From Candidatus Blautia intestinavium (GTDB taxonomy: Bacteria; Bacillota; Clostridia; Lachnospirales; Lachnospiraceae): a stretch of DNA of 64,000 nucleotides. Shown here piece by piece: positions 1 to 64,000 of this stretch. Position numbers and translations under genes: made by a program. How positions within the stretch are numbered: the first letter of the stretch is position 1; each line of letters starts with the position of its first letter. The notes under the pieces were generated by a model. That model did not search any database and was not told where the DNA came from. It saw only the letters and a program-made list of their open reading frames with translations. The stretch covers positions 1 to 64,000 of the forward strand of contig DXGV01000026.1 of the NCBI GenBank assembly GCA_019113745.1. The letters are read 5' to 3'.

Positions 1-103
1 TTACTGTGTTATCCTCAATCGGCGTACGTCCAGTACGCCTCAATCGTCTGCCTTGTAAATCACTGAAATTCCTACGGTTGGAGTCTACGAGTCGAAAAGG
101 TGA

Positions 104-186
104 TGATTTCTGCCCCCTTTCAGGCACTTGAACGACGCGTACAGGACGTACGCGGAGTGAAAGTAACACAAAAGGGGCAGAAATCA
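104..186. repeat. nested inverted repeat in the 1-315 noncoding end
   Basis: The first 315 bases hold no gene I can support. A perfect 13-bp inverted repeat (104-116 with 174-186) encloses a second palindrome, CGCGTAC/GTACGCG at 136-154. A related palindrome GGCGTAC/GTACGCC lies at 21-39. There is no U-tract after the arm on the minus strand, so this is not a clear terminator for the gene ending at 316. It may be part of a dispersed repeat or the edge of an element cut by the window. Confidence 0.6.
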
Positions 187-315
187 GCCCTTTATCGACC
201 GTATTGTCCCCTTGTACATCGATGCTGACCTTATCCAACGTTTTTCTCATTAACGCTATTATAAGTTATTTTCAGGCAGTTTACAACCTGCGTTTTGAAG
301 GTCCTGGCGCCTCTC

Positions 316-2562
316 TTAAGCCACCTTCACGATATAAGTTTCATATGTTCCGTCCTGGAAAACAATCTGTCCCATATTTTTCAGCATATCGTTATTCAGG
401 TTTTCTCCATATTTGCTCCGTTCGCAGGAACCTACAAAAATATAGGCCACGTCATATTCTTCCAGAAGAGCTTCCACCTGAGCCTCATCATTTGAAGTAT
501 AGATTGCTTCAATATCCGCGGCTTTCGCATTCAGATCGCTTACGTCGTTTCTCCAGAGCCATTCGTGAACATACCAGCCCAGAATCGTAGGAAGCCCGGT
601 CATCGCGGAAACTCTCTCATATTCCGTATAACTGTCTCCATTCGCCTCCAGTACCACGGGAGAACCTGTAATATGACTCTTCAGCCACCGGATTCCCGCC
701 GCGTCTTCCGGGAAATCCGTTTCCAGAAACGCAGTGGCGTTCAGTCCCCTGTACTGTGAAGGATCCAGAACGTTTCCAAACCATGCGCCCACACTGTTCC
801 CGAAATAGCCCCAGGTACAGATCAGAAGGAAAAGCGCCGCTCCCCCTGCTGCCTTAAGAATCTTTTTGCGGAAAACGGCTATAAAGCGGAAGATCACATA
901 GGCCATCGTCATGGCGAACATAATATATGCCTGGTACGTCAGTTTAAACATCGTGTTTGCTCTTGCGCTTCCGTTTTCATATATGTCTCTCACATATACC
1001 AGCTCCGGGATCAGAACCAGCCCGAGGGCGCAGAGTCCCATAATTACCGCGAACATATCCGGGATTTTCAGTGAAGCGAGAAAATGGTACGGCGTCTTTT
1101 TTTCCGCAGTTCGAAGCTTCTGCACCAGAAGTATGATCACAAAGGAAATTACCAGCGCTGCCGGAAGTCCCCACAAAATAAGGAGCTGATGAATCATGGA
1201 GTGATTCTTCGCAAGCGCCACTCCCTGGATCATTGTTTCAAACTGAAGCGTAAAAGGCATGATCACGACAGTGGCAACGGCGAATATCTCCGCCGCCTGG
1301 GCAGCGGTAACCGCAAGGATCCATTTCCAGCGTCCCCGAAAGAGAATAATATTGGAAAACAGCAACACTGCGCCTGTCACAACAAAATAAATCACAAAAT
1401 CCCAGTAATTTGTCCAGTGGAACATTCCAAGAAGAAATCCCGCAAGAAGGAGATGGGGCATCAGAAGCTGCTTTGCCCAGAATTTCCCGGATTCTTCCTC
1501 CGCCGGAAATTTCTCCTTACGGACATTTACCGCCCATGCATAAAGGATTCCCAGAAGAAGCAGGACAAACATGATATTTACCACATGGGCGTGAAGGTCT
1601 CCCAGTACGAAGGAGTAACAGGGAAACTCATGGATGGTTTTATCTTCCACCTCCGGATTGTATCCGATATATCTGGTAGCGTCCGGGAACCAGTAGCTGT
1701 CGACTTCCTGTCCGGTAAGCTTCTGTATCAGCGGAACGATCCAGGCATAGACCACATAGTGCATATTTCCCGCAATAGAAACAGATATCCCGGCTACTGC
1801 CGCCGTTATCGCAGGCAGAGGTTTCTTCCAGCCTACCCGGAAATGGCCCAGACGGTCTTTTGTCATCTGATAGACCAGGGAAAACGGCAGGATAAAGGCA
1901 AGCCCGGCCACAAACGTCCGCATCAGATTATAAGTGATCTCCACGCTGCTTCCTGTAAGCTTTGTGAGAAAGACCGCAAAATACTGTCCGCCATAATAGT
2001 AGTTAATATTTCCCTGAGAGTACCATAGATCTACCGCCGGAAGCGTATCGCTGCGCATCATGGCTTCCATAAAGCCGTAATCCATAAATTTTTCTGTTCC
2101 GTAGGCCGCAGGATGGAAGCCGGCCAGATAGGTCCATAAAAGGAAAAAGGCAAAAAACAGGATCTCCTCCCAGTAAACCAGTTCCAGATGATCCAACGGA
2201 AGACATTCCACTCCTTTTTTATGCTGTCTGTACAGAGCCAGAATACATGCCGCCCCGCAGAACAGAGTTACTCCAATGCACACAGGGACAGTGAACCGGA
2301 GGATCTTTACAGAGACAAGAAACCATGTCAGAAATCCCGCAACCGCCGTCATCAGCACTTTGGAAAACATCCACCCCCGGTCGTCAAAATTCCGGAAGAT
2401 CATACCGGTCAGAGGCATGGCGACGATTCCCATTACCGCCGCCAGAAGCCACCACGTCCAAAAGGTCCAGACGTCTCCTTTCAGAAGAAATCCTGACAGT
2501 GCCAGAAGCAGAACCGCCGGGATCAGCTTTCCTGCTGTTTTCTTTAAATTCTTATGTTTCAT
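316..2562 (-). CDS. DUF2298-type polytopic membrane protein (putative GT-C fold)
   Basis: A large integral membrane protein, 748 residues from the chosen start, with roughly a dozen hydrophobic segments and a soluble C-terminal tail. It carries the family hallmark LGDLHAH about 40% along, plus an acidic first-loop motif MDYGFMEAMMRS. Members of DUF2298 (Chlor_Arch_YYY) are thought to be glycosyltransferase-like enzymes of the cell envelope, but no reaction is established here. The open frame extends upstream to 2646, but the ATG at 2562 has a GGGAGGATC Shine-Dalgarno and is preferred. The start overlaps the end of the upstream paralogue by 11 nt, so the pair is translationally coupled. Confidence 0.75.
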   Translation of the reverse strand: MKHKNLKKTAGKLIPAVLLLALSGFLLKGDVWTFWTWWLLAAVMGIVAMPLTGMIFRNFDDRGWMFSKVLMTAVAGFLTWFLVSVKILRFTVPVCIGVTLFCGAACILALYRQHKKGVECLPLDHLELVYWEEILFFAFFLLWTYLAGFHPAAYGTEKFMDYGFMEAMMRSDTLPAVDLWYSQGNINYYYGGQYFAVFLTKLTGSSVEITYNLMRTFVAGLAFILPFSLVYQMTKDRLGHFRVGWKKPLPAITAAVAGISVSIAGNMHYVVYAWIVPLIQKLTGQEVDSYWFPDATRYIGYNPEVEDKTIHEFPCYSFVLGDLHAHVVNIMFVLLLLGILYAWAVNVRKEKFPAEEESGKFWAKQLLMPHLLLAGFLLGMFHWTNYWDFVIYFVVTGAVLLFSNIILFRGRWKWILAVTAAQAAEIFAVATVVIMPFTLQFETMIQGVALAKNHSMIHQLLILWGLPAALVISFVIILLVQKLRTAEKKTPYHFLASLKIPDMFAVIMGLCALGLVLIPELVYVRDIYENGSARANTMFKLTYQAYIMFAMTMAYVIFRFIAVFRKKILKAAGGAALFLLICTWGYFGNSVGAWFGNVLDPSQYRGLNATAFLETDFPEDAAGIRWLKSHITGSPVVLEANGDSYTEYERVSAMTGLPTILGWYVHEWLWRNDVSDLNAKAADIEAIYTSNDEAQVEALLEEYDVAYIFVGSCERSKYGENLNNDMLKNMGQIVFQDGTYETYIVKVA

Positions 2563-4513
2563 ATATTCGGATCCTCCCATCATCTGATTGATATACAAGA
2601 GGATAAAGCTCACGGATCGTATCCTCCCTGCAGAGCTCGCCCTCAAACTCCATTCCTTCTTCGTAAAGAATATAGGTAATCTTTTCCTCTTTTACAAGTT
2701 TCCGTACTGCTTCCTGGTCTGTTGAGGTATAAATTTCCACTGCCTTCGCCGCCCGCCCGTAAGTATCATATCCTGCCGACCAGGCGTAGTAAGGCCATCC
2801 CAGGTACATCATAACGCCAGCCATCGTCACTTCGTTTATACTGTATTCCGGCGTCAGGATAAGGTCTGTACTGTCCAGATTCTGACAGAGCCATTCTGTC
2901 AGATCGCTGTCCATAGAAACTGTAACCCGGTGTCCCGGTCCGTTATTTCTCAGAATGATCACAAAGTCGTAAATCCCCGTGGCTGTAAGAGCCACTGTCA
3001 AAATAACCGCCAGCACCTTTCCGGGCCTCCGTTTCCGGAATATCCGCACTGCCGCCAGCGCCCAGAACATTGCCAGAAACGCATAGGAGATCATAATATA
3101 TTTATGATTTACCGTAATATCCGGCGTCAGCGACATGCAGAAGGCAAAAACCAGCGGAAAGAGGAAGCTCACAAGCACTGCTCTCTGAACTCTTTTTTTC
3201 AGGAAGAAAAAAAGTACAGCCGCACCGAGAAAAAAAATGCCGCTCATCTGGAACAGATACCATATCACTCCGGCGATGCTTTTATCCTCCGCAAGAAATC
3301 CCCAGTAAAAGGATGTTTCCACAGCGGAGCCTCTGATAAAAATTCTGGACTGAAGTACAGATAACAATACCGCTACGACGGCAGTAAAAAGATAGTCCAG
3401 CTTTCCGTCTGAGAAAACCGCATAGCCCATCAGAATCAGAAGGCCGCCGATCACTGCCGCTCCGTTCCAGAAAGTGGTAAGGCCAAGAAGCAGACCGGCC
3501 GCCAGAGCTCCCTCCAGATTGCGGGAACGCCATGCCGCCGCTGTAAAAAAGCGGTCTTTCAGCCATCGAATTCCTTTCTCTTCATGCCCGGCTCCAGCCT
3601 CCACCCATTCCAGATAAAACCATAAAGCCATGGCGACGATCAGAAGCCCGAATGCCAGATGTCTCTGATTCAGATAAACATTAAAATTCCACAGCCCCCA
3701 GTCTTCGTTAGGCGTATATCCGATAAACGACGTATTTCCGGCAAGCGTCAAAAGGAGATCTCCTGCCTTGAGATGTTCCCACAGAAAGCGGAAAAACGTC
3801 AGAGAACTTCTGAAAAAGAAAAATATGACTGTCAGAGCTCCTGCTTTTCTGCTTCCGGTGATCCTTCCGGCCAGACAATATAAAAGCATCAGGAACCCAA
3901 GCAGAGCGAAAACGCTCATCATATTATATGCCACATCCAGCCGGAGCCCCAGATATTCCAGATTTCCTATAAGGAACTGGAACATAAAATGATATTTTAC
4001 ATCTTCCCCGCCAAAATGGGGATACTGCGTGGGAAAATTGTTTCCTCTTGAAAAGGAACGCATCATAGCTGTATGCGGAGCATAATCTCCGTATACCGTA
4101 AATCCGGAATACAGCGTACCGTCCTTAATATAAAACACGTAAAACATAATCCAGGAAAGAAGAACAAAAAGAATAAAAAAGAACAGCGCTTCTCCCGGAA
4201 ATTTTCTTTTTTCTCCCTGGACCCAGGTTCCGGAAAACAGCCCTTTACTGCCTTTCCTGATCCTTCTCCAGTAAATGACAGCCAGAAAAATAAACGCTGC
4301 GGCCAGCACGATAAGGTTTGCCCAGAACAGCGGTTCCTCCTGACCCAAACATACGCTGACCAGAAAAGCCGCCATATAGGTTGTCCAGCCCATCGCCAGC
4401 GTCCCCACACCAAATGATGCTGGCAAAAGAAGCCAAAGACGGGATTGCCCCGTCTTTGGCAGAAATTCTTTTCCCACTAAAAATATAAAAATCACATATA
4501 TTATTCCCAGCAT
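2552..4513 (-). CDS. second DUF2298-like/GT-C membrane protein, paralogue of its neighbour
   Basis: A 653-residue multi-spanning membrane protein beginning with a hydrophobic helix. It shares a first-loop pattern with the downstream gene (GDYAPHTAMMRS here, MDYGFMEAMMRS there), which suggests tandem duplication of an envelope glycosyltransferase-like protein. A second shared feature is a short soluble C-terminal domain ending in a tyrosine-rich strand (here ITYILYEEGMEF). No sugar donor or acceptor can be named. The two genes form one unit, with a candidate promoter at 4566-4593 and no other glycan gene beside them inside the window. Confidence 0.65.
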   Translation of the reverse strand: MLGIIYVIFIFLVGKEFLPKTGQSRLWLLLPASFGVGTLAMGWTTYMAAFLVSVCLGQEEPLFWANLIVLAAAFIFLAVIYWRRIRKGSKGLFSGTWVQGEKRKFPGEALFFFILFVLLSWIMFYVFYIKDGTLYSGFTVYGDYAPHTAMMRSFSRGNNFPTQYPHFGGEDVKYHFMFQFLIGNLEYLGLRLDVAYNMMSVFALLGFLMLLYCLAGRITGSRKAGALTVIFFFFRSSLTFFRFLWEHLKAGDLLLTLAGNTSFIGYTPNEDWGLWNFNVYLNQRHLAFGLLIVAMALWFYLEWVEAGAGHEEKGIRWLKDRFFTAAAWRSRNLEGALAAGLLLGLTTFWNGAAVIGGLLILMGYAVFSDGKLDYLFTAVVAVLLSVLQSRIFIRGSAVETSFYWGFLAEDKSIAGVIWYLFQMSGIFFLGAAVLFFFLKKRVQRAVLVSFLFPLVFAFCMSLTPDITVNHKYIMISYAFLAMFWALAAVRIFRKRRPGKVLAVILTVALTATGIYDFVIILRNNGPGHRVTVSMDSDLTEWLCQNLDSTDLILTPEYSINEVTMAGVMMYLGWPYYAWSAGYDTYGRAAKAVEIYTSTDQEAVRKLVKEEKITYILYEEGMEFEGELCREDTIRELYPLVYQSDDGRIRIYET

Positions 4514-4565
4514 TTTTACTCCTCAGCACGCTACGGCTGTCTTTTGCACACTAACGCTATGTTTC

Positions 4566-4593
4566 AGTATAACAAAATTAACCTTCCAGGCAA
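4566..4593 (-). promoter_or_regulatory. candidate sigma-A promoter of the DUF2298 pair
   Basis: On the minus strand TTGCCT (4588-4593) is followed after 16 bp by TATACT (4566-4571), about 50 bp upstream of the ATG at 4513. The -35 is a partial match and the spacer is one base short of ideal. Confidence 0.45.
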
Positions 4594-4639
4594 ACCCCCT
4601 TCCGGAAAAAATCTTCAGTTTTTCACAATTTCCAGGTTT

Positions 4640-5335
4640 CTATAAATCCGAAAGATATTTTTCAATCCCGTCTGCTACAGCCTCTGCTGTTTTTTTCTGG
4701 TATTTCTCTGTCTGAAGCAGTTTCGCTTCCTCAGGATTTGTCATAAATCCACATTCTGCGATTACCAGGGCAGAGGAGCTTTTTTTCAGAAGATAGTAGC
4801 TTGTATTTCCTTTCGCTTTTCTGGGGTTCTCGATCTTCAGTTCTTCGTTCATCGTTTCCTGGATACACTCCGCCAGCTTTTTACCTTCCTTGGAGCTTTT
4901 ATAGTAAAAAACCTGGGGGCCTTTTACCGTCTGATCCTTATAGCTGTTCTGATGTATGCTGACTGTCAGTACCGGATTTTTTTCATTGATCAGCGCGATT
5001 CTTCTCTGTAGATCCTGAGCCTTTTTATTGTCAGCCGTCTCGTCATAGAGACCTCTGTCTGATTCTCTGGTCAGGAATACGTTCCATCCTCTTTCTTCCA
5101 GAATATCTCTCAGGATCAGAGAAATCTCCAGATTGATCCCTTTTTCTTCAAGGCCGCCTACGCCTACCATTCCCGGATCCTTTCCCCCGTGTCCGGGATC
5201 CACTATGATCATCTTCTCCGTGTTTGCCTGCTTTCCAAGTTCTGCCGATACCTGAGCGGCCTGTCTGGACAGAAAATAGAAACTTACCAGAAGCAGACAG
5301 GCCATACTCCATTCTATAACGTATTTACGCACCAA
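4640..5335 (-). CDS. cwlD: N-acetylmuramoyl-L-alanine amidase, CwlD-like
   Basis: An amidase_3 family zinc hydrolase that cleaves the MurNAc to L-alanine bond. At 231 residues with an N-terminal membrane anchor it matches CwlD, which strips peptides from spore cortex glycan to make muramic-delta-lactam. Visible motifs are DPGHGGKDPG (first zinc His), the Glu in GLEEKGINLE, SIHQN (second His) and the catalytic Glu in IAECGFMTN. The start is not ATG: TTG at 5335 has GGAGG 7 nt upstream, and GTG follows at 5332. The sporulation genes elsewhere in the window support CwlD over a general autolysin, but the exact paralogue is inferred. Confidence 0.8.
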   Translation of the reverse strand: MVRKYVIEWSMACLLLVSFYFLSRQAAQVSAELGKQANTEKMIIVDPGHGGKDPGMVGVGGLEEKGINLEISLILRDILEERGWNVFLTRESDRGLYDETADNKKAQDLQRRIALINEKNPVLTVSIHQNSYKDQTVKGPQVFYYKSSKEGKKLAECIQETMNEELKIENPRKAKGNTSYYLLKKSSSALVIAECGFMTNPEEAKLLQTEKYQKKTAEAVADGIEKYLSDL

Positions 5336-5490
5336 CGCACATCCTCCGGCATGTTTTCATTTTAATATATGTAGCTCCTTAAATTCTTATTATATTCCTG
5401 TCATAGTGTGCTGAGGAACAATGACGCCGGCCGGCCGCATCCCGGCAAATGTCTGTTCGTGTAGGTACGCCAATCGCCTGCCGGGCACGC

Positions 5491-5537
5491 AAAAACTCCG
5501 GAACAGACGTCGCTGCGCACGTCTGCCCCGGAGTTTT
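5491..5537 (-). terminator. rho-independent terminator after putP
   Basis: A strong two-part hairpin: AAAACTCCGG pairs with CCGGAGTTTT and encloses a second stem CAGACGT/ACGTCTG. On the minus strand it is followed by T-rich GTTTTTGCG. A further CCCGGCA/TGCCGGG stem lies just beyond, at 5441-5485. Confidence 0.75.
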
Positions 5538-5552
5538 CGGGCTGTAACATCT

Positions 5553-7118
5553 TTATTTTCCTGCCGCTATATCAAATTCCTTCTGGATTTCCTTATCCGG
5601 TTCCTTTGTACAAAGAGAAACCGCCACAATGAAAATACAGGAGATGATAAAGGCCGGGAATAATTCATAAATTCCCCATACGCCACCCATGGGACTTAAC
5701 AGATTCTTCCATACAAAGACGGAAATTCCGCCGGAAAGCATACCTGCAATGGCTCCTGCACGGTTGATCCTCTTCCAGAAAAGAGAGAACAGCATAACAG
5801 GACCGAAGGTAGCTCCAAAGCCCGCCCAGGCAAAGGATACCAGAGTAAAGATAACGCTGTCCTCATCCCAGGCGATCACAAGGCCGAGAAGAGCGATCAC
5901 AAGCAGTACCGCTCTGGAAACGTTCATAACCTTTTTATCGTCCGCTTTTCCTTTTTTCAGGATACCCTCATAGATATTCTTTGAAAAAGCGGAAGCCGCG
6001 ATCAGAAGATAGGAGTCTGAAGAACTGATAGTAGCCGCCAGGATACCCGCCATGATCACACCTGCCAGAACAGGAGGAAGCAGATGCTGCGAGAGTACGA
6101 CAAACACGTTTTCCGCACCGCTGGCAGTTGCCAGAGACGGCTCTGCCGGAAACAGCGCACGGCCGATCACACCGATGGATACTGCCGCGAACAGGGAGAT
6201 CACACACCATACTGTAGCAATCCTTCTGGACTTTTTCAGTTCTTCCTCTTTACGGATAGCCATAAAGCGGAGCAGTACCTGCGGAACTCCAAAGTATCCA
6301 AGTCCCCAGGAAAGTGTGGAAATAATGGTCAGGAAACCATATTTCCCGGCTTCGCCAAACTGAGCCGCCCCGTTTACCGCAATCTGAACTCCCTCGCTGT
6401 CTGTCTGCGGCGTCGCAATACCAACAAAGCTTAAAAATCCCGGAATATCTCTTGCATTGTCGATCACTGCTCCAATGCCCCCGGCAGCCGTAGTTCCAAG
6501 TATCAGGATCGTAAGAAGAGCGATCACCATGACCACTGCCTGCATAAAATCCGAAGCGCTTTCTGCAAGAAAGCCGCCGATAAACGTATATACCACTACA
6601 AAAACAGCTCCTGCGATCATCATAGAATGATAGGACGCTCCGAACAGTGTGGCAAACAGCTTTCCACAGGTAACAAAACAGCTTGAAGCATATACGGTAA
6701 AAAATACCAGAATAAACAGAGCCGAAATTCCCAGTATCACCTTGTTCTTCTCATGGAAACGGTTGCTGAGAAAGTCGGGAACTGTGATCGCGTCTCCGGA
6801 AACAGCAGAATATCTCCGCAGTCTCTTTGCCACAATCAGCCAGTTTATGTAAGTTCCAAGCGCAAGTCCAATGGCCGTCCAGGCCGCGTCTGCAATTCCA
6901 CACCAGTATGCCACGCCGGGCAGTCCCATCAGGAGCCATCCGCTCATATCCGACGCCTCGGCGCTCATTGCCGCAACCCACGGTCCCAGAGAACGGCCTC
7001 CCAGGAAGTAGTTTTCCGAGTTTGCCTGGGCGCGTTTTGCGAAATAAAGGCCTATGCAGATTACGATCAGCATATAACCGATCATGGCGCATAAAATTTT
7101 TATTGTATCGCCTGACAT
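5553..7118 (-). CDS. putP: sodium/proline symporter
   Basis: A sodium:solute symporter (SSS family) of 521 residues with about 13 membrane helices, importing proline with Na+. It shows the family sequences YFLGGRSLGPW near residue 35, SAEASDMSGWLLMG, and SSSDSYLLIAASAF in the later part where sodium is bound. The frame is open to 7196, but the ATG at 7118 has the ribosome site TAGGAGGGG and aligns with the usual N-terminus. It stands alone, with a terminator behind it and no degradation gene (putA) nearby, so uptake for nutrition or osmoprotection cannot be told apart. Confidence 0.9.
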   Translation of the reverse strand: MSGDTIKILCAMIGYMLIVICIGLYFAKRAQANSENYFLGGRSLGPWVAAMSAEASDMSGWLLMGLPGVAYWCGIADAAWTAIGLALGTYINWLIVAKRLRRYSAVSGDAITVPDFLSNRFHEKNKVILGISALFILVFFTVYASSCFVTCGKLFATLFGASYHSMMIAGAVFVVVYTFIGGFLAESASDFMQAVVMVIALLTILILGTTAAGGIGAVIDNARDIPGFLSFVGIATPQTDSEGVQIAVNGAAQFGEAGKYGFLTIISTLSWGLGYFGVPQVLLRFMAIRKEEELKKSRRIATVWCVISLFAAVSIGVIGRALFPAEPSLATASGAENVFVVLSQHLLPPVLAGVIMAGILAATISSSDSYLLIAASAFSKNIYEGILKKGKADDKKVMNVSRAVLLVIALLGLVIAWDEDSVIFTLVSFAWAGFGATFGPVMLFSLFWKRINRAGAIAGMLSGGISVFVWKNLLSPMGGVWGIYELFPAFIISCIFIVAVSLCTKEPDKEIQKEFDIAAGK

Positions 7119-7298
7119 TTTTCCCCTCCTATAAGTTAAAATAATTTTTTCAGGTCGCCCCGAACAGGCGTGCTTTGGCACATTAACATGATGCACTTTT
7201 CAGCGTTCATGAATTGACGTATCAAAGCACCGCCGACAATATGCTTTAGATTTTAACAGAATTTTCACAATATGTAAACCCTGTACGGCAAAAGAATA

Positions 7299-7328
7299 CA
7301 GCCGCAGGAGCTTCTTTTCCCACGGCTG
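7299..7328 (-). terminator. weak terminator after the 142-residue helical protein
   Basis: The arms CAGCCG and CGGCTG (7323-7328 and 7299-7304) flank a loop and are followed on the minus strand by TATTCTTTT. The stem is short, so efficiency is uncertain. Confidence 0.4.
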
Positions 7329-7336
7329 CACACTTT

Positions 7337-7768
7337 TTACAGATATGCCTTCAGTTCTTCAATATTTTTTTCTTCAAACTTCTGAAGCTCTCCCATCAGG
7401 TGAAGGATTTTTTTATCTGCTTCCTTTTCATACTGATGCAGCTTCTTCACTGCGTCAATGATCCCCATGGTACTGCCGTTGATCAGCATGCCTGCCATAT
7501 TTGACACCGATCCGTCTTTCATCGTCTGGACGTTTACCATCAGATAAGTCTTGATCTTGTCAAAAGAGCCCAGCCCTTTCTCATCGCAGCCGTTTTCATT
7601 CAGAAGCTGTCTGGCCTCTTTATGAAAACGTTCATATCCTTCCAGATGTTTCTGGAGAAAGTTCCGGAAAGAACAGTCGTCTGTGGCTTCTATAAGCTGA
7701 TTCAGGGTATCTGTTCCCATCTGAGAATTTTGATAAATAAAATTCAGTAATTCCGCGTTCGCGTTCAT
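7337..7768 (-). CDS. small all-helical protein, ferritin-like/DUF2383-like
   Basis: A soluble protein of 143 residues predicted to be almost wholly helical, with a central MLINGSTMGI turn and a charged C-terminal coiled-coil-like tail. The pattern LLNFIYQNSQMGTDTLNQL recalls four-helix-bundle proteins of the DUF2383/ferritin-like kind, but the classic Glu/His metal ligands are not clear, so function is unknown. The ATG at 7768 is chosen over an upstream one at 7834 because AAAGGAGTGTG precedes it. It lies directly after sigE with a gap of about 50 bp, so it may be read with the spoIIG operon. Confidence 0.6.
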   Translation of the reverse strand: MNANAELLNFIYQNSQMGTDTLNQLIEATDDCSFRNFLQKHLEGYERFHKEARQLLNENGCDEKGLGSFDKIKTYLMVNVQTMKDGSVSNMAGMLINGSTMGIIDAVKKLHQYEKEADKKILHLMGELQKFEEKNIEELKAYL

Positions 7769-7817
7769 GGCACACACTCCTTTTTTCTTTAGTATGCTCC
7801 GTTTTCGCGAAATTATT

Positions 7818-8549
7818 TCATTCATATTTAACAATCTCTTTTTTCAGCCTTTTCATAATACGCTTTTCCAGTCTGGAGATATAAGACTGGGAGATTCCCA
7901 GAAGATCGGCCACTTCTTTCTGCGTCTTTTCTTTTCCTTCCGCGCTGTTCAGGCCAAAACGAAGTTTGATGATCGTCTGTTCTCTGGGAGAAAGCTTGTC
8001 AATGGCCTTTCCCAGAAGGACGATCTCCACTTCGTCCTCCAGTCTCCGCGAGATCACATCCTCGTCTGTTCCCAGAATATCTGACAGCAGCAGTTCATTC
8101 CCGTCCCAGTCCACATTCAGAGGTTCATCAATGGAAACTTCCATTTTCGTTTTGCTGTTCCGCCTGAGATACATCAGAATCTCATTTTCAATACATCTGG
8201 AAGCGTAGGTTGCCAGTTTGATATTTTTCACCGGATTAAACGTGTTGATCGCCTTAATAAGGCCAATCGTACCGATAGATATCAGATCTTCCACTCCAAC
8301 CCCTGTATTATCAAACTTTTTTGCAATATACACCACCAGTCTCAGATTATGTTCGATCAGAATCGCCCGCGCCTCTTTTTCCTGGCCGGTGCCCAGCTTG
8401 CTGATCACATAGGCTTCCCGCTGCGGCTCAAGCGGAGCCGGAAGAATATCGTTTCCACCAATATAATACAGTTCTTTCGGTCTTGAAAAAACAAGTCTCT
8501 GAAAAATCTGAAACGGATAACAGTTTGCACCTGCTGCTGATCTTATCAT
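7818..8549 (-). CDS. sigE: sporulation sigma factor SigE (pro-sigma-E)
   Basis: Mother-cell sigma factor of 243 residues. After a roughly 30-residue N-terminal pro-sequence come region 2 ([47 protein letters not shown]) and region 4 with a helix-turn-helix ([20 protein letters not shown]). SigE is made inactive and cleaved by SpoIIGA, encoded immediately upstream in the same operon. The length and the SpoIIGA partner separate it from SigK, SigF and SigG. Confidence 0.95.
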
Positions 8550-8562
8550 ATTGCGCCCCCTC

Positions 8563-9411
8563 CTAATGCAATAATCTGGAATTTAAAAGTACTTTGTACT
8601 CCTTTCCCAAAGTGGAGGGTTCAAAGGCCAGGGCGAACACCGGTCTGGAAATACGAACCTCTTCTCCGGGAGTGTAGATACAAAGATCCTCCAGTGTAAC
8701 CGCCAGCATCAGACATTCCGTATTTCCTACCGTCCGGCAGGAAAGATAGCGTGGTCTTAAAGCGGCAATCTCTGTACTTTTCAGCTCCCCTGGGTTCTCT
8801 TTCAGGTGTTTCAGCCTGTCTACCAGTTCTCCTGACAGTATCGTCTCCAAAAGTTCCGGCTCCGCAATGGAAACCGGTTCGCCGCTTATGGGGTCCGACA
8901 GCATATTTCCTGTATCGTAAAATCCATAAGCATCCTGTTCTCTCCCCTGCCAGGACAGGGTTATGGGATAAATGTTCTTTCTACGGCTCCGTATGGAATC
9001 TGCGAAACAGACTGCCGCGCTTATTCCCATATAGGTGCAGAAAGCCAGCAAAACATATCTCTGCAGATTCATGCAGTCTCCGGCCACCGCTTCCCAGAAG
9101 CCTCCCGCAAGAAAGGCAGTCAGATACAGCACGATCATAGCTTTCAGCAAAAGCCCGCCCCTTTTGATCCCATAGGCAATGCGGATCATCCCCGCGGCGC
9201 ATATCCCGTGAAAAAGGACTGAAATCAGCGGACCTGTATCTACAGGTATATAAAGAATAAAGCAGGCAAAAAGAGCTCCCGCGGCCGCCGCTCCAAAGCA
9301 TCTCCTGCTGTCACGCTTCAGTCTCAGAATAAAGCCCAGTATCCAAAGAAGAATATAGTCCATCAGAAGATTTGTCACAAAGACCACGTCTATGTAGATC
9401 ACTCCAGACAT
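8563..9411 (-). CDS. spoIIGA: sigma-E processing peptidase SpoIIGA
   Basis: A membrane-embedded aspartic protease of 282 residues that cuts the pro-sequence from SigE at the septum after a signal from the forespore. The first half has about five membrane helices beginning [18 protein letters not shown]. The second half is cytoplasmic and contains the active-site motif [12 protein letters not shown]. The frame continues upstream to 9492, but the ATG at 9411 follows AGGGGGCTTTTT and gives the standard N-terminus. The stop lies 13 nt before the sigE start. Confidence 0.93.
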
Positions 9412-9459
9412 AAAAAGCCCCCTATGACCTGTCAATCCCTCACTTTGGTAAGTGAGTTC

Positions 9460-9492
9460 ATTATAGGTGATAGGGGGTGCGTATTTTGTCAA
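9460..9492 (-). promoter_or_regulatory. spoIIG promoter with 21-bp spacer and Spo0A-like boxes
   Basis: TTGACA (9487-9492) and TATAAT (9460-9465) are both perfect but 21 bp apart instead of 17. This matches the known layout of the Bacillus subtilis spoIIG promoter, whose long spacer makes it depend on Spo0A. A sequence TTTTGACAAAA overlaps the -35 (0A-box-like on the opposite strand), and TGTCGGA, one base off TGTCGAA, lies upstream at 9529-9535. The identification as Spo0A-controlled is an inference. Confidence 0.65.
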
Positions 9493-9549
9493 AACAGAGA
9501 GGGTGATATCCAGAATTTATCGTGAAATTCCGACAACCATCAAATTTTC

Positions 9550-10344
9550 TCAGCGCAGATTTTTCTCTTCATTTTTTTCATTTATATTTTTCTGGTGAAG
9601 GACCTCCATCATCGTCCGCAGTTCCTGTATCGGGAACTGGCCGGGTGCGGAAGCCGCTCCTACTGTGGCGAAAGTCACCGCGGAACCGAAATTCTCTCCC
9701 GCGATACGGCTGATAGATCCCAGGCCGCCCATGGCCATGGAGATCACCGGCCTGTCCGTGTATTTATGTACCATTTCGCTTGTTACCTGCATAATGGCCG
9801 CCACATCGTCAAACTCATCGGGCATGACCGCCATTTTCAGAATGTCCGCTCCGGTTCCGTCCATCTCCTTAAAACGCTCCAGCAGAACCTCCCTGCTGTC
9901 GGTCTTCTGAAAATCATGGCTGGAACCGATAACCTTCACGCCGGTTTCCTGAAGCCGGCGGATAAGCTTCTCAGGCTGCCCGCAGGAAAAGATTTCCACA
10001 TCCACAAGATCCGCAAATCCGCTCCTGGCCGCAGCCAGATTGATGCTTTCGTACTCCTCCGGGGAAATCCCGGCTTTCCCGCCTTCTTTCTCTGTACGGA
10101 CAGTAAACAGAAGAGGGATGCCGGAAAGGATCCCGGCAATGCCTCCCATTGTGTTTACAAGCCTGTCTGTATCGGACAGATTTTCATAAAAATCCGCTCT
10201 CCATTCAGCCAGATCTGCTCCGGCTTCTTTTATTTTTTCCGCTTCCTGAAACAGCTCCTCAGCCGTACCACCGGTAAGAGGCACGCAGATTTTGGGCTGT
10301 CCGTCGCCCAGGGAAAGCGTTTTTATCATGATCGGTTTTGTCAT
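9550..10344 (-). CDS. aroD: type I 3-dehydroquinate dehydratase
   Basis: The third step of the shikimate pathway, dehydrating 3-dehydroquinate through a lysine Schiff base. The 264-residue protein has the class I signatures: EWRADF near residue 47, the catalytic His in SSHDF, the Schiff-base Lys in ADILKMAVMP, and the C-terminal GxxxAPGQ loop (AASAPGQFP). No other aro gene is nearby. It lies 3 bp behind thrS and is probably co-transcribed with it. Confidence 0.93.
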   Translation of the reverse strand: MTKPIMIKTLSLGDGQPKICVPLTGGTAEELFQEAEKIKEAGADLAEWRADFYENLSDTDRLVNTMGGIAGILSGIPLLFTVRTEKEGGKAGISPEEYESINLAAARSGFADLVDVEIFSCGQPEKLIRRLQETGVKVIGSSHDFQKTDSREVLLERFKEMDGTGADILKMAVMPDEFDDVAAIMQVTSEMVHKYTDRPVISMAMGGLGSISRIAGENFGSAVTFATVGAASAPGQFPIQELRTMMEVLHQKNINEKNEEKNLR

Positions 10345-10347
10345 ATC

Positions 10348-12273
10348 TTATTCCGTCACTTCTACTTTTCTGTTCTCTCTGTTTCTGATCTCTTCTTTTA
10401 TGGAAGCGATAAACTCATCCAGGGATTTTGCTCCCTCGTCGCCCAGGAAGCGGCTGCGCACAGCAACTTTGCCCTCTTCCTCTTCTTTTGCGCCTACAAC
10501 AAGCATATAGGGGATCTTCTGCAGGCGGGCTTCACGGATCTTATAGCCGATCTTTTCCGCGCGGGAATCCACTTCTGCGCGGATGCCTGCGTCTTTCAGG
10601 GCTCCCAGAACTTTCTCCGCATAGTCCATATGTTTCTCAGAGATCGGAAGAACTTTCACCTGCACAGGAGCAAGCCAGGTGGGGAACGCGCCGGCAAAGT
10701 GCTCGATCAGGATACCGATGAATCTCTCAATAGAACCGAAAGCAACTCTGTGGATCATGATGGGGCGGTGCTTCTCTCCGTCGGCGCCTGTGTATTCGCA
10801 CTCGAACCGCAGCGGAAGCTGGAAATCAAGCTGGATCGTACCGCACTGCCAGGTTCTTCCGATGGAGTCCTCCAGATGGAAGTCGATCTTCGGTCCGTAG
10901 AACGCGCCGTCGCCTTCATTGACTACATAGTCAAGGCCAAGATCGTCAAGAGCGCCTCTCAAACCTTCTGTAGCCATCTCCCAGTCCTCATCGCTTCCCA
11001 TGGAATCCTCCGGACGGGTGGAAAGCTCTACATGGTATTTGAAACCAAAGAGCTGGTAAACGCTGTCGATCAGTTTGGCCACGCCCTTGATCTCATCGCG
11101 GATCTGCTCCGGCATCATGAAGATATGGGCGTCGTCCTGTGTGAAGCAGCGCACACGCATAAGTCCGTGAAGCTGTCCGGATTTCTCATGGCGGTGAACA
11201 AGGCCCAGCTCGCCCATACGCAGGGGAAGATCCTTGTAGGAACGGGGTTCTGATTTGTACACCAGGATACCGCCGGGGCAGTTCATCGGCTTGATGGCAA
11301 AATCTGTATCATCGATAACAGTGGTATACATGTTTTCTTTGTAGTGATCCCAGTGTCCGGAAGTCTCCCACAGATGACGGCTCAGCATGATCGGCGTAGA
11401 AATCTCCACATAGCCGGCTTTCTCATGGATCTCTCTCCAGTAATCCAGAAGCGTGTTCTTCAGCACCATTCCTTTTGGAAGGAAGAAGGGGAAGCCCGGT
11501 CCCTCCTCGCGCATCATAAACAGACCCAGCTCTTTTCCAAGTTTTCTGTGGTCGCGCTTTTTCGCCTCCTCCAGACGGGTGATATACTCATCCAGATCGG
11601 CTTTTTTTGTGAAAGAAGTACCGTAAATCCTGGTAAGCATTTTGTTCTTCTCGCTGCCTCTCCAGTAAGCGCCGGCAAGACTTGTAAGCTTAAATGCTTT
11701 TACCGGTTTCGTGGACATCAGATGCGGTCCGGCGCAGAGATCCACAAACTCTCCCTGCTGATAGAAACTGATCTCAGCGTCTTCGGGAAGGTCTTCAATA
11801 AGCTCTACTTTGTAGGGTTCGTTTTTCTCTTTGAAGTATTCAATCGCCTCAGCTCTCGGCTTTGTAAATCTTGTGATGGCAAGATTTTCTTTGACGATCT
11901 TCTTCATTTCCGCCTCGATCTTTGTAAGATCCTCAGCGGTGATGGGTTCTTCGCTGTCAATATCGTAATAGAAACCGTCGTCGATAGACGGTCCGATGGC
12001 AAGCTTCACATCCGGATAAAGACGTTTGATCGCCTGAGCCATGATATGAGATGTGGTATGACGGAAGGCGCCTCTGCCTCCCTCACTGTCAAAAGTAAGG
12101 ATATTCAGTTCACAGTCCCTGTCCAGCACGGTGCGGAGATCCACAACCTCTCCGTCCACTTCTCCCGCGCAGGCAACCCGCGCCAGACCTTCGCTGATAT
12201 CGGCCGCAATATCAATGACGGATTTCGCTTCAGAATATTCCTTCTTCGATCCGTCTTTTAATGTAATAATCAT
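10348..12273 (-). CDS. thrS: threonyl-tRNA synthetase
   Basis: Charges tRNA-Thr. The 641-residue protein has the full domain order: TGS domain (1-60), editing domain with HTTSHIMA, class II catalytic core with the zinc Cys in MNCPGG and motif 2 in RVRCFTQDDAHIF, motif 3 in HRVAFGSIERF, then the anticodon-binding domain. The ATG at 12273 follows AAGGAGGTAATCGAA and is preferred over one at 12291. No T-box leader is visible in the 77-bp gap behind purL. Confidence 0.96.
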   Translation of the reverse strand: MIITLKDGSKKEYSEAKSVIDIAADISEGLARVACAGEVDGEVVDLRTVLDRDCELNILTFDSEGGRGAFRHTTSHIMAQAIKRLYPDVKLAIGPSIDDGFYYDIDSEEPITAEDLTKIEAEMKKIVKENLAITRFTKPRAEAIEYFKEKNEPYKVELIEDLPEDAEISFYQQGEFVDLCAGPHLMSTKPVKAFKLTSLAGAYWRGSEKNKMLTRIYGTSFTKKADLDEYITRLEEAKKRDHRKLGKELGLFMMREEGPGFPFFLPKGMVLKNTLLDYWREIHEKAGYVEISTPIMLSRHLWETSGHWDHYKENMYTTVIDDTDFAIKPMNCPGGILVYKSEPRSYKDLPLRMGELGLVHRHEKSGQLHGLMRVRCFTQDDAHIFMMPEQIRDEIKGVAKLIDSVYQLFGFKYHVELSTRPEDSMGSDEDWEMATEGLRGALDDLGLDYVVNEGDGAFYGPKIDFHLEDSIGRTWQCGTIQLDFQLPLRFECEYTGADGEKHRPIMIHRVAFGSIERFIGILIEHFAGAFPTWLAPVQVKVLPISEKHMDYAEKVLGALKDAGIRAEVDSRAEKIGYKIREARLQKIPYMLVVGAKEEEEGKVAVRSRFLGDEGAKSLDEFIASIKEEIRNRENRKVEVTE

Positions 12274-12297
12274 TTCGATTACCTCCTTCAATTTTAT

Positions 12298-12325
12298 ATC
12301 ATCCGGGACGGCTGCCCCGGATGAT
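12298..12325 (-). terminator. hairpin between purL and thrS
   Basis: A perfect 10-bp stem, ATCATCCGGG with CCCGGATGAT, without a real U-tract on the minus strand. It could be a weak terminator or RNA-stabilising end for purL, or simply a spacer hairpin. Confidence 0.45.
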
Positions 12326-12367
12326 ATTCTGACCGGATTTTCTTGCTGATTCCTCCGTCAGATTATT

Positions 12368-15300
12368 TTATTTAAAGTACTCGACGCCGGACTCAAAGAT
12401 ACGGATATCCTGTTCTCCGTAAATGTTTACCGCAACGCCGTTGTCGCGGCGCTCGCTGTGCGCCATTTTACCCAGCACACGTCCATCCGGACTGGTAATA
12501 CCTTCAATGTTCATATAAGAGCCGTTGACATTCCACTCTTCGCTGGCATCCAGTTCTCCGTCTGCAGTTACATACTGTGTCGCCACCTGTCCATTGGCAA
12601 ACAGCTTCGCGATCCACTCGTCATCCGCAACAAAACGTCCTTCGCCGTGAGACGCCGGATTACAGTATACGCCGCCCAGCTCTGCTTTCTGAAGCCACGG
12701 GGACTTGTTGCTGACTACTTTCGTGTAAACCATCTTCGAGATATGACGGCCGATCGTATTATAAGTCAGAGTGGGGGAATCCTCTTTCTGCCCGCAGATC
12801 TCGCCGTAGGGAACAAGCCCCAGCTTGATAAGCGCCTGGAAACCGTTGCAGATTCCAAGGGCAAGACCGTCTCTCTCATGAAGAAGTTTCATAACCGCCT
12901 CTTTGATCTTCGCGTTCTGGAACGCGGTGGCAAAGAATTTCGCGGAGCCGTCCGGCTCGTCGCCTGCGGAAAAACCGCCGGGGAACATGATGATCTGCGC
13001 CTGGGAAATGGCCTTTTCAAACACTTCCACAGAATCGTGGATATCCTCAGCCGTCAGATTGCGGAATACTTTAACGTCAACCTCAGCTCCCGCCCGTTCA
13101 AAAGCGCGGGTACTGTCATACTCACAGTTGGTTCCGGGGAATACCGGAATAAATACTCTCGGCTTCGCAGCCTTATGATTGCACACATAAATCCTGGAGG
13201 TACGGTATACTCCGTTCTCGATCACACTGTCCGGATCTTCCGGCTTCACTATGATGCCTGTGGGGCCGTCTGCATTTTCGTCGGACACAGTGCGGAATAC
13301 TCTTTCCAGCGTGCCTTTCCAAGACTTCTCCGCCTCGTCCAGCGAAATCTCGGTATTTCCATAGGAAAACTTTCCATCGTCCGTTACTTCGCCGATCAAT
13401 GTATAAGTAATGGAGAGAGCCCCCACTTTTCCATCCGGAACTTCCAGGATCAGATCGCCGAAGCCCGGCGCAAAGAAATCTCTCGGATCCAGATTATGCT
13501 CGATCTTTACGCCGAACCCGTTTCCAAAAGCCATTTTTGAAACAGCGGCGGCGATTCCATGACGATCCAGTGCATAAGCGGAAAGCACATAGCCTTTCTG
13601 CATGTCCTCATGCACCTTGCCGTACTGTTCCATGATTCCCTGGTAATCAGGAAGATCGTAGGCGTCTCTGGGAGCCTTGAGCCATACCAGTTTGCTTCCG
13701 GCTTTTTTGAACTCCGGAGTGATCACATCCTGAAGTTTTCCCGTGTCTACGGCAAAGGATACAAGCGTAGGCGGAACATCAATGTCGTTAAAGGTTCCTG
13801 ACATACTGTCCTTTCCTCCGATAGAAGGAAGCCCGAATCCAAGCTGTGCGGCATAAGCGCCCAAAAGAGCTGCGAAAGGCTGGCTCCATCGCTTCGGATT
13901 CTCCGTCATCCGGCGGAAGTATTCCTGGAACGTAAACCGGATCTTACGGTAATCTCCTCCGGTAGCCACGATTCTGGCAACAGATTCTGTCACTGCGTAC
14001 GCGGCTCCGTGATAGGGGCTCCAGGAAGAAAGGTAGGGGTCAAAGCCGTAGCTCATCATTGTTACTGTATTTGTATTTCCCTTTAATACAGGAACCTTGG
14101 CAACCATGGCCTGCGTCTCTGTCATCTGGTATTTGCCGCCGTAGGGCATCAGTACGCTGGCCGCTCCGATAGAGCCGTCGAACATTTCCACAAGGCCCTT
14201 CTGAGAGCATACGTTCAGATCAGCCAGTGTTTCCAGCCATTTCGCTCTCACATCCGGCACATCTTTACGCTCTGTGAGCATACATCCTTCGCGGTTCGGA
14301 ATCTCCACTTCCACAGCGGTTTCCTGATGAGCGCCGTTGGTATCCAGGAAAGCGCGGGAAATATTAACGATTTCTTTATCTCTCCATACAAGGACCAGTC
14401 TGGGCTCTTCTGTAACGACAGCTACAGGAACGGCCTCCAGATTCTCCTCATTCGCATAGTTCAGGAAGGTATCCACGTCTTTCGGATCCACAACCACAGC
14501 CATACGCTCCTGAGATTCGGAAATAGCGATCTCTGTTCCGTCCAGACCCGCGTATTTCTTGGGAACTTTGTCAAGATTTACGCGAAGGCCGTCCGCCAGC
14601 TCGCCGATTGCCACAGAAACGCCGCCTGCTCCAAAATCGTTGCACTTTTTGATAATGTGGCTGACTTCTTCTCTGCGGAACATTCTCTGTATTTTTCTCT
14701 CAGTAGGAGCGTTTCCTTTCTGTACCTCTGCGCCGCAGACCTCGATAGACGCCTCTGTATGCACTTTTGAAGAGCCTGTAGCGCCGCCGATCCCGTCTCG
14801 TCCGGTACGTCCTCCCAGCAGGATAATAATATCTCCCGGATCAGAATTTTCACGGATTACCGCGCGTCTGGGAGCCGCGCCCAGAACTGCGCCGATCTCC
14901 ATACGTTTCGCCACATAATCCGGATGATAGATTTCTTTTACATAGCCGGTGGCAAGACCAATCTGGTTTCCATAGGAGCTGTACCCGTGGGCAGCTCCGC
15001 GCACCAGCTTTTTCTGAGGAAGCTTGCCCTTTAAAGTTTCTTTCACGGAAACTGTGGGATCGGCCGCCCCGGTCACACGCATTGCCTGATATACATATGT
15101 TCTTCCAGAAAGCGGGTCGCGGATGGCTCCGCCAAGACAGGTCGCCGCTCCGCCGAAAGGCTCGATCTCAGTAGGATGATTGTGCGTCTCATTCTTGAAA
15201 TTGATGAGCCATTCCTCTTCTTTTCCGTCCACGTCCACCGGAACTACGATACTGCAGGCGTTGATCTCGTCAGACTCCTCCTGATCCTGAAGTTTACCCT

Positions 15301-16165
15301 CCGCCTTCAGTTTTTTCATTGCGGTCAGAGCCAGATCCATCAGGCAGACAAACTTGTCGCTGCGTCCTCTGTACAGTTCTTCTCTGTCCTTCAGGTATTG
15401 ACGGTAAGTATTTTCGATAGGTTCTCTGTAATCGCCTTCGTCAAACCTCACATCTGTAAGTTCTGTAGAAAAAGTCGTATGACGGCAGTGATCAGACCAG
15501 TAAGTATCCAGAACACGGATCTCCGTCATGGAAGGATCGCGCTTTTCCTCTCCTCTGAAATAATTCTGGATATGGAGAAAATCACGAAAAGTCATGGCCA
15601 GGTTCAGAGAATCATAAAGCTTTTTCAGTTCTTCCTCCGGCATATCCTTAAAGCCTTCAAGAATCTTTACATCCTCCGGCTCCGGGAAAACTGTCACCAG
15701 CGTTTCCGGCTTTTCCATACCTGTTTCACGGGAGTCCACCGGATTGATGCAGTGATGCTTGATCGCTTCAAATTCTTCGTCAGTTACTTTTCCTTCTATT
15801 ACATAAGTGGTAGCGGAGCGGATGATCGGCTGCGCATTTTCGTCCAGGAACTGTACGCACTGTACTGCTGAATCTGCCCTCTGGTCAAACTGTCCGGGAA
15901 GATACTCCACAGAAAAAATTCTGGCGTCCTCCGCCGCGTCAAATTTTTCCAGGAAAAGTTCATCTACAGGAGGCTCTGCAAATACTGTTCTGCAGGCTTT
16001 TTCAAAAACCTCGTCGGAAATGTTCTCCACGTCATAGCGGATCAGCACTCTTACAGCGGAAACTGCCTGAATTCCCAGATAGCTGCTTATTTCATGCTTC
16101 AGTTCTTTTGCCTCAACGGCATAGGCAGGTTTCTTTTCTACATAAACGCGTCTTACGTTACTCAT
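12368..16165 (-). CDS. purL: phosphoribosylformylglycinamidine synthase, single-chain clostridial type
   Basis: The fourth step of purine synthesis: FGAR plus glutamine and ATP gives FGAM. At 1265 residues it fuses the PurS-like N-terminus, two AIRS-type synthetase halves (NHPTEIEPFGGAATCLGG near 350; SIGGKDSMSGTF in the second half) and a class I glutaminase with the nucleophile in GICNGFQALIKLG and the His in PASHGEGRF. This large form replaces separate purS/purQ/purL. The start at 16165 has GAAAGGAGTTTCTT before it; the frame is open to 16240. No other pur gene is adjacent. Confidence 0.94.
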   Translation of the reverse strand: MSNVRRVYVEKKPAYAVEAKELKHEISSYLGIQAVSAVRVLIRYDVENISDEVFEKACRTVFAEPPVDELFLEKFDAAEDARIFSVEYLPGQFDQRADSAVQCVQFLDENAQPIIRSATTYVIEGKVTDEEFEAIKHHCINPVDSRETGMEKPETLVTVFPEPEDVKILEGFKDMPEEELKKLYDSLNLAMTFRDFLHIQNYFRGEEKRDPSMTEIRVLDTYWSDHCRHTTFSTELTDVRFDEGDYREPIENTYRQYLKDREELYRGRSDKFVCLMDLALTAMKKLKAEGKLQDQEESDEINACSIVVPVDVDGKEEEWLINFKNETHNHPTEIEPFGGAATCLGGAIRDPLSGRTYVYQAMRVTGAADPTVSVKETLKGKLPQKKLVRGAAHGYSSYGNQIGLATGYVKEIYHPDYVAKRMEIGAVLGAAPRRAVIRENSDPGDIIILLGGRTGRDGIGGATGSSKVHTEASIEVCGAEVQKGNAPTERKIQRMFRREEVSHIIKKCNDFGAGGVSVAIGELADGLRVNLDKVPKKYAGLDGTEIAISESQERMAVVVDPKDVDTFLNYANEENLEAVPVAVVTEEPRLVLVWRDKEIVNISRAFLDTNGAHQETAVEVEIPNREGCMLTERKDVPDVRAKWLETLADLNVCSQKGLVEMFDGSIGAASVLMPYGGKYQMTETQAMVAKVPVLKGNTNTVTMMSYGFDPYLSSWSPYHGAAYAVTESVARIVATGGDYRKIRFTFQEYFRRMTENPKRWSQPFAALLGAYAAQLGFGLPSIGGKDSMSGTFNDIDVPPTLVSFAVDTGKLQDVITPEFKKAGSKLVWLKAPRDAYDLPDYQGIMEQYGKVHEDMQKGYVLSAYALDRHGIAAAVSKMAFGNGFGVKIEHNLDPRDFFAPGFGDLILEVPDGKVGALSITYTLIGEVTDDGKFSYGNTEISLDEAEKSWKGTLERVFRTVSDENADGPTGIIVKPEDPDSVIENGVYRTSRIYVCNHKAAKPRVFIPVFPGTNCEYDSTRAFERAGAEVDVKVFRNLTAEDIHDSVEVFEKAISQAQIIMFPGGFSAGDEPDGSAKFFATAFQNAKIKEAVMKLLHERDGLALGICNGFQALIKLGLVPYGEICGQKEDSPTLTYNTIGRHISKMVYTKVVSNKSPWLQKAELGGVYCNPASHGEGRFVADDEWIAKLFANGQVATQYVTADGELDASEEWNVNGSYMNIEGITSPDGRVLGKMAHSERRDNGVAVNIYGEQDIRIFESGVEYFK

Positions 16166-16249
16166 AAGAAACTCCTTTCTCTGTCCGGCCTGTCGGCCCT
16201 TGTATTTTGAGAGCTTGTTATTTATTGAATACCGCGTCAAAAGCGGCGC

Positions 16250-17080
16250 TTAAGCGGGAAGATAATTCTCTGCCCCTTCCAGATAAATATTTGTCACCTG
16301 ATGGAACAGCCCCTGGTCTGCCTTTTCAGCAAACTGCGCCTCCACAGGCATTTTTCCTAAGACCGGAACCTTCAGTTCTTCTGCGATCTCGTCAATATGG
16401 CTCTCGCCAAAGACTTTGATCTCTTTTCCGCAGTCGGGACATTTTACATAGCTGTAGTTCTCTACGATCCCAAGGACCGGGATTTTCATCATTTCCGCCA
16501 TATTATACGCCTTTTTCACGATCATCCGCACAAGATCCTGAGGAGAGCTTACGATCACGATTCCATCCACCGGGAGGGACTGGAATACTGTAAGCGGAAC
16601 GTCGCCTGTTCCCGGAGGCATATCCACAAAAAGATAATCAAGCGGTCCCCATACCACATCTGTCCAGAACTGTTTTACCATGTTCGCCAGGATCGGCCCT
16701 CTCCAGATTACCGGCGTATCCTCGGTAGGAAGCATAAGGTTGATGGAAATTACTTTGATCCCATTCTCTGTTTCCATAGGATAAATGCCGTTATCATCTG
16801 CCTGAGCCGCGCCCGTAAGGCCATACATTTTCGGAATAGACGGCCCGGTGATATCCGCGTCGAGAATGCCGACTCTCATTCCCTTTGCCGCCATACGGTT
16901 TGCCAGAGACGCCGTTACAAAAGATTTTCCCACGCCGCCTTTTCCGCTGACAATTCCCACAACATGCTTCACAGCGGACAAAGCGTTGGCCGCAGCTCTC
17001 AGATCCTGAGGCTTATTTTTCTGTGAGCAGCCTTCACAGCTTGACTTGTCACATGTAGTACTGTTACATTCTTTTGCCAT
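16250..17080 (-). CDS. Mrp/NBP35-type P-loop ATPase (ApbC family)
   Basis: A 276-residue scaffold or carrier protein for iron-sulfur clusters. The N-terminus is Cys-rich (CNSTTCDKSSCEGC) like eukaryotic NBP35, followed by a deviant Walker A (GKGGVGKS), switch motifs (DADITGPS, DMPPGTGD) and the paired cysteines KCPDCGKE that hold the bridging cluster. The ATG at 17080 has AGAAGGAGAAGTAAA ahead of it. It lies 85 bp behind the CsoR-like gene and upstream of purL. Confidence 0.85.
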   Translation of the reverse strand: MAKECNSTTCDKSSCEGCSQKNKPQDLRAAANALSAVKHVVGIVSGKGGVGKSFVTASLANRMAAKGMRVGILDADITGPSIPKMYGLTGAAQADDNGIYPMETENGIKVISINLMLPTEDTPVIWRGPILANMVKQFWTDVVWGPLDYLFVDMPPGTGDVPLTVFQSLPVDGIVIVSSPQDLVRMIVKKAYNMAEMMKIPVLGIVENYSYVKCPDCGKEIKVFGESHIDEIAEELKVPVLGKMPVEAQFAEKADQGLFHQVTNIYLEGAENYLPA

Positions 17081-17165
17081 TTTACTTCTCCTTCTGATAT
17101 CTTTATTTATCTGACATCGGCACATATTCTGTTTCTTCGCTGTGTCTCCGTTCAGGTATAAAATC

Positions 17166-17456
17166 TTATTTCATAAATCTGTCGATCGCCTTCTCCAGTT
17201 CCTTGATCGCGTCCCTGTCTCCATGCTCTACGGCATCCACGATACAGTGTTCGATATGATCCTGGAGAATGATCTTTCCTGTATTATTAATGGCGGATTT
17301 CACTGCCGAAAGCTGGATCAGAACCTCAGAACAGTCCCGTCCGTCTTCTACCATACGTTTGATGGATTCCAGATGGCCAATAGCCCTGGAAAGGCGGTTA
17401 AGTACAGCCTTCGTCTGTGCATGGCTGTGATGATGTTTTTCATTTATTTCGCTCAT
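17166..17456 (-). CDS. CsoR/FrmR-family metal- or sulfur-sensing repressor
   Basis: A 96-residue all-helical DNA-binding protein of the DUF156 family. Cys, His and Cys are spaced 25 and 4 apart (DC...DHIEHC), the same spacing as Cys36-His61-Cys65 of Cu(I)-sensing CsoR. The His-rich start (KHHHSH) could add metal affinity. Genes for copper export are not adjacent; the neighbours are a sulfurtransferase-like YedF, DUF3343 and an Fe-S carrier, so a persulfide-type signal is also possible. The ATG at 17456 has GGAAAGGAG before it. Confidence 0.8.
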   Translation of the reverse strand: MSEINEKHHHSHAQTKAVLNRLSRAIGHLESIKRMVEDGRDCSEVLIQLSAVKSAINNTGKIILQDHIEHCIVDAVEHGDRDAIKELEKAIDRFMK

Positions 17457-17499
17457 GGTTTCTCCTTTCCGCCGCACAGATGTCATTATAGCACAGCAT

Positions 17500-17733
17500 C
17501 TAAATTTCTGTAAAGGAGCATCTCTGTTTTATCTGGGATGTAAGAATATCAAAGATCACCGTTCCATCTTCCAGCACCGTCTTTTCATAGGACACGTCTT
17601 TTCCCTGGAATTTTTTCTTTATATATTCCTCCGGATTTTCGATTTCCACTTCCTCCACAAATACATCCCGCATCTGATTTCTGGGACATTTATTAAATAT
17701 TTCCCAGATCACTTCATATTCTTTCATTTTCAT
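17500..17733 (-). CDS. small conserved-looking protein of unknown function, 77 aa
   Basis: An acidic 77-residue soluble protein with a YEVIWEIFNKCPRNQMRD start and a C-terminal Cys. I do not recognise the family. It is tightly placed between DUF3343 (13 bp upstream) and the CsoR-like gene, with AGAAGAAAAGAG as a likely ribosome site. This argues for a real gene in the same sulfur/selenium unit. The first in-frame GTG is one codon earlier, at 17736. Confidence 0.55.
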   Translation of the reverse strand: MKMKEYEVIWEIFNKCPRNQMRDVFVEEVEIENPEEYIKKKFQGKDVSYEKTVLEDGTVIFDILTSQIKQRCSFTEI

Positions 17734-17746
17734 CACTCTTTTCTTC

Positions 17747-17983
17747 TTACAGCTTTACCTGATATGCGCCTTCTATTTCCTCCGGAAAATTTTTCATAAC
17801 TTCCGACAGCCTGTCCTTCTCTTCAGCCGGAACCGCCCAGGCAAGTCCGCAGCTTGCGGAAATTTCCCGCGGCACCGGAAGAAGACGTCCCGGAAGTCCC
17901 TTGGTCTTACAGAACCTTTCCACAGCCATAGCTCCGCTGGCGCTGTAAAAGGTAAGAATCCACCTTTCTGTTTTGACGATCAT
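17747..17983 (-). CDS. DUF3343 protein (putative Se/S carrier)
   Basis: A 78-residue protein with the DUF3343 pattern PVPREISASCGLAWAV; the single Cys sits in a conserved SCG. The family often lies beside yedF and selenium-handling genes and is proposed to bind or carry selenium or sulfur, though the reaction is not proven. The start overlaps the yedF stop by 4 nt, so the two are coupled. Confidence 0.8.
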   Translation of the reverse strand: MIVKTERWILTFYSASGAMAVERFCKTKGLPGRLLPVPREISASCGLAWAVPAEEKDRLSEVMKNFPEEIEGAYQVKL

Positions 17984-18600
17984 GGCTTTATTACTTTTGA
18001 CGCCGCAGCAAGCGTCTCCACAATATCATACATGTTCGTCACTTCTCCCACCTTCAGTTTATCTGAAATACCATAATAATTCAGACAGGTGCCGCAGCTT
18101 TTGATCTCTACGCCCTGTGCTTCCAGTTTTTTCAGATCCTCAATGGAATCTGAACCTTCTGTTGTCAGGAGTACGCCTCCGTTATAAAAGAGCATCGTTG
18201 TTGGAAGTTTTTCAAGCTGTGTCACCGCAAAAAGAAACCCCTTCATCAGCACCTTTCCAAGTTCTTCGTTTCCATGTCCCATCACAGCCGTATCCACTGC
18301 CACTACCAGGTTTTCTTCCGGCTTCACAGCTTCTGTATTTTGCTCCGCTTCCGAAGCATTTTGATGGACGGCTCCGTTTACAGTAAAAATAACCTGAAAC
18401 TCATGCTCTCCCAGTCTTTTGGAAATCACCCCGGCGCCTGCGTTTCTCCCCATTCTTGTAAGATTCTGAACTGCAGTCTCGTTATCCACCAGCACTGTAA
18501 TTACAGCTTCGCCCTCAATACTGTCCAGAACTTTTTTTGTTTTTATGACAGGAACCGGGCACTGCTCGCCTCTGGCGTCTACAATATATCTGTGTTCCAT
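17980..18600 (-). CDS. yedF: YedF, TusA-like plus DsrE-like sulfurtransferase-type protein
   Basis: A 206-residue two-domain protein. The N-terminal 75 residues are TusA/SirA-like with the persulfide Cys in GEQCPVPV. After an acidic linker the second half is DsrE-like (VVAVDTAVMGHGNEELG, then GVEIKSCGTCLNYYG). This is the architecture named selenium metabolism protein YedF in clostridia. No selD, selA or selB is visible in the window, so sulfur transfer is an equal possibility. It heads the unit yedF, DUF3343, 77-aa gene, csoR-like. Confidence 0.87.
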   Translation of the reverse strand: MEHRYIVDARGEQCPVPVIKTKKVLDSIEGEAVITVLVDNETAVQNLTRMGRNAGAGVISKRLGEHEFQVIFTVNGAVHQNASEAEQNTEAVKPEENLVVAVDTAVMGHGNEELGKVLMKGFLFAVTQLEKLPTTMLFYNGGVLLTTEGSDSIEDLKKLEAQGVEIKSCGTCLNYYGISDKLKVGEVTNMYDIVETLAAASKVIKP

Positions 18601-18725
18601 TATTGTCAGCCTCTTTTCTCGTTTTTTTCATTGTACCAGACCTTTCCGGCCAATGCAACGCCGCCTGGCACAAGATTTCCAGATTCTTCCTCCGCAAAAA
18701 ACTTGCAGAAATTTGTCGAAAAGAA

Positions 18726-18754
18726 TTGAACTTCCTATTAGAATAGCGTATAGT
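18726..18754 (+). promoter_or_regulatory. sigma-A promoter of xpt
   Basis: TTGAAC at 18726-18731, a 17-bp spacer, then TATAGT at 18749-18754, 41 bp ahead of the ATG. The short leader leaves no room for a purine riboswitch. Confidence 0.75.
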
Positions 18755-18795
18755 AAATATACCTTAGAACGTAAACAGACCAAAGGAGACACGCT

Positions 18796-19371
18796 ATGCA
18801 GCTTTTAAAAGACCGTATTCTGAAAGATGGAATCGTAAAACCGGGAAATATTCTGAAAGTAGACAGTTTTCTGAATCATCAGATGGACATTACGCTTATC
18901 AACGAAATCGGCAAAGAATTTAAAGCCCGTTTCTCAGACTGTCCTGTCACAAAGATCTTAACTATCGAGGCTTCCGGTATCGGGATTGCCTGTATCGCAG
19001 CTCAGTATTTTCATGTTCCAGTTGTTTTTGCCAAAAAAGCCCAGAGCCTGAATCTGGACGGAGAAATGTACTGCTCTAAAGTAGAATCCTTCACACACAA
19101 AAAGGTATATGATGTGATTTTATCCAAAAAGTTTCTGGGACCGGATGATCATGTTCTCCTGATCGACGATTTTCTTGCCAATGGCTGCGCCCTTCTGGGA
19201 CTGATCGAAATTGTAAAGGAATCCGGCGCTACTCTTGAGGGAGCCGGCATTGTTATTGAAAAAGGCTTTCAGGACGGCGGAAAGAAGATCCGGGATATGG
19301 GTGTCCGCCTTGAATCTCTCGCAATTATCGATTCTATGACAGACGATTCACTGACCTTCCGGGAAGACTGA
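18796..19371 (+). CDS. xpt: xanthine phosphoribosyltransferase
   Basis: Salvages xanthine with PRPP to XMP. The 191-residue protein has the PRPP-binding loop [17 protein letters not shown] and the N-terminal [19 protein letters not shown] typical of Gram-positive Xpt. The ribosome site AAAGGAGA fits the ATG at 18796. It is a single-gene unit with its own promoter and terminator. Homologues are usually followed by a permease (pbuX) and preceded by a guanine riboswitch; neither is here. Confidence 0.95.
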
Positions 19372-19430
19372 TCTTCCCAGAAGTTCTCCAGCTTCAGCAA
19401 TCCGTAAAATCTGCATCAGATTACAATATC

Positions 19431-19466
19431 AGCCCGGAAAGTCCGACTCTCAGGCCTTTCCGGGCT
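19431..19466. terminator. bidirectional terminator between xpt and the lipoprotein gene
   Basis: AGCCCGGAAAG pairs with CTTTCCGGGCT over a short loop. It is followed on the plus strand by a T-rich stretch and serves xpt. The lipoprotein gene ends at 19481 from the other side, so the same hairpin can end it. Confidence 0.75.
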
Positions 19467-19480
19467 GTTTCTATTGTCTT

Positions 19481-21001
19481 TTATTTTTCATTCTTTTCAT
19501 CTGCCATCGTAAGTCTTGTCCGTTCCGGCGCCTCCTCTTCAGGCGTTGGGCTTGGCTCTTCTTCATCCGCCATTGACTCTGCTTTCGGCGTTGCTGTAGG
19601 CTCCGGCGTGGACGTCGCTTTCGGCGTTGCCGTTGGTTCCGGTGTTGACGTTGCCTTTGGCGTCGCCGTTGGCTCCGGCGTCGGCGACGGTTCCGGGGTT
19701 GGCGTTGCCTCCGGAGTCACCTCATCTTCTGTATAATAGCCGTTATCAATCAGGATTTCGTAATTATCCGCGTCAACCACCTGGGATTCACAGAGGTACG
19801 CGCCTACAATCTTCACTCCATTATCATAAGATTCATAGTCGTTTACTTCCGGCTCCTCGGCCTCGGGATCCTCCTCCCGCACAAGATAGGCGTCTACCAT
19901 ATCCTCGCACCGCGCCGCCATTTCTCTTGGATCCATAAAAATACTGAAGCTCATCCTTCCTGAAGCAATACTCTTCACTGCCTCCGCGTCGCAGCCGACT
20001 CCTGTGATCATCGGCCACTCTTCACTGCCGACGGCAATCCCCTGCTGATCCAGGACAGAGCCGATCTGCAGAGCAGCCTCGTCAAACCCTGTACAGATAA
20101 TGTCGGGAACTTCTCCGGTCTCATAATACTCTTCCAGTGTTTCCTGCATCCTGCTTTCTGCCAGACTGCCGCTCCAGCGCAGAAGACCGGTATCGTCAAA
20201 AGAAATTTTTCCGGAAGGACATTCCAGAGTTCCGTCATCCAGATAAGGCTGGAGCACCTCCATCAGCCCGTTGTACAAAAACAGCGCCTGGGAATCATCC
20301 AGAGATCCCATAAAAAATTCTATGGTTCTGGAGCCTTTCTCCTCTCTGACTTTATCCAGATCCTGACGTTCCACAATCTCTTTGCCAATCTGGCGTCCTA
20401 CCTGGCGTCCCCCGAAAGCAGTATAATAATTTACAGCGTTCGTATCCATAATCAGCTCGTCATAGGAGAACACAGGAATATCCGCTTCTTTCACATCGGC
20501 AAGGACATCAGGAAGCCCATAAGGATCCACAGGCGCTATAATAAATGCAGCCACCTTTTCTTCTGTCAGTTCCTGGATCTGGGACACCTGCCTGGATACG
20601 TCTCCCTCTGCGTAATCAATAAGCGGTTCATAACCGTCTTCCTCGAGATTACTCTCCAGAGCCTCCGCATCCACAGACCATTCGTCCTCATCGGGAAGCA
20701 GTACCGCAACCTTCAGCGCCTCCTCTTCATCCTCTGTCTCTTCCGGCTCTTCTTCCGTCTTATCGTCGGAATCTGGTTCATCATTTTCCTTCTTTTCTTC
20801 CTGGTTTTTTTCCGTTTTTTTGTCTCCGTTTACACTGGCATCCTCTGTTTTCTCACCGTCTTCCGTAATCTCTCCGGAACCTTCGCCCTCTGTCTGGGCG
20901 CTTTCGCTGGCTGCTTCTGTCGCTTCATTTTCACCGCAGCCGGCCAGAGAGACGGAAGCAATAATGATTCCCAACAAAATACCTGCGGTCTTTTTTTTCA
21001 T
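19481..21001 (-). CDS. sugar-binding-type lipoprotein with low-complexity ends
   Basis: A 506-residue exported lipoprotein: signal peptide with lipobox LAGC near residue 22, then about 70 residues rich in Glu, Asp and Lys, then a periplasmic-binding-protein type I fold (VAVLLPDEDEW, FIIAPVDPYGLPDVL, ICTGFDEAALQIG) like galactose/ribose binders. It ends in about 80 residues of Pro-Thr-Glu repeats built on TPEPTATPKATS. No ABC permease or ATPase gene is near, so it may work with a distant transporter or as a sensor. It follows a transcription regulator by 17 bp and is likely in one operon with it. Confidence 0.8.
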   Translation of the reverse strand: MKKKTAGILLGIIIASVSLAGCGENEATEAASESAQTEGEGSGEITEDGEKTEDASVNGDKKTEKNQEEKKENDEPDSDDKTEEEPEETEDEEEALKVAVLLPDEDEWSVDAEALESNLEEDGYEPLIDYAEGDVSRQVSQIQELTEEKVAAFIIAPVDPYGLPDVLADVKEADIPVFSYDELIMDTNAVNYYTAFGGRQVGRQIGKEIVERQDLDKVREEKGSRTIEFFMGSLDDSQALFLYNGLMEVLQPYLDDGTLECPSGKISFDDTGLLRWSGSLAESRMQETLEEYYETGEVPDIICTGFDEAALQIGSVLDQQGIAVGSEEWPMITGVGCDAEAVKSIASGRMSFSIFMDPREMAARCEDMVDAYLVREEDPEAEEPEVNDYESYDNGVKIVGAYLCESQVVDADNYEILIDNGYYTEDEVTPEATPTPEPSPTPEPTATPKATSTPEPTATPKATSTPEPTATPKAESMADEEEPSPTPEEEAPERTRLTMADEKNEK

Positions 21002-21018
21002 GCTTCTGTCCTTTCTGT

Positions 21019-21645
21019 CTACAGTCCTTTATAGTCCTTCGCCAGGGTTTTCAGATAATCACGATAGGCAGACGCTATTTTCTTCGGTTTTACAATATGT
21101 ACATCCTGCCCCATTGTGGTCAGCCACCCGAAAAAATACGGTCCGGATATCTGGGGCGCCGCTACGGATAACTGCCCCGATGTTTTTATCTTATACTTTC
21201 CTATGCTGCCGAAATATTCCCTGATCTCCTCTTCTCTTTCTTTTTTGCAGAGAAGCTTCATGGTTTTTCCGGCTTCTGAAATTTCTTCGCTTCTTACTCT
21301 GGAACTTCCTCCGCCTTCCTCTGTCCGGCTTTTTGCCATGTCCTCGGCGTCGCTCTGGCAGACCGTTCCGGCTTCGCCGTTTTCTGTGGCGTCCTCTCCG
21401 GTCTTTTCCTCAGCCTTCGGCTGCAGGTAATAGCCGCCAGTCCGTCCCCTTTTATATTGAATGTCGTATCCGAAATCCCTCAGCGCTTCCATATCGTCAT
21501 AAATACTTTTACGCTCCGCGCTGATGCCGTACTGGCCCAGATTATCCAGGATTTCCTGCATCGTCACCACCTTATGTTCCCCGGTACCGCTCAGCAGTTT
21601 TTCCAAAATTAGAATTTTTATTTTCTGATTGTGTGATTTTGCCAT
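21019..21645 (-). CDS. HTH regulator with WCX-type C-terminus but no WYL core
   Basis: A 208-residue protein. Residues 1-78 form an HTH_11/DeoR-type winged helix (TMQEILDNLGQYGISAERKS, then YDDMEALRDFGYDI and a GGYYL wing). Residues 80-125 are acidic, Ser/Gly-rich and of low complexity. Residues 128-208 resemble the WCX extension that follows WYL in such regulators (MKLLCKKE, then VHIVKPKKIASAYRDYL). The roughly 80-residue WYL ligand domain appears to be missing, so this is either a reduced regulator or one that lost effector sensing. It probably controls the lipoprotein gene it precedes. Confidence 0.7.
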   Translation of the reverse strand: MAKSHNQKIKILILEKLLSGTGEHKVVTMQEILDNLGQYGISAERKSIYDDMEALRDFGYDIQYKRGRTGGYYLQPKAEEKTGEDATENGEAGTVCQSDAEDMAKSRTEEGGGSSRVRSEEISEAGKTMKLLCKKEREEEIREYFGSIGKYKIKTSGQLSVAAPQISGPYFFGWLTTMGQDVHIVKPKKIASAYRDYLKTLAKDYKGL

Positions 21646-21680
21646 GCCAAACCCCTTGTCTATATTCCGAAAAGAAGAAA

Positions 21681-21709
21681 GGTGTCAAAAGCAGCTTGCT
21701 TTCGGCACC
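21681..21709 (-). terminator. terminator after rubredoxin
   Basis: The arms GGTGCCGAAAGC and GCTTTTGACACC pair with a bulge and are followed on the minus strand by TTTCTTCTTTTC. Confidence 0.65.
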
Positions 21710-21721
21710 CTTCCCCGGATT

Positions 21722-21883
21722 TTAATCTTCCGGTACAAATTCCTCTTTGCCTACTCCGCAGACCGGGCATACCCAATCTTCAGGAAGGTCTTCAAATGCT
21801 GTACCCGGCTCGATACCGTTGTCCGGATCGCCGATCTCAGGATCATATACATATCCGCATGGTTCGCATACATACTTCTTCAT
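21722..21883 (-). CDS. rubredoxin
   Basis: A 53-residue one-iron electron carrier. The two Cys-x2-Cys knuckles are plain: [12 protein letters not shown] at residues 4-15 and VCPVCGVGK at 38-46, with the usual acidic middle ([18 protein letters not shown]). The ATG at 21883 follows GAAAGGAGTTAAC. It stands alone between its own promoter and terminator. Rubredoxins serve oxidative-stress reductases in anaerobes, but the partner is not in this window. Confidence 0.96.
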
Positions 21884-21946
21884 AATAGTTAACTCCTTTC
21901 AGATTAACAGTCTGTGAACCCGGACATCCGTCCGTATTCATAATTT

Positions 21947-21975
21947 ATTATACCGTCCTCAAATTTTGAAATCAA
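21947..21975 (-). promoter_or_regulatory. sigma-A promoter of rubredoxin
   Basis: TTGATT (21970-21975), a 17-bp spacer and TATAAT (21947-21952) on the minus strand, about 64 bp before the ATG. The -35 lies just 4 bp from the stop end of gatD. Confidence 0.7.
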
Positions 21976-21978
21976 GTA

Positions 21979-22698
21979 CTATTTCAGAAATCTACCGCAT
22001 ATATACGCGTTTGCTTCCTTTTCCTGGCTGTCATCCAGCGGAATCAGTTCCACATCATTCCCGTATTTTTTCTTCAGCGCATGAGAGATCAGCCAGTCGG
22101 CAAGCTGCGGGTTTTTAGGGAGAAGAGGACCGTGCAGATACGTGCCGATCACATTTTTATATACTACTCCTTCATATCCCGTTTTTCCATCATTTCCCGA
22201 ACCGTAAAGAACCTTGCCCAACGGTTTGTTGTCATTTATATACGTCCTGCCGCCATGATTTTCAAAGCCTACCACCGGCATTTCAAACAGCTCACTTTTT
22301 AATATGATATTGCTGATCAGCCTTCCCTCGCCCTGCTCTGTATACATATCCACCAGCTCCAGCCCGGTAATCGTTCCCTGGTCTGTTTTATAATAATTGC
22401 CCAAAAGCTGATAGCCCCCGCAGATGGCGATCACAACGCCATTATCCTCCACATAATCTTTAAAGTCCTTCCGGATTTCTTTAAGCTTTTCACAGACAAG
22501 CATCTGCTCCCTGTCTGATCCGCCTCCCAGAAGTACGATATCAAGAGCGGAAAAGTCTATTTTATCGTTCAGTTCATACGCGATAGTTTCCGCCTGGATC
22601 CCTCTCCACTGGCATCTCTTCATCAGGCACTGGATATTTCCTCTGTCGCCGTACAGATTTAAAAGATCTGGATACAAATGTCCTATAGTAAGCTTCAT
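21979..22698 (-). CDS. gatD: lipid II isoglutaminyl synthase, glutaminase subunit GatD
   Basis: A 239-residue class I glutamine amidotransferase. It supplies ammonia to MurT to amidate the alpha-carboxyl of D-Glu in lipid II. The nucleophile is the Cys in AICGGYQLLG and the catalytic His lies in GTYLHGPLLPKNP. The sequence resembles cobyric-acid synthase CobB/CobQ, but the partner gene murT, whose stop it overlaps by 4 nt, fixes the assignment. Confidence 0.92.
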   Translation of the reverse strand: MKLTIGHLYPDLLNLYGDRGNIQCLMKRCQWRGIQAETIAYELNDKIDFSALDIVLLGGGSDREQMLVCEKLKEIRKDFKDYVEDNGVVIAICGGYQLLGNYYKTDQGTITGLELVDMYTEQGEGRLISNIILKSELFEMPVVGFENHGGRTYINDNKPLGKVLYGSGNDGKTGYEGVVYKNVIGTYLHGPLLPKNPQLADWLISHALKKKYGNDVELIPLDDSQEKEANAYICGRFLK

Positions 22699-24032
22699 TT
22701 TTTCTCTTCCTCCAGTCTTTTAAGTATATTTCTTGTGCTGAAAAGCGCCGTATAATTTACAAGCACATACAGATTTCCCGTTCCGTCGGAAATCCTTTTA
22801 CGGATTGCGTTTTCCACATTTTCTTCCAGCTCAGAAGAGATATCCACATATTTCAGCCGCAGCCGCATATCATAGCACCGGATACCGCTGACAGTAATGG
22901 AACGGATGTTTTCCTCCCGGAAAAGATCAAAATCCACGTCCCACAACCAGGAGATATCAATTCCATCCTGGGCGTTGTCATTAATGACAATGATCACATC
23001 TTTCGGAGATGTGTCCTGCATTACGGCGGAAATATTCTGATTAAACCCTGCCGGATTTTTGGCCAGATTTAAAGTAACGCCTGTGCCGCTGATGCGGAAC
23101 TGTTCCATTCTCCCGTTTTCCGGGTTAAATTTTTTCAGCATATCCTGGAAATGCTCCGCCAAAAATCCCGCGCTTCTTATTCCCGCATAGGCGGCAAGGA
23201 TATTATACACATTGTAAAATCCTTTGTAATCAGCGGAAATCAGCCTGTTTTCCACACGGAAAGATAAACGGTCCCCTACCTTCACATCATAAGCGTCGAA
23301 ATCCGGATCCGGTCTTTTAAATCCACATCCCGGACAGAGATAATCTCCAAGCTGGCTGTAATGGTAAAAGCTGTACTCCAGTTTTGCGCCGCATCTTTTA
23401 CAGAACCGGCCTTCCCGTATCTCATTTGTTTCATTTTTCATCACAGGCTGGCTGATCCCGTAAAAAATGCAGGGATTTCCACTGTCCATCGCAAGATAGG
23501 CGGACAGGGCGTCGTCGCCGTTGACGATCACTTTCATTTCCGGAAGAGTTTTTATCATAGATTCCAGAATGTTCATGGTGATGTCGATTTCTCCGTATCT
23601 GTCCAACTGATCCCGGAACAAATTCGTCATCAGCATATAATCTGGCTTTATTTCCGGGAAAATGTATTTCGTAGAAGCTTCGTCCGCTTCAATACAGGCG
23701 TAATCCGCGTCAATATGCCCGCTGAGCCGCGCTCCCAGAACAAAGGCTGCCGCCACGCCGTTCAGCATATTGGAGCCTGTGTGATTGCAGATCACCTTCT
23801 GTCCCTCTGCCTCCAGAGCCGCGCAGAGCATATTGTTCGTGGTAGTTTTTCCGTTTGTTCCGCAGACCACAAAGATTCCTTTCCGGACCTCCGCCGCCAT
23901 CTCCCGCAGTATGGGGGGATATATTTTCAGCGCGATCTTTCCGGCCCAGGTGACGCCCTGCCTTCCCATTTTTTTACAGATATAGCCTGCGGTTTTCGCC
24001 GCCCACACGGCTATGATTCTTTTCACATTCAT
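22695..24032 (-). CDS. murT: lipid II isoglutaminyl synthase, Mur-ligase-like subunit MurT
   Basis: A 445-residue Mur ligase homologue that activates D-Glu of lipid II with ATP and, with GatD, converts it to D-isoglutamine. The ATP loop GTNGKTTTNN and the MurT-specific Cys4 zinc ribbon (CKRCGAKL, then CPGCGFKRP) are visible; the C-terminal domain is DUF1727. D-Glu amidation affects peptidoglycan cross-linking and lysozyme resistance in Gram-positives. Confidence 0.93.
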   Translation of the reverse strand: MNVKRIIAVWAAKTAGYICKKMGRQGVTWAGKIALKIYPPILREMAAEVRKGIFVVCGTNGKTTTNNMLCAALEAEGQKVICNHTGSNMLNGVAAAFVLGARLSGHIDADYACIEADEASTKYIFPEIKPDYMLMTNLFRDQLDRYGEIDITMNILESMIKTLPEMKVIVNGDDALSAYLAMDSGNPCIFYGISQPVMKNETNEIREGRFCKRCGAKLEYSFYHYSQLGDYLCPGCGFKRPDPDFDAYDVKVGDRLSFRVENRLISADYKGFYNVYNILAAYAGIRSAGFLAEHFQDMLKKFNPENGRMEQFRISGTGVTLNLAKNPAGFNQNISAVMQDTSPKDVIIVINDNAQDGIDISWLWDVDFDLFREENIRSITVSGIRCYDMRLRLKYVDISSELEENVENAIRKRISDGTGNLYVLVNYTALFSTRNILKRLEEEKK

Positions 24033-24097
24033 ATTTTCTGTATCCTCTGCTGTATTCTTCCAAAAGCTGCTTTACAGGTAGTATGCCCTTTTTAATC

Positions 24098-25348
24098 TTA
24101 TCTGTGCGCCCCGGCCATAAACTTCTCAATTTCTTCCGGAGTCTTTGGAATTCCTCTGGTCAGCACGTCGCACCCGTCTTCCGTCACCAGGATGGTATCC
24201 TCGATCCTGATCCCGATTCCCAACTCCTCAAAGTAGAGTCCCGGCTCCAGGGTAAACATCATATCTTTTTCCAGAACTGCCTCATCGTTTCCTACGTCAT
24301 GAGTATATAATCCGATATAATGTCCTGAACTGTGAAAATAGTATTTCATGATCTCTTCCGGCTTCTGGATCATTCCAAGGCGGATCAGTTCCCGGGCCAT
24401 TACCTCCTTGCTGATTTCCTGCAGTTCATTTTTGGGCTGCCCGGGCTTTGTTCTGGCGATTGCCGCTTCCAGTCCTTTCAGCACAACCTCATAAAGCGCT
24501 TTTTGCTGGTCTGTAAAGCGCCCGTTTACCGGAAAGGTCCTGCTTACGTCAGACGCATATCCTCCCCACTCCGCGCCGAGGTCGAAAAGGATCATATCGC
24601 CGTCCTCCATCCTGCGGTTATTAGCCATATAATGCATGATGCAGGCGTTTTTTCCGGAGGCTGCTATTGTAGAAAAGGCGTGTCTGGCATTTCTTGATTT
24701 TAAAGCAAAATCAAAATAAGCCTCTATCTCATACTCATGCATTCCCGGTTTCAGATTTTCCAGAATAGCCTTTACGCCTTCTGTAGTGATCTCGCAGGCT
24801 TTCCTGTGAAGAGAGATCTCTTCTTCTGTTTTCACCTGGCGCATAACCGCAAGATCTGCAAAAGTGTTATGAACTTTCAGATAAGGATAACAGTCCAGTA
24901 CTTTCCGTGTAAATTTCTGCGCCGGATTCTGGGTAAAGCCCTCTTCCCAGTTGGCAATATCCACATAAAGATGTTCGATCGCATTTCTTCTCCCAAAAAA
25001 AGGCAGTTTTTCTTCAAATCTTTCCAGATACTCCACCTGCTGGATCCCTGTTTCGTTTTTCACTGTATCTTTGTCATATGAGATTCCCTGCCAGCGGGCT
25101 TTCATTTCATCCGGATGGTCGATAAACAGCGTCTCTTTATATACTCCATGAATTTTAGAAGCGACAAAAACAGCTTTCGGCTGGTCAAATCCTGTAAGAT
25201 AATAAAAATTTGCGTAAGGGGTAAAGGGAAACATCTGATCTCCCCTGTCTTCTTTTTCTTCTCCGGAAAAAACGAAGCCCACGGAGTTGTCTTCCAGTAA
25301 TTCTCTGTACAAGCCGCGCCTTGACGCATGAAATTCCTTGCTTACCAT
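24098..25348 (-). CDS. pepP: Xaa-Pro aminopeptidase (M24B)
   Basis: A 416-residue aminopeptidase P-type enzyme removing N-terminal residues before proline. The creatinase N-domain is followed by the pita-bread fold with the five metal ligands: Asp in FDLGAEWGGYASDVSRTF (two Asp), His in SSGHYIGLYTHD, Glu in LEPGLYFEE and Glu in IRIEDTILVTEDG. It has no close operon partner: murT starts 65 bp downstream of its stop. Confidence 0.92.
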   Translation of the reverse strand: MVSKEFHASRRGLYRELLEDNSVGFVFSGEEKEDRGDQMFPFTPYANFYYLTGFDQPKAVFVASKIHGVYKETLFIDHPDEMKARWQGISYDKDTVKNETGIQQVEYLERFEEKLPFFGRRNAIEHLYVDIANWEEGFTQNPAQKFTRKVLDCYPYLKVHNTFADLAVMRQVKTEEEISLHRKACEITTEGVKAILENLKPGMHEYEIEAYFDFALKSRNARHAFSTIAASGKNACIMHYMANNRRMEDGDMILFDLGAEWGGYASDVSRTFPVNGRFTDQQKALYEVVLKGLEAAIARTKPGQPKNELQEISKEVMARELIRLGMIQKPEEIMKYYFHSSGHYIGLYTHDVGNDEAVLEKDMMFTLEPGLYFEELGIGIRIEDTILVTEDGCDVLTRGIPKTPEEIEKFMAGAHR

Positions 25349-25467
25349 TTTTGTTTCCTTCTTTCTCTTCTGTCATTTTCATTATGATTTTACGATACTT
25401 CTTTCAGAATATCAATAGAAACAGGGCCTTCTGCGTTTAAATCCGCAAAAGGCCCTGACATATTCTT

Positions 25468-26190
25468 CTATTTCTTATTATCCAGATACTGAAGATACCG
25501 CTCCTGGACCTCTTTCATATAAGTCCGTGAAATTGGTATCACCATGTTTTCCATAATAATGCTGTTGCTTTTCATCCCGATAATGCTTTCCATATTTACA
25601 AAAAAACTCTGGTGGCATCTGATGATATGACTGTTTTTAAGCTGATGCTCAAAATCCGCTAACTTTCCCCTGCAGTGAAATTCTTTGCCGTTTGTCAGAT
25701 GAAAATTCACTGTGTGAAGGCTGCTTGATATATACATAATCTCCTGATGTCTGATCGTATAAATTCTTGCTCTGTAGCGAAAAACGACCGCAGGCTCTCT
25801 AACCATTCCTAGACGGTCCAGAACGGCTTTTACTTCTAAACAGGTTATTGGCTTTAACAAATATTGAAACGCGAATACATCAAAAGCTTCTCTGTAAAAT
25901 CTGTCGCTTCCGGACACAAACACGATCGGAAGCATTTCGTCAATCTTCCGTATTTCTTTCGCTGTATCGATTCCATTTTTCTCTTTCATACAGATTGCCA
26001 GAAAAACAAGATCATACAGATGATCCTGTTTTTCCAAATCCTCTAACAGTTGATTTCCCCTTGTATATTTTGTAATTCTGCTGTCCGCAAGAATATTTCT
26101 GATACATTCTTCCAGAATATCCGCATCCTGCAGAGAATCATCACAGATGGCAACCGCGAACTTCTTCGCAGTATTCATCGTCCGCATCAC
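25468..26190 (-). CDS. LytTR response regulator with Ala at the phospho-acceptor site
   Basis: A 240-residue regulator with an N-terminal receiver (residues 10-125) and a C-terminal LytTR DNA-binding domain (SSSLHTVNFHLTNGKEFHCR, then RCHQSFFVNMESI and PISRTYMKEV). The acidic pair in AICDDSLQDA, the Ser in VFVSGSD and the Lys in QYLLKP are present. However, the expected Asp after VFL is Ala65 (VFLAICMKEKNG; codon GCA). It should therefore not be phosphorylated in the usual way. No histidine kinase is adjacent. Target unknown. Confidence 0.85.
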   Translation of the reverse strand: MMRTMNTAKKFAVAICDDSLQDADILEECIRNILADSRITKYTRGNQLLEDLEKQDHLYDLVFLAICMKEKNGIDTAKEIRKIDEMLPIVFVSGSDRFYREAFDVFAFQYLLKPITCLEVKAVLDRLGMVREPAVVFRYRARIYTIRHQEIMYISSSLHTVNFHLTNGKEFHCRGKLADFEHQLKNSHIIRCHQSFFVNMESIIGMKSNSIIMENMVIPISRTYMKEVQERYLQYLDNKK

Positions 26191-26278
26191 TCCTTCTGAT
26201 ATTTCTCATGACATAGAGGGCAGAAATTCTCAACATGCCATTGAGTAATATTATATCATATTTTTTATCGTGGATTTA

Positions 26279-26287
26279 CCCCCCCCC
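26279..26287. repeat. nine-base C/G homopolymer upstream of the LytTR gene
   Basis: Nine consecutive C on the plus strand (G on the coding strand), directly upstream of a TATAAT box at 26250-26255 whose expected -35 position is poor. The 26191-26442 stretch otherwise holds only this promoter region and the rplQ terminator. Confidence 0.8.
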
Positions 26288-26401
26288 TTATTATTTTTTG
26301 CCTTTTTGCTGTCTAATTATGCTGTTTGCTCCATTTCTGCGCATTTATAGAACAATCTGACACTTTTTCTACATTAACACAAAAGGCATTTTTACAAAAA
26401 A

Positions 26402-26425
26402 GGATATCCGCGCAAACGGATACCC
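26402..26425 (-). terminator. terminator of the alpha ribosomal operon
   Basis: On the minus strand GGGUAUCCG pairs with CGGAUAUCC around a six-base loop and is followed by UUUUUUG. It lies 18 bp after the rplQ stop. Confidence 0.9.
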
Positions 26426-26442
26426 TTTCATAATTTCAGTAA

Positions 26443-26979
26443 TTATACCAGTTCGATCAGCACTTCCATAGCTGCGTCGCCTTTACGCGGTCCGATCTTT
26501 ACGATTCTTGTATAACCGCCGTTGCGTCCAACATACTTCAGAGCTACTTCCTCAAACATCTTCTTAACCATATCTACGTTTTTGGTGTTTTTCTTTCTTC
26601 CTGCGCCCTTAGCCGGTACTTCTTTCACAGGATAGAACACCTTCATCATCTGACGGCGGGCATGAAGTCTGGAAGGAGCGTCTTTTGTGATCTCTTTCTG
26701 AACTTCATCATATACGGTTTTCTTCTTGCCGTCTACGACTTCTTTTACTCTCTTGCCGTCGGCGTCTTTGCGGGCAACCTTTGCTGTAACGGTAACAGTC
26801 TCAAAGTTGTCTTTTTCGCGGACAGCCATAGCGATCAGGCTTTCAGCGATCTTACGGATCTCTTTTGCTTTCGCTTCAGTGGTAACGATCTTTCCGTGAT
26901 ACAGAAGATTTGTCACCTGGTTTCTTAACAGAGCTTTTCTCTGATCAGAAGTTCTGCTTAATTTTCTATATTTTGCCAT
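26443..26979 (-). CDS. rplQ: 50S ribosomal protein L17
   Basis: L17 of 178 residues, longer than the 116-130 usual elsewhere. The core (YRKLSRTSDQRKALLRN, GGYTRIVKIGPRKGDAA) is interrupted after KVARK by a charged insert of about 45 residues reaching PSRLHARRQMM. Clostridial L17 proteins often carry such an insert. The start at 26979 follows GGAGGAAAATAAA; the frame is open to 27048. Last gene of the alpha operon. Confidence 0.95.
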   Translation of the reverse strand: MAKYRKLSRTSDQRKALLRNQVTNLLYHGKIVTTEAKAKEIRKIAESLIAMAVREKDNFETVTVTAKVARKDADGKRVKEVVDGKKKTVYDEVQKEITKDAPSRLHARRQMMKVFYPVKEVPAKGAGRKKNTKNVDMVKKMFEEVALKYVGRNGGYTRIVKIGPRKGDAAMEVLIELV

Positions 26980-27064
26980 TTTATTTTCCTCCATCTGCGG
27001 GACATCAGAACACGCTTGTTCGGACTTACTGCACTGATGCTTTGGCACCCCGCCCTATATTTTA

Positions 27065-28024
27065 TTATTCCTCGGCAGGCTGAAGCTGCAGTCCCAGCTC
27101 TTTCAGTTTTGCCAGTACTTCCTCCAGCGACTTGCGGCCCAGATTACGAACCTTCATCATATCGTCAGGAGTCTTATTGCAAAGTTCTTCTACCGTATTA
27201 ATGCCTGCTCTCTTGAGACAGTTATAGGAACGAACAGACAGCTCAAGCTCGTCAATACTCATTTCCAGAACTTTCTCTTTTTCATTATCCTCTTTCTCGA
27301 TCATTACCTCAGCGGTTTTCGCATTCTCGGAAAGATCGATAAACAGGCTTAGATGCTCGCTTAACACTTTTGCCGCAAGGCTTACCGCCTCATCGGGATC
27401 CAGCGTACCGTTTGTGTAAACATCCAGTGTAAGCTTGTCAAAATCTGTAACCTGACCTACACGGGTATTTTCCACGATCATATTCACTCTATCAACCGGA
27501 GTATAGATCGCATCCACCGCGATCACACCGATAGGCATATCCTCAGTTTTTCCCTTGTCAGCGCTCACATAACCACGGCCCTTGGTGATAGTCAGCTCCA
27601 TTGCGAGTCTGCAGTCCTTGCCGCCGTTTAATGTTGCGATCACCTGGTCCGGGTTCATGATCTCAATGTCCTGATCTGTCTGAATGTCTGCCGCGGTTAC
27701 AACACCTTTTCCCTCGCACTCAATGTACGCTGTCTTCGGTTCATTGTCCGCGCTGTTATTTTTGATCGCAAGACTTTTCAGATTCATAATGATTTCAGTA
27801 ACATCTTCCTTTACTCCCGGAATCGAACTGAATTCATGCAGCACACCGTCGATCTTTACCTGACTCACGGCTGCTCCCGGAAGGGAAGACAGCATAATTC
27901 TCCTGAGAGAATTGCCGAGAGTAGTACCATAACCTCTTTCCAGCGGTTCCACTACAAATCTGCCAAATTTTTTATCTTCTGATATCTCAGTAATTTCGAT
28001 TTTTGGTTTATTAAAATCAAACAC
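27065..28024 (-). CDS. rpoA: RNA polymerase alpha subunit
   Basis: 319 residues. The N-terminal dimerisation domain holds [20 protein letters not shown], and a linker of Glu/Lys leads to the C-terminal domain that contacts UP elements and activators ([30 protein letters not shown]). It lies between rpsD and rplQ as in nearly all Firmicutes. Confidence 0.98.
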
Positions 28025-28069
28025 TATAAGATTCCCTCCTTCTGGAAAGCTTTGCTGCGCTTTTAGGCT

Positions 28070-28663
28070 TTATTTAGAATACAGCTCGACGATAAGCATT
28101 TCATTTACCGGAACATCGATTGCTTCTCTGTTGGGAAGCTCTTTGATTGTTCCAGTTAACGCTTCCTGGTTTACATCCAGCCATTCCGGAACAAGTCTTC
28201 CGCCTGTTACTTCCAGAATTCCTTTGTATCTGTCAGAACCTTTGCATTTCTCTTTGATTTCAATAACATCTCCCGCTTTTGTAAGATAAGACGGGATGTT
28301 TACGCATTTGCCGTTTACAAGCACATGCTTATGGTCAACAATCTGACGGGCTTCACGTCTTGTTCTTGCAAATCCCATACGGAACAGAACGTTGTCCAGT
28401 CTGCTTTCCAGCATAACCATCAGGTTCTCACCTGTCTGGCCCGGCATTCTGTCGGCTTTCTTATAGTAGTTACGGAAAGGTTTCTCAAGAACTCCGTAAA
28501 TGAATTTTGCTTTCTGTTTTTCTCTTAACTGTAAACCGTACTCAGAAACTTTTCTGTTTGCACGTTTTAACTGTCTTGTGGATTTTTTATCAATTCCCAG
28601 GTAAATCGGATCCAGACCAAGAGATCTGCATCTTTTCAGAACGGGCACTCTATTTACTGCCAT
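28070..28663 (-). CDS. rpsD: 30S ribosomal protein S4
   Basis: 197 residues, the zinc-free form: the N-terminus (VPVLKRCRSLGLD) lacks the Cys4 ribbon. The S4 RNA-binding domain starts at residue 87 (LESRLDNVLFRMGFARTRRE, VNGKCVNIPSYLTKAGD). It is an assembly-initiating protein and in many bacteria an autoregulator. Here it lies inside the alpha operon, unlike the separate rpsD of Bacillus. Confidence 0.98.
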   Translation of the reverse strand: MAVNRVPVLKRCRSLGLDPIYLGIDKKSTRQLKRANRKVSEYGLQLREKQKAKFIYGVLEKPFRNYYKKADRMPGQTGENLMVMLESRLDNVLFRMGFARTRREARQIVDHKHVLVNGKCVNIPSYLTKAGDVIEIKEKCKGSDRYKGILEVTGGRLVPEWLDVNQEALTGTIKELPNREAIDVPVNEMLIVELYSK

Positions 28664-28681
28664 TGCAAGCTACCTCCTCAA

Positions 28682-29077
28682 TTAGACTCTTCTGCGTTTT
28701 GGTGGACGGCATCCGTTGTGCGGAACCGGTGTTACGTCACGGATACTTGTTACTTCAAGTCCGCATGCCTGAAGGGCGCGGATTGCAGCCTCACGTCCGG
28801 AACCCGGACCTTTCACCATAACATCTACAGTTTTTAATCCATGAATCAGAGCAGCCTTTGTCGCAGTCTCCGCTGCCATCTGTGCTGCATAAGGGGTAGA
28901 TTTCCTTGAACCTCTAAATCCCAGACCGCCGGCACTTGCCCAGGAAAGAGCGTTTCCTTCATTGTCTGTCAGTGTAACAATCGTATTGTTAAAAGAAGAC
29001 TGGATATGTGCCTGTCCGTGTTCAACGTTTTTCTTGACACGACGTTTTGTTGTCGTTTTTCTGGTTGCTTTTGCCAT
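28682..29077 (-). CDS. rpsK: 30S ribosomal protein S11
   Basis: 131 residues with the S11 signatures [15 protein letters not shown] and [20 protein letters not shown] and the basic tail [10 protein letters not shown]. It lies on the platform near the 3' end of 16S rRNA. Separated by 18 bp from rpsD. Confidence 0.98.
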
Positions 29078-29133
29078 TTTAAAACTAACCTACACTTTCC
29101 TTTGATTTGTCAATATGTTATTAAGTACTCAGC

Positions 29134-29502
29134 TTATTTCTTTTTGTTTGCTACTGTTCTCTTCGGACCTTTGCGGGTTCTTGCGTTTGTCTTTGTCTTC
29201 TGTCCACGAACCGGCAGTCCTTTACGATGACGGATACCTCTGTAGCATCCGATTTCCTGCAGTCTCTTGATATTCAGAGCGATTTCACGGCGAAGATCAC
29301 CTTCCACCATCATTGTCTCATCGATTACAGCGCTGATTCTCTTGACTTCATCGTCGGTCAGATCTCTGACACGGGTGTCAGGATTTACTTCCGCCTGAGC
29401 AAGGATCTTGTTTGCGCTTGGTCTTCCGATACCATAAATATAGGTAAGACCGATTTCTACACGTTTTTCTCTTGGTAAGTCTACACCAGCTATACGAGCC
29501 AT
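29134..29502 (-). CDS. rpsM: 30S ribosomal protein S13
   Basis: 122 residues beginning [16 protein letters not shown], with the [15 protein letters not shown] rRNA-binding tail at the head of the small subunit. The start at 29502 follows ATGGAGGAAACAGTAC; the open frame upstream to 29583 lies in noncoding DNA. The 290-bp gap to rpmJ is unusual for this operon. Confidence 0.97.
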
Positions 29503-29792
29503 GTACTGTTTCCTCCATTTTTCATTTTCTGAAAGCGTCGCATCGTACACCACTTGCGGTACGCAAGGTGAAATGGGGTGCATCTTCTGTTCCGCTCCCG
29601 TATTCTGTTCCTAATTGGGGTGCCTCGGTAAAACACCCAGCCGTCCCTGGCGTGAGACAGCCTTTCCGAAATTGCAGCCATACTGCCGCTGTTGCCTCTC
29701 GGTATTAGGCAATACATGCTTTCATAAGATTACTAAACAGTCCGAACAACCCCTCCGGGTGTATCAGACTACAGCCGCACGTTTCACAAACA
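29503..29792 (-). other. long noncoding gap between rpmJ and rpsM, possible leader
   Basis: No convincing gene. On the transcribed strand it can form hairpins, notably CACCTTGCG/CGCAAGTGGTG-type pairing at 29551-29570, 50 bp before rpsM, and GGGTG/CACCC at 29617-29638. The position fits an autoregulatory site for the alpha operon, but I do not recognise a known motif. Confidence 0.35.
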
Positions 29793-29906
29793 TCAACCCT
29801 GTCTCTGTTTGTGTTTTGGATTTTCACAGATTACTCTGATAGATCCTTTTCTTTTGATGATCTTGCATTTTTCGCAGATCGGCTTTACAGATGATCTTAC
29901 TTTCAC
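29793..29906 (-). CDS. rpmJ: 50S ribosomal protein L36 (GTG start)
   Basis: 37 residues beginning with a GTG codon: [19 protein letters not shown]. It has the zinc-binding form, with Cys at 11 and 14, Cys at 27 and His at 32 ([13 protein letters not shown]). AAGGAGGATTTCCA precedes the start. It is the first gene of the detached alpha operon, 72 bp after the promoter -10. Confidence 0.97.
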
Positions 29907-29977
29907 TGGAAATCCTCCTTCCGTAATTTAGGCTTGAATCTGCAGTTATAGACGCACTCCTAGCGCGTTCGCATTAT

Positions 29978-30006
29978 AGTCTATCATTATCCTTCGGGAA
30001 TTGCAA
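29978..30006 (-). promoter_or_regulatory. promoter of the alpha ribosomal operon
   Basis: TTGCAA (30001-30006), 17-bp spacer, TAGACT (29978-29983), with a TATAAT overlapping two bases further on. Its presence shows that rpmJ-rplQ no longer depends on read-through from infA, which lies 9.8 kb away. Confidence 0.75.
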
Positions 30007-30026
30007 GCACTTTTTTCATTTTTTTT

Positions 30027-30064
30027 GCAGGATTTTACCCCTTTTTAATAGGGTAAAATCCTGC
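30027..30064. other. perfect 14-bp hairpin after hflC
   Basis: GCAGGATTTTACCC (30027-30040) pairs perfectly with GGGTAAAATCCTGC (30051-30064). On the hflC strand it is followed by A8, not U, so a normal terminator call is not secure. It separates hflC from the alpha-operon promoter and may insulate the two. Confidence 0.6.
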
Positions 30065-30090
30065 CGTCGTTAAAATATGAACTTTTCCTC

Positions 30091-30966
30091 CTATTCTCCC
30101 GCTCCCTGAAAAATCTCTGCAATAGGAGAATCTGCCGACAGGATCACTGTCTTGTTTTCACCCTTCATAGAATTTTTCAGCGCGTCGAGACTGCGGACAA
30201 AGGAATAAAATTCTGTTCTTCCTTCTTCCCCGTATGCTTCCGCCAGGATTTTCATATATTCCTGTTCGCCTTCCGCCTCCAGGATCTCCGCCTGTTTTCT
30301 GGCTTCGGAAATCTGGATTGCAACCTCTTTATCAGTAGTATTGCGGATCACCTTTGCCTCCGAGCTTCCCTCTGCCGTATAGGTGGCGGCAATATTGTCA
30401 CGCTCGGAAATCATCCGCTCATATACGGCTTCTTTATTGTCATCCGGCAGATCCAACTGTTTTGTCTCAAAAAGTATAACGGATACCCCGTACTGAGCCA
30501 TATTATCGTCCACCGCATTCATCACCATTTCGGACAACTCGCCGTCTCTGCTGGTGATCACCTCATCCTGCGACATGCTGCTGATCGCGTTTTTTGTAGC
30601 GTTATAGACAGCCGTGTTGATCCTGCTCTCTCCGTTTTCAATAGAAGAATTCAGCGTCTGGGCAAATTTCAGCGGATCTGTGATCTTCCAGATCACATAG
30701 CTGTCCGTGATCATAGTTTTTTTGTCTCTTGTGATCACATCAGACGGCGCCAGGTCGTAGAGAAGCGTCTGCTTGGGAAGGGTGGCCGTAGTCTCTACAA
30801 AGGGGATCTTCAGGCTGATCCCCGGCCGGTCGATCACCCGCTGCACTTTTCCAAACTGGCGTACCAGCTTGTATTCGTTCTGTTTTGTCACTGTCAAAGA
30901 CGCCCCTGCCGCAAAGAGTATCACGACTCCTGCCAGCGTCATAATCATGCCTTTCTTTTTCATCAC
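30091..30966 (-). CDS. hflC: HflC-like SPFH membrane protein
   Basis: A 291-residue prohibitin/SPFH-domain protein with one N-terminal membrane helix (MTLAGVVILFAAGASLTV). Paired with HflK it forms cage-like complexes around the FtsH protease. The SPFH domain (VRQFGKVQRVIDRPG, then VIWKITDPLKFAQTL) is followed by a helical Glu/Ala-rich coiled coil (ISEARKQAEILEAEGEQEYM). Its start overlaps the hflK stop by 4 nt. Confidence 0.88.
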   Translation of the reverse strand: MMKKKGMIMTLAGVVILFAAGASLTVTKQNEYKLVRQFGKVQRVIDRPGISLKIPFVETTATLPKQTLLYDLAPSDVITRDKKTMITDSYVIWKITDPLKFAQTLNSSIENGESRINTAVYNATKNAISSMSQDEVITSRDGELSEMVMNAVDDNMAQYGVSVILFETKQLDLPDDNKEAVYERMISERDNIAATYTAEGSSEAKVIRNTTDKEVAIQISEARKQAEILEAEGEQEYMKILAEAYGEEGRTEFYSFVRSLDALKNSMKGENKTVILSADSPIAEIFQGAGE

Positions 30967-32042
30967 TGTTCACCTCCCTGTCCATTCTGCGCTTCTGATG
31001 AGGAAGCTTCTTGGGCTGTCCCGGAGCTGTCCGCGGATTCCTGGCCGCTTTCTGTCTCAGTACTGCCGCCGTCCTGTCCGCTTACAAAAGAATCCAGCGG
31101 AAGCACTTTCTGCGTTCCGTCTCCGTTATCAATGATCAGTTTCATATCCGGCAGCACATCCTCCATTGTCTCATAGAACATCCGAAGCTTTGTGACTTCA
31201 GGATTTTTTACATATTCCTCGTACATGGCGTTAAACCGCGCCACCTCCGCTTCTGCTTCATTAATACGAACCTGTTTTGCCGCTTCCGCGTCCTGAATGA
31301 TCTGATCCGCCTGGGCCTCGGCTTCCGGAAGCTGTTCGTTCCTATATTTATTTGCGTTATTGACTGCGGTTTCCTTTCCCTGCTTGGCAGTTTCCACCGC
31401 TTTAAACGCCCGCATAACTTCCTGGGTAGGCGGCTCGGAATCCTGTATCGTGATATTCACAAGCTGGATGCCTACATCCTGTTCTTCCATCTTCTCCATG
31501 ATCATTTCCCGTATCTTTGCCTGGATCTCGCTCTTTCCCGTGGTCAGCACGTCGTCCACCGAATAACTGGCGATCACTGTACGGATACAGCTCTGAGCGA
31601 TACTTTTCAGGATCTCTACCGGTTCCTGAGAGGTGTACAGGAATTTTACCGGTTCTGTAATTCTGTATTCTACGAAGAAATCCACGTCGATAAAGTTATA
31701 ATCTGATGTGATCATAATTCCCTCGTTTGTAACAACTTCGTTGGTATCCTCCTGATATCCGATGGGAAATCCCTGGATCGTGGTATTTACCTTCTGCACC
31801 TTCTGGATCAACGGTATTTTAAAATGAAGTCCCGTTTCCGTTACAGCCTTTGGAACGCCAAAGGTGGTAAGCACAGCCTGTTCCTGTTCCTGAATCTGAT
31901 ACGTACAGTCTGTTGCAAAAACTCCGACCACCGCCAATGCCAGGATCACCGCCGCCGCTCTTTTCATCCCTTTTCCCACTTTTGGCTTTTTCGGTTTCCA
32001 TCGTTTTCTCATGTTGTCCATATTCATATTAAAGTCTTCCAT
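30963..32042 (-). CDS. hflK: HflK-like SPFH membrane protein
   Basis: A 359-residue partner of HflC: a basic cytoplasmic N-terminus (RKRWKPKKPKVGKGMKR), one membrane helix, an SPFH domain (VDFFVEYRITEPVKFLYT), a long coiled coil (NEAEAEVARFNAMYEEYVKN) and a Ser/Gly/Gln-rich tail of about 40 residues. AGAAGGAGGGAAC precedes the ATG. It opens a two-gene operon inside the DNA that splits the ribosomal cluster. Confidence 0.88.
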   Translation of the reverse strand: MEDFNMNMDNMRKRWKPKKPKVGKGMKRAAAVILALAVVGVFATDCTYQIQEQEQAVLTTFGVPKAVTETGLHFKIPLIQKVQKVNTTIQGFPIGYQEDTNEVVTNEGIMITSDYNFIDVDFFVEYRITEPVKFLYTSQEPVEILKSIAQSCIRTVIASYSVDDVLTTGKSEIQAKIREMIMEKMEEQDVGIQLVNITIQDSEPPTQEVMRAFKAVETAKQGKETAVNNANKYRNEQLPEAEAQADQIIQDAEAAKQVRINEAEAEVARFNAMYEEYVKNPEVTKLRMFYETMEDVLPDMKLIIDNGDGTQKVLPLDSFVSGQDGGSTETESGQESADSSGTAQEASSSEAQNGQGGEQ

Positions 32043-32198
32043 GTTCCCTCCTTCTCGCCGCTTTTTTGCGGCAATTTTTATACTTTTTCCTGCTTCTTTG
32101 TTTCGTATGACTGACCGTAGCTCTCTTTTTCTGATTCCCCTGCCTTTTTATCACGATCTTCTCTTTTTTATGGAGCTCCACTCTTTATAGAAAAGAAA

Positions 32199-32246
32199 AA
32201 GACTTTTATTCCAGACAGTTGCTCTCTGTCCTAAAATAAAAGTCTT
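32199..32246 (-). terminator. strong terminator upstream of hflK
   Basis: AAGACTTTTATT pairs with AATAAAAGTCTT over 12 bp, with an inner GACAG/CTGTC stem. On the minus strand it is followed by TTTTCTTTTCT. It closes whatever transcript comes from the decayed 32.2-33.3 kb stretch. Confidence 0.8.
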
Positions 32247-32256
32247 GCTGTTTACT

Positions 32257-32598
32257 TCATATCGCGAATATCATTCTGTGATATCGTGCTGTCGCCAATA
32301 TGTACCACTGCCCAAAACACATTCCCGGTTTCAGACCCGTGGCCGCTACTCCCTTTTCTATGTTCGGGATAATATCATATGCAGAATCAGATTGCAAGTA
32401 TCTTTCACTAAAATCTGAAAAATCATGATACTGCACAAAAATATCTCCTCTTTTTTGTATAAATGTTGTTTTTGCAGCAACGGTGGAGCTGTTTTTATAC
32501 TTCAGTTCCACGTCTTTTTTCTGTTTTGGAGAGATGCTCCATCCGCTTTTCCGGATCCTGTATTGCTCTCTGTAATTTTATCTCATTACAGTGCATTC
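32257..32598 (-). other. stretch without a supported gene
   Basis: It holds an 84-codon frame (32257-32511, GTG start) and an overlapping short frame beginning MHCNEIKLQRAIQDPEKRM at about 32598. Neither has a good ribosome site or a recognisable family. They may be two pieces of one broken gene. Confidence 0.3.
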
Positions 32599-32600
32599 CG

Positions 32601-33253
32601 CTAAACCGGCTTTTCTGTTTTCAGGCGAACGGCAACTGCTTCATAATCATGTTCCATTGAGAGAGTAGGTTCTCCATTTCTGTATTTAATGTCATGGTTT
32701 CCTTCTTCATATATCATTTTGACAGAATATGCTGCTTTCAGTTCCAGTCTGATTCTTATCACTTCCATTGCTTTAAAACAGTGAAAAATACAAAGAGCTT
32801 CTGTTCTGTCCGGAGAATATCTGATAACTCCCAGACGTCCCCGGAGATACACATCACACCGAATTATGTGCTGATCATCGAATATACTATACGCCTTGCC
32901 GGCTCTTCCCTGCGCAGTACCGCCCATATCTGTCTTTTTCCCGGAGGAACCAGTCTCTGAATATTTGCCGCAATCACCGGAATCTCCTTTTCCTCATGTG
33001 CGTCGGAAAAAGATACCATATCTCCCGGCATCAGCATAGAGGGTTCCATACGGTGCCCGCCCGAAGCGCGCAGCTCCATGAGCAGTTCAGGAATCCGCTT
33101 ACGGATTTCCCTGAAAACTGTTCTGTTGCCCGGATATTCTGCCAGAGTCCTCCTCCCGGACTTTCCGCTCTGTCGCATCCAAGCCCCGCGATACCCGGGC
33201 AGCTCACGGCTAATGCCGCTTTGCTGTCCTTTGCCCTGCAAATATCTGCTCAT
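32601..33253 (-). pseudogene. decayed GH36-type alpha-galactosidase, C-terminal remnant
   Basis: Two overlapping frames together look like the last third of a GH36 alpha-galactosidase. Frame one (33253-32864) holds ASGGHRMEPSMLMPGDMVSF, SDAHEEKEIPVIAANIQRLV and QIWAVLRREEPARRIVYS. These match the typical SGGHRLEPSM and SDAHE..EIPIIAAN..RL blocks as I recall them. Frame two (to 32601) holds GVIRYSPDRTEALCIFHCF and a C-terminal beta domain. The switch at about 32870-32890 is a frame change with some 50 codons apparently lost. The N-terminal catalytic part is absent. Not functional. Confidence 0.6.
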
Positions 33254-33298
33254 GCAAGCATGGCGGCTGCTTGCCGGGCGTATTGTGCAATAAAAGAC

Positions 33299-33314
33299 GG
33301 CTGGTATTCCAGCC
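33299..33314 (-). terminator. terminator after ribU
   Basis: GGCTGG/CCAGCC with a TATT loop, extended by flanking pairs, followed on the minus strand by TCTTTTATTG. Short but well placed, about 32 bp after the ribU stop. Confidence 0.6.
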
Positions 33315-33346
33315 GCCTTGCGTATTTATTTAATTTTTGCCTTTCC

Positions 33347-33991
33347 TTATATTATCCCGTTCAGCGACAGAATGAACAAAACACATGTAATGATCACCAA
33401 CACGGCCATAAGAAGCATTCCCGTGTGCCTTGTCCGCCCCGGTTTCGCGGAAGCATCCACAAAACCGCTTTTGCGTAACGCGGTGATCACCGGCTTATAC
33501 AGCAAAAATGTGAGAGCGGCATTCAATCCGCCTTTCAACAGATTGAAGGGCAGAAACACCGGAAGCAGAATCTCCGCAACCGCTTCCCTCGGATACCCCA
33601 TATAAAGCGGCGTAACCAGATAATTCCACAGCAGCATAACAATTACAGTTATGATACAGCCTGCGCTCAGTCCGAGAACAGCGCCGGATAAATCGTGTCT
33701 CTTTTTATAGATAACCGCCGCCGTACATGCAAATGAAAGAGTCTGTACAATATTCATAATACATCCCAAAATGCCCGTATCGCTGACGGTTATCATTTCA
33801 ATCACAGCGACTGTCACAGACACAATACAGGAAGTCATTGGACCCCAGATCAGCCCGCCCAGCGTAACGATCACATCAGAAGGATCATACTTCAAAAAGA
33901 GTATGACCGGAACTCGTCCAACGGCCATGACAACATAGGTAACGGCGCAAAGCATGGCGATCATGGTGATTTTTCTTGTCTTAGTGTTCAT
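33347..33991 (-). CDS. ribU: riboflavin ECF transporter substrate-binding subunit RibU
   Basis: A 214-residue S-component with six membrane helices that binds riboflavin and works with the shared EcfA/EcfA'/EcfT module, which is not in this window. The N-terminus (ITMIAMLCAVTYVVMAVGRV) and the LKYDPSDVIVTLGGLIWGP segment match RibU. The FMN riboswitch directly upstream confirms the vitamin. The ATG at 33991 follows TTTCGGAGGAAACTACT. Confidence 0.93.
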   Translation of the reverse strand: MNTKTRKITMIAMLCAVTYVVMAVGRVPVILFLKYDPSDVIVTLGGLIWGPMTSCIVSVTVAVIEMITVSDTGILGCIMNIVQTLSFACTAAVIYKKRHDLSGAVLGLSAGCIITVIVMLLWNYLVTPLYMGYPREAVAEILLPVFLPFNLLKGGLNAALTFLLYKPVITALRKSGFVDASAKPGRTRHTGMLLMAVLVIITCVLFILSLNGII

Positions 33992-34017
33992 AGTAGTTTC
34001 CTCCGAAATCTAAAAAA

Positions 34018-34052
34018 TTAACACCTAAAAGAAATTGTCTTTTGGGTGTTAA
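34018..34052 (-). terminator. riboswitch-controlled terminator before ribU
   Basis: On the minus strand TTAACACCCAAAAGA pairs with TCTTTTAGGTGTTAA and is followed by T6 (34012-34017), 20 bp before the ribU start. It is the expression platform of the FMN aptamer: FMN binding should favour this hairpin and stop ribU transcription. Confidence 0.85.
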
Positions 34053-34110
34053 TAGCAATCAGATCACAGAGGAGCACCTGTTGATGCATCCTGCATTATA
34101 ATCTCACTGT

Positions 34111-34218
34111 ATCTTCTTTCATCCAGACTGTACTGTTGGTTTTGGAATTTCACCAAATCATGCGAATACCGCTCGCGGACTATACCGCCAATCGGGAATT
34201 TCACCCTGCCCCGAAGAC
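34111..34218 (-). promoter_or_regulatory. FMN riboswitch (RFN element)
   Basis: On the minus strand the conserved blocks are in order: TCTTCGGGGCAGGGTGAAAT, TCCCGATTGGCGGTA, AGTCCGCGAGCG, GATTTGGTGAAATTCC, AAAACC, and AGTCTGGATGAAAGAAGA at the end. The pairing of the opening and closing strands (TCTTC with GAAGA) closes the six-stem aptamer. It lies between the promoter at 34242-34270 and the terminator at 34018-34052. Confidence 0.97.
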
Positions 34219-34241
34219 ACTTCTGTTTAGTTGTTAAAAAC

Positions 34242-34270
34242 ATTATAGTCCGTCCTGGTCAGTTTTGCAA
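34242..34270 (-). promoter_or_regulatory. sigma-A promoter of the ribU transcript
   Basis: TTGCAA (34265-34270), 17-bp spacer, perfect TATAAT (34242-34247). The hexamers lie at the tail of the decayed Rpn sequence. The start of transcription would be about 15-20 nt before the aptamer. Confidence 0.8.
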
Positions 34271-34365
34271 GATTGGGATTCTCCTGTCCTACGTATTTTT
34301 TGCGTTCCTCCGTTTCTCCGGTCTTCGACATGGACGCAAGCATGTCATAAACGTCCTCTGTCAGT
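34262..34365 (-). pseudogene. remnant of an Rpn/PD-(D/E)XK transposase-family protein
   Basis: Directly behind the VOC gene one frame reads TEDVYDMLASMSKTGETEER and then KKYVGQENPNLAKL. This is close to the fuller copy at 35413-35700 (TEDAYDMIASMSKTGELKEL). About 30 codons survive, without the nuclease core or the C-terminal tail. Confidence 0.65.
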
Positions 34366-34753
34366 TGAGTGCCGGCGTCCCCACTTCGATCAGATTCCCG
34401 TCCGGATCATAAAACCGGAGCACCTTCTGTCCCCAGCTGTGTGTCATAAGCCTGTTAGCGTATTTGAGAGAAGGATAATTTTTTTCCAGCTTCTCAACGA
34501 ACGCTTCTATATTCTTTTCTTCAAAATACAGTTCACAGGAATTACTTTCCGGAACGATATCTTTTCCCAGAAAATCTCTCCAAATTTTTTCATCCTGCAG
34601 CACCAGCCCCTCAGTCAGGATCATATTGCCGTCATTATCCAGTACCACGTCAAGACCAAACAGATCGTGATAGAACTTCCGGGATTTTTCTATATCTTTT
34701 ACAACAATCAGCACATTCTTTAATTTCATTACAGACACCTCGCCTTTATTCAA
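34361..34753 (-). CDS. VOC/glyoxalase-fold protein
   Basis: A 130-residue protein with the two beta-alpha-beta-beta-beta modules of the vicinal oxygen chelate superfamily. It begins KLKNVLIVVKDIEKSRKFYH and ends RFYDPDGNLIEVGTP. Metal-site residues are plausible (Glu in LIEVG) but the substrate cannot be named; glyoxalase, fosfomycin/bleomycin resistance and dioxygenase families share this fold. It overlaps the upstream SRAP gene by 4 nt. A deleted copy lies at 35700-35815. Confidence 0.8.
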   Translation of the reverse strand: MNKGEVSVMKLKNVLIVVKDIEKSRKFYHDLFGLDVVLDNDGNMILTEGLVLQDEKIWRDFLGKDIVPESNSCELYFEEKNIEAFVEKLEKNYPSLKYANRLMTHSWGQKVLRFYDPDGNLIEVGTPALN

Positions 34754-35331
34754 AACAGCCGCAACTGCTCATATTCTGTACTGACATTTAACAGAGCCGG
34801 AGTATTATGCAGGATTTGTTCTGCCGCACGATCGTCCAGCAACCATCGTTTCAGTTCCCCCGGTTCCAGGATCAGCGGCATACGGTCGTGAACGGGCTCC
34901 ATGGAAGGATTCGCCGCTGTCGTCAGGATCACAAACCTGTGTTCGTCTTCATATAGATTGTAACATCCGGCCAGAAACATCACTGGTCCATCTTTCCGCT
35001 CAAAGGAATATTTCGTTTTTTCCTTATCCCATTCGTAGAAACCTCCTGCCGTAATAATGCAACGCCTGTGCCGGATACTGTCCCGGAACGTTCTTCGTTC
35101 GAATGCGCTTTCCGAACGGGCATTAATAAGTAGTCTTCCTTTCTCAAAGCCCGGAAAACCCCAGATCATTTTTTCCACTGCCAGACAGCCGGCCTGTTCC
35201 CTGATCACAAGCGCCTCCTGAGAGGGACATACATCTCCGGCATATTTCTCCTGCCGCGTCCAGTCCAGATCTCCAGGGAGTTTCTGTATTTCCCTTAAAG
35301 CAGATTCATCCACGTAATAACGGCCGCACAT
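34750..35331 (-). CDS. SRAP-domain protein (YedK/HMCES family)
   Basis: A 193-residue protein that should form a covalent thiazolidine link with abasic sites in single-stranded DNA, shielding them during replication. The catalytic Cys2 is exposed once the initiator Met is removed (MCGRYYVDE), and Asn, Glu and His of the family are present (INARSESAFE, GGFYEWDKEK, HDRMPLIL). The frame is open to 35382, but only the ATG at 35331 places Cys at position 2, and it follows AGGAGGAGCGGAACG. Confidence 0.93.
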   Translation of the reverse strand: MCGRYYVDESALREIQKLPGDLDWTRQEKYAGDVCPSQEALVIREQAGCLAVEKMIWGFPGFEKGRLLINARSESAFERRTFRDSIRHRRCIITAGGFYEWDKEKTKYSFERKDGPVMFLAGCYNLYEDEHRFVILTTAANPSMEPVHDRMPLILEPGELKRWLLDDRAAEQILHNTPALLNVSTEYEQLRLF

Positions 35332-35412
35332 CGTTCCGCTCCTCCTGCTGCATCCCGCATCTGATATAACCTTATTATACAAAATATATCGGGCTTGCCA
35401 ATATTCTGTCTG

Positions 35413-35700
35413 TTATTCCTCCAGGAATTCCTTTACACGTTCAAGGCTTATTTTAAGCGTCTCTGCTATCTCATTCTGTTTGTAGCCCTTCTTATACAGG
35501 CGGAATATATTTCTGCCTGTTTCTATTCCTCGCGCTTCGCCCAGTCGTATTCCGCGTTCTTCGCCGCGTTCCTCTCTTTCCTGCATCATCATATCTATCG
35601 CTTTGCACATATTGTAATCCTCCTGCCCTACGTCTTTTTTCAGTTCCTTTAATTCTCCGGTCTTTGACATGGACGCAATCATGTCATAAGCGTCCTCTGT
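35413..35700 (-). pseudogene. C-terminal piece of an Rpn/PD-(D/E)XK transposase-family protein
   Basis: The frame reads TEDAYDMIASMSKTGELKEL, then DMMMQEREERGEERGIRLGE and a tail of GYKQNEIAETLKISLERVKE. This is the typical C-terminus of the recombination-promoting nuclease / putative transposase family that is abundant in Lachnospiraceae. The nuclease domain is missing, since a VOC remnant lies right where it should continue. The internal ATG at 35682 could allow a short peptide, but no ribosome site is evident. Confidence 0.7.
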
Positions 35701-35815
35701 CAGTTGATTGTCGGCGTCCCCACTTCGATCAGATTCCCGTCTGGGTCGTAAAATCTCACAACTTTCGGGATTTTTCTATATCTTTTACAACAATCAAAAC
35801 GTTCTCCAGCCTCAT
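35700..35815 (-). pseudogene. VOC-family pseudogene with a large internal deletion
   Basis: The ends match the VOC gene at 34361-34753: it starts MRLENVLIVVKDIEKSRK and finishes RFYDPDGNLIEVGTPTIN, but about 270 bp between them are gone and the join is out of frame. The same Rpn sequence follows both VOC copies, so the two form a duplicated cassette. Confidence 0.85.
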
Positions 35816-35861
35816 TACAGATGTTTCTCTAATTTTTCTTCTTCCCAGCTTTACCCGCTTT

Positions 35862-36494
35862 TCAGATGTCGGTTCTCGAATAAAATTTATCCAGTAACCG
35901 ACCCAGATCCCGGGGATTTTCTTCGTTTACTACATGTCCGGTATTTTGTATGATCTTTAACTTTGCATTTTTCATGTTCCGGGAAAAGTACAGGGCTGAT
36001 TTCATGTTGGCGCCGTCCTTTTTCCCGCAGATAATCAACGCAGGACATTTTATATTCTTGACTTTTTCACTGAAATCCAGATTTTTCATAGTATTTCCCA
36101 GTAGAAAGGTATCTCTTTTATTGAACGCCATATTCTGAAAAACAGATTCCGGAAGAAATCTGAAAATGATATTTTGGATACAGAACATTACCTTCGGCAC
36201 TTTACAGGGAGCGCCGATCAAAACAAGTGTTTTTACTTTTTCCGGGAAATCCAGAGCATAGTTCAGCGCTAGAATACCGCCCAGCGAAAGTCCGCATAAA
36301 TGAATCCTGCCGTCAATCCTGCCGCAGTACTCTATAAATGCAGCATATAAATTTTCATAAGTAGCTTCTTTTCCTTTAAGAATTGAAGACAAATCCGGAC
36401 ACAGAATATCTCCGCTGTTTTTCATATAGGAAAGGGTGGCTTTCCAGCTTTCCGCCTTATGCCCCGAACCATGGATAAATATTTTTTTCATCAT
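35862..36494 (-). CDS. alpha/beta hydrolase
   Basis: A 210-residue hydrolase of the alpha/beta fold. The oxyanion segment is FIHGSGHKAESW, the nucleophile elbow is GLSLGG (Ser near residue 99), then CGKKDGANM holds the likely acid and NTGHVVNEENP the catalytic His. The substrate is unknown; it resembles small esterases or MhpC-like enzymes. TCAGGAGATTAT precedes ATG ATG, so either start is possible. Base composition is noticeably more AT-rich than in the core genes. Confidence 0.82.
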   Translation of the reverse strand: MMKKIFIHGSGHKAESWKATLSYMKNSGDILCPDLSSILKGKEATYENLYAAFIEYCGRIDGRIHLCGLSLGGILALNYALDFPEKVKTLVLIGAPCKVPKVMFCIQNIIFRFLPESVFQNMAFNKRDTFLLGNTMKNLDFSEKVKNIKCPALIICGKKDGANMKSALYFSRNMKNAKLKIIQNTGHVVNEENPRDLGRLLDKFYSRTDI

Positions 36495-36593
36495 ATAATC
36501 TCCTGACAGAATTTCTGTTCACACTTTACATTATACTTTCTTTGCATACATTCGTCCACCATTATCCACGGGGTTTTCTCCTTCAGAAACTTT

Positions 36594-36707
36594 TTAATTT
36601 CTGGCGTCTTTTCTCCTATCATGTATATTTCGTCTGAATCCCAGATACGTCATTCCAAAATACAGCAGGTACACCCCTGCAAAGAGCAAAAAAAGAAATC
36701 GCCGCAT
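36594..36707 (-). CDS. possible 37-residue single-span membrane peptide
   Basis: In the otherwise empty 36495-36750 gap a 37-codon frame reads MRRFLFLLFAGVYLLYFGMT followed by a basic tail (FRRNIHDRRKDARN). One hydrophobic helix flanked by Arg, with CAGGAGAAATC 9-15 nt upstream, makes a small membrane protein plausible. There is no family I recognise and chance is not excluded. Confidence 0.35.
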   Translation of the reverse strand: MRRFLFLLFAGVYLLYFGMTYLGFRRNIHDRRKDARN

Positions 36708-36750
36708 AGAACCAGATTTCTCCTGTAACTCTTTATAAAGATGGCAGCCG

Positions 36751-37581
36751 CTACTTTAAAAATTTCATTACTTCTTCCATAGAACTTTTTCCTAGTGTGA
36801 ACTGCTCAAATGCAATATATCTTTTTTCTGCAACAGTATGTTCTTTTTTACAGCACCTTTTTACTATTTCAGCCTCATTATCTAACGGTTTATCCACATT
36901 TGATCTTGTACGATAAGCCTCGTAATATCTTATCCCAAATCTTCTTTGGGATTCTGCATTGATGTGAATACCGTCTGGATTGGGGTACAGTTTTTCTCCG
37001 GTTACAAAATAACAATTACTATTATTTTCCGCATACCTGAGTAATTCCTGATTAATCAGGCTGTGCTCCACGCAGCTTCTCCCGAAACCGGAATTTCCCA
37101 GATAATCTCCCAGACCGCCAACAATAAACGGAATTTCCGGAACATCCAATTCTTTTCTGAATGAGCTGACCAAGGAATCAAGTTTCTGATAATAAGTTTT
37201 ATATCTCTCACCGTAGCCGTCGCTTTCCCCCTGATGCCATAAGATCGCGATCAATTCACTGGTTTCCATAGCAAACTTTGCTTCGCTGACCGCATGGCGA
37301 AAAAGACTTCCTTCCATGTTCCACTCATCAATGGAACTGCCTCCTTCCGCACAAGGAATCAGTCCGATCTGCTCGTTTTTGTTTATATTGCTCCATGCCT
37401 GCGCAAACGACGCCGCCGGTCCGACACCGGCAACCGACCGGTCAAAATGGATAGGCTCTGTCATCATCTGCCATCTCCCGTTTCTGAGCATAAAAATATT
37501 TTCATTATAAATCGGCGCGACCTCATGCAAAAATCCGCGCCCTGCCATATTTGATTGACCTATAAGCAACACTGATTTCAT
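36751..37581 (-). CDS. SASA/DUF303-type acetylesterase
   Basis: A 276-residue SGNH-fold esterase, like sialate or xylan O-acetylesterases. The nucleophile Ser is in LLIGQSNMAGRG, oxyanion residues are in GGSSIDEWN and WHQGESDGYG, and the Asp/His pair is in NPDGIHINAES. There is no signal peptide, so it is cytoplasmic. A C-terminal extension of about 55 residues after the SGNH domain is unlike the rest. No sugar-uptake genes sit beside it. Confidence 0.82.
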   Translation of the reverse strand: MKSVLLIGQSNMAGRGFLHEVAPIYNENIFMLRNGRWQMMTEPIHFDRSVAGVGPAASFAQAWSNINKNEQIGLIPCAEGGSSIDEWNMEGSLFRHAVSEAKFAMETSELIAILWHQGESDGYGERYKTYYQKLDSLVSSFRKELDVPEIPFIVGGLGDYLGNSGFGRSCVEHSLINQELLRYAENNSNCYFVTGEKLYPNPDGIHINAESQRRFGIRYYEAYRTRSNVDKPLDNEAEIVKRCCKKEHTVAEKRYIAFEQFTLGKSSMEEVMKFLK

Positions 37582-37643
37582 TTTTAATTTCCTTTCTCTC
37601 TGGCATCAACATACAAAATAACTTCCATGATAATTTTATGATC

Positions 37644-38063
37644 TTAAAACCATTTTGCCTTCTCATCCCTGAACTCTGGCACAGCGCCGTTTTCATACGG
37701 ATCATAATTGCGGCAGTTGCATCCGAACTCTTTCAGAGATTTTATGCGGTTCTTCGGCGTCCATTCGATCAGGGAAATTCCATCGAATTCTTCTATTTCC
37801 CCTGTATTCATTTTATTTCTGAAATACCATTCCACAACCGTCTGGTTTTCTTTGTGAAAAAACTGCTTTATATCCCATTCGAGAACCTTTCCCCGCGTAT
37901 TCCACTCGTCAAACCAGTGCTTTACGGTTCTCCGGTCCGTATACTTTGGCCCCCAGCTTTCCGTATACTCCACGTCTTCTGTAAAAATGTCATCAATGCC
38001 TAAATCCTGCTGGCATAGCCACATCTCAAACCATAAATGGATAATCTTTTCTCTTTCTGTCAT
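37644..38063 (-). CDS. SnoaL-like (NTF2-fold) protein
   Basis: A 139-residue single-domain protein with the SnoaL pattern: LWFEMWLCQQDLGIDDIFTE at the start, then YTESWGPKYTDRRTVKHWF and a beta sheet (TVVEWYFRNKM, EFDGISLIEW). Members act as isomerases, cyclases or binding proteins; the substrate here is unknown. It has GAGGTGAGACTGT before the ATG and follows the flavodoxin gene by 11 bp. Confidence 0.78.
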   Translation of the reverse strand: MTEREKIIHLWFEMWLCQQDLGIDDIFTEDVEYTESWGPKYTDRRTVKHWFDEWNTRGKVLEWDIKQFFHKENQTVVEWYFRNKMNTGEIEEFDGISLIEWTPKNRIKSLKEFGCNCRNYDPYENGAVPEFRDEKAKWF

Positions 38064-38074
38064 ACAGTCTCACC

Positions 38075-38614
38075 TCAAAAATCCAGATTTCGCTGAAAGG
38101 CTTCTACAATCGGAGCTAAAGAAGCATAATCAACAAAATCCACTTTTGAATTAAAAGTTTCTATCATAGCGTTCACCTCGGCAGTTTTCTTATCTTCCGG
38201 AAGCCCTTTTGCTTTGTGATATAAAAGCGTCATCATCGTCTTATGCCTGAAGCTCAGTTTTTGATAATCGATACCGCCTCTCAGATGAAAAATATCCGCA
38301 GACTTCATTATGTTCTCGGGCACCTGCTTCGCCATGGCTTTTCTGATATTATTTATATTTTCTTTGTCGTGCACATCCGCCAGGCCTACAGTCACGATCA
38401 TCAATTTTACGCCATTTGGTAATATTTTGATTATTTTTCTTAATCCCTTTATCCCGCCTGCATATAACGCGCCAAAATACACGATTTGTCCGTATTGAGC
38501 CAGATCATTTACAGACTCATATGTTACTGCTGGAAAATGAACGATTTCAGAAAATCTTTTCGCATATCTCTCTGTTGTACCATACTGGCTTCCATATATA
38601 ATTAAAGAATTCAT
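38075..38614 (-). CDS. flavodoxin-domain protein
   Basis: A 179-residue protein with an FMN phosphate loop YGSQYGTTERYAKR at the very start, then YGQIVYFGALYAGGIKGLRK, as in HemG-like and other single-domain flavodoxins. The C-terminal half is helical and is not part of a simple flavodoxin. It could be an electron-transfer or quinone-reductase-like protein; no partner is evident except the SnoaL-like gene behind it. Confidence 0.82.
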   Translation of the reverse strand: MNSLIIYGSQYGTTERYAKRFSEIVHFPAVTYESVNDLAQYGQIVYFGALYAGGIKGLRKIIKILPNGVKLMIVTVGLADVHDKENINNIRKAMAKQVPENIMKSADIFHLRGGIDYQKLSFRHKTMMTLLYHKAKGLPEDKKTAEVNAMIETFNSKVDFVDYASLAPIVEAFQRNLDF

Positions 38615-38816
38615 ATGCCGCTAATCTCTCCAATTCTTCTTAATTCCGTAATAAACGAAAGGCTACATTATCAGTTCAGAACAAAAATACTGTTCCTGAA
38701 ATTTCCTCCATCGCAAAAGAAAATAAATTCCATGCCTTGTTATTCACCTTACATATTTTTTATATCTCAATTATATCAAACAATTACATTCTCCTCTACA
38801 GTTCTCTTCCGAAAAA

Positions 38817-38844
38817 TGTCCCAGGCAGCACCCCGCCTGGGACA
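38817..38844 (-). terminator. terminator after the acetyltransferase gene
   Basis: TGTCCCAGGC pairs perfectly with GCCTGGGACA and is followed on the minus strand by T5. The 38615-38858 gap holds nothing else I can support. Confidence 0.85.
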
Positions 38845-38858
38845 TTCAAAAAACGGAA

Positions 38859-39491
38859 TTATTTCATTAATTTCTTCAAATTCCCGTTCTTTATAAACTC
38901 AAGATTCTGTCTGATTTTTTCAATCGGCCAGTTCCACCATTTCAATTTCAAAAGATCAGAAATAGTATCCTCATCAAAGCGCCTGCGTATCTGCTTTGCC
39001 GGTACACCGCCAACAATTGTGTAAGGCGGTACATCTTTCGTAACAACAGCGCGGGTGCCAATGACAGCGCCGTCTCCAACAGTAACTCCAGCCAAAATAA
39101 CTGCTTCATACCCGATCCAGACATCATTGCCAATAACAATATCTCCTTTATTGTCCCAGGCTGACGTTATATCCCTGACATCCAGCTCCCACTCTTCAAA
39201 AAAGATCGGAAATGGATAAGTAGATATAGATTCCAAAGTGTGATTAGCGCTGTTGAACAGGAACTTTGCACCGCAAGCAATAGAGCAGAATTTGCCGATA
39301 AACAGCTTATCATGATTGATCGGATAATGATAAAGCACGTTGTTTATCTGAAATTCTCTGGGATCATTTTCAAAATCATTATAGATTGTATAATCGCCTA
39401 TACAAATGCTGGAATCTGTCACAACATTCTTTAAATAGACAGTTTCTGTATCTCTTGAACGGGGATATATTTTCTTTTCCGATATAGCCAT
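38859..39491 (-). CDS. CatB/Xat-type O-acetyltransferase
   Basis: A 210-residue left-handed beta-helix acetyltransferase with hexapeptide repeats ([51 protein letters not shown]) and the catalytic His in [10 protein letters not shown]. The sequence fits the xenobiotic/streptogramin (Vat) and chloramphenicol (CatB) subgroup, but related enzymes acetylate sugars. Resistance should therefore not be assumed. AAGGAGGAATTTCAA precedes the ATG. Confidence 0.85.
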
Positions 39492-39717
39492 TTGAAATTC
39501 CTCCTTGATTTTTTTCGTATTATGCGGCTATATCGGCCATTACAATGCAGCGCTTCACCTTCTGTCACCTCATTTACAAATGTTTTATTTTTGTTCGGTT
39601 CTATACCTCAGAAATTGTCTTTTTCTGCGCTACTTCTTTTTCAGCTTTTTCAATTCTCCCTTCTTCGAAATTGGATTTAAAAGCATAAAAGCTTGTCCTT
39701 TCGGACAATCAGTATCG
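39492..39717. other. gap between infA terminator and acetyltransferase
   Basis: No gene. One short minus frame (FEEGRIEKAEKEVAQKK) is reminiscent of Rpn-family C-termini but is too short to call. A second small hairpin TTGTCC/GGACAA lies at 39693-39708. This is where the accessory DNA meets the ribosomal operon. Confidence 0.4.
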
Positions 39718-39747
39718 AAAATCCCCGTCTCTACGGACGGGGATTTT
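39718..39747 (-). terminator. terminator directly after infA
   Basis: A 12-bp perfect stem (AAAATCCCCGTC with GACGGGGATTTT) whose last four paired bases are U on the transcript. It starts 2 bp after the infA stop and ends the S10-spc transcription unit. Confidence 0.85.
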
Positions 39748-39748
39748 C

Positions 39749-39967
39749 TTATTTATCTCTCCAGATTATTCTGCCCTTGGACAGATCATACGGAGAAAGT
39801 TCTATTGTCACTTTATCTCCCGGAAGGATGCGGATGAAGTTCATACGCAGCTTGCCGCTGATATGAGCCAGAACCACATGTTTGTTCTCCAGTTCCACTT
39901 TAAACATTGCGTTTGGAAGCTTCTCAAGAACAGTACCTTCCACTTCAATTACATCTGCTTTTGACAT
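39749..39967 (-). CDS. infA: translation initiation factor IF-1
   Basis: 72 residues with the OB-fold pattern [37 protein letters not shown], ending GRIIWRDK. It binds the A site of the 30S subunit during initiation. It follows map by 22 bp and is the last gene of the S10-spc unit; rpmJ, normally next, is 9.8 kb away. Confidence 0.98.
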
Positions 39968-39989
39968 TATTAACCTCCTGTGTCGTCTG

Positions 39990-40745
39990 TCATTTTGTAA
40001 GAGTCAGAATTTCCGGTTCGCCGTCTGTGATCAGAACGGTATTTTCATAATGAGCGGAAAGCGATCCGTCCATTGTCACAACTGTCCAGTCATCATCCTC
40101 CCAGGCCACGTCCGCGCGGCCCATATTGATCATCGGTTCAATCGCCAGAGTCATGCCCGGAAGCAGCTTGATTCCGCGTCTTTTCTGGGGAAAATTCGGT
40201 ATCTGGGGATCCTCGTGAAGGTGCGTGCCGATACCATGCCCTACCAGATCTCTTACGATACCATAGCGGTATTTCGCTGCATAAGCTCCGATTGCCTTGG
40301 AAATATCGTTCAGATGATATCCCGGTTTTGCATATTTGATTCCTTCAAAGAAACTCTGCTTCGTCACTTCCATTAACTGGCGGGCCTCCGGCGAGACTTC
40401 TCCTACCGCATAAGTACGGGCTGCATCGGAGTGATATCCCTTATAGATCAGTCCGGCGTCAATTTTTACCAGATCGCCTTCTTTTATGATCTTTTCCTTA
40501 GATGGAATCCCGTGTACCACCTCGTCATTGAGACTTATACAGAAAGATCCGGGAAATCCCTGATAATTCAGGAAATTCGGAGTACAGCCCAGAGAACGGA
40601 TCATTTCTTCTCCAATACGGTCCAGTTCCTTAGTGCTGATTCCTGGTTTAATATGAGCTGCCAGTCCGTCATGGACTTTTTCCAGAAGATGGCCGGCCTC
40701 TCTCATAAGTTCTATTTCATGTTCTGACTTAATTGAAACTGACAT
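39990..40745 (-). CDS. map: methionine aminopeptidase, type Ia
   Basis: 251 residues; removes the initiator methionine. The five metal ligands are in [19 protein letters not shown] (two Asp), [12 protein letters not shown] (His), AIEPMINMG (Glu) and YENTVLIT (Glu). Co-transcribed with adk, 5 bp upstream, as in most Firmicutes. Confidence 0.97.
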
Positions 40746-40750
40746 TTATA

Positions 40751-41395
40751 TCATTCTCCTAAAACTCCCACGATCTCCTGGAATACTTCCTCAAGAGAAC
40801 GGGTTCCGTCTACTGTTTTTAATACGCCTTCTTTAGTATAATAGTCGATCAGCGGCTGTGTCTGCTCATGGTAAACTTTCAGACGTTTGGAAACAGTCTC
40901 CGGTTTATCATCGTCACGCAGCACAAGAGCCTCTCCGCAGGTATCACAGATTCCCTCTTTCTTCGGAGCCGCATAAACGATATGGTAGGTTGCGCCGCAC
41001 TTCAGGCAGGCTCTTCTTCCGGACATACGGTTGACGATATTCTCATCCGGTACATCCACATCAATAGCATAGTCAATTTTACTTCCCAGCTTGTTCAGCG
41101 CATCTGTGAGGCATTCAGCCTGGGGGATCGTCCTTGGAAATCCGTCCAGAACATATCCGTTTTTCGCGTCGTCCTGCTGGATTCTGTCCACTACCAGATC
41201 ACAGGTCAGTTCATCAGGCACAAGAAGGCCCAGATCCATATAAGTTTTTGCCTTTTTGCCAAGCTCTGTTCCATTTTTGATGTTCGCACGGAAAATATCG
41301 CCTGTAGAAATATGCGGAATACCATATTTCTCGGCAATTTTCTTTGCCTGTGTTCCTTTTCCTGCGCCTGGCGCGCCCAACATGATAATTCTCAT
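40751..41395 (-). CDS. adk: adenylate kinase
   Basis: 214 residues. The P-loop is [13 protein letters not shown]. The lid carries a structural zinc site with four cysteines (CLKCGATYH and CDTCGEAL), the Gram-positive form. The ATG at 41395 is preferred to one 6 nt earlier because GGAGGGT would then sit at the proper distance. Confidence 0.97.
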
Positions 41396-41468
41396 AAACA
41401 TACCCTCCTTTTTTGTAAAACATATAGCAAATCAAGGCTGCGGCATCTAAATACCGCAACCTTCATTT

Positions 41469-42785
41469 CTAATTGTTCAGGAAGCCTTTATAATTGCGGA
41501 CAAGCATCTGTGACTCAATCTGCTTCACAGTTTCCAGAACGACGCCTACTACGATGATGATAGAGGTTCCGCCGAAGGAAACATTCGCTCCGAAGACGCC
41601 GTTAAAGAAGAACGGGATCACGGCCACAATAATCAGACCTACTGCACCTATAAATATAATATAACTCAGCATTTTCGTCAAATAATCTGATGTAGGTTTT
41701 CCCGGACGTATTCCCGGAATAAAACCGCCCTGCTTTTTGATATTATCTGCTACTTCCAGAGGATTAAAGGTAATGGAAGTATAGAAATATGCAAAGAATA
41801 CGCAGAGAACCACATATACAATAAGCCCCCAGCTATATTTGATCTGGGAAGGATTACACCAGTTACTTGAAGATAAGCCCTTGAGAATCTCACTTCCGAT
41901 TCCTGTTCCATTAGCTTTTCCGGCAAACTGAGCGATCAGTCCCGGGAAAGACATGATAGATGATGCAAAGATGATGGGAATAACGCCGGCTGTATTTACT
42001 TTCAGCGGAATATTGTTCGTCTGTCCGCCCATAAGTTTTCTTCCAACCATTTTCTTGGAGTACTGAACCGGGATCCTTCTCTCAGCGCCATTAAGAATCA
42101 GAACGAAAACAACTACAACAAGAATAACGGCGATGATGATCACACCCGCCAGCATACCTTTTGCAATCGTTTTTCCTTTAATAAAGTTCTCATAAAGAAG
42201 TCCCATATCGCTGGGAATTCTGGAAATAATGTTTACCGCCAGAACAATAGAAATTCCGTTTCCTATGCCTTTCTCGGTAATCCGTTCGCCAATCCACATC
42301 AGCATCGCTGATCCGGCTGTTAAAGAAACAACAACAACGATTCCCTTCAGAACGTTCATATCCTCGACAATATTTCCCCTGCTAAATACAATCGTCATTG
42401 CTACTGACTCAAAAAGTGCAAGTCCAATAGTCACATAACGGGTAATTGCCGTAAGTTTTTTTCGTCCTTCCTCACCGTCTCTGTGCATTTCCTCCAGAGC
42501 CGGAATCGCAATGGTCAGAAGCTGAATGATAATGGACGATGTAATATAAGGCGTAATATTAAGAGCAAATACAGACATACTCTCAAAAGAGCCGCCGGTA
42601 AATGCGTCAAAAAAGTTGAACGCATCACCGGTATTGCTCTGGAACCACTGCCGGAATACATCACTGTCCACACCGGGAACAGGAAGCTGTGATCCAATAC
42701 GGATAACGAGGATCATCCATACTACATAAAGCAGCTTACGCCTCATTTCTTTTACTCTGAAAACATTTTTGAGAGTCTCGAACAT
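41469..42785 (-). CDS. secY: protein translocase subunit SecY
   Basis: 438 residues, ten membrane helices, the protein-conducting pore. Typical blocks include PGVDSDVFRQW in the first external loop, YITSSIIIQLLTIAIPALE, the GERITEKGIGNGIS loop and the C-terminal ESQMLVRNYKGFL. The stop of rplO and the start of secY share one base (42785). Confidence 0.98.
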   Translation of the reverse strand: MFETLKNVFRVKEMRRKLLYVVWMILVIRIGSQLPVPGVDSDVFRQWFQSNTGDAFNFFDAFTGGSFESMSVFALNITPYITSSIIIQLLTIAIPALEEMHRDGEEGRKKLTAITRYVTIGLALFESVAMTIVFSRGNIVEDMNVLKGIVVVVSLTAGSAMLMWIGERITEKGIGNGISIVLAVNIISRIPSDMGLLYENFIKGKTIAKGMLAGVIIIAVILVVVVFVLILNGAERRIPVQYSKKMVGRKLMGGQTNNIPLKVNTAGVIPIIFASSIMSFPGLIAQFAGKANGTGIGSEILKGLSSSNWCNPSQIKYSWGLIVYVVLCVFFAYFYTSITFNPLEVADNIKKQGGFIPGIRPGKPTSDYLTKMLSYIIFIGAVGLIIVAVIPFFFNGVFGANVSFGGTSIIIVVGVVLETVKQIESQMLVRNYKGFLNN

Positions 42786-43225
42786 TAGATCACCTCTACT
42801 GTACCACCTGCTGCTTCAATTTTTGCTTTTGCTGTTTCGCTGACAGCGTTTACTTTTACATTCAGTTTCTTAGTAAGCTCACCGTTTCCAAGAATCTTCA
42901 CGCCGTCGCCTGCTTTGGAAATTGCGCGGCTTTCCAGTAAAGTATCAACGGTAACTTCTGCTCCGTCCTCAAAACGGTTCAGTACGTCCACATTGATCGC
43001 AATAATTTCTTTAGAATTTCTGTTCGTAAAACCTCTCTTGGGAAGACGTCTGTATAAAGGCATCTGACCGCCTTCAAATCCCGGTTTCTTATGTCCGGAA
43101 CGTGCTAACTGGCCTTTGTGACCTTTACCTGCGGTCTTGCCGTTTCCTGAACCATGACCGCGGCCTCTTCTGAAGTTATTGCTGTGCTTGGAGCCTTCTG
43201 CTGGTCTTAAATTTGCTAACTCCAT
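42785..43225 (-). CDS. rplO: 50S ribosomal protein L15
   Basis: 146 residues: [20 protein letters not shown], the basic [20 protein letters not shown] loop, and a compact C-terminal domain. The ATG at 43225 has GGAGGTGCCCAAC before it; an upstream GTG is part of the ribosome site itself. Confidence 0.97.
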
Positions 43226-43267
43226 GTTGGGCACCTCCTTTTATTTCTTCAAATCTGTTTCCTGTGA

Positions 43268-43447
43268 TTACTCTTCAACCTTTACCAGATGCTGAACCTG
43301 TTTGATCATTCCTCTGGTAGCAGCATTATCCGGCATTTCAACTGTTTTATGCATTTTGGTAAGTCCCATAGCCTCTACAGTCTTTTTATGTTTCGGAACT
43401 GCGCCGATGGGAGACTTCACTAAAGTAACTTTGATTGTGTCTGCCAT
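43268..43447 (-). CDS. rpmD: 50S ribosomal protein L30
   Basis: 59 residues: MADTIKVTLVKSPIGAVPKH, then EAMGLTKMHKTVEMPDN. The start at 43447 follows GGAGGAAAAAAC and lies 13 bp after the rpsE stop. Confidence 0.96.
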   Translation of the reverse strand: MADTIKVTLVKSPIGAVPKHKKTVEAMGLTKMHKTVEMPDNAATRGMIKQVQHLVKVEE

Positions 43448-43460
43448 TGTTTTTTCCTCC

Positions 43461-43970
43461 TTATGCCAGAATCTCATCCACAGATTTTCCGCGGAGTTTT
43501 GCAACTTCCTCCGGAGTCTTTAACTGGCTTAATCCCTGAATAGTAGCCAGGACGACATTCTGTTTGTTTCTGGAGCCCATACATTTTGTACGGATGTTCT
43601 TGATACCTGCAAGCTCGATAACGGCACGGGCCGGACCGCCGGCGATTACACCGGTACCTTCCGGAGCACGTTTCAGAAGCATCTCAGCGCTTCCGAATTT
43701 ACCGATAAAATCATGTGTGATAGAACCATTTTCGTCTCTTGCCACTGTTACCAGTTTTTTCATAGCGTCTTCTTTTCCTTTGCGGATCGCTTCCGGAATT
43801 TCAGCCGCCTTTCCTAAACCTGCACCAACATGTCCGTTGCCGTCGCCTACAACAACCAAAGCTGTAAAACGGAAGTTACGGCCACCTTTAACGACCTTGG
43901 TAACACGTTTGATTGACACTACTTTATCTTCTAATTCTAACTGACTAGCATCAATAAGAGTATGTTTCAT
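43461..43970 (-). CDS. rpsE: 30S ribosomal protein S5
   Basis: 169 residues with the S5 RNA-binding motif [20 protein letters not shown] and the C-terminal domain [19 protein letters not shown], where spectinomycin-resistance changes occur in other bacteria. 18 bp from rplR. Confidence 0.98.
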
Positions 43971-43988
43971 GTGTCTTTTTCCTCCCTC

Positions 43989-44357
43989 TTAGAATTTCAG
44001 TCCAGCTTCTCTTGCTGCGTCTGCCAGTGCTTTTACCTTACCATGGTAAATGTAGCCCCCTCTGTCGAAGACTACGCTCTCAATACCTGCTTCAACTGCT
44101 TTCTTTCCGATTACAGTTCCGAGATATGCGGCTGCCTTTACATCGTCTGTATGCTCCAGCTCTGCCTTTACATCTTTCTGAAGAGTAGAAGCTGATACTA
44201 AGGTTTTTCCTACGCTGTCATCAATGATCTGCGCATACATATGCTTGTTGGAACGGAATACAGCCAGTCTTGGAGTAGTAGCTGTTCCGCTGAGATGATG
44301 ACGGATTCTTCTATGTTTCTTTTCACGAATTTCCGCTCTGGATGCTTTCTTAATCAT
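43989..44357 (-). CDS. rplR: 50S ribosomal protein L18
   Basis: 122 residues: basic start [20 protein letters not shown], then [20 protein letters not shown] and [20 protein letters not shown], the 5S rRNA binding fold. Confidence 0.98.
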
Positions 44358-44374
44358 GTTCTCACTCTCCTTAT

Positions 44375-44914
44375 TTATTTCTTACCGGTCTTGCCGACTT
44401 TACGTCTGATGACTTCATCAACATATTTGATACCTTTGCCCTTATATGGCTCCGGTCTTCTCTTGTCTCTGATCTCAGCGGCATACTGGCCGACTTTTTC
44501 TTTACTGATACCGGAAACAATGATCTTGTTTCCATCGACTTTGGATTCCAGACCTTCCGGATCCTCCATCTCTACGGGGTGAGAATATCCCAGAGAAAGC
44601 ACGAGCTTTTTGCCCTGTTTCTGAGCTCTATAACCTACACCGTTTACTTCCAGCTCTTTAGTGTAGCCTTCGCTGACACCAACCACCATATTGTGGATAA
44701 GGCTTCTTGTTAAACCGTGCAAAGATTTCATTTTCTTCAGGTCATTTGGTCTTGAAACAACCACATGGCCGTCTTCTACTTTAATTTCCATTTCTGTAGG
44801 AAGCGCTCTTTCAAGTGTTCCCTTCGGACCTTTTACAGTTACCACATTTCCTGCAGCTACATTTACTTCAACGCCTGCTGGAATGGCTACCGGAAGTCTT
44901 CCGATTCGTGACAT
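44375..44914 (-). CDS. rplF: 50S ribosomal protein L6
   Basis: 179 residues with two related beta-alpha domains and the C-terminal [19 protein letters not shown] signature. Near 23S helix 97. It is preceded in the transcript by a 198-bp gap that carries one of the two 114-nt structured repeats. Confidence 0.98.
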
Positions 44915-44990
44915 AATATTGTCCTCCTTACTTAGATTGTCGGAGAAAGCGTAACGCCTTCTCTGTTTTCAGTTTATTTATATATATTAC

Positions 44991-45104
44991 AAGGAAGTTC
45001 CGTTCACTAAATTCAGCCTTCGCTTACGCCCGGCTTCATTAAGTTCCTCGGAACGATCTTCGTACTAAATTCATGCTGCGCCTGACGGCTTGCATTCATT
45101 AAGT
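44991..45104. repeat. 114-nt structured element, copy A (rpsH-rplF gap)
   Basis: Aligns without gaps to 50481-50594, 91 of 114 positions equal by hand count. Each copy has two hairpins that begin ACTAAATTC and end with ATTAAGT. In copy A the stems are AGCC/GGCT and ATGC/GCAT with an outer GTTCCG/CGGAAC; in copy B the same positions are GTCC/GGAC, GTGC/GCAC and GTTCGA/TCGAAC. The pairing is thus kept while the bases change. It begins 8 bp after the rpsH stop. A smaller palindrome GAGAAAGCG/CGCCTTCTC follows at 44944-44964. Confidence 0.85.
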
Positions 45105-45112
45105 ATTCTGGA

Positions 45113-45514
45113 TCACCATACAAATGCCAGAACTTCTCCGCCTACATGAAGCTTACGTGCTTCTTTATCAGTAATAACGCCTTTGTTTGTAGAAATAATA
45201 GCGATTCCAAGACCGCCAAGTACTCTTGGCAGTTCGTCCTTGCCTGCGTAGATACGAAGACCCGGTTTTGAAATTCTTTTCAGTCCAGTGATGATCTTAT
45301 CGTTTTTGGTCTCACCGTATTTCAGAGTGATGTGGATGTTTTTGATTGCTCCATCCTCTACTAAATCATACTTTGCAATATATCCTTCGTCAACCAGGAT
45401 ATTAGCGATAGCAATTTTCATTTTGGACGCCGGAACATCTACAGTGTCGTGTTTTGCAGTGTTCGCGTTGCGGATTCTTGTAAGCATATCTGCGATCGGA
45501 TCGCTCATTGTCAT
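45113..45514 (-). CDS. rpsH: 30S ribosomal protein S8
   Basis: 133 residues: [20 protein letters not shown] start and [20 protein letters not shown] near the end. It binds helix 21 of 16S rRNA and in enteric bacteria represses the spc operon. GAGGAGGAAACTAAC precedes the ATG; a second ATG lies two codons in. Confidence 0.98.
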
Positions 45515-45576
45515 GTTAGTTTCCTCCTCTTATTTTTCAGACTTTACATGATGATAATAATAATGGAAATTTTCGA

Positions 45577-45762
45577 TTACCAGGATGCTTTTTTCACACC
45601 CGGGATCTGTCCTTTGTAAGCCAGTTCACGGAAGCAGATTCTGCAGATTCCGTATTTTCTTAAGTATGCGTGTGGACGGCCACAAATTCTGCAGCGGCTG
45701 TATTCTCTTGTGGAGAATTTCTGTTTGCGCTGCTGTTTGATTTTCATTGCTGTTTTAGCCAT
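45577..45762 (-). CDS. rpsN: 30S ribosomal protein S14, zinc type (Z)
   Basis: 61 residues with the zinc ribbon [10 protein letters not shown] and CRICFREL, the short C+ form of S14 (RpsZ). No zinc-free paralogue is seen in the window. Confidence 0.98.
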
Positions 45763-45776
45763 TAGAATTCTCCCTC

Positions 45777-46316
45777 CTATTTCGCAAACGGCATATTGAA
45801 CTGAGTCAGTAATTCACGTGCTTCTTCATCGGTCTTTGCTGTGGTAACGAAGATAATGTCCATACCTCTTACCTTGTCAACCTTATCATACTCGATTTCC
45901 GGGAAGATGAGCTGCTCTTTGATACCAAGAGCATAATTTCCTCTGCCGTCGAAAGCGTTGGGATTAACGCCGCGGAAGTCGCGTACACGGGGAAGCGCAA
46001 GGTTGATCAGACGGTCAGCAAACTCATACATCTTTTCACCTCTTAAGGTTACTTTGCAGCCAATTGCCATTCCCTCTCTGATCTTGAAGTTTGCAACGGA
46101 TTTTTTCGCCTTTGTGGCAATAGCCTTCTGGCCTGTGATCGTTTCCATATCTGCGATTGCAGAATCAAGAAGCTTCGCATTTTCCTTTGCTTCACCAACA
46201 CCCATGTTTACAACAATTTTTTCGAGTTTTGGCACTTCCATCACATTTTTATATCCAAATTTTTTGATCATGTTGTCCATGATCTCATTTTTGTAAAGAT
46301 CTTTTAATCTACTCAC
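45777..46316 (-). CDS. rplE: 50S ribosomal protein L5
   Basis: 179 residues with the 5S-contact motif [20 protein letters not shown] and the loop [18 protein letters not shown]. 17 bp after rplX. Confidence 0.98.
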
Positions 46317-46333
46317 CTGTCATGCCTCCTCTC

Positions 46334-46648
46334 TTATTTGTCGATTACCGCGCCTGTTGCTTTTGCAACGCGGACCTTTTTGTCTCCATCCATCTTGAAT
46401 CCGACTCTGGTTACTTTTCCGTCTACTACCAGCATCACGTTGGATACATGAAGAGCAGCTTCTTTCTGGGTGATTCCGCCTGCCTGATTTGCCGCGGACG
46501 GTTTATTGTGCTTTGTAACCATGTTTACGTTTTCAACGATCACGGTGTTGTCTTTTACGTTTACGGCAAGAACCTTACCTTCTTTGCCTTTATCTTTACC
46601 GGCGATCACTCTGACGGTATCGCCTTTCTTAATCTTCATAGCTGACAT
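46334..46648 (-). CDS. rplX: 50S ribosomal protein L24
   Basis: 104 residues with a KOW motif near the start ([20 protein letters not shown]), an assembly initiator at the tunnel exit side. ATG at 46648 follows TATAGGAGGGTGCC; an ATG three codons later is the alternative. Confidence 0.97.
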
Positions 46649-46659
46649 CAGGCACCCTC

Positions 46660-47028
46660 CTATAATACTTCCGGAGCTAAGGAAACGATCTTCATAAACT
46701 TCTTCTCACGAAGTTCTCTGGCAACTGGCCCGAAAATACGTGTTCCTCTCGGAGTTAAGTCATCTTTAATGATTACGGCTGCATTTTCATCGAAGCGGAT
46801 GTAAGATCCGTCTTTACGACGAGCGCCTTTTTTTGTACGGACAACAACGGCCTTTACTACGTCGCCTTTTTTTACAACGCCGCCTGGTGTTGCATCTTTG
46901 ACAGTAGCAACGATCGTGTCGCCGATATTCGCATATCTTCTTGTAGAACCGCCCATAACACGAATACAAAGGATTTCTTTTGCACCAGTGTTGTCGGCAA
47001 CTTTTAATCTACTTTCCTGCTGAATCAT
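46660..47028 (-). CDS. rplN: 50S ribosomal protein L14
   Basis: 122 residues: [20 protein letters not shown], then [20 protein letters not shown] and [20 protein letters not shown]. It forms inter-subunit bridge B8 with 16S rRNA. Confidence 0.98.
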
Positions 47029-47041
47029 ACTGGTTTCCTCC

Positions 47042-47296
47042 TTATTTCACTTTCTCTACGATCTCAACCAGTCTCCATCTCTTATCCTTGGACAGCGGTC
47101 TGGTTTCCATAACCTTTACGGTATCGCCGATATTGCACTCATTATTCTCGTCATGTGCTTTGAGTTTATATGTTCTCTTTACGATTTTTTTGTAAAGAGG
47201 ATGTTTTACATGGTCTTCAATAGCAACAACGATGGTTTTGTCCATCTTATCGCTGACAACCTTACCCACGCGGGTTTTTCTCAGATTTCTTTCCAC
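47042..47296 (-). CDS. rpsQ: 30S ribosomal protein S17
   Basis: 84 residues, OB fold: [20 protein letters not shown], then [20 protein letters not shown]. 13 bp before rplN in the transcript. Confidence 0.98.
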
Positions 47297-47317
47297 GATT
47301 ATGTCCTCCTATATTCA

Positions 47318-47527
47318 CTATTTTGCAGCGTTTGCCTGCTCAGTGATTACTGTCTGGATTCTGGCAATATTTCTGCGAACCTCTTTGATTCTGCTGGTAT
47401 TGTCTAATTGATTGGTTGCATTCTGAAATCTCAGATTGAAAAGTTCTTTCTTAGCAGCTACTAATTCTTCGTTTAATTCTGCAGCTGATTTTGCCTTTAA
47501 ATCTTCTACGAATTTATTAATTTTCAC
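47318..47527 (-). CDS. rpmC: 50S ribosomal protein L29 (GTG start)
   Basis: 69 residues from a GTG at 47527, which gives the usual [14 protein letters not shown] start and has AAGGCGGTGATAACA ahead; a GTG three codons earlier (47536) is less likely. It is two antiparallel helices with the [15 protein letters not shown] signature. It overlaps the rplP end by 11 nt. Confidence 0.95.
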
Positions 47528-47954
47528 TGTTATCACCGCCTTCTAAGTCTGCACGAGAAACGATTTTGCATTTACATGGTAACTTGTGCATTGCAAGACG
47601 TAATGCCTCGCGGGCTACCTCTTCGGAAACGCCTGCAATTTCGAACATTACACGTCCTGGCTTAACAACTGCTACCCAGTATTCCAGGGAACCTTTACCG
47701 GAACCCATACGTGTTTCTGCTGGTTTCGCTGTTACTGGTTTATCCGGGAAGATCTTGATCCAAACCTGTCCGCCACGCTTGATGTAACGTGTCATGGCAA
47801 TACGGGCTGCTTCAATCTGATTGGATCTGATCCAGCATGGTTCAGTGGCAACAAGGCCGAATTCGCCGTAATTGATTTTATTGCCTCTCAGGGCTTTACC
47901 TCTCATGGAGCCACGGAATTGTTTACGACGTTTTACTCTTTTTGGCATTAACAT
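47517..47954 (-). CDS. rplP: 50S ribosomal protein L16
   Basis: 145 residues: [20 protein letters not shown], then [20 protein letters not shown] and [20 protein letters not shown]. It lies at the A-site tRNA elbow. The start shares one base with the rpsC stop. Confidence 0.98.
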
Positions 47955-48610
47955 TATTTATCGCTCCCTTCCTTAGTTCCTTTTGTGGGAAGTACCTCAC
48001 CATTATAAACCCAGGCTTTTACGCCGACTTTGCCGTAAGTTGTGTCTGCTTCTGCAAAACCGTAATCGATATCTGCACGAAGTGTCTGAAGCGGAATAGT
48101 TCCCTCGCTGTAGAACTCTGTACGTGCCATATCTGCGCCGCCAAGACGTCCGGATACAGCAGTCTTGATTCCTTTAGCGCCGGCCTTCATTGTTCTCTGC
48201 ATTGTGGATTTCATTGCACGTCTGAAAGAGATACGGTTCTCAAGCTGAAGAGCGATGTTCTCTGCTACAAGCTGAGCGTCTCTGTCCGGTCTTTTTACTT
48301 CCTTGATATCAACGATCAGTTTCTTGTCTGTGTATTTCTGCAGCTCTGCTTTTACTTTTTCGATCTCAGCGCCGCCCTTACCGATAACGATACCAGGCTT
48401 TGCAGTATAGATGATAATCTTTACTCTGTCAGATGCTCTCTCAATCTCAATCTTGGAAACGCCTGCGCTGTAAAGTTTTTTCTTTAAAAATGTTCTGATA
48501 TTGTAGTCTTCAACCAGGTAATCTGCAAAATCTGCTTCTGCATACCATCTGGAATCCCAATCCTTAATAATACCCACTCTAAGGCCATGTGGATTAACTT
48601 TCTGTCCCAT
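47954..48610 (-). CDS. rpsC: 30S ribosomal protein S3
   Basis: 218 residues with the KH domain ([20 protein letters not shown]) and the C-terminal S3 domain ([20 protein letters not shown]). It begins [20 protein letters not shown]. Confidence 0.98.
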
Positions 48611-48621
48611 GCTTTTCCTCC

Positions 48622-49011
48622 TTATCTTTCATCCAGCACGATGGTGATATGGCTTGTTCTCTTCTCAATTCTGTAAGCACGGCCCTGTGCTCTCGGCTGA
48701 ATACGCTTCATTGTAGGTCCCTTGTTTGCATAGCACTCTGCAATATAGAGGTTATCTGCGCTCATTCCGTTGTTGTTTTCAGCGTTTGCGATTGCTGATT
48801 CAAGCAGCTTTTTCAGAACGCTGGAAGCATATCTCGGATTATATGTCAGGATACCAAGCGCTGTCTGCACGTCCTTGCCGCGGATCACGTCTAATACATA
48901 GCAGGCTTTCTGAACAGAAATTCTTGCATAAGATAATTTTGCAGACGGTCTTGTCTCTTTATTATTCTCATTTCTGGCTCTCTTAATCTGGCTTCTATGT
49001 CCCTTTGCCAT
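48622..49011 (-). CDS. rplV: 50S ribosomal protein L22
   Basis: 129 residues; the hairpin that lines the exit tunnel ends in [20 protein letters not shown]. The N-terminus is unusually long (about 20 basic and polar residues before [16 protein letters not shown]). A 98-bp gap to rpsS holds a TCTCCGGAA/TTCCGGAGA hairpin at 49063-49090. Confidence 0.97.
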
Positions 49012-49062
49012 TTTAAAGTGCCTCCTTTCTTTTCATTCGATATCTCATGGAAACCGTCCTGA

Positions 49063-49090
49063 TCTCCGGAATTTCCAAACTTTCCGGAGA
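49063..49090. other. hairpin in the rpsS-rplV gap
   Basis: A 9-bp perfect stem TCTCCGGAA (49063-49071) with TTCCGGAGA (49082-49090) around a 10-base loop, with no U-tract. It may stabilise or pause the ribosomal mRNA. Confidence 0.5.
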
Positions 49091-49109
49091 ACCAGGCGGA
49101 TATTTTCAC

Positions 49110-49391
49110 TTAGCGGACGCCGGATTTCTTCTCGTCTTTGCCGTGTCCTCTGTAGGTTCTTGTTGCAACAAACTCTCCCAGTTTATGGCCGACCATATCT
49201 TCAGTGATATATACCGGCACATGCTTTCTTCCGTCATGAACAGCGATTGTGTGTCCTACGAAAGACGGGAAAATTGTGGAGCGGCGTGACCATGTTTTGA
49301 TCACAGCTTTGTCGTTTGCAGCATTCAGAGCGTCAACCTTTTTCAGCAGGCTTGCGTCTGCAAAAGGTCCTTTTTTCAATGAACGAGACAT
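49110..49391 (-). CDS. rpsS: 30S ribosomal protein S19
   Basis: 93 residues: [20 protein letters not shown], then [20 protein letters not shown] and [19 protein letters not shown]. Head of the small subunit. 15 bp behind rplB. Confidence 0.98.
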
Positions 49392-49406
49392 TCTTTACCC
49401 TCCTTA

Positions 49407-50252
49407 TTATTTCGATAAAGCTCTTCCATCGCGTCTTCTTACGATGAGCTTGTTGGACTGTTTGTTCTTCTTTCTTGTCTTCAGACCAAGTGCAGGCTTG
49501 CCCCATGGTGTACACGGACCAGGACGTCCGATACCGGTCTTGCCTTCACCACCGCCGTGCGGATGGTCGTTGGGGTTCATAACAGAACCGCGGACAGTAG
49601 GTCTGATTCCCATGTGACGCTTACGTCCAGCTTTACCGATGTTGATAAGGTTGTGATCTCCGTTTCCTACGATACCGATGGAAGCGCGGCAGGTCATAGG
49701 AACCATTCTCATTTCACCGGATGGTAATCTTAATGTCGCATATTTTCCTTCTTTTGCCATTAACTGAGCGCCATTTCCGGCGGAACGAACCATCTGACCG
49801 CCTTTTCCGGCATGAAGCTCAATGTTGTGGATCATAGTACCAACCGGAATCATTTCCAGCGGCAGGCAGTTGCCTACGCGGATTTCAGCTTCCGGTCCGT
49901 TCATTACCTTCTGGCCGACTTTCAGGCCTTCCGGAGCAAGAATATATGCTTTCTCGCCGTCTGCGTAGCAGATCAGAGCGATGTTTGCTGTTCTGTTCGG
50001 ATCGTACTCGATTGTTTTTACAGTTGCCGGAATTCCATCTTTTCTTCTCTTGAAGTCGATGATTCTGTATTTTCTTCTGCTTCCGCCTCCGCGGTGTCTG
50101 ACAGTGATCTTACCCTGATTGTTACGTCCGGCATTTTTCTTTAAAGACACTACCAGAGATTTCTCCGGCTTGCTGGCAGTAATTTCAGAGAAATCGGAAC
50201 CTGTCATGTGTCTTCTTGACGGTGTATATGGGTTATAGGTTTTGATTCCCAT
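49407..50252 (-). CDS. rplB: 50S ribosomal protein L2
   Basis: 281 residues: [20 protein letters not shown], central OB and SH3 folds, and the C-terminal [18 protein letters not shown] equivalent (here [20 protein letters not shown]), whose His is near the peptidyl-transferase centre. It is preceded by 344 bp of structured noncoding sequence where most bacteria have under 20 bp. Confidence 0.98.
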
Positions 50253-50304
50253 GATGTTTCTCCTTTCGAATTTATTCTCGTGCTTTCGTGCACATATGCG
50301 CGAT

Positions 50305-50472
50305 AAACAGAGCGCCGAGGATTTCGGAACACATCCGTGTTATGCTTGCATATAAACGGATGTGGTTCGAAAGACTCACAAGCGTGTAACGCGACTGAGG
50401 AAGCTTTGCTTCCGAAGTGCGCTCTGTTTCTGTTGAGCGTACCTTTCGTCGCTTCCGAAGTGCGCTCTGTTT
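50305..50472. repeat. 22-bp direct repeats with a shared complementary arm (rplW-rplB gap)
   Basis: A 22-bp sequence occurs at 50408-50429 and again, identical, at 50451-50472. Its GCGCTCTGTTT part is complementary to AAACAGAGCGC at 50305-50315. On the transcript both repeats come first and the single complementary arm last, so only one repeat can pair with it at a time. A 33-nt hairpin (ACATCCG/CGGATGT) lies between, at 50333-50365. Confidence 0.75.
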
Positions 50473-50480
50473 TACAATTA

Positions 50481-50594
50481 AAGGAAGTTCGATTCACTAA
50501 ATTCGTCCATCGCCTCAGCTCGGACTCATTAAGTTCCTTCGAACGACGTTCTCACTAAATTCGTGCTGCGTCTGTCGACTTGCACTTATTAAGT
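50481..50594. repeat. 114-nt structured element, copy B (rplW-rplB gap)
   Basis: Partner of 44991-45104 with the same length and the same two-hairpin design: CACTAAATTCGTCC...GGACTCATTAAGT and CACTAAATTCGTGC...GCACTTATTAAGTG. It begins 2 bp after the rplW stop on the transcribed strand. The differing stem bases compensate each other between the copies. Confidence 0.85.
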
Positions 50595-50596
50595 GA

Positions 50597-50896
50597 TCAC
50601 AGTCCTTCAAAAATCTCGATATCCTTGCTGTCCTCGGTCAGAGCCACGATTGCCTTTTTGGTCTTTGCAGTCTTTCCTACAACATTTCCGCGGCGTCTCT
50701 TCTTGCCGTCCTGGTTCATGGTATTTACACTTTTTACCTTTGTACCCTCAAACATTTTCTCCACAGCTTCTTTGATCTGGGATTTGTTTGCTTCCGGATG
50801 TACCAGGAATGTATATTTCTTTTCTGCCATGATGTTCATGGTTTTTTCTGTAATCACAGGTTTCAGGATTACGTCATAGTACTTAATGTCTGCCAT
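50597..50896 (-). CDS. rplW: 50S ribosomal protein L23
   Basis: 99 residues: [20 protein letters not shown], then [20 protein letters not shown]. It is the docking site for SRP and trigger factor at the tunnel exit. Start and the rplD stop share one base. Confidence 0.98.
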
Positions 50897-51516
50897 TATG
50901 CGTACACCTCCTCGATGGATGCCACAGCATCTTTGGTAACTACGACTGTGTTATGTTTCATAACATCGTATACGTTCATGGTGTTTACAGTTGCAGTCTG
51001 TACATCTGCGATGTTTCTTGCGGAAAGGATCACGTTCTGATCATCAGCAGCAGTGATCACAAGAGCCTTGTCTGCTTTCAGATTATTGAGAACTCTCTGC
51101 ATTTCCTTTGTCTTGATCTCTGCGAGAGCAAGATTTTCAACTACAACAAGCTTATTGTCCTGAACTTTGGAGGTCAGAGCAGATCTTAAAGCAGCTCTTC
51201 TTTCCTTTTTGTTCATTTTTACTGAGTAATCTCTCGGAACGGGAGCGAATACAACACCGCCGCCGGTCCACTGTGGTGCGCGGATGGAACCCTGCCTTGC
51301 GTGACCTGTTCCTTTCTGTCTCCACGGTTTTCTTCCGCCGCCGCTTACTTCAGAACGGGTTTTAGCCTTCTGAGTACCCTGGCGTTTATTTGCAAGCTGG
51401 CGAACAACAGCGAGATGAACCAGATGCTCGTTGATCGGCGCGCCGAACACTGCATCGTTCAGCTCCATGGTTCCAACTTCATTGCCTTCCATATTATAAA
51501 CAGTTACGTTTGCCAT
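50896..51516 (-). CDS. rplD: 50S ribosomal protein L4
   Basis: 206 residues with the tunnel loop [20 protein letters not shown] and [18 protein letters not shown]. In enteric bacteria L4 binds the S10 leader and represses the operon; the structured leader before rpsJ makes that possible here. Confidence 0.98.
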
Positions 51517-51537
51517 TCTGATGCTCCTCCTTTCTCA

Positions 51538-52170
51538 TTATAAAGACTTTACTGTCTCTTTGATGGTCACCAGAGATTTCTTAGGTCCCGGAACAGCACC
51601 TTTTACTAACAGTAAGTTGTTTTCTGTATCTACGCGAACGATTTCAAGATTCTGTACAGTCACCTGAACATGTCCCATCTGGCCGGGCATCTTTTTACCC
51701 TTAAATACCTTGCTGGGATCAGATGCAGCGCCGTTGGAACCTGCATGACGGTGATATTTGGAACCGTGAGCCATGGGTCCTCTGGACTGTCCGTGTCTCT
51801 TGATCGCGCCCTGGAAGCCTTTACCTTTGGAAATTGCAGTCGCGTCAATGTGATCGCCTGCCGCAAAGATATCAGCCTTAATTTCCTGTCCAACCTCATA
51901 TTCAGCAGCGTTCTCGAATCTGAATTCCTTCAGGAATCTCTTTACAGGAACACCTGCTTTGTCAAAATGGCCTTTTTCCGGTTTGTTCACCAGTTTTTCC
52001 CTGATCTCTCCATAACCAACCTGAACCGCCGCATATCCGTCGTTCTCCTCGGTTTTCACCTGAGTAACCACGCAGGGACCAGCCTGTAAAACAGTTACCG
52101 GAATCAGAAGACCGTCTTCATTGAAGATCTGAGTCATTCCGACTTTTGTAGCTAAGATAGCTTTCTTCAT
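51538..52170 (-). CDS. rplC: 50S ribosomal protein L3
   Basis: 210 residues: [20 protein letters not shown], then [20 protein letters not shown] and the [20 protein letters not shown] block. Start at 52170 follows AAGGAGGAAGAA; the open frame upstream to 52212 lies before the ribosome site. Confidence 0.98.
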
Positions 52171-52247
52171 TCTTTCTTCCTCCTTATAGCGGATTACCAT
52201 TAAGGCAATCATATAGTTAATAGCATAAATGCTTATGCAACCGAAAA

Positions 52248-52565
52248 TTATTTTGTCTTCATCTTGATATCAATGTGAACACCAGCCGGCATTTCCAGTC
52301 TGGAAAGCGCGTCTACCGTTTTCTGGGTAGGTGTCAGGATATCGATGAGTCTCTTATGGGTTCTCTGCTCGAACTGCTCTCTGGAATCTTTGTATTTGTG
52401 AACAGCTCTTAAGATTGTAACAACCTCTTTCTTTGTAGGAAGCGGAACCGGTCCGCTGACCTTTGCACCGTTTTTCTTAACAGTGTCGATGATTTTTGCT
52501 GCGGATGCATCTACTAACTGATGATCGTAAGCCTTTAATGTGATTCTCATTACCTGATTTGCCAT
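52248..52565 (-). CDS. rpsJ: 30S ribosomal protein S10
   Basis: 105 residues: [20 protein letters not shown], then [20 protein letters not shown] and [20 protein letters not shown]. The first gene of the long S10-spc unit; AATAGGAGGAGACTTTTTTT precedes the ATG. Confidence 0.98.
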
Positions 52566-52603
52566 AAAAAAAGTCTCCTCCTATTCGTACTCAATTATGC
52601 AGT

Positions 52604-52703
52604 ACGACAAGCGGCGACTGTACACATCTCCGTGTGTGTCCTGAGACATCTTTCCACACGCCCATCCCAAGATGGTTTCTGAACTTGTACAGTGACTTGT
52701 CGT
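52604..52703 (-). promoter_or_regulatory. structured leader of the S10 operon
   Basis: Within the about 220-nt leader a long-range stem forms in two parts: 52696-52703 (ACGACAAG on the transcript) with 52604-52611 (CTTGTCGT), and 52686-52693 (ACTGTACA) with 52617-52624 (TGTACAGT). It encloses two further hairpins (CCATCTTGGGATGG and CGTGTG...CACACG), giving a multi-branch fold. It is a good candidate for autoregulation by a ribosomal protein such as L4. Confidence 0.65.
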
Positions 52704-52793
52704 CAGTTTCCTAACTTGACATTCGCTCCACGGAAAACCTGCCATACAGGCAGCAACCTCGCGCTTCACAGCTATCATGTCACAGCAGATATT

Positions 52794-52822
52794 AGTATAC
52801 ACAAGGATTTCTCTTTATGCAA
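52794..52822 (-). promoter_or_regulatory. promoter of the S10-spc operon
   Basis: TTGCAT (52817-52822), 17-bp spacer, TATACT (52794-52799) on the minus strand, about 230 bp ahead of rpsJ. The T-rich stretch upstream on the plus strand (A-rich on the coding strand) could act as an UP element. Confidence 0.85.
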
Positions 52823-52930
52823 GTGTTTTTTTATTTTTTTTGTATTTTTTCCCATACATTTCTTTTATGTCTCCTGCCCGGAAAAAGGAAAGGCAGAGTC
52901 ATGATACAACAGGGCAATGCCAAAAAGAAA

Positions 52931-52966
52931 AGCACAGAGGAAATACGTCTCTGCATCTCCTCTGCG
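52931..52966 (-). terminator. terminator between the membrane protein gene and rpsJ promoter
   Basis: GCGCAGAGGA pairs with TCCTCTGTGC with one mismatch and is followed on the minus strand by TTTTCTTTTT. It ends the gene that stops at 52974. Confidence 0.8.
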
Positions 52967-52973
52967 CTTGTTT

Positions 52974-54095
52974 TTATTCTTCCGCCTCTTCGTCTTCTGT
53001 ACCAATGATATCAGAGTAATCAAAAAGGGTTACTTTTGTGATCGTATCTCTTACAATATCAGGCGTATCTCCCGCTCTTCTTGCTTTTTCCGCAAGCTGG
53101 GCGGCTGTGAAGGAAGGAATCGCCATTTTCTTTACTTCTTCCGGAGCCTGCTCCTCATCCTGCCACTCTTCTTCTTCGCGGCGCATCCTGTGTCTCTCGG
53201 CCTGAAGTTCCCGAAAACTGGGGAGCTGTTCTGTCAGATTATCCGGAACATCCATTGTAATCGCTTCTTCAGCCGTAGCGGCCGCGATTTCCTTTTTCAG
53301 AAGTTCATGCGCTTCGCTGGTAGCCACCTGCACATTTTCCTCTCTTCTTTCCGGGCGGCGGGAAGCTCTTTCCCGCTCATTCCTTTCATCTTCCAAATCG
53401 TCTTCATAGATCTCATCTACAAAACCGCCTGTACGGATTTTTTTCCGTCTCTCTTTTTCTTCTTTTTTCGCCTGTTTCCTGCGGGCTTTCTCTCCATAAA
53501 GAAGCTCCCTGTCCTCTTCCTGCATCCGCTTCTCTCTGGCTTTTTCTTCCATTTTGAGTTCCTTGCGGGTTTTCACATGTCTGCGGTCCCCACGGTAATC
53601 CTCGTACTCGTCCAGCGTTTCTTTATCTTTTCTGCAAAGTTCCGCGATCACATAGAGGATAATCAGGAACAGGATGATCAGGCCGAGAACGATCAGACCT
53701 TCAATGCTCTCTGTCGCCACCAGAAGGTAGCCGATCAGTCCCACAGTCACCACGACCTTGGGAGCCCAGTTTTTCATTGAAACAACTATGGATTCCGATG
53801 GAGAAGAATTCGGATCCATTACGGTTCCCACATGATTTTCCGTATCTATACTCATAAAATTGTAACGGTACGTCTTTCCCTCATCTTCTACCAGAAGCGG
53901 CGCTCCCGGCTCCAGATCCTCTACTTTTGTGGGAATGGCATATGTAACAGACCCCAGAGGCAGATTCGTTGCCTTTTCCGAGCTGTCCACGATCACCGTA
54001 TTAATTCCGAAAAACGGTGGAAGCGCCAAAGCCAGCACCAGTATAATCGTACATACTATTACAAAATGTACAATAAACTTCAAAAATTTTGACAT
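52974..54095 (-). CDS. membrane protein resembling an inactive S26-type signal peptidase
   Basis: 373 residues. One N-terminal helix is followed by a small beta domain (GSVTYAIPTKVEDLEPGAPL, then KTYRYNFMSIDTENHVGTV). Its order resembles archaeal/SipW-type signal peptidase domains, but I see no Ser-His or Ser-Lys pair in the expected places. Two close helices follow, then about 200 charged residues rich in Arg, Lys and Glu that look coiled-coil or disordered. The ATG at 54095 is preferred over a GTG at 54110. Function unknown; it stands alone upstream of the S10 promoter. Confidence 0.6.
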   Translation of the reverse strand: MSKFLKFIVHFVIVCTIILVLALALPPFFGINTVIVDSSEKATNLPLGSVTYAIPTKVEDLEPGAPLLVEDEGKTYRYNFMSIDTENHVGTVMDPNSSPSESIVVSMKNWAPKVVVTVGLIGYLLVATESIEGLIVLGLIILFLIILYVIAELCRKDKETLDEYEDYRGDRRHVKTRKELKMEEKAREKRMQEEDRELLYGEKARRKQAKKEEKERRKKIRTGGFVDEIYEDDLEDERNERERASRRPERREENVQVATSEAHELLKKEIAAATAEEAITMDVPDNLTEQLPSFRELQAERHRMRREEEEWQDEEQAPEEVKKMAIPSFTAAQLAEKARRAGDTPDIVRDTITKVTLFDYSDIIGTEDEEAEE

Positions 54096-54208
54096 TTCAG
54101 TATCCCTCACTTCTGTTTTTGTGGTGGTTGCATTTTATTCAGTGTTCTCATTATACCCTGTTTTGTTCCTTCGGTCAACTTTCTTTTCCGAAAGAACCCA
54201 AAAGAAAA

Positions 54209-54247
54209 AGCACTGCGCGGGAACTGGTCTTCTTTCCTGGCAATGCT
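54209..54247 (-). terminator. terminator after the HPr-like gene
   Basis: AGCATTGC pairs with GCAGTGCT through a G-U pair and is followed on the minus strand by TTTTTCTTTTGG. It closes the murB-rapZ-whiA-crh run. Confidence 0.75.
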
Positions 54248-54271
54248 TTCTGGTCAGCCGTATTTATTTAC

Positions 54272-54526
54272 TTACTGATTGCTTAAATATTTCTCTATAC
54301 TGGACATCGCAGCTTCTTCGTCCTCTCCGTTTGCGGAAAGGGTAATCTGTTCTCCGGAATCCAGTCCAAGGGTCATCATTCCCATTATACTCTTCGCATT
54401 AACCTTTTTCTGTCCGATTTCTACATAAATCTCACTGTTAAACTGGCTAGCCACCTGTACCAGTTGCGCAACCGGACGCGCCTCCAGCCCTGTAGTGAGC
54501 TGAATGGTGATTGGTTTTTTAATCAT
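54272..54526 (-). CDS. crh: HPr-like (Crh-type) protein with Glu at position 15
   Basis: 84 residues with the HPr fold. The usual phospho-His15 motif GLHARPA reads GLEARPVA, so PTS phosphotransfer through His is impossible. Ser46 is kept (NAKSIMGMM), so HPr kinase could still modify it. This is the logic of Bacillus Crh, which has Gln15 and likewise lies right behind whiA. The role as a CcpA co-repressor or flux sensor is inferred from that. Start overlaps the whiA stop by 4 nt. Confidence 0.87.
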   Translation of the reverse strand: MIKKPITIQLTTGLEARPVAQLVQVASQFNSEIYVEIGQKKVNAKSIMGMMTLGLDSGEQITLSANGEDEEAAMSSIEKYLSNQ

Positions 54527-55470
54527 AATAACTCCTCCTTGTTGACCCGCAGCTCATCAGCGATACTGCTGAGTTTTCTCAGACGGTGATTCACTCCTGA
54601 TTTCCCCACCTGCGGGTTTAACATCATACCTAATTCTTTTAGTGTAGCTTCCGGATACTGCAGCCTGAGCTCAGCGATTTCTGCAAGACCTTCATTCAGG
54701 TTATGAAAACCTATTCTGCTTTCAATCAGCTTTATGTCTTCGATCTGCTTCACTGCCGCATTTACCGTTTTATTGATATTTGCCATTTCACAGTTTACCT
54801 TTCGGTTCACAGAATTGCGCATTTCCTTCAATATACGTATATTTTCCAAATTCATCAGCGCAACGTTCGCCTCCATGACAGCCAGCATGTCCACAATCTG
54901 CGCGCCTTCTTTCACATAGACCACATATGATTTTTTGCGCTGCACGACCTTGGCGTCAATATGGAAACTGCGAATCAGCGTCTGGAGCTGTCCCGCCTTT
55001 CTCTCATCCGGACATACGATTTCAAAGTGATATCCCTTTTCCGGATCGCTCATAGAACCGGACGCAAGAAAAGCGCCGCGGATAAACGCTCTTTTACAAC
55101 ATGTCTGCTGTGTGATCAGACTGTTTTCCAGACAGAGCGCCGCCCCGTCCGCCCTGTCCACAGAAAGCTTGGCGCCAAGAAGCAATGTGCGAATCTGCTG
55201 CTCATCCACCAGTTCAACATAATACACATGCCCCTTCTTCATTTGGCGGCTCTCGCGGACGGCGATTTCTGTCTCTATATTAAATGTTTTTTTCAACAAT
55301 GTAAAGTATTTTCTTATAACCGCGGAATTTTCCGTCTGCATCCGCAGTGTTTTACGGGCCGTCATTTTCCCGCAGGCGCTTAAAAGCGCCGCGGTTTCCG
55401 CAATATTACAGTGTCTCGCCGTACTTGTCTGTTTGGAAAGTTCTTCCTTCACCATCCCTGAAAAAGACAA
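54523..55470 (-). CDS. whiA: WhiA, DNA-binding sporulation/cell-division regulator
   Basis: 315 residues: two LAGLIDADG-like halves without endonuclease residues (CKRAFIRGAFLASGSMSDPE) and a C-terminal helix-turn-helix (LQYPEATLKELGMMLNPQVG KSGVNHRL region). It is a conserved Gram-positive factor affecting FtsZ and chromosome segregation. 47 bp behind rapZ. Confidence 0.96.
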   Translation of the reverse strand: MSFSGMVKEELSKQTSTARHCNIAETAALLSACGKMTARKTLRMQTENSAVIRKYFTLLKKTFNIETEIAVRESRQMKKGHVYYVELVDEQQIRTLLLGAKLSVDRADGAALCLENSLITQQTCCKRAFIRGAFLASGSMSDPEKGYHFEIVCPDERKAGQLQTLIRSFHIDAKVVQRKKSYVVYVKEGAQIVDMLAVMEANVALMNLENIRILKEMRNSVNRKVNCEMANINKTVNAAVKQIEDIKLIESRIGFHNLNEGLAEIAELRLQYPEATLKELGMMLNPQVGKSGVNHRLRKLSSIADELRVNKEELL

Positions 55471-55517
55471 TTTCCGTTCTCTCCTGTTCCATCCTGAATT
55501 TCCGCTTTCTGCGGGAT

Positions 55518-56396
55518 CTATTTTTTCAGCAGGGCGTCTTTGCCAATGTCCCGGTGTTCCAGCCGGATTCCATACTCTTTTGTTTCCAGCAGGCGGTCAT
55601 AAAGCACTCTTGCCAGAGTGACAGAGCGGTGCTTCCCGCCGGTGCATCCAATGGCGATCACCAGGCTGGTTTTCCCTTCCTTTACATAGTTCGGAATTAA
55701 AAACTTCACCATATCCTCAAGTTTTACAGCAAATTCCTTTGCCACCTGATTTTCCATTACATACTGATAGACATCCTCGTCCATTCCCGTATGGGGCCGG
55801 AGCTCGTCCACATAGTAGGGATTGGGAAGAAAACGGACGTCAAAAACAAGATCCGCATCTTCGGGAATTCCGTACTTAAAGCCAAAGGAAAGCACCGAGA
55901 TCACCATGTTGCGGAATTTTCCATTGTCCACAAAGATCCTGTCTATTTCCTTACGCAGTTCCCTGGTGAGCAGATGAGTCGTATCAATGATATAATCCGC
56001 TCTCTCCTTGAGGAATTCCATTTTTTTCCGCTCCTGGCGGATTCCTTCGTCCACTCTCCCCGCCATTGCCAGCGGGTGGCTTCTTCTTGACTCTTTATAC
56101 CGCTTTACAAGGACCCTGTCGTCCGCGTCCAGAAACAGGATTTCAAATTTCTGTCCCAGCCGGCTTAATTTGTCAAGCTCCACTTCCAGTTCATCTAACG
56201 CGCGTCCGCTTCTGGCATCGATTCCAATAGCCGCATTCTGCACTTCTTCTCCCTGGCTTCCGGCCATCAGAGATACAAATTTCCCCATGAGAGGAATCGG
56301 AAGATTATCCACGCAGAAATAGCGCGCATCCTCAAGCATTTTCAGCGCAGTTGTTTTCCCTGCGCCTGATAATCCGGTAACAATCACAAGCCGCAT
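55518..56396 (-). CDS. rapZ: RapZ/YvcJ nucleotide-binding protein
   Basis: 292 residues with a P-loop GLSGAGKTTALKMLED, the DARSGRALDE and FLDADDRVLVKRYKESRR blocks, and the C-terminal GCTGGKHRSVTLARVL domain. In Bacillus it binds GTP and affects competence; in enteric bacteria it steers GlmZ decay. Start 3 bp after the murB stop. Confidence 0.96.
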   Translation of the reverse strand: MRLVIVTGLSGAGKTTALKMLEDARYFCVDNLPIPLMGKFVSLMAGSQGEEVQNAAIGIDARSGRALDELEVELDKLSRLGQKFEILFLDADDRVLVKRYKESRRSHPLAMAGRVDEGIRQERKKMEFLKERADYIIDTTHLLTRELRKEIDRIFVDNGKFRNMVISVLSFGFKYGIPEDADLVFDVRFLPNPYYVDELRPHTGMDEDVYQYVMENQVAKEFAVKLEDMVKFLIPNYVKEGKTSLVIAIGCTGGKHRSVTLARVLYDRLLETKEYGIRLEHRDIGKDALLKK

Positions 56397-56399
56397 ACT

Positions 56400-57320
56400 T
56401 TATCTCCTGTTAAAGTCCCCCAAAAATCTTACTTCCGGTTCCAGCGTCACGCCGAACTTTTCTTTTACGGTAGCGATGATATGATCCATCAGTTCCACCA
56501 CGTCCTTCGCCGTAGCTCCTCCCGCATTTATGACAAATCCACAGTGTTTTTCCGATACCTGCGCGCCTCCGATACGGTATCCCCCCAGGCCGCTGTCCAT
56601 GATCAGCTTTCCGGCAAAATATCCCTCCGGACGCTTGAAAGTGCTTCCGGCGCTGGGGTATTCCAGGGGCTGCTTTTCTATCCTGCGGTCAGCCAGTTCC
56701 TTCATTTTGGCCTGGATTTCTTCCTCCCGCCCTTTTTCCAGGGAGATTACGGCTTCAAGGACCAGATATCCCGCCGTTTTTATGATGCTGGTGCGGTATC
56801 CCATTTCCAGTTTATCCGCCGGAAGGACAATAATATCTCCCTCTGCATTCATAACTGTAACTTCTTTTAAGACGTCCTTCATCTCTCCGCCGTAAGCGCC
56901 GGCGTTCATCATAACGGCTCCTCCAAGAGTACCTGGAATCCCTCCGGCAAATTCAAAGCCGGTCAGAGAGGCTTTCTTCGCTGCAGCGGCAATGGAGGAC
57001 AGAAGAGCCCCCGCGCACGCATGGATCTCATTGCCTTCCAGCCGGATTTCCCCCATATTACGGTCCATCTGGATAATCGCTCCGCGGTATCCGGAATCGC
57101 TTACCAAAAGATTGCTTCCATTCCCCAGAATAAAAAAGGGAATCTTCTCTTCCCGGCACAGTTTCAGGATTTTCTGTATCTGCCCGTAAGATTCCGGAAT
57201 CAGAAACACCTCCGCCGGACCGCCGATACGGAAAGTGGTATGGCGGCTCATGGGCTCCTCAAATAGCACTCTCTCTTTTCCAATTAACTCGCAAAATTTC
57301 TGTCTGATTTCTTCTTTCAC
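56400..57320 (-). CDS. murB: UDP-N-acetylenolpyruvoylglucosamine reductase, type II
   Basis: 306 residues; NADPH- and FAD-dependent, makes UDP-MurNAc. FAD-binding segments HTTFRIGGPAEVF and ILGNGSNLLVSD, the GGAVMMNAGAYGGEM block, the proton-donating Ser in PSAGSTFKRP and the C-terminal Glu in LEPEVRFLG are visible. The length and the lack of the extra loop place it with the short type II enzymes. Confidence 0.96.
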   Translation of the reverse strand: MKEEIRQKFCELIGKERVLFEEPMSRHTTFRIGGPAEVFLIPESYGQIQKILKLCREEKIPFFILGNGSNLLVSDSGYRGAIIQMDRNMGEIRLEGNEIHACAGALLSSIAAAAKKASLTGFEFAGGIPGTLGGAVMMNAGAYGGEMKDVLKEVTVMNAEGDIIVLPADKLEMGYRTSIIKTAGYLVLEAVISLEKGREEEIQAKMKELADRRIEKQPLEYPSAGSTFKRPEGYFAGKLIMDSGLGGYRIGGAQVSEKHCGFVINAGGATAKDVVELMDHIIATVKEKFGVTLEPEVRFLGDFNRR

Positions 57321-57373
57321 AGATTTTCATCCTCTATCTTTCCATTTTAATTTATGCAGAAAATCCCTTCTTT

Positions 57374-58129
57374 TTATACCTCCTTTTTCTGGAAGATCTG
57401 TGTTCTGGGATTGTCTGCCAGAAGATCTCTCACAACTTCCCCCGCGATCAGCATTCCTGCCACACTGGGCACAAAGGCAATGCTTCCCGCCGCAGGATTT
57501 TCTCCGTTTTCTCTTTTTCCATGTAAGTCCGGCAGTCTGCGGGGCCTTTCTCGGGAATACAGTACTTTCACCTTCCGTATTCCTTTTTTTCTGAGTTCTG
57601 TCCGCATGACTTTTGCCGCGGGACATGAGCTTATTTTTGAGATATCCCCGATCTCAAATCTGGAAGGATTCATTCTTCCTTCCGTACCAAGGCAGGAAAT
57701 AACAGGGGTACGGCAGGCTTTCGCCTGCTGGATCAGGAGAATCTTCGACGATATTGTATCAATAGTGTCCACCACATAATCAAAAGCTCTCAGATCAAAC
57801 ATTTCCGCAGTATCTTCATTATAAAATGTCTCATATGTATGCACCAGAATGTTTTCATCAATGTCCCTGATCCTCTCCTTCGCGATCTGCACCTTTTTTC
57901 TCCCAACGGTGGAATGCAGGGCAAAAAGCTGTCTGTTGATATTTGTGGCAGACACAGATTCATGATCTACTAATGTAAGGCTGCCCACACCGCAGCGCGC
58001 AAGCGCCTCCACAACATAAGAACCTGCTCCTCCAAGTCCGAATACGGCAATTTTTGCCCTTCCGAGACGGTCTACTCCCGCCTGTCCCAATAATAACTCC
58101 ATCCGGGAAAATGCGTCGTACATACGCAA
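57374..58129 (-). CDS. tcdA: tRNA threonylcarbamoyladenosine dehydratase TcdA
   Basis: 251 residues of the ThiF/E1-like family: GLGGAGSYVVEALARCG (ATP loop), the catalytic-type Arg in DHESVSATNINRQLFA, and the Asp in YVVDTIDTISSK. It cyclises t6A37 to ct6A37 in tRNA. GCAGGAGGTTTGCGT precedes the ATG and a TATAAT box lies about 45 bp upstream. It lies 53 bp before murB. Confidence 0.92.
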   Translation of the reverse strand: MRMYDAFSRMELLLGQAGVDRLGRAKIAVFGLGGAGSYVVEALARCGVGSLTLVDHESVSATNINRQLFALHSTVGRKKVQIAKERIRDIDENILVHTYETFYNEDTAEMFDLRAFDYVVDTIDTISSKILLIQQAKACRTPVISCLGTEGRMNPSRFEIGDISKISSCPAAKVMRTELRKKGIRKVKVLYSRERPRRLPDLHGKRENGENPAAGSIAFVPSVAGMLIAGEVVRDLLADNPRTQIFQKKEV

Positions 58130-58227
58130 ACCTCCTGCACCATACTTTACTGTTCCTGAATTTCTTAAATTATTATACTATCCGCAGAAAGAAAAGTACA
58201 GGTTTTCATTCTTTTTTAAGATTTCGC

Positions 58228-58256
58228 GTATTTTTCCCTGATTTTTCCGCATAATA
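58228..58256 (+). promoter_or_regulatory. SigG-type forespore promoter of the spoVA operon
   Basis: GTATT at 58228-58232, a 17-bp spacer, and CATAATA at 58250-58256 fit the sigma-G consensus (-35 like GNATR, -10 CATNNTA). It lies 26 bp ahead of spoVAB. In other spore formers spoVA is read by SigG, which supports this reading. Confidence 0.6.
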
Positions 58257-58281
58257 ACAAGCAATGAAAGGAGGTTTTCCT

Positions 58282-58695
58282 ATGTGGCAGCAGCTATTTC
58301 TGGGACTTCTCGGACTTTGTTCCGGTATCGTGATCGCCAGCGGCGCGGCCGGCCTTCTCATCGGACTTTCCATTGTTCCCCGCTATGCAGGGATCACTCA
58401 TACAGGCGACCACGTCATGTTATATGAAGACGCTTCACTTTTGGGAATTATTTTCGGGAACCTGTTTGTGCTGTTTCATGTTTCCCTTCCTCTCGGCCCC
58501 TTCTTTCTGGCCGTTTTGGGGCTGTTCTTCGGTTTTTTCCTTGGAAGCTGGATTCTGGCCCTTGCGGAGGTTGCCGATATGTTTCCGGTTTTTGCCCGGC
58601 GCATCCGGCTTTCCCGGGGGCTTCCTGCCGTTATTATCTGTATTGCCGCCGGCAAATGCATCGGAACTTTTATCTATTATCTCTATATGATATGA
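58282..58695 (+). CDS. spoVAB: stage V sporulation protein AB
   Basis: 137 residues, about four membrane helices, with SpoVAB features: GLLIGLSIVPRYAGITHT and GSWILALAEVADMFPVFARR. Part of the dipicolinic acid channel of the spore inner membrane. AAAGGAGGTTTTCCT places the start at 58282; an upstream ATG at 58264 overlaps that ribosome site. Confidence 0.88.
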   Translation: MWQQLFLGLLGLCSGIVIASGAAGLLIGLSIVPRYAGITHTGDHVMLYEDASLLGIIFGNLFVLFHVSLPLGPFFLAVLGLFFGFFLGSWILALAEVADMFPVFARRIRLSRGLPAVIICIAAGKCIGTFIYYLYMI

Positions 58696-58832
58696 CCTTA
58701 GCGTTAATGTACAAGCGCCAACACGCTCCAATCCGCGTGACAGGCGCAGGACTTATTCATTATATGTACAATCAGCAGTATTGTCAAAAGAAAAATAAGA
58801 AAGATTTATTTTCAGCAGGAAAGGAAAACATT

Positions 58833-59303
58833 ATGACATCTGAAGACTATCAAAAAAATCCAAAAGAATATGAACAATATGTAAAAAGCGTCACTCCTTC
58901 TCACAGTCTTGCCGCAAATATGGCAAAAGCCTTTCTGACCGGGGGCCTTATCTGCACAGTCGGGCAGTGGATCTTAAATACCGCCCGGGAGCTGGGAGCA
59001 GACGCTGAAACAGCAGGAAGCTGGTGTTCTCTGATACTGATCTTTCTCAGTGTACTTCTTACCGGGCTGAATATTTATCCTAAAATCGGAAAATTCGGCG
59101 GCGCCGGAGGGCTTGTGCCTATTACCGGCTTTGCCAATTCTGTAGCGTCCTCAGCTATTGAATTCAGATCAGAAGGACAGATCTTCGGTATCGGGTGCAA
59201 GATCTTCACTATCGCAGGTCCTGTGATCCTGTATGGAATCCTCAGTTCCTGGGGGATCGGCATCATTTATTATCTATTTCATTTTCTGGAGGTGACAGTA
59301 TGA
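58833..59303 (+). CDS. spoVAC: stage V sporulation protein AC
   Basis: 156 residues. A short acidic head (TSEDYQKNPKEYEQYVKSVT) leads to about four helices containing GGLICTVGQWILN and KFGGAGGLVPITGFANSVAS. SpoVAC acts as a mechanosensitive channel for dipicolinate. The frame is open upstream to 58656 but GCAGGAAAGGAAAACATT puts the start at 58833. A 137-bp gap to spoVAB has no gene. Confidence 0.93.
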   Translation: MTSEDYQKNPKEYEQYVKSVTPSHSLAANMAKAFLTGGLICTVGQWILNTARELGADAETAGSWCSLILIFLSVLLTGLNIYPKIGKFGGAGGLVPITGFANSVASSAIEFRSEGQIFGIGCKIFTIAGPVILYGILSSWGIGIIYYLFHFLEVTV

Positions 59304-60394
59304 ATCCCGGAAAAACGCTTGGTTCATCCAGTATTTCCTTCTCCCGTCCTGTCTATATTGAAAGCGCGGCCTCTGTTGTAGGAAAAAAAGAGGGCGAAGG
59401 CCCTCTCAAAAAAAAGTTTGATAAAATATGCCGGGATCCTATGTTCGGTATGACGACCTGGGAAGAAGCAGAAAGTTCCCTTCAGAAAGAAACAGCCTCT
59501 CTCGCCATACAAAAAGCCGGGCTGAAAACTCAGGACATCCGCATGGTATTTGCCGGTGATCTTCTTGCCCAGACCATCGCTTCTTCTTTCGGTATAGCGG
59601 ACATGGGACTTCCTTATTATGGCCTTTACGGAGCCTGTTCCACCATGGGCGAAGCGCTTTCCCTGGGCTCTATGGCCGCCGCAGCCGGTTATGGGGAACA
59701 TATTTTATGCGCCACTTCCAGTCATTTCGCCACAGCAGAAAAAGAATTCCGGTATCCCTTAAGCTACGGAAACCAAAGACCTCTGTCCGCCACATGGACG
59801 GTTACAGGAAGCGGAGCCTGCATCATAAGTTCTCTTCCTCCAAGGGAAAAGCGGCTGTCCCACGGTCAATGTAAAGACGGCTGCGCTGTAATTACAGGAA
59901 TTACCACTGGAAGAATCGTAGATTTCGGGTTCCGGGATTCTTTAAATATGGGCGGCTGCATGGCTCCCGCAGCCTGTGATACGATCTGCCGTAATCTTCG
60001 GGATTTTCACCGTACAGTTTCAGATTACGACGTTATCGTCACCGGAGATCTCGGCGAAGTCGGACAGAAAATCCTTTTGGAACTGTTATCCCGCGAAGGC
60101 TTTGACGCCGCCTCTGTCCATCAGGACTGCGGCCTCCTGATCTATGATAATCAAACCCAGGATACACATTCCGGAGGCAGCGGATGCGGGTGTTCCGCAG
60201 CGGTCCTTGCCGCCCATATTCTGCCGGAGATAGCGTCCGGAAACTGGAAACGGGTGCTTTTTGTTCCCACAGGAGCCATGCTTTCCAAAGTAAGCTATAA
60301 CGAAGGCGCATCTGTTCCGGGCATTGCTCATGGTATTGTAATGGAACACAAGGACTTTCCCTGCCGTAAATCTGACGGCTGTACAGACGTCTGA
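59300..60394 (+). CDS. spoVAD: stage V sporulation protein AD
   Basis: 364 residues with a thiolase-like fold that binds dipicolinic acid: RPVYIESAASVVGKKEGEGP, YYGLYGACSTMGEALSLGSM, TGDLGEVGQKILLELL. The start at 59300 follows CTGGAGGTGACAGT and overlaps the spoVAC stop by 4 nt. It is somewhat longer than the usual 338, with a Cys/Gly-rich stretch (HSGGSGCGCSAAVLAAH). Confidence 0.95.
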   Translation: MNPGKTLGSSSISFSRPVYIESAASVVGKKEGEGPLKKKFDKICRDPMFGMTTWEEAESSLQKETASLAIQKAGLKTQDIRMVFAGDLLAQTIASSFGIADMGLPYYGLYGACSTMGEALSLGSMAAAAGYGEHILCATSSHFATAEKEFRYPLSYGNQRPLSATWTVTGSGACIISSLPPREKRLSHGQCKDGCAVITGITTGRIVDFGFRDSLNMGGCMAPAACDTICRNLRDFHRTVSDYDVIVTGDLGEVGQKILLELLSREGFDAASVHQDCGLLIYDNQTQDTHSGGSGCGCSAAVLAAHILPEIASGNWKRVLFVPTGAMLSKVSYNEGASVPGIAHGIVMEHKDFPCRKSDGCTDV

Positions 60395-60413
60395 AAAATG
60401 GAGGATGAAAATT

Positions 60414-60770
60414 ATGGATTATCTAAATGCATTCTGGGTGGGCGGTGTAATCTGCGCTCTCGTCCAGATTCTTCTTGACAAAACAAAGCTGCTGCCGGGA
60501 AGGGTAATGGTGCTGCTTGTCTGCTCCGGAGTTATACTCAGCGCAGTGGGAATCTATCAGCCCCTGACGGAATATGCCGGAGCCGGCGCCTCTGTTCCTC
60601 TTCTCGGATTCGGCAATATTCTCTGGACAGGCATGAAAAAATCCATTGATCAGGACGGATTTCTCGGGCTTTTTACCGGCGGTTTTACCGCATGCGCGGC
60701 AGGCGTGTCCGCCGCACTTATTTTTTCCTATCTGGCAAGCCTCATTTTCCGGCCTAAAATGAAAGAATAA
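60414..60770 (+). CDS. spoVAE: stage V sporulation protein AE
   Basis: 118 residues, three membrane helices, with FWVGGVICALVQILLDKTKL and the EYAGAGASVPLLGFGNILWT block that resembles SpoVAC. It corresponds to SpoVAEb. The ATG at 60414 has GGAGGATGAAAATT before it; an ATG at 60405 is too close to that site. Confidence 0.93.
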   Translation: MDYLNAFWVGGVICALVQILLDKTKLLPGRVMVLLVCSGVILSAVGIYQPLTEYAGAGASVPLLGFGNILWTGMKKSIDQDGFLGLFTGGFTACAAGVSAALIFSYLASLIFRPKMKE

Positions 60771-60793
60771 ACTAATGGAAAGGACTTTCTGCC

Positions 60794-61435
60794 ATGAGCG
60801 ATACACTGTATCTCCAACTGGACGCGAATATTGAAGTTCACCATCCTCATGTATACCTGCAGGATATTGCAAAAATGTCCTGCACCAGTCCCAGGCTGCT
60901 GAACCGTCTCCGGGTGCTTCCTGTAATAAATCTTGATCCAGGAAAACCGGGACGCTATGTGATGTCTGTTATGGATCTGATTGAGCTGATACGGCAAAAG
61001 CAGCCTGATCTTGAAATCACGCCTCTTGGAGAGACCGACTTTATCCTGACCTACGAAAAAGCAGCTCCCCGGCATCTTGTGATCCATTTTCTTAAAGTTG
61101 CCTTTATCTGTCTTGCCTCTTTTTTCGGAGCAGCCTTTTCTATCATGACTTTTAATACAGACGCGGACGTAGCCACGCTTTTTTCCCGGATTTATACCCA
61201 GGTCACCGGGGAAAGCTCCGGAGGCTTCACCATTCTGGAAATCTCCTACTCCATTGGCCTGGGACTTGGCGTACTGTTTTTCTTCAACCATTTCGGGCAC
61301 ATGAAGATCACCTCTGATCCGACTCCCATGCAGGTACAGATGCGAAAATATGAAGACGAAGTAAACGCCGCCATTGTCGAGGACAGGAACAGAAAAAAAG
61401 CGGAGTCCCAAAATCCCTGTCACCGTTCCTCCTGA
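60794..61435 (+). CDS. spoVAA: stage V sporulation protein AA
   Basis: 213 residues: a soluble N-domain (DTLYLQLDANIEVHHPHVYL, then VINLDPGKPGRYVMSVMDLI) followed by two membrane helices and a charged tail, as in SpoVAA. In Bacillus this is the first gene of the operon, but here it is last. Its final 16 nt overlap the 3' end of sigF on the other strand, so no terminator separates them. Confidence 0.88.
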   Translation: MSDTLYLQLDANIEVHHPHVYLQDIAKMSCTSPRLLNRLRVLPVINLDPGKPGRYVMSVMDLIELIRQKQPDLEITPLGETDFILTYEKAAPRHLVIHFLKVAFICLASFFGAAFSIMTFNTDADVATLFSRIYTQVTGESSGGFTILEISYSIGLGLGVLFFFNHFGHMKITSDPTPMQVQMRKYEDEVNAAIVEDRNRKKAESQNPCHRSS

Positions 61436-62142
61436 AACTTTTTCAGTCGTTTCAGAATCCTTTTTTCCATTCTGGATACCTGAACCTGAGAAACGCCAAG
61501 CCTGCACGCAATCTCCGTCTGAGTCATATCCTGAAAGTATCTCATATAGATCAGCCGGCGCTCCCGGGCCTCCAGCTTTCCCAGGATTTCTTCCAGAAAA
61601 ATCCTGTTCAGAATCCGTTCATGCCCGTTCTCCCTTTCAGGCAGCTTGTCTATCAGCGAAATTTCCGTTCCCTCTCCCTGGTAAACAGGGCGGTAAAGAG
61701 ACTCAACCTCCGCTCCCGCTTCCAGGATCAGAGTCAGTTCCTCCGGCATGATCCCCAGGGCTTCTGACAGTTCCCCCACCGTCGGCTCTCTGCCCAGACT
61801 GTTTTCCAGTATTTCCCTTATCTGGTAAATCTTATAATGGTTTTCTTTGAGCGAACGGCTCACTTTCAGCATCCCGTCGTCGCGCAGGAACCTTTTGATC
61901 TCTCCTGCGATCATAGGCACCGCATAAGTGGAAAATTTCACCTGGTAGCCGGGATCAAACTTATCAACGGCTTTTAAAAGTCCTATACTTCCAATCTGAA
62001 ACAGGTCTTCCATTTCCACGCCCCGTCCCAGGAACCGTTTTGCCACACTGTAGATCAGTCCTGTATTTTCCTCAAATAATGTATCTCTTGCCTTTTTATC
62101 CCCCTGGTGCGCCCGTCCGATCAGAGCAAGAGTATGTTCCAT
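61420..62142 (-). CDS. sigF: forespore sigma factor SigF
   Basis: 240 residues; the first compartment-specific sigma factor in the forespore. Region 2: EENTGLIYSVAKRFLGRGVE, MEDLFQIGSIGLLKAVDKFD, KFSTYAVPMIAGEIKRFLRD. Region 4: MTQTEIACRLGVSQVQVSRM. Preceded by its anti-sigma factor and antagonist, which separates it from SigG. Confidence 0.96.
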   Translation of the reverse strand: MEHTLALIGRAHQGDKKARDTLFEENTGLIYSVAKRFLGRGVEMEDLFQIGSIGLLKAVDKFDPGYQVKFSTYAVPMIAGEIKRFLRDDGMLKVSRSLKENHYKIYQIREILENSLGREPTVGELSEALGIMPEELTLILEAGAEVESLYRPVYQGEGTEISLIDKLPERENGHERILNRIFLEEILGKLEARERRLIYMRYFQDMTQTEIACRLGVSQVQVSRMEKRILKRLKKFQEER

Positions 62143-62152
62143 TTTTTCACCT

Positions 62153-62578
62153 TTACCTCTGGATTGTTTTTTTCATGTGGACAGAAGTGCCCTCTCCTAC
62201 TTTTGATTCTACAGTGACCTCATCCATAAAAGCTTCCATAAATGTAAATCCCATTCCTGACCTGTCCTTTTCCGGTTTCGTAGTAAAAAGTGGTTCCATT
62301 GCCTTTTTTATATCGGCGATCCCGGTTCCCTTATCAGTAATATCTACATAAAGATCACTGCCTTTCAGACGGAGATCCATACGTATCTTATGTACCTCTC
62401 CCTCATACCCGTGGATAATGCAGTTGGTCACCGCTTCGGACACCGCCGTTTTTACATCCGCCACTTCTTCCAGCGTGGGATTCAACTGTGTAAAAAAAGA
62501 CGCCGCCGCAACTCTCGCCAGGCCCTCGTTCACAGGGCGGCTGTCAAAAATCAAAGTCATTTCATTGGTGTTTTCCAT
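62153..62578 (-). CDS. spoIIAB: anti-sigma-F factor SpoIIAB
   Basis: 141 residues, a GHKL serine kinase that holds SigF or phosphorylates SpoIIAA. N box EAVTNCIIHGYEG, G1 box TDKGTGIADIKKAM, G2 region PEKDRSGMGFTFMEAF. Its start overlaps the spoIIAA stop (TAATG); sigF follows 10 bp on. Confidence 0.96.
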   Translation of the reverse strand: MENTNEMTLIFDSRPVNEGLARVAAASFFTQLNPTLEEVADVKTAVSEAVTNCIIHGYEGEVHKIRMDLRLKGSDLYVDITDKGTGIADIKKAMEPLFTTKPEKDRSGMGFTFMEAFMDEVTVESKVGEGTSVHMKKTIQR

Positions 62579-62907
62579 TATACTTTCCCCTCTTCCTGAA
62601 TCTTTTCAATTTCGATATACCGGTGAACCCCGGAGAGATGCAGAAGCCTGTCTATATGACTACTGACCTGCACCGCACGGATACAGCCCTGACGCATCCC
62701 CAGAGCTCTGTACCTGCCCATTAAAAGACCGATCCCCGAACTGTCCATAAAGCATGTCTTACGGAAGTCAAACACCATTGTCCTGATATAAGTATCCGCC
62801 ATAATTCTGTCAGACTTCCGTCGGATGAGATCCGATACCGGATGATCCACCTCCACAGGCAGGCGGACTGTAAGCAGCGAGCCCTCCAGTTCAAAAAATT
62901 CACTCAT
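62578..62907 (-). CDS. spoIIAA: anti-sigma-F antagonist SpoIIAA
   Basis: 109 residues, a STAS-domain protein. The regulatory Ser lies in TCFMDSSGIGLLMGRYR. When dephosphorylated (by SpoIIE, not in the window) it frees SigF. GGGGGAAAATGTAGA precedes the ATG. A SigH-type promoter is expected upstream, but the match in the 62908-62990 gap is not good enough to call. Confidence 0.95.
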   Translation of the reverse strand: MSEFFELEGSLLTVRLPVEVDHPVSDLIRRKSDRIMADTYIRTMVFDFRKTCFMDSSGIGLLMGRYRALGMRQGCIRAVQVSSHIDRLLHLSGVHRYIEIEKIQEEGKV

Positions 62908-62990
62908 TCTACATTTTCCCCCTTATTTTTTATTCTATACCTGTTTTTCGGGACTATCCCCCGGAAATATCCGGTTTTCCAACTGAAAAA

Positions 62991-63014
62991 GGGATGTGCG
63001 TCTCTGCACATCCC
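62991..63014 (-). terminator. terminator between the TPR gene and spoIIAA
   Basis: GGGATGTGC pairs with GCACATCCC around a six-base loop and is followed on the minus strand by T5. Confidence 0.9.
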
Positions 63015-63048
63015 CTGTCCGGAGGTTTCTCTTTTGTATGTTTTTTAT

Positions 63049-64000
63049 TCAATAGTCTTCCTCATAGTAGTCCTCTGAATAACTGTCCTCTGAATAATCT
63101 TCAGAATAGTCTTCCTCATAGCCGGTATCCTCATAACCGCTTTCGTCAGAAGACCCGTCCCCGCCGCTCTCATCATCAGAAGAAGCATCCTGCGTATCTC
63201 CAATTCCCGTCACTCCTGTAGCGTCCCGGACTGCTGTGTAAATAGATCTGAGCTCATCCGGAAGGACGTCTACCTGTACCTTCTGTACGGCTACTGCCGC
63301 TTCGTCCAGGCTGTCCTGCTGCAGATAAGCATATGCCGTCAGAAGAGCTTCATAGCTCTGGCTTTTCGCCTGTTCCTGGGTAAGCTGCTCGGAAACGGCC
63401 TCTGCAGTATCGCCGGATTCCTGGGCCTCGCCCTGGGCTCTTGTCAGTTCCGCTCCCTGGGTGGCAAGAGATTCACTGTACTGTACGATCTGCTGGTTCG
63501 CCTCCTGGTAAATATTCTGCCGTATGGCAGGAACCGCCAGAAGCCAGAAAGCCACCGCCCCGGCCGCAATCCCCGACATGAGGAGCAGAAATACAGGAAT
63601 TTTAGAATGCTCCCTGTATACCGGAGTCCGCACCACAAATTCGCTGTCCTCCGCATCGATATCCTGCGCTTTTTTGGATCCTGAATGAAAAATCCCCTTC
63701 TTTCCTTTTTCCAGCCGGGTAGGAACTCCTGTCTGCTCGTCTACTTCCCTTAAAAATCTTAAAGTAGTCGTATTTGTCTTATCAATCTTTGCCGCCTTTC
63801 GCAAAGTCCTTCTCGCTCTGTTCCATTCCCCGTTCTTTATCTGGATCAGAGCCAGCAGGTGATATCCTTTGATCAGCTTCGGATTCTGAGTCAGGATCTT
63901 CCTGAGCTGTATCGCCGCCATATCTTCATGCCCTTCCCTGCACAGGAGAAGAGCGTGATTATATTTGCGGATCGTTTTATTGATCGCCGTAAGCTTGTTG
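63049..64000 (-). CDS. TPR-containing single-span membrane protein (5' end outside window)
   Basis: The frame stays open to the window edge (INKTIRKYNHALLLCREGHE before an internal Met at 63921), so the start lies beyond 64000. TPR-like repeats (QLRKILTQNPKLIKGYHLLA, LIQIKNGEWNRARRTLRKAA) form the cytoplasmic part. One helix (IPVFLLLMSGIAAGAVAFWL) is followed by an outside coiled-coil region and an extremely acidic Asp/Glu/Ser/Tyr tail (YEEDYSEDYSEDSYSEDYYE). I do not recognise a named family; a scaffolding role is only a guess. Confidence 0.75.
   Translation of the reverse strand, partial: NKLTAINKTIRKYNHALLLCREGHEDMAAIQLRKILTQNPKLIKGYHLLALIQIKNGEWNRARRTLRKAAKIDKTNTTTLRFLREVDEQTGVPTRLEKGKKGIFHSGSKKAQDIDAEDSEFVVRTPVYREHSKIPVFLLLMSGIAAGAVAFWLLAVPAIRQNIYQEANQQIVQYSESLATQGAELTRAQGEAQESGDTAEAVSEQLTQEQAKSQSYEALLTAYAYLQQDSLDEAAVAVQKVQVDVLPDELRSIYTAVRDATGVTGIGDTQDASSDDESGGDGSSDESGYEDTGYEEDYSEDYSEDSYSEDYYEEDY

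Follow-up and report, generated by a model that had tools for sequence, protein, structure and literature searches.

A paired-hairpin repeat at gene 3' ends in Lachnospiraceae, inside and outside the ribosomal operon

The ribosomal operon of Candidatus Blautia intestinavium carries two related palindromic elements in separate intergenic gaps, raising the question of whether they are folded RNAs under selection or copies of a mobile repeat, the two possibilities offered by an initial annotation of this DNA. Within the analysed stretch of 64,000 nucleotides (the window), copy 1 (44991-45104) and copy 2 (50481-50594) align without gaps over 114 nt with 91 identical positions, as had been counted by hand, and the compensating stem changes described at that time are present in the sequence. 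Used as a query in its own genome, copy 1 retrieves copy 2 at full length (E 3.1e-23). The operon lies on the minus strand and both copies are sense to its genes; the RNA-sense element therefore reads ACTTAATGA...GAATTTAGT, 3' of the rpsH and rplW stops. Folding z-scores of the two copies are -2.85 and -3.65 on the sense strand, as against -1.67 and -2.21 on the antisense strand.

Copy 1, which scores E 8.2e-29 with model R1 and E 2.0e-27 with model R2 as a member of both, occupies the gap between rpsH (S8, 45113-45514; PF00410) and rplF (L6, 44375-44914; PF00347). The GA of the rpsH stop codon TGA (45113-45115) opens the 5' outer arm of hairpin 1, GATC (45111-45114), followed by the hairpin 1 core, ACTTAATGA-ATGC...GCAT-GAATTTAGT (45064-45104), and by a 3' outer arm GATCG (45054-45058), which is able to base-pair with TGATC, the arm that contains the stop codon. 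Hairpin 2 (44997-45054) has an outer stem GTTCCG/CGGAAC around a second core (45006-45044), supported by folding and covariation. Copy 2, identified by alignment and model match, lies between a frame that we take to be rplW (L23, 50597-50896) from its position and sequence rather than from a family search, and rplB (L2, 49407-50252; PF03947/PF00181). Its hairpin 1 core (50554-50594) begins 2 nt after the rplW stop TGA (50597-50599), and hairpin 2 (50487-50544) has the outer stem GTTCGA/TCGAAC around a core at 50496-50534. Thus the placement of both copies directly after the two stops holds, whereas the stretches before rplF and rplB that had been described as empty each contain another hairpin conserved in the genus; the rplW-rplB gap contains a second repeat as well.

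In a search of the whole window, no Rfam 15 family reaches its gathering score at the element, and the two matches in 44900-45130 (E 2.7 and 2.9) fall far below the cut-off. Word searches of open-licence literature returned no description of it, and the element is apparently undescribed so far. A terminator search of the copy 1 region (44700-45300) gave a sole match at 45199-45218, inside rpsH, and none at copy 1, which lacks the hairpin followed by a U tract of an intrinsic terminator.

A model search of the own genome and its relatives, as suggested in the initial annotation, gave six R1 matches at E<=10 in the own genome: at rpsH-rplF, rplW-rplB and grpE-dnaK, after the GGGtGRT gene, after 23S rRNA (placed through a flank identical to that of locus L179) and at pgk-tpiA. 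Five of the six lie directly after a gene end, the pgk-tpiA copy being a rearranged remnant. One congener (G027) has up to 16 matches, and at least 85 of 299 Lachnospiraceae genomes contain R1 matches; such counts are lower bounds, because at most 12 (R1) or 8 (R2) candidates were scored per genome, and the R2 figure of 392 genomes does not separate the family's own share. As three own copies went into the making of R1, its members match by construction and the fetched loci represent its top scorers. At orthologous gaps in the genus, where "filled" means that a regular-expression core was found and decayed copies count as empty, the element is present in 7/31 genomes at rpsH-rplF, 4/30 at grpE-dnaK, 6/29 at pgk-tpiA and 1/29 at rplW-rplB (genomes with a match: 37, 44, 40 and 38, respectively). 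This patchy presence indicates that the element is dispensable at any one site. Median gaps of filled and empty sites are 206 and 90.5 nt at rpsH, 168.5 and 58.5 at grpE, and 160.5 and 44 at pgk; the difference of 110-117 nt at these three gene pairs equals one element length.

The element is common to many relatives in the family, follows ribosomal and other core genes, and is not ribosome-specific. Of 29 R1 loci fetched from other genera, 27 are sense and lie just 3' of the stop codons of protein genes (names mostly read by eye from the protein sequence, with ten proteins checked against Pfam). By an automatic test on 98 distinct copies, which covers all but L363 and the genus matches (the latter read by eye only), 68 begin no more than 16 nt from a stop codon that ends a reading frame of 60 codons or longer, and 53 do so for frames of 100 codons or longer, as against 119/5880 random positions (2.0%) in the same loci. 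Cores also begin 5 and 11 nt after 23S rRNA (L179 and L144) and 11-13 nt after tRNA ends (L396, L397, L398, L401). Most of the host genes are of kinds with high expression across bacteria. In a comparison of four gene pairs within the genus, the host gene ends in TAA at 0/18 filled sites versus 77/101 empty ones (Fisher p 3.8e-10). The link to the stop codon is not strict: TAA occurs at other filled genus sites, namely pgk of G028 (L157), rpsJ (L175) and EF-Tu (L170), and ends the host gene of 17 of the 53 stop-adjacent copies. Exceptions away from gene 3' ends include TATAAT-linked arrays, the forms in G024 and G031, copies before 16S rRNA (L131, L184), and antisense copies (L137, L156, and L428 at 3703-3810).

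The main rival to a functional RNA is a plain selfish repeat of REP or MITE type, read as DNA by an enzyme and devoid of RNA function, whose insertions at the ends of very active genes are tolerated; we regard this as possible, though less probable than the reading we prefer. The unit is gained or lost at orthologous sites, related arrays occur at assorted places, and there are remnants with internal deletions (grpE of G012, pgk of G032), all of which are expected of such a repeat. Likewise, among 74 hand-labelled copies, those from different sites of the same genome are more alike (0.716) than copies sharing neither genome nor site (0.667; 0/1000 permutations). Same-site copies from different genomes are, however, also alike (0.695; 0/1000 permutations). 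The adjacency, moreover, is found in the sense orientation in 53/98 copies but for the antisense version at the far end in only 3/98, and it stays tight even before long downstream gaps (L354, L358, L370). The own genome, 82.7% complete, yielded no Y1 transposase (PF01797), and none of 30 fetched Y1 loci, a subset of the Y1 genes listed, has the core hairpin; PF01797 is present in 29/46 genus genomes. In a pattern scan, none of the 121 matches listed in 120 viral loci retains a 4/4 inner stem, whereas 59 of 135 matches in genome contigs (114 loci) do; blastn with copy 1 found no match in plasmids or phages. When filled sites were set beside empty ones and read by eye, no clear target duplication of the MITE kind was seen. 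The initial annotation had held that many copies at random places would mark a plain repeat; related hairpin arrays do occur in this manner, but elements of the two-hairpin type cluster at the ends of genes.

The pairing itself argues for a structured RNA. In an alignment of 28 copies, comprising 26 of the 29 other-genus loci (all but L349, L363 and L367) and two own copies, there are 160 double-change cells versus 46.6 in shuffles (0/500), 92.8% paired cells versus 76.7%, and a covariation score of 0.491 versus 0.187 (0/500), with 0.04-0.10 for slid structures; these shuffles do not correct for relatedness among the sequences. Strong covariation together with gain or loss of the unit at orthologous sites thus supports parts of both possibilities raised at the outset. 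In hairpin 1 the outer arm finds its pairing partner in the last bases of the host gene itself, stop codon included. No permutation out of 5000 reaches the observed flank-to-arm score in either of two sets, one of 34 hand-picked copies from 14 loci and the other of the same 26 other-genus loci with the own rpsH and grpE copies. In the arms G.U exceeds A.C by 12 to 0 of 972 cells, an excess expected for sense RNA; inner stems show no clear excess (32 to 25, under the unbiased filter from which all inner-stem figures here are quoted, another filter favouring G.U), and alignment A4 gives 17 to 7 (p 0.064). An SD-AUG reading of hairpin 2 (AGGAACUUAAUGA) was dropped because it is absent from the other hairpin-2 types aligned. 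A K-turn or loop-E identity of the G.A loops was viewed by eye only and is not claimed.

A further reading is a new class of gene-end element, namely an RNA- or single-strand-guided repeat that would reach, and be built into, the functional 3' ends of the most abundant RNAs (stop codons, 23S and tRNA ends), its first stem being completed by the last bases of the host so that each copy is tailored to its host RNA and answers the terminating ribosome, be it a family-wide device or a parasite that reads gene ends; we consider this unlikely. Rather improbable is the view that the pairing, including that with host ends, owes nothing to selection and arose when replication switched templates (quasi-palindrome correction). 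Copying would directly give arms that track the terminal bases of the host gene whichever codon it uses there, as is seen in GATAAG/ACTTA, GATAAA/ATTTA, GACAAA/ATTTG and AAAAAG/ACTTT; but it is expected to remove the G.A and U.U internal loops, which in alignment A4 are unpaired and largely conserved beside varying stems, and it sits poorly with the G.U pairs in the arms and with several outer stems of only 3 bp. An autoregulatory ribosomal-protein leader, the frame used in the initial annotation, or a transcription attenuator is rejected as very improbable despite the many sites between ribosomal-protein genes and the S10-Clostridia leader (RF03136, 52697-52777, by Rfam search) in the same operon, given that the same element lies 3' of pgk, grpE, transaldolase, oxaloacetate decarboxylase beta, GGGtGRT, tRNA and 23S rRNA genes, and given the Rfam result and the terminator search at copy 1 described above.

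The best reading is therefore a chromosomal REP-like repeat family of Lachnospiraceae, with paired G.A-rich hairpins on the sense strand at functional gene 3' ends: in appearance, it is repeat DNA that inserted and has been retained as RNA structure. Structure and position are observed directly: several copies per genome, presence or absence of the unit, sense orientation, gene-end position, stems that covary, and a first outer stem formed with the last bases of the host gene. From these we infer an effect of the hairpins, once transcribed, on the RNA that precedes them. We give an about even chance to the full proposal, in which an inserted REP-like repeat provides sense RNA hairpins that influence the preceding RNA at its 3' end and are unfolded by the ribosome as it terminates. 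Spread within genomes would have supplied copies, with retention biased to gene ends. The terminating ribosome would open the first stem, and once it had gone the rod could refold; the refolded rod might then hinder 3'-to-5' decay, or set the pace at which ribosomes terminate and re-initiate ahead of the following cistron, a step modelled on the stalling reported for E. coli REPs near stops. Set against this are the patchy presence, the TAA stops at some filled sites, the non-gene-end and antisense copies and the unclear inner-stem G.U excess, and a translation brake would be odd for genes that need bulk output.

Lachnospiraceae are dominant gut bacteria, and a structured element at core-gene ends that is unmatched in Rfam would change the view of operon ratios and mRNA decay in this family. 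A stop codon inside a stem would tie RNA stability directly to translation termination in a way that can be tested, and nature offers a ready-made experiment in the many sites that are filled in some genomes and empty in others.

Several known systems resemble the element in part. RUP, BOX and other MITE-like repeats of Firmicutes are palindromic non-coding repeats of about 100 bp in gaps; the parallel drawn here is one of size and setting, and makes no use of repeat termini, of target duplications or of a transposase that drives the repeat. REP/BIME elements have a conserved GTAG/GGAG tetranucleotide at the foot of the hairpin. The element shares with REP/BIME its palindromic intergenic hairpins in several copies per genome; the likeness is one of form and place. 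It differs in that its first stem takes in the stop codon, with an arm matching the host gene, and in that it also occurs at 23S and tRNA ends, is sense-biased and shows no Y1/RAYT link in the loci examined. E. coli REP/BIME likewise form multi-copy hairpins in transcribed gaps directly after stops, with a reported effect on the upstream gene when near the stop codon; REPs within 15 nt of it reportedly stall ribosomes, according to PMC12306157 (its ref. 17). The L17 downstream element (RF01708) is also a structured RNA after a ribosomal-protein gene, for which action in the 3' UTR has been proposed, but in that account (PMC2864571) it is tied to one gene in Lactobacillales and Listeria, and the window element has no Rfam match. 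Finally, the S10-Clostridia leader is, like the element, a structured RNA of this very operon; such leaders (PMC7247131) are 5' leaders of ribosomal-protein genes, whereas the element described here extends beyond ribosomal-protein operons and marks the 3' ends of unrelated genes.

The two copies of the element, at 44991-45104 (-) in the rpsH-rplF gap and 50481-50594 (-) in the rplW-rplB gap, are identical at 91 of 114 positions on pairwise alignment, matching the count made by hand in the initial annotation. As the operon lies on the minus strand, the RNA reading of both begins with the host stop codon, followed by a short internal loop, the unit ACTTAATGA-NNNN-[stem-loop]-NNNN-GAATTTAGT, and a second hairpin whose longer stem GTTCNN...NNGAAC encloses a further core of that type. 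The sense strands fold better than shuffled sequences (z of -2.85 and -3.65), and both antisense strands fold less well than the sense strands. An Rfam scan of the whole window recovered no family at the gathering score for the element; at E up to 5, the region 44900-45130 gave two matches, both far below the cut-off.

The same scan placed an FMN riboswitch (34107-34222), an S4-Clostridia leader (29610-29666) and an S10-Clostridia leader (52697-52777), all on the minus strand, and found no family at a hairpin before rplF (44915-44973 (-); ACTGAAAACAG-stem-CCGAYAATYTAAGTA plus Shine-Dalgarno). The pattern of this hairpin is matched in 29 of 31 genus genomes and nearly so in the other two, with stem letters that vary and complementarity that is kept. 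A small hairpin, TATGTGCACGAAAGCACGA (50278-50296 (-)), lies ahead of the rplB Shine-Dalgarno, and similar hairpins with changed stems were seen by eye in nearly all of the 29 gaps inspected in the genus. The rplW-rplB gap also contains a second repeat, CACTTCGGAAGC...GCGCTCTGTTTATCG (about 50299-50475), with relatives in this gap in several genus members.

The paired stem changes first remarked between the two copies hold as covariation when 28 copies, with 30 pairs, are aligned by plain MAFFT, with a score of 0.491 versus 0.187 in shuffles (reached by 0/500) and 0.04-0.10 for slid structures. Both-side changes occur in 21 of the 30 pairs (160 cells versus 46.6 in shuffles); a weaker measure, further pair types, gives 50 versus 46.2 and is reached by 39/500 shuffles. 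In hairpin 1, the host gene's own end completes the outer stem, with TGATC/GATCG at rpsH, TAAGT/ACTTA and TAAAT/ATTTA at pgk, CAAAT/ATTTG at transaldolase, AAAGT/ACTTT at rpsM, CGGGGT/ACCCCG at oadB and TGACCAAA/TTTGGTCG at 23S. Matched host ends and arms score 4.93 versus 3.76 for mismatched ones in 34 genus copies, and 4.16 versus 3.09 in 28 mostly other-genus copies (each 0/5000 permutations, kinship not removed). Pairing is poor at a few sites, with a score of 3 for the 16S-side copies and rpsJ in the former set and for several copies in the latter.

A search of the own genome by DNA and by a covariance model built from three copies gave six places at E <= 10 by the model, all sense relative to the genes named here: the rpsH-rplF, rplW-rplB and grpE-dnaK gaps, the 3' side of the GGGtGRT gene (PF14057), where the gene after the element is convergent, the 23S 3' end, and a rearranged remnant in the pgk-tpiA gap. 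The 23S copy is so placed because it shares an identical flank with locus L179, whose core starts 5 nt past the 23S end. The same model found matches in 25 of 61 sampled genomes; these positives all fall within the 37 genus members of the sample, the 24 genomes from other families giving none. Family-wide, at least 85/299 genomes (84/298 genera) were positive at E <= 1e-4. A wider model from 28 copies matched at least 62/392 genomes of the order (34/173 genera), these counts being lower bounds with at most 8 candidates scored per genome, and all 62 positives listed belong to the window's own family. Named records carrying the hairpin are mostly Lachnospiraceae; Blautia glucerasea (L075) and a congener (G065) share the pgk-tpiA element.

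Outside the genus, 27 of 29 fetched loci have the element sense at protein-gene 3' ends, namely of rpsH (10), the S14 gene before rpsH (4), rpsM (3), oadB (2), pgk (2), and one each of rpsJ, rplK, rpsL, grpE, GGGtGRT and a class II aldolase gene; the others are an array (L349) and an unclear contig-edge copy (L363). Further sets read by eye added rpmJ, rpmC, tuf, tsf, ssb-rpsR, sufB, transaldolase, thiolase-type and rplW sites, and 3' ends of tRNA-Ala, tRNA-Leu and tRNA-Gly. In two loci (L396, L401) the element separates tRNA-Ala from 23S in an rRNA operon of the order 16S-5S-tRNA-Ala-23S. Of 98 distinct copies counted automatically, 68 begin within 16 nt of the stop of a frame of at least 60 codons, and 53 do so for frames of at least 100 codons (random positions, 119/5880 or 2.0%), with a stop-to-core spacing in these 53 of 0-10 nt, mostly 8-9 or 3.

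By a regular-expression core test that counts decayed copies as empty, the rpsH-rplF gap is filled in 7 of 31 genus genomes read, and the genome with the RpsH closest to the own one (G009, 98%) is empty there. The median surplus of filled over empty gaps, about 116 nt at rpsH, 110 nt at grpE and 117 nt at pgk, corresponds to one element length; the single filled rplW gap measures 344 versus 79 in empty sites. Copies with decay or internal deletion also occur in genus gene gaps. TAA stops are found at 0/18 filled versus 77/101 empty sites of four genus gene pairs; this avoidance is not general, however, as TAA is used by the filled genus sites L157, L170 and L175, by filled sites in other genera, whose arm matches the host end, and by 17/53 of the stop-adjacent copies in the automatic count.

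Several results fit poorly with a strict gene-end rule: the presence among genus genomes is patchy, the G.U excess is weak except in the arms, and there are arrayed copies that carry a TATAAT-like box, copies 5' of 16S (L131, L184) and antisense copies (L137, L156, L428 3703-3810). Two of the latter lie in rRNA operons, about 10 nt from 5S (L156 1462-1573) and about 360 nt past 5S (L137 1501-1613), the latter beside an N stretch that obscures its context. Several loci (L159, L162, L172, L176, L178 and others) carry the core hairpin head-to-tail with the linker TATAATGTGAAC, upstream of assorted genes.

Identity is highest between copies of one genome at different sites (0.716, 59 pairs), followed by different genomes at one site (0.695, 282 pairs) and pairs sharing neither (0.667, 2360 pairs), and genome and site labels each beat 1000 permutations. 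This order indicates spread of copies inside genomes together with persistence, or renewed arrival, at a given site. Y1 genes of genus genomes and fetched Y1 loci gave no transposase link, and no phage or plasmid copy appeared among the matches listed in a viral pattern scan or by blastn with copy 1. Some congeners have longer, RAYT-like Y1-transposase genes (L333, L334, L335) with no core hairpin nearby. A selfish repeat that is tolerated without any RNA effect is the main rival account of these copies and seems to us the less likely one. The tight gene-end position, sense bias, covarying stems and tie to the upstream gene, whatever follows it (the convergent gene after the own GGGtGRT included), suggest that the element affects the upstream RNA at its 3' end. 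We give such an effect roughly even chances; it may consist in protection or in pacing of termination. The nearest known behaviour is that of E. coli REPs, which are reported to stall ribosomes when located no more than 15 nt from a stop codon (PMC12306157).
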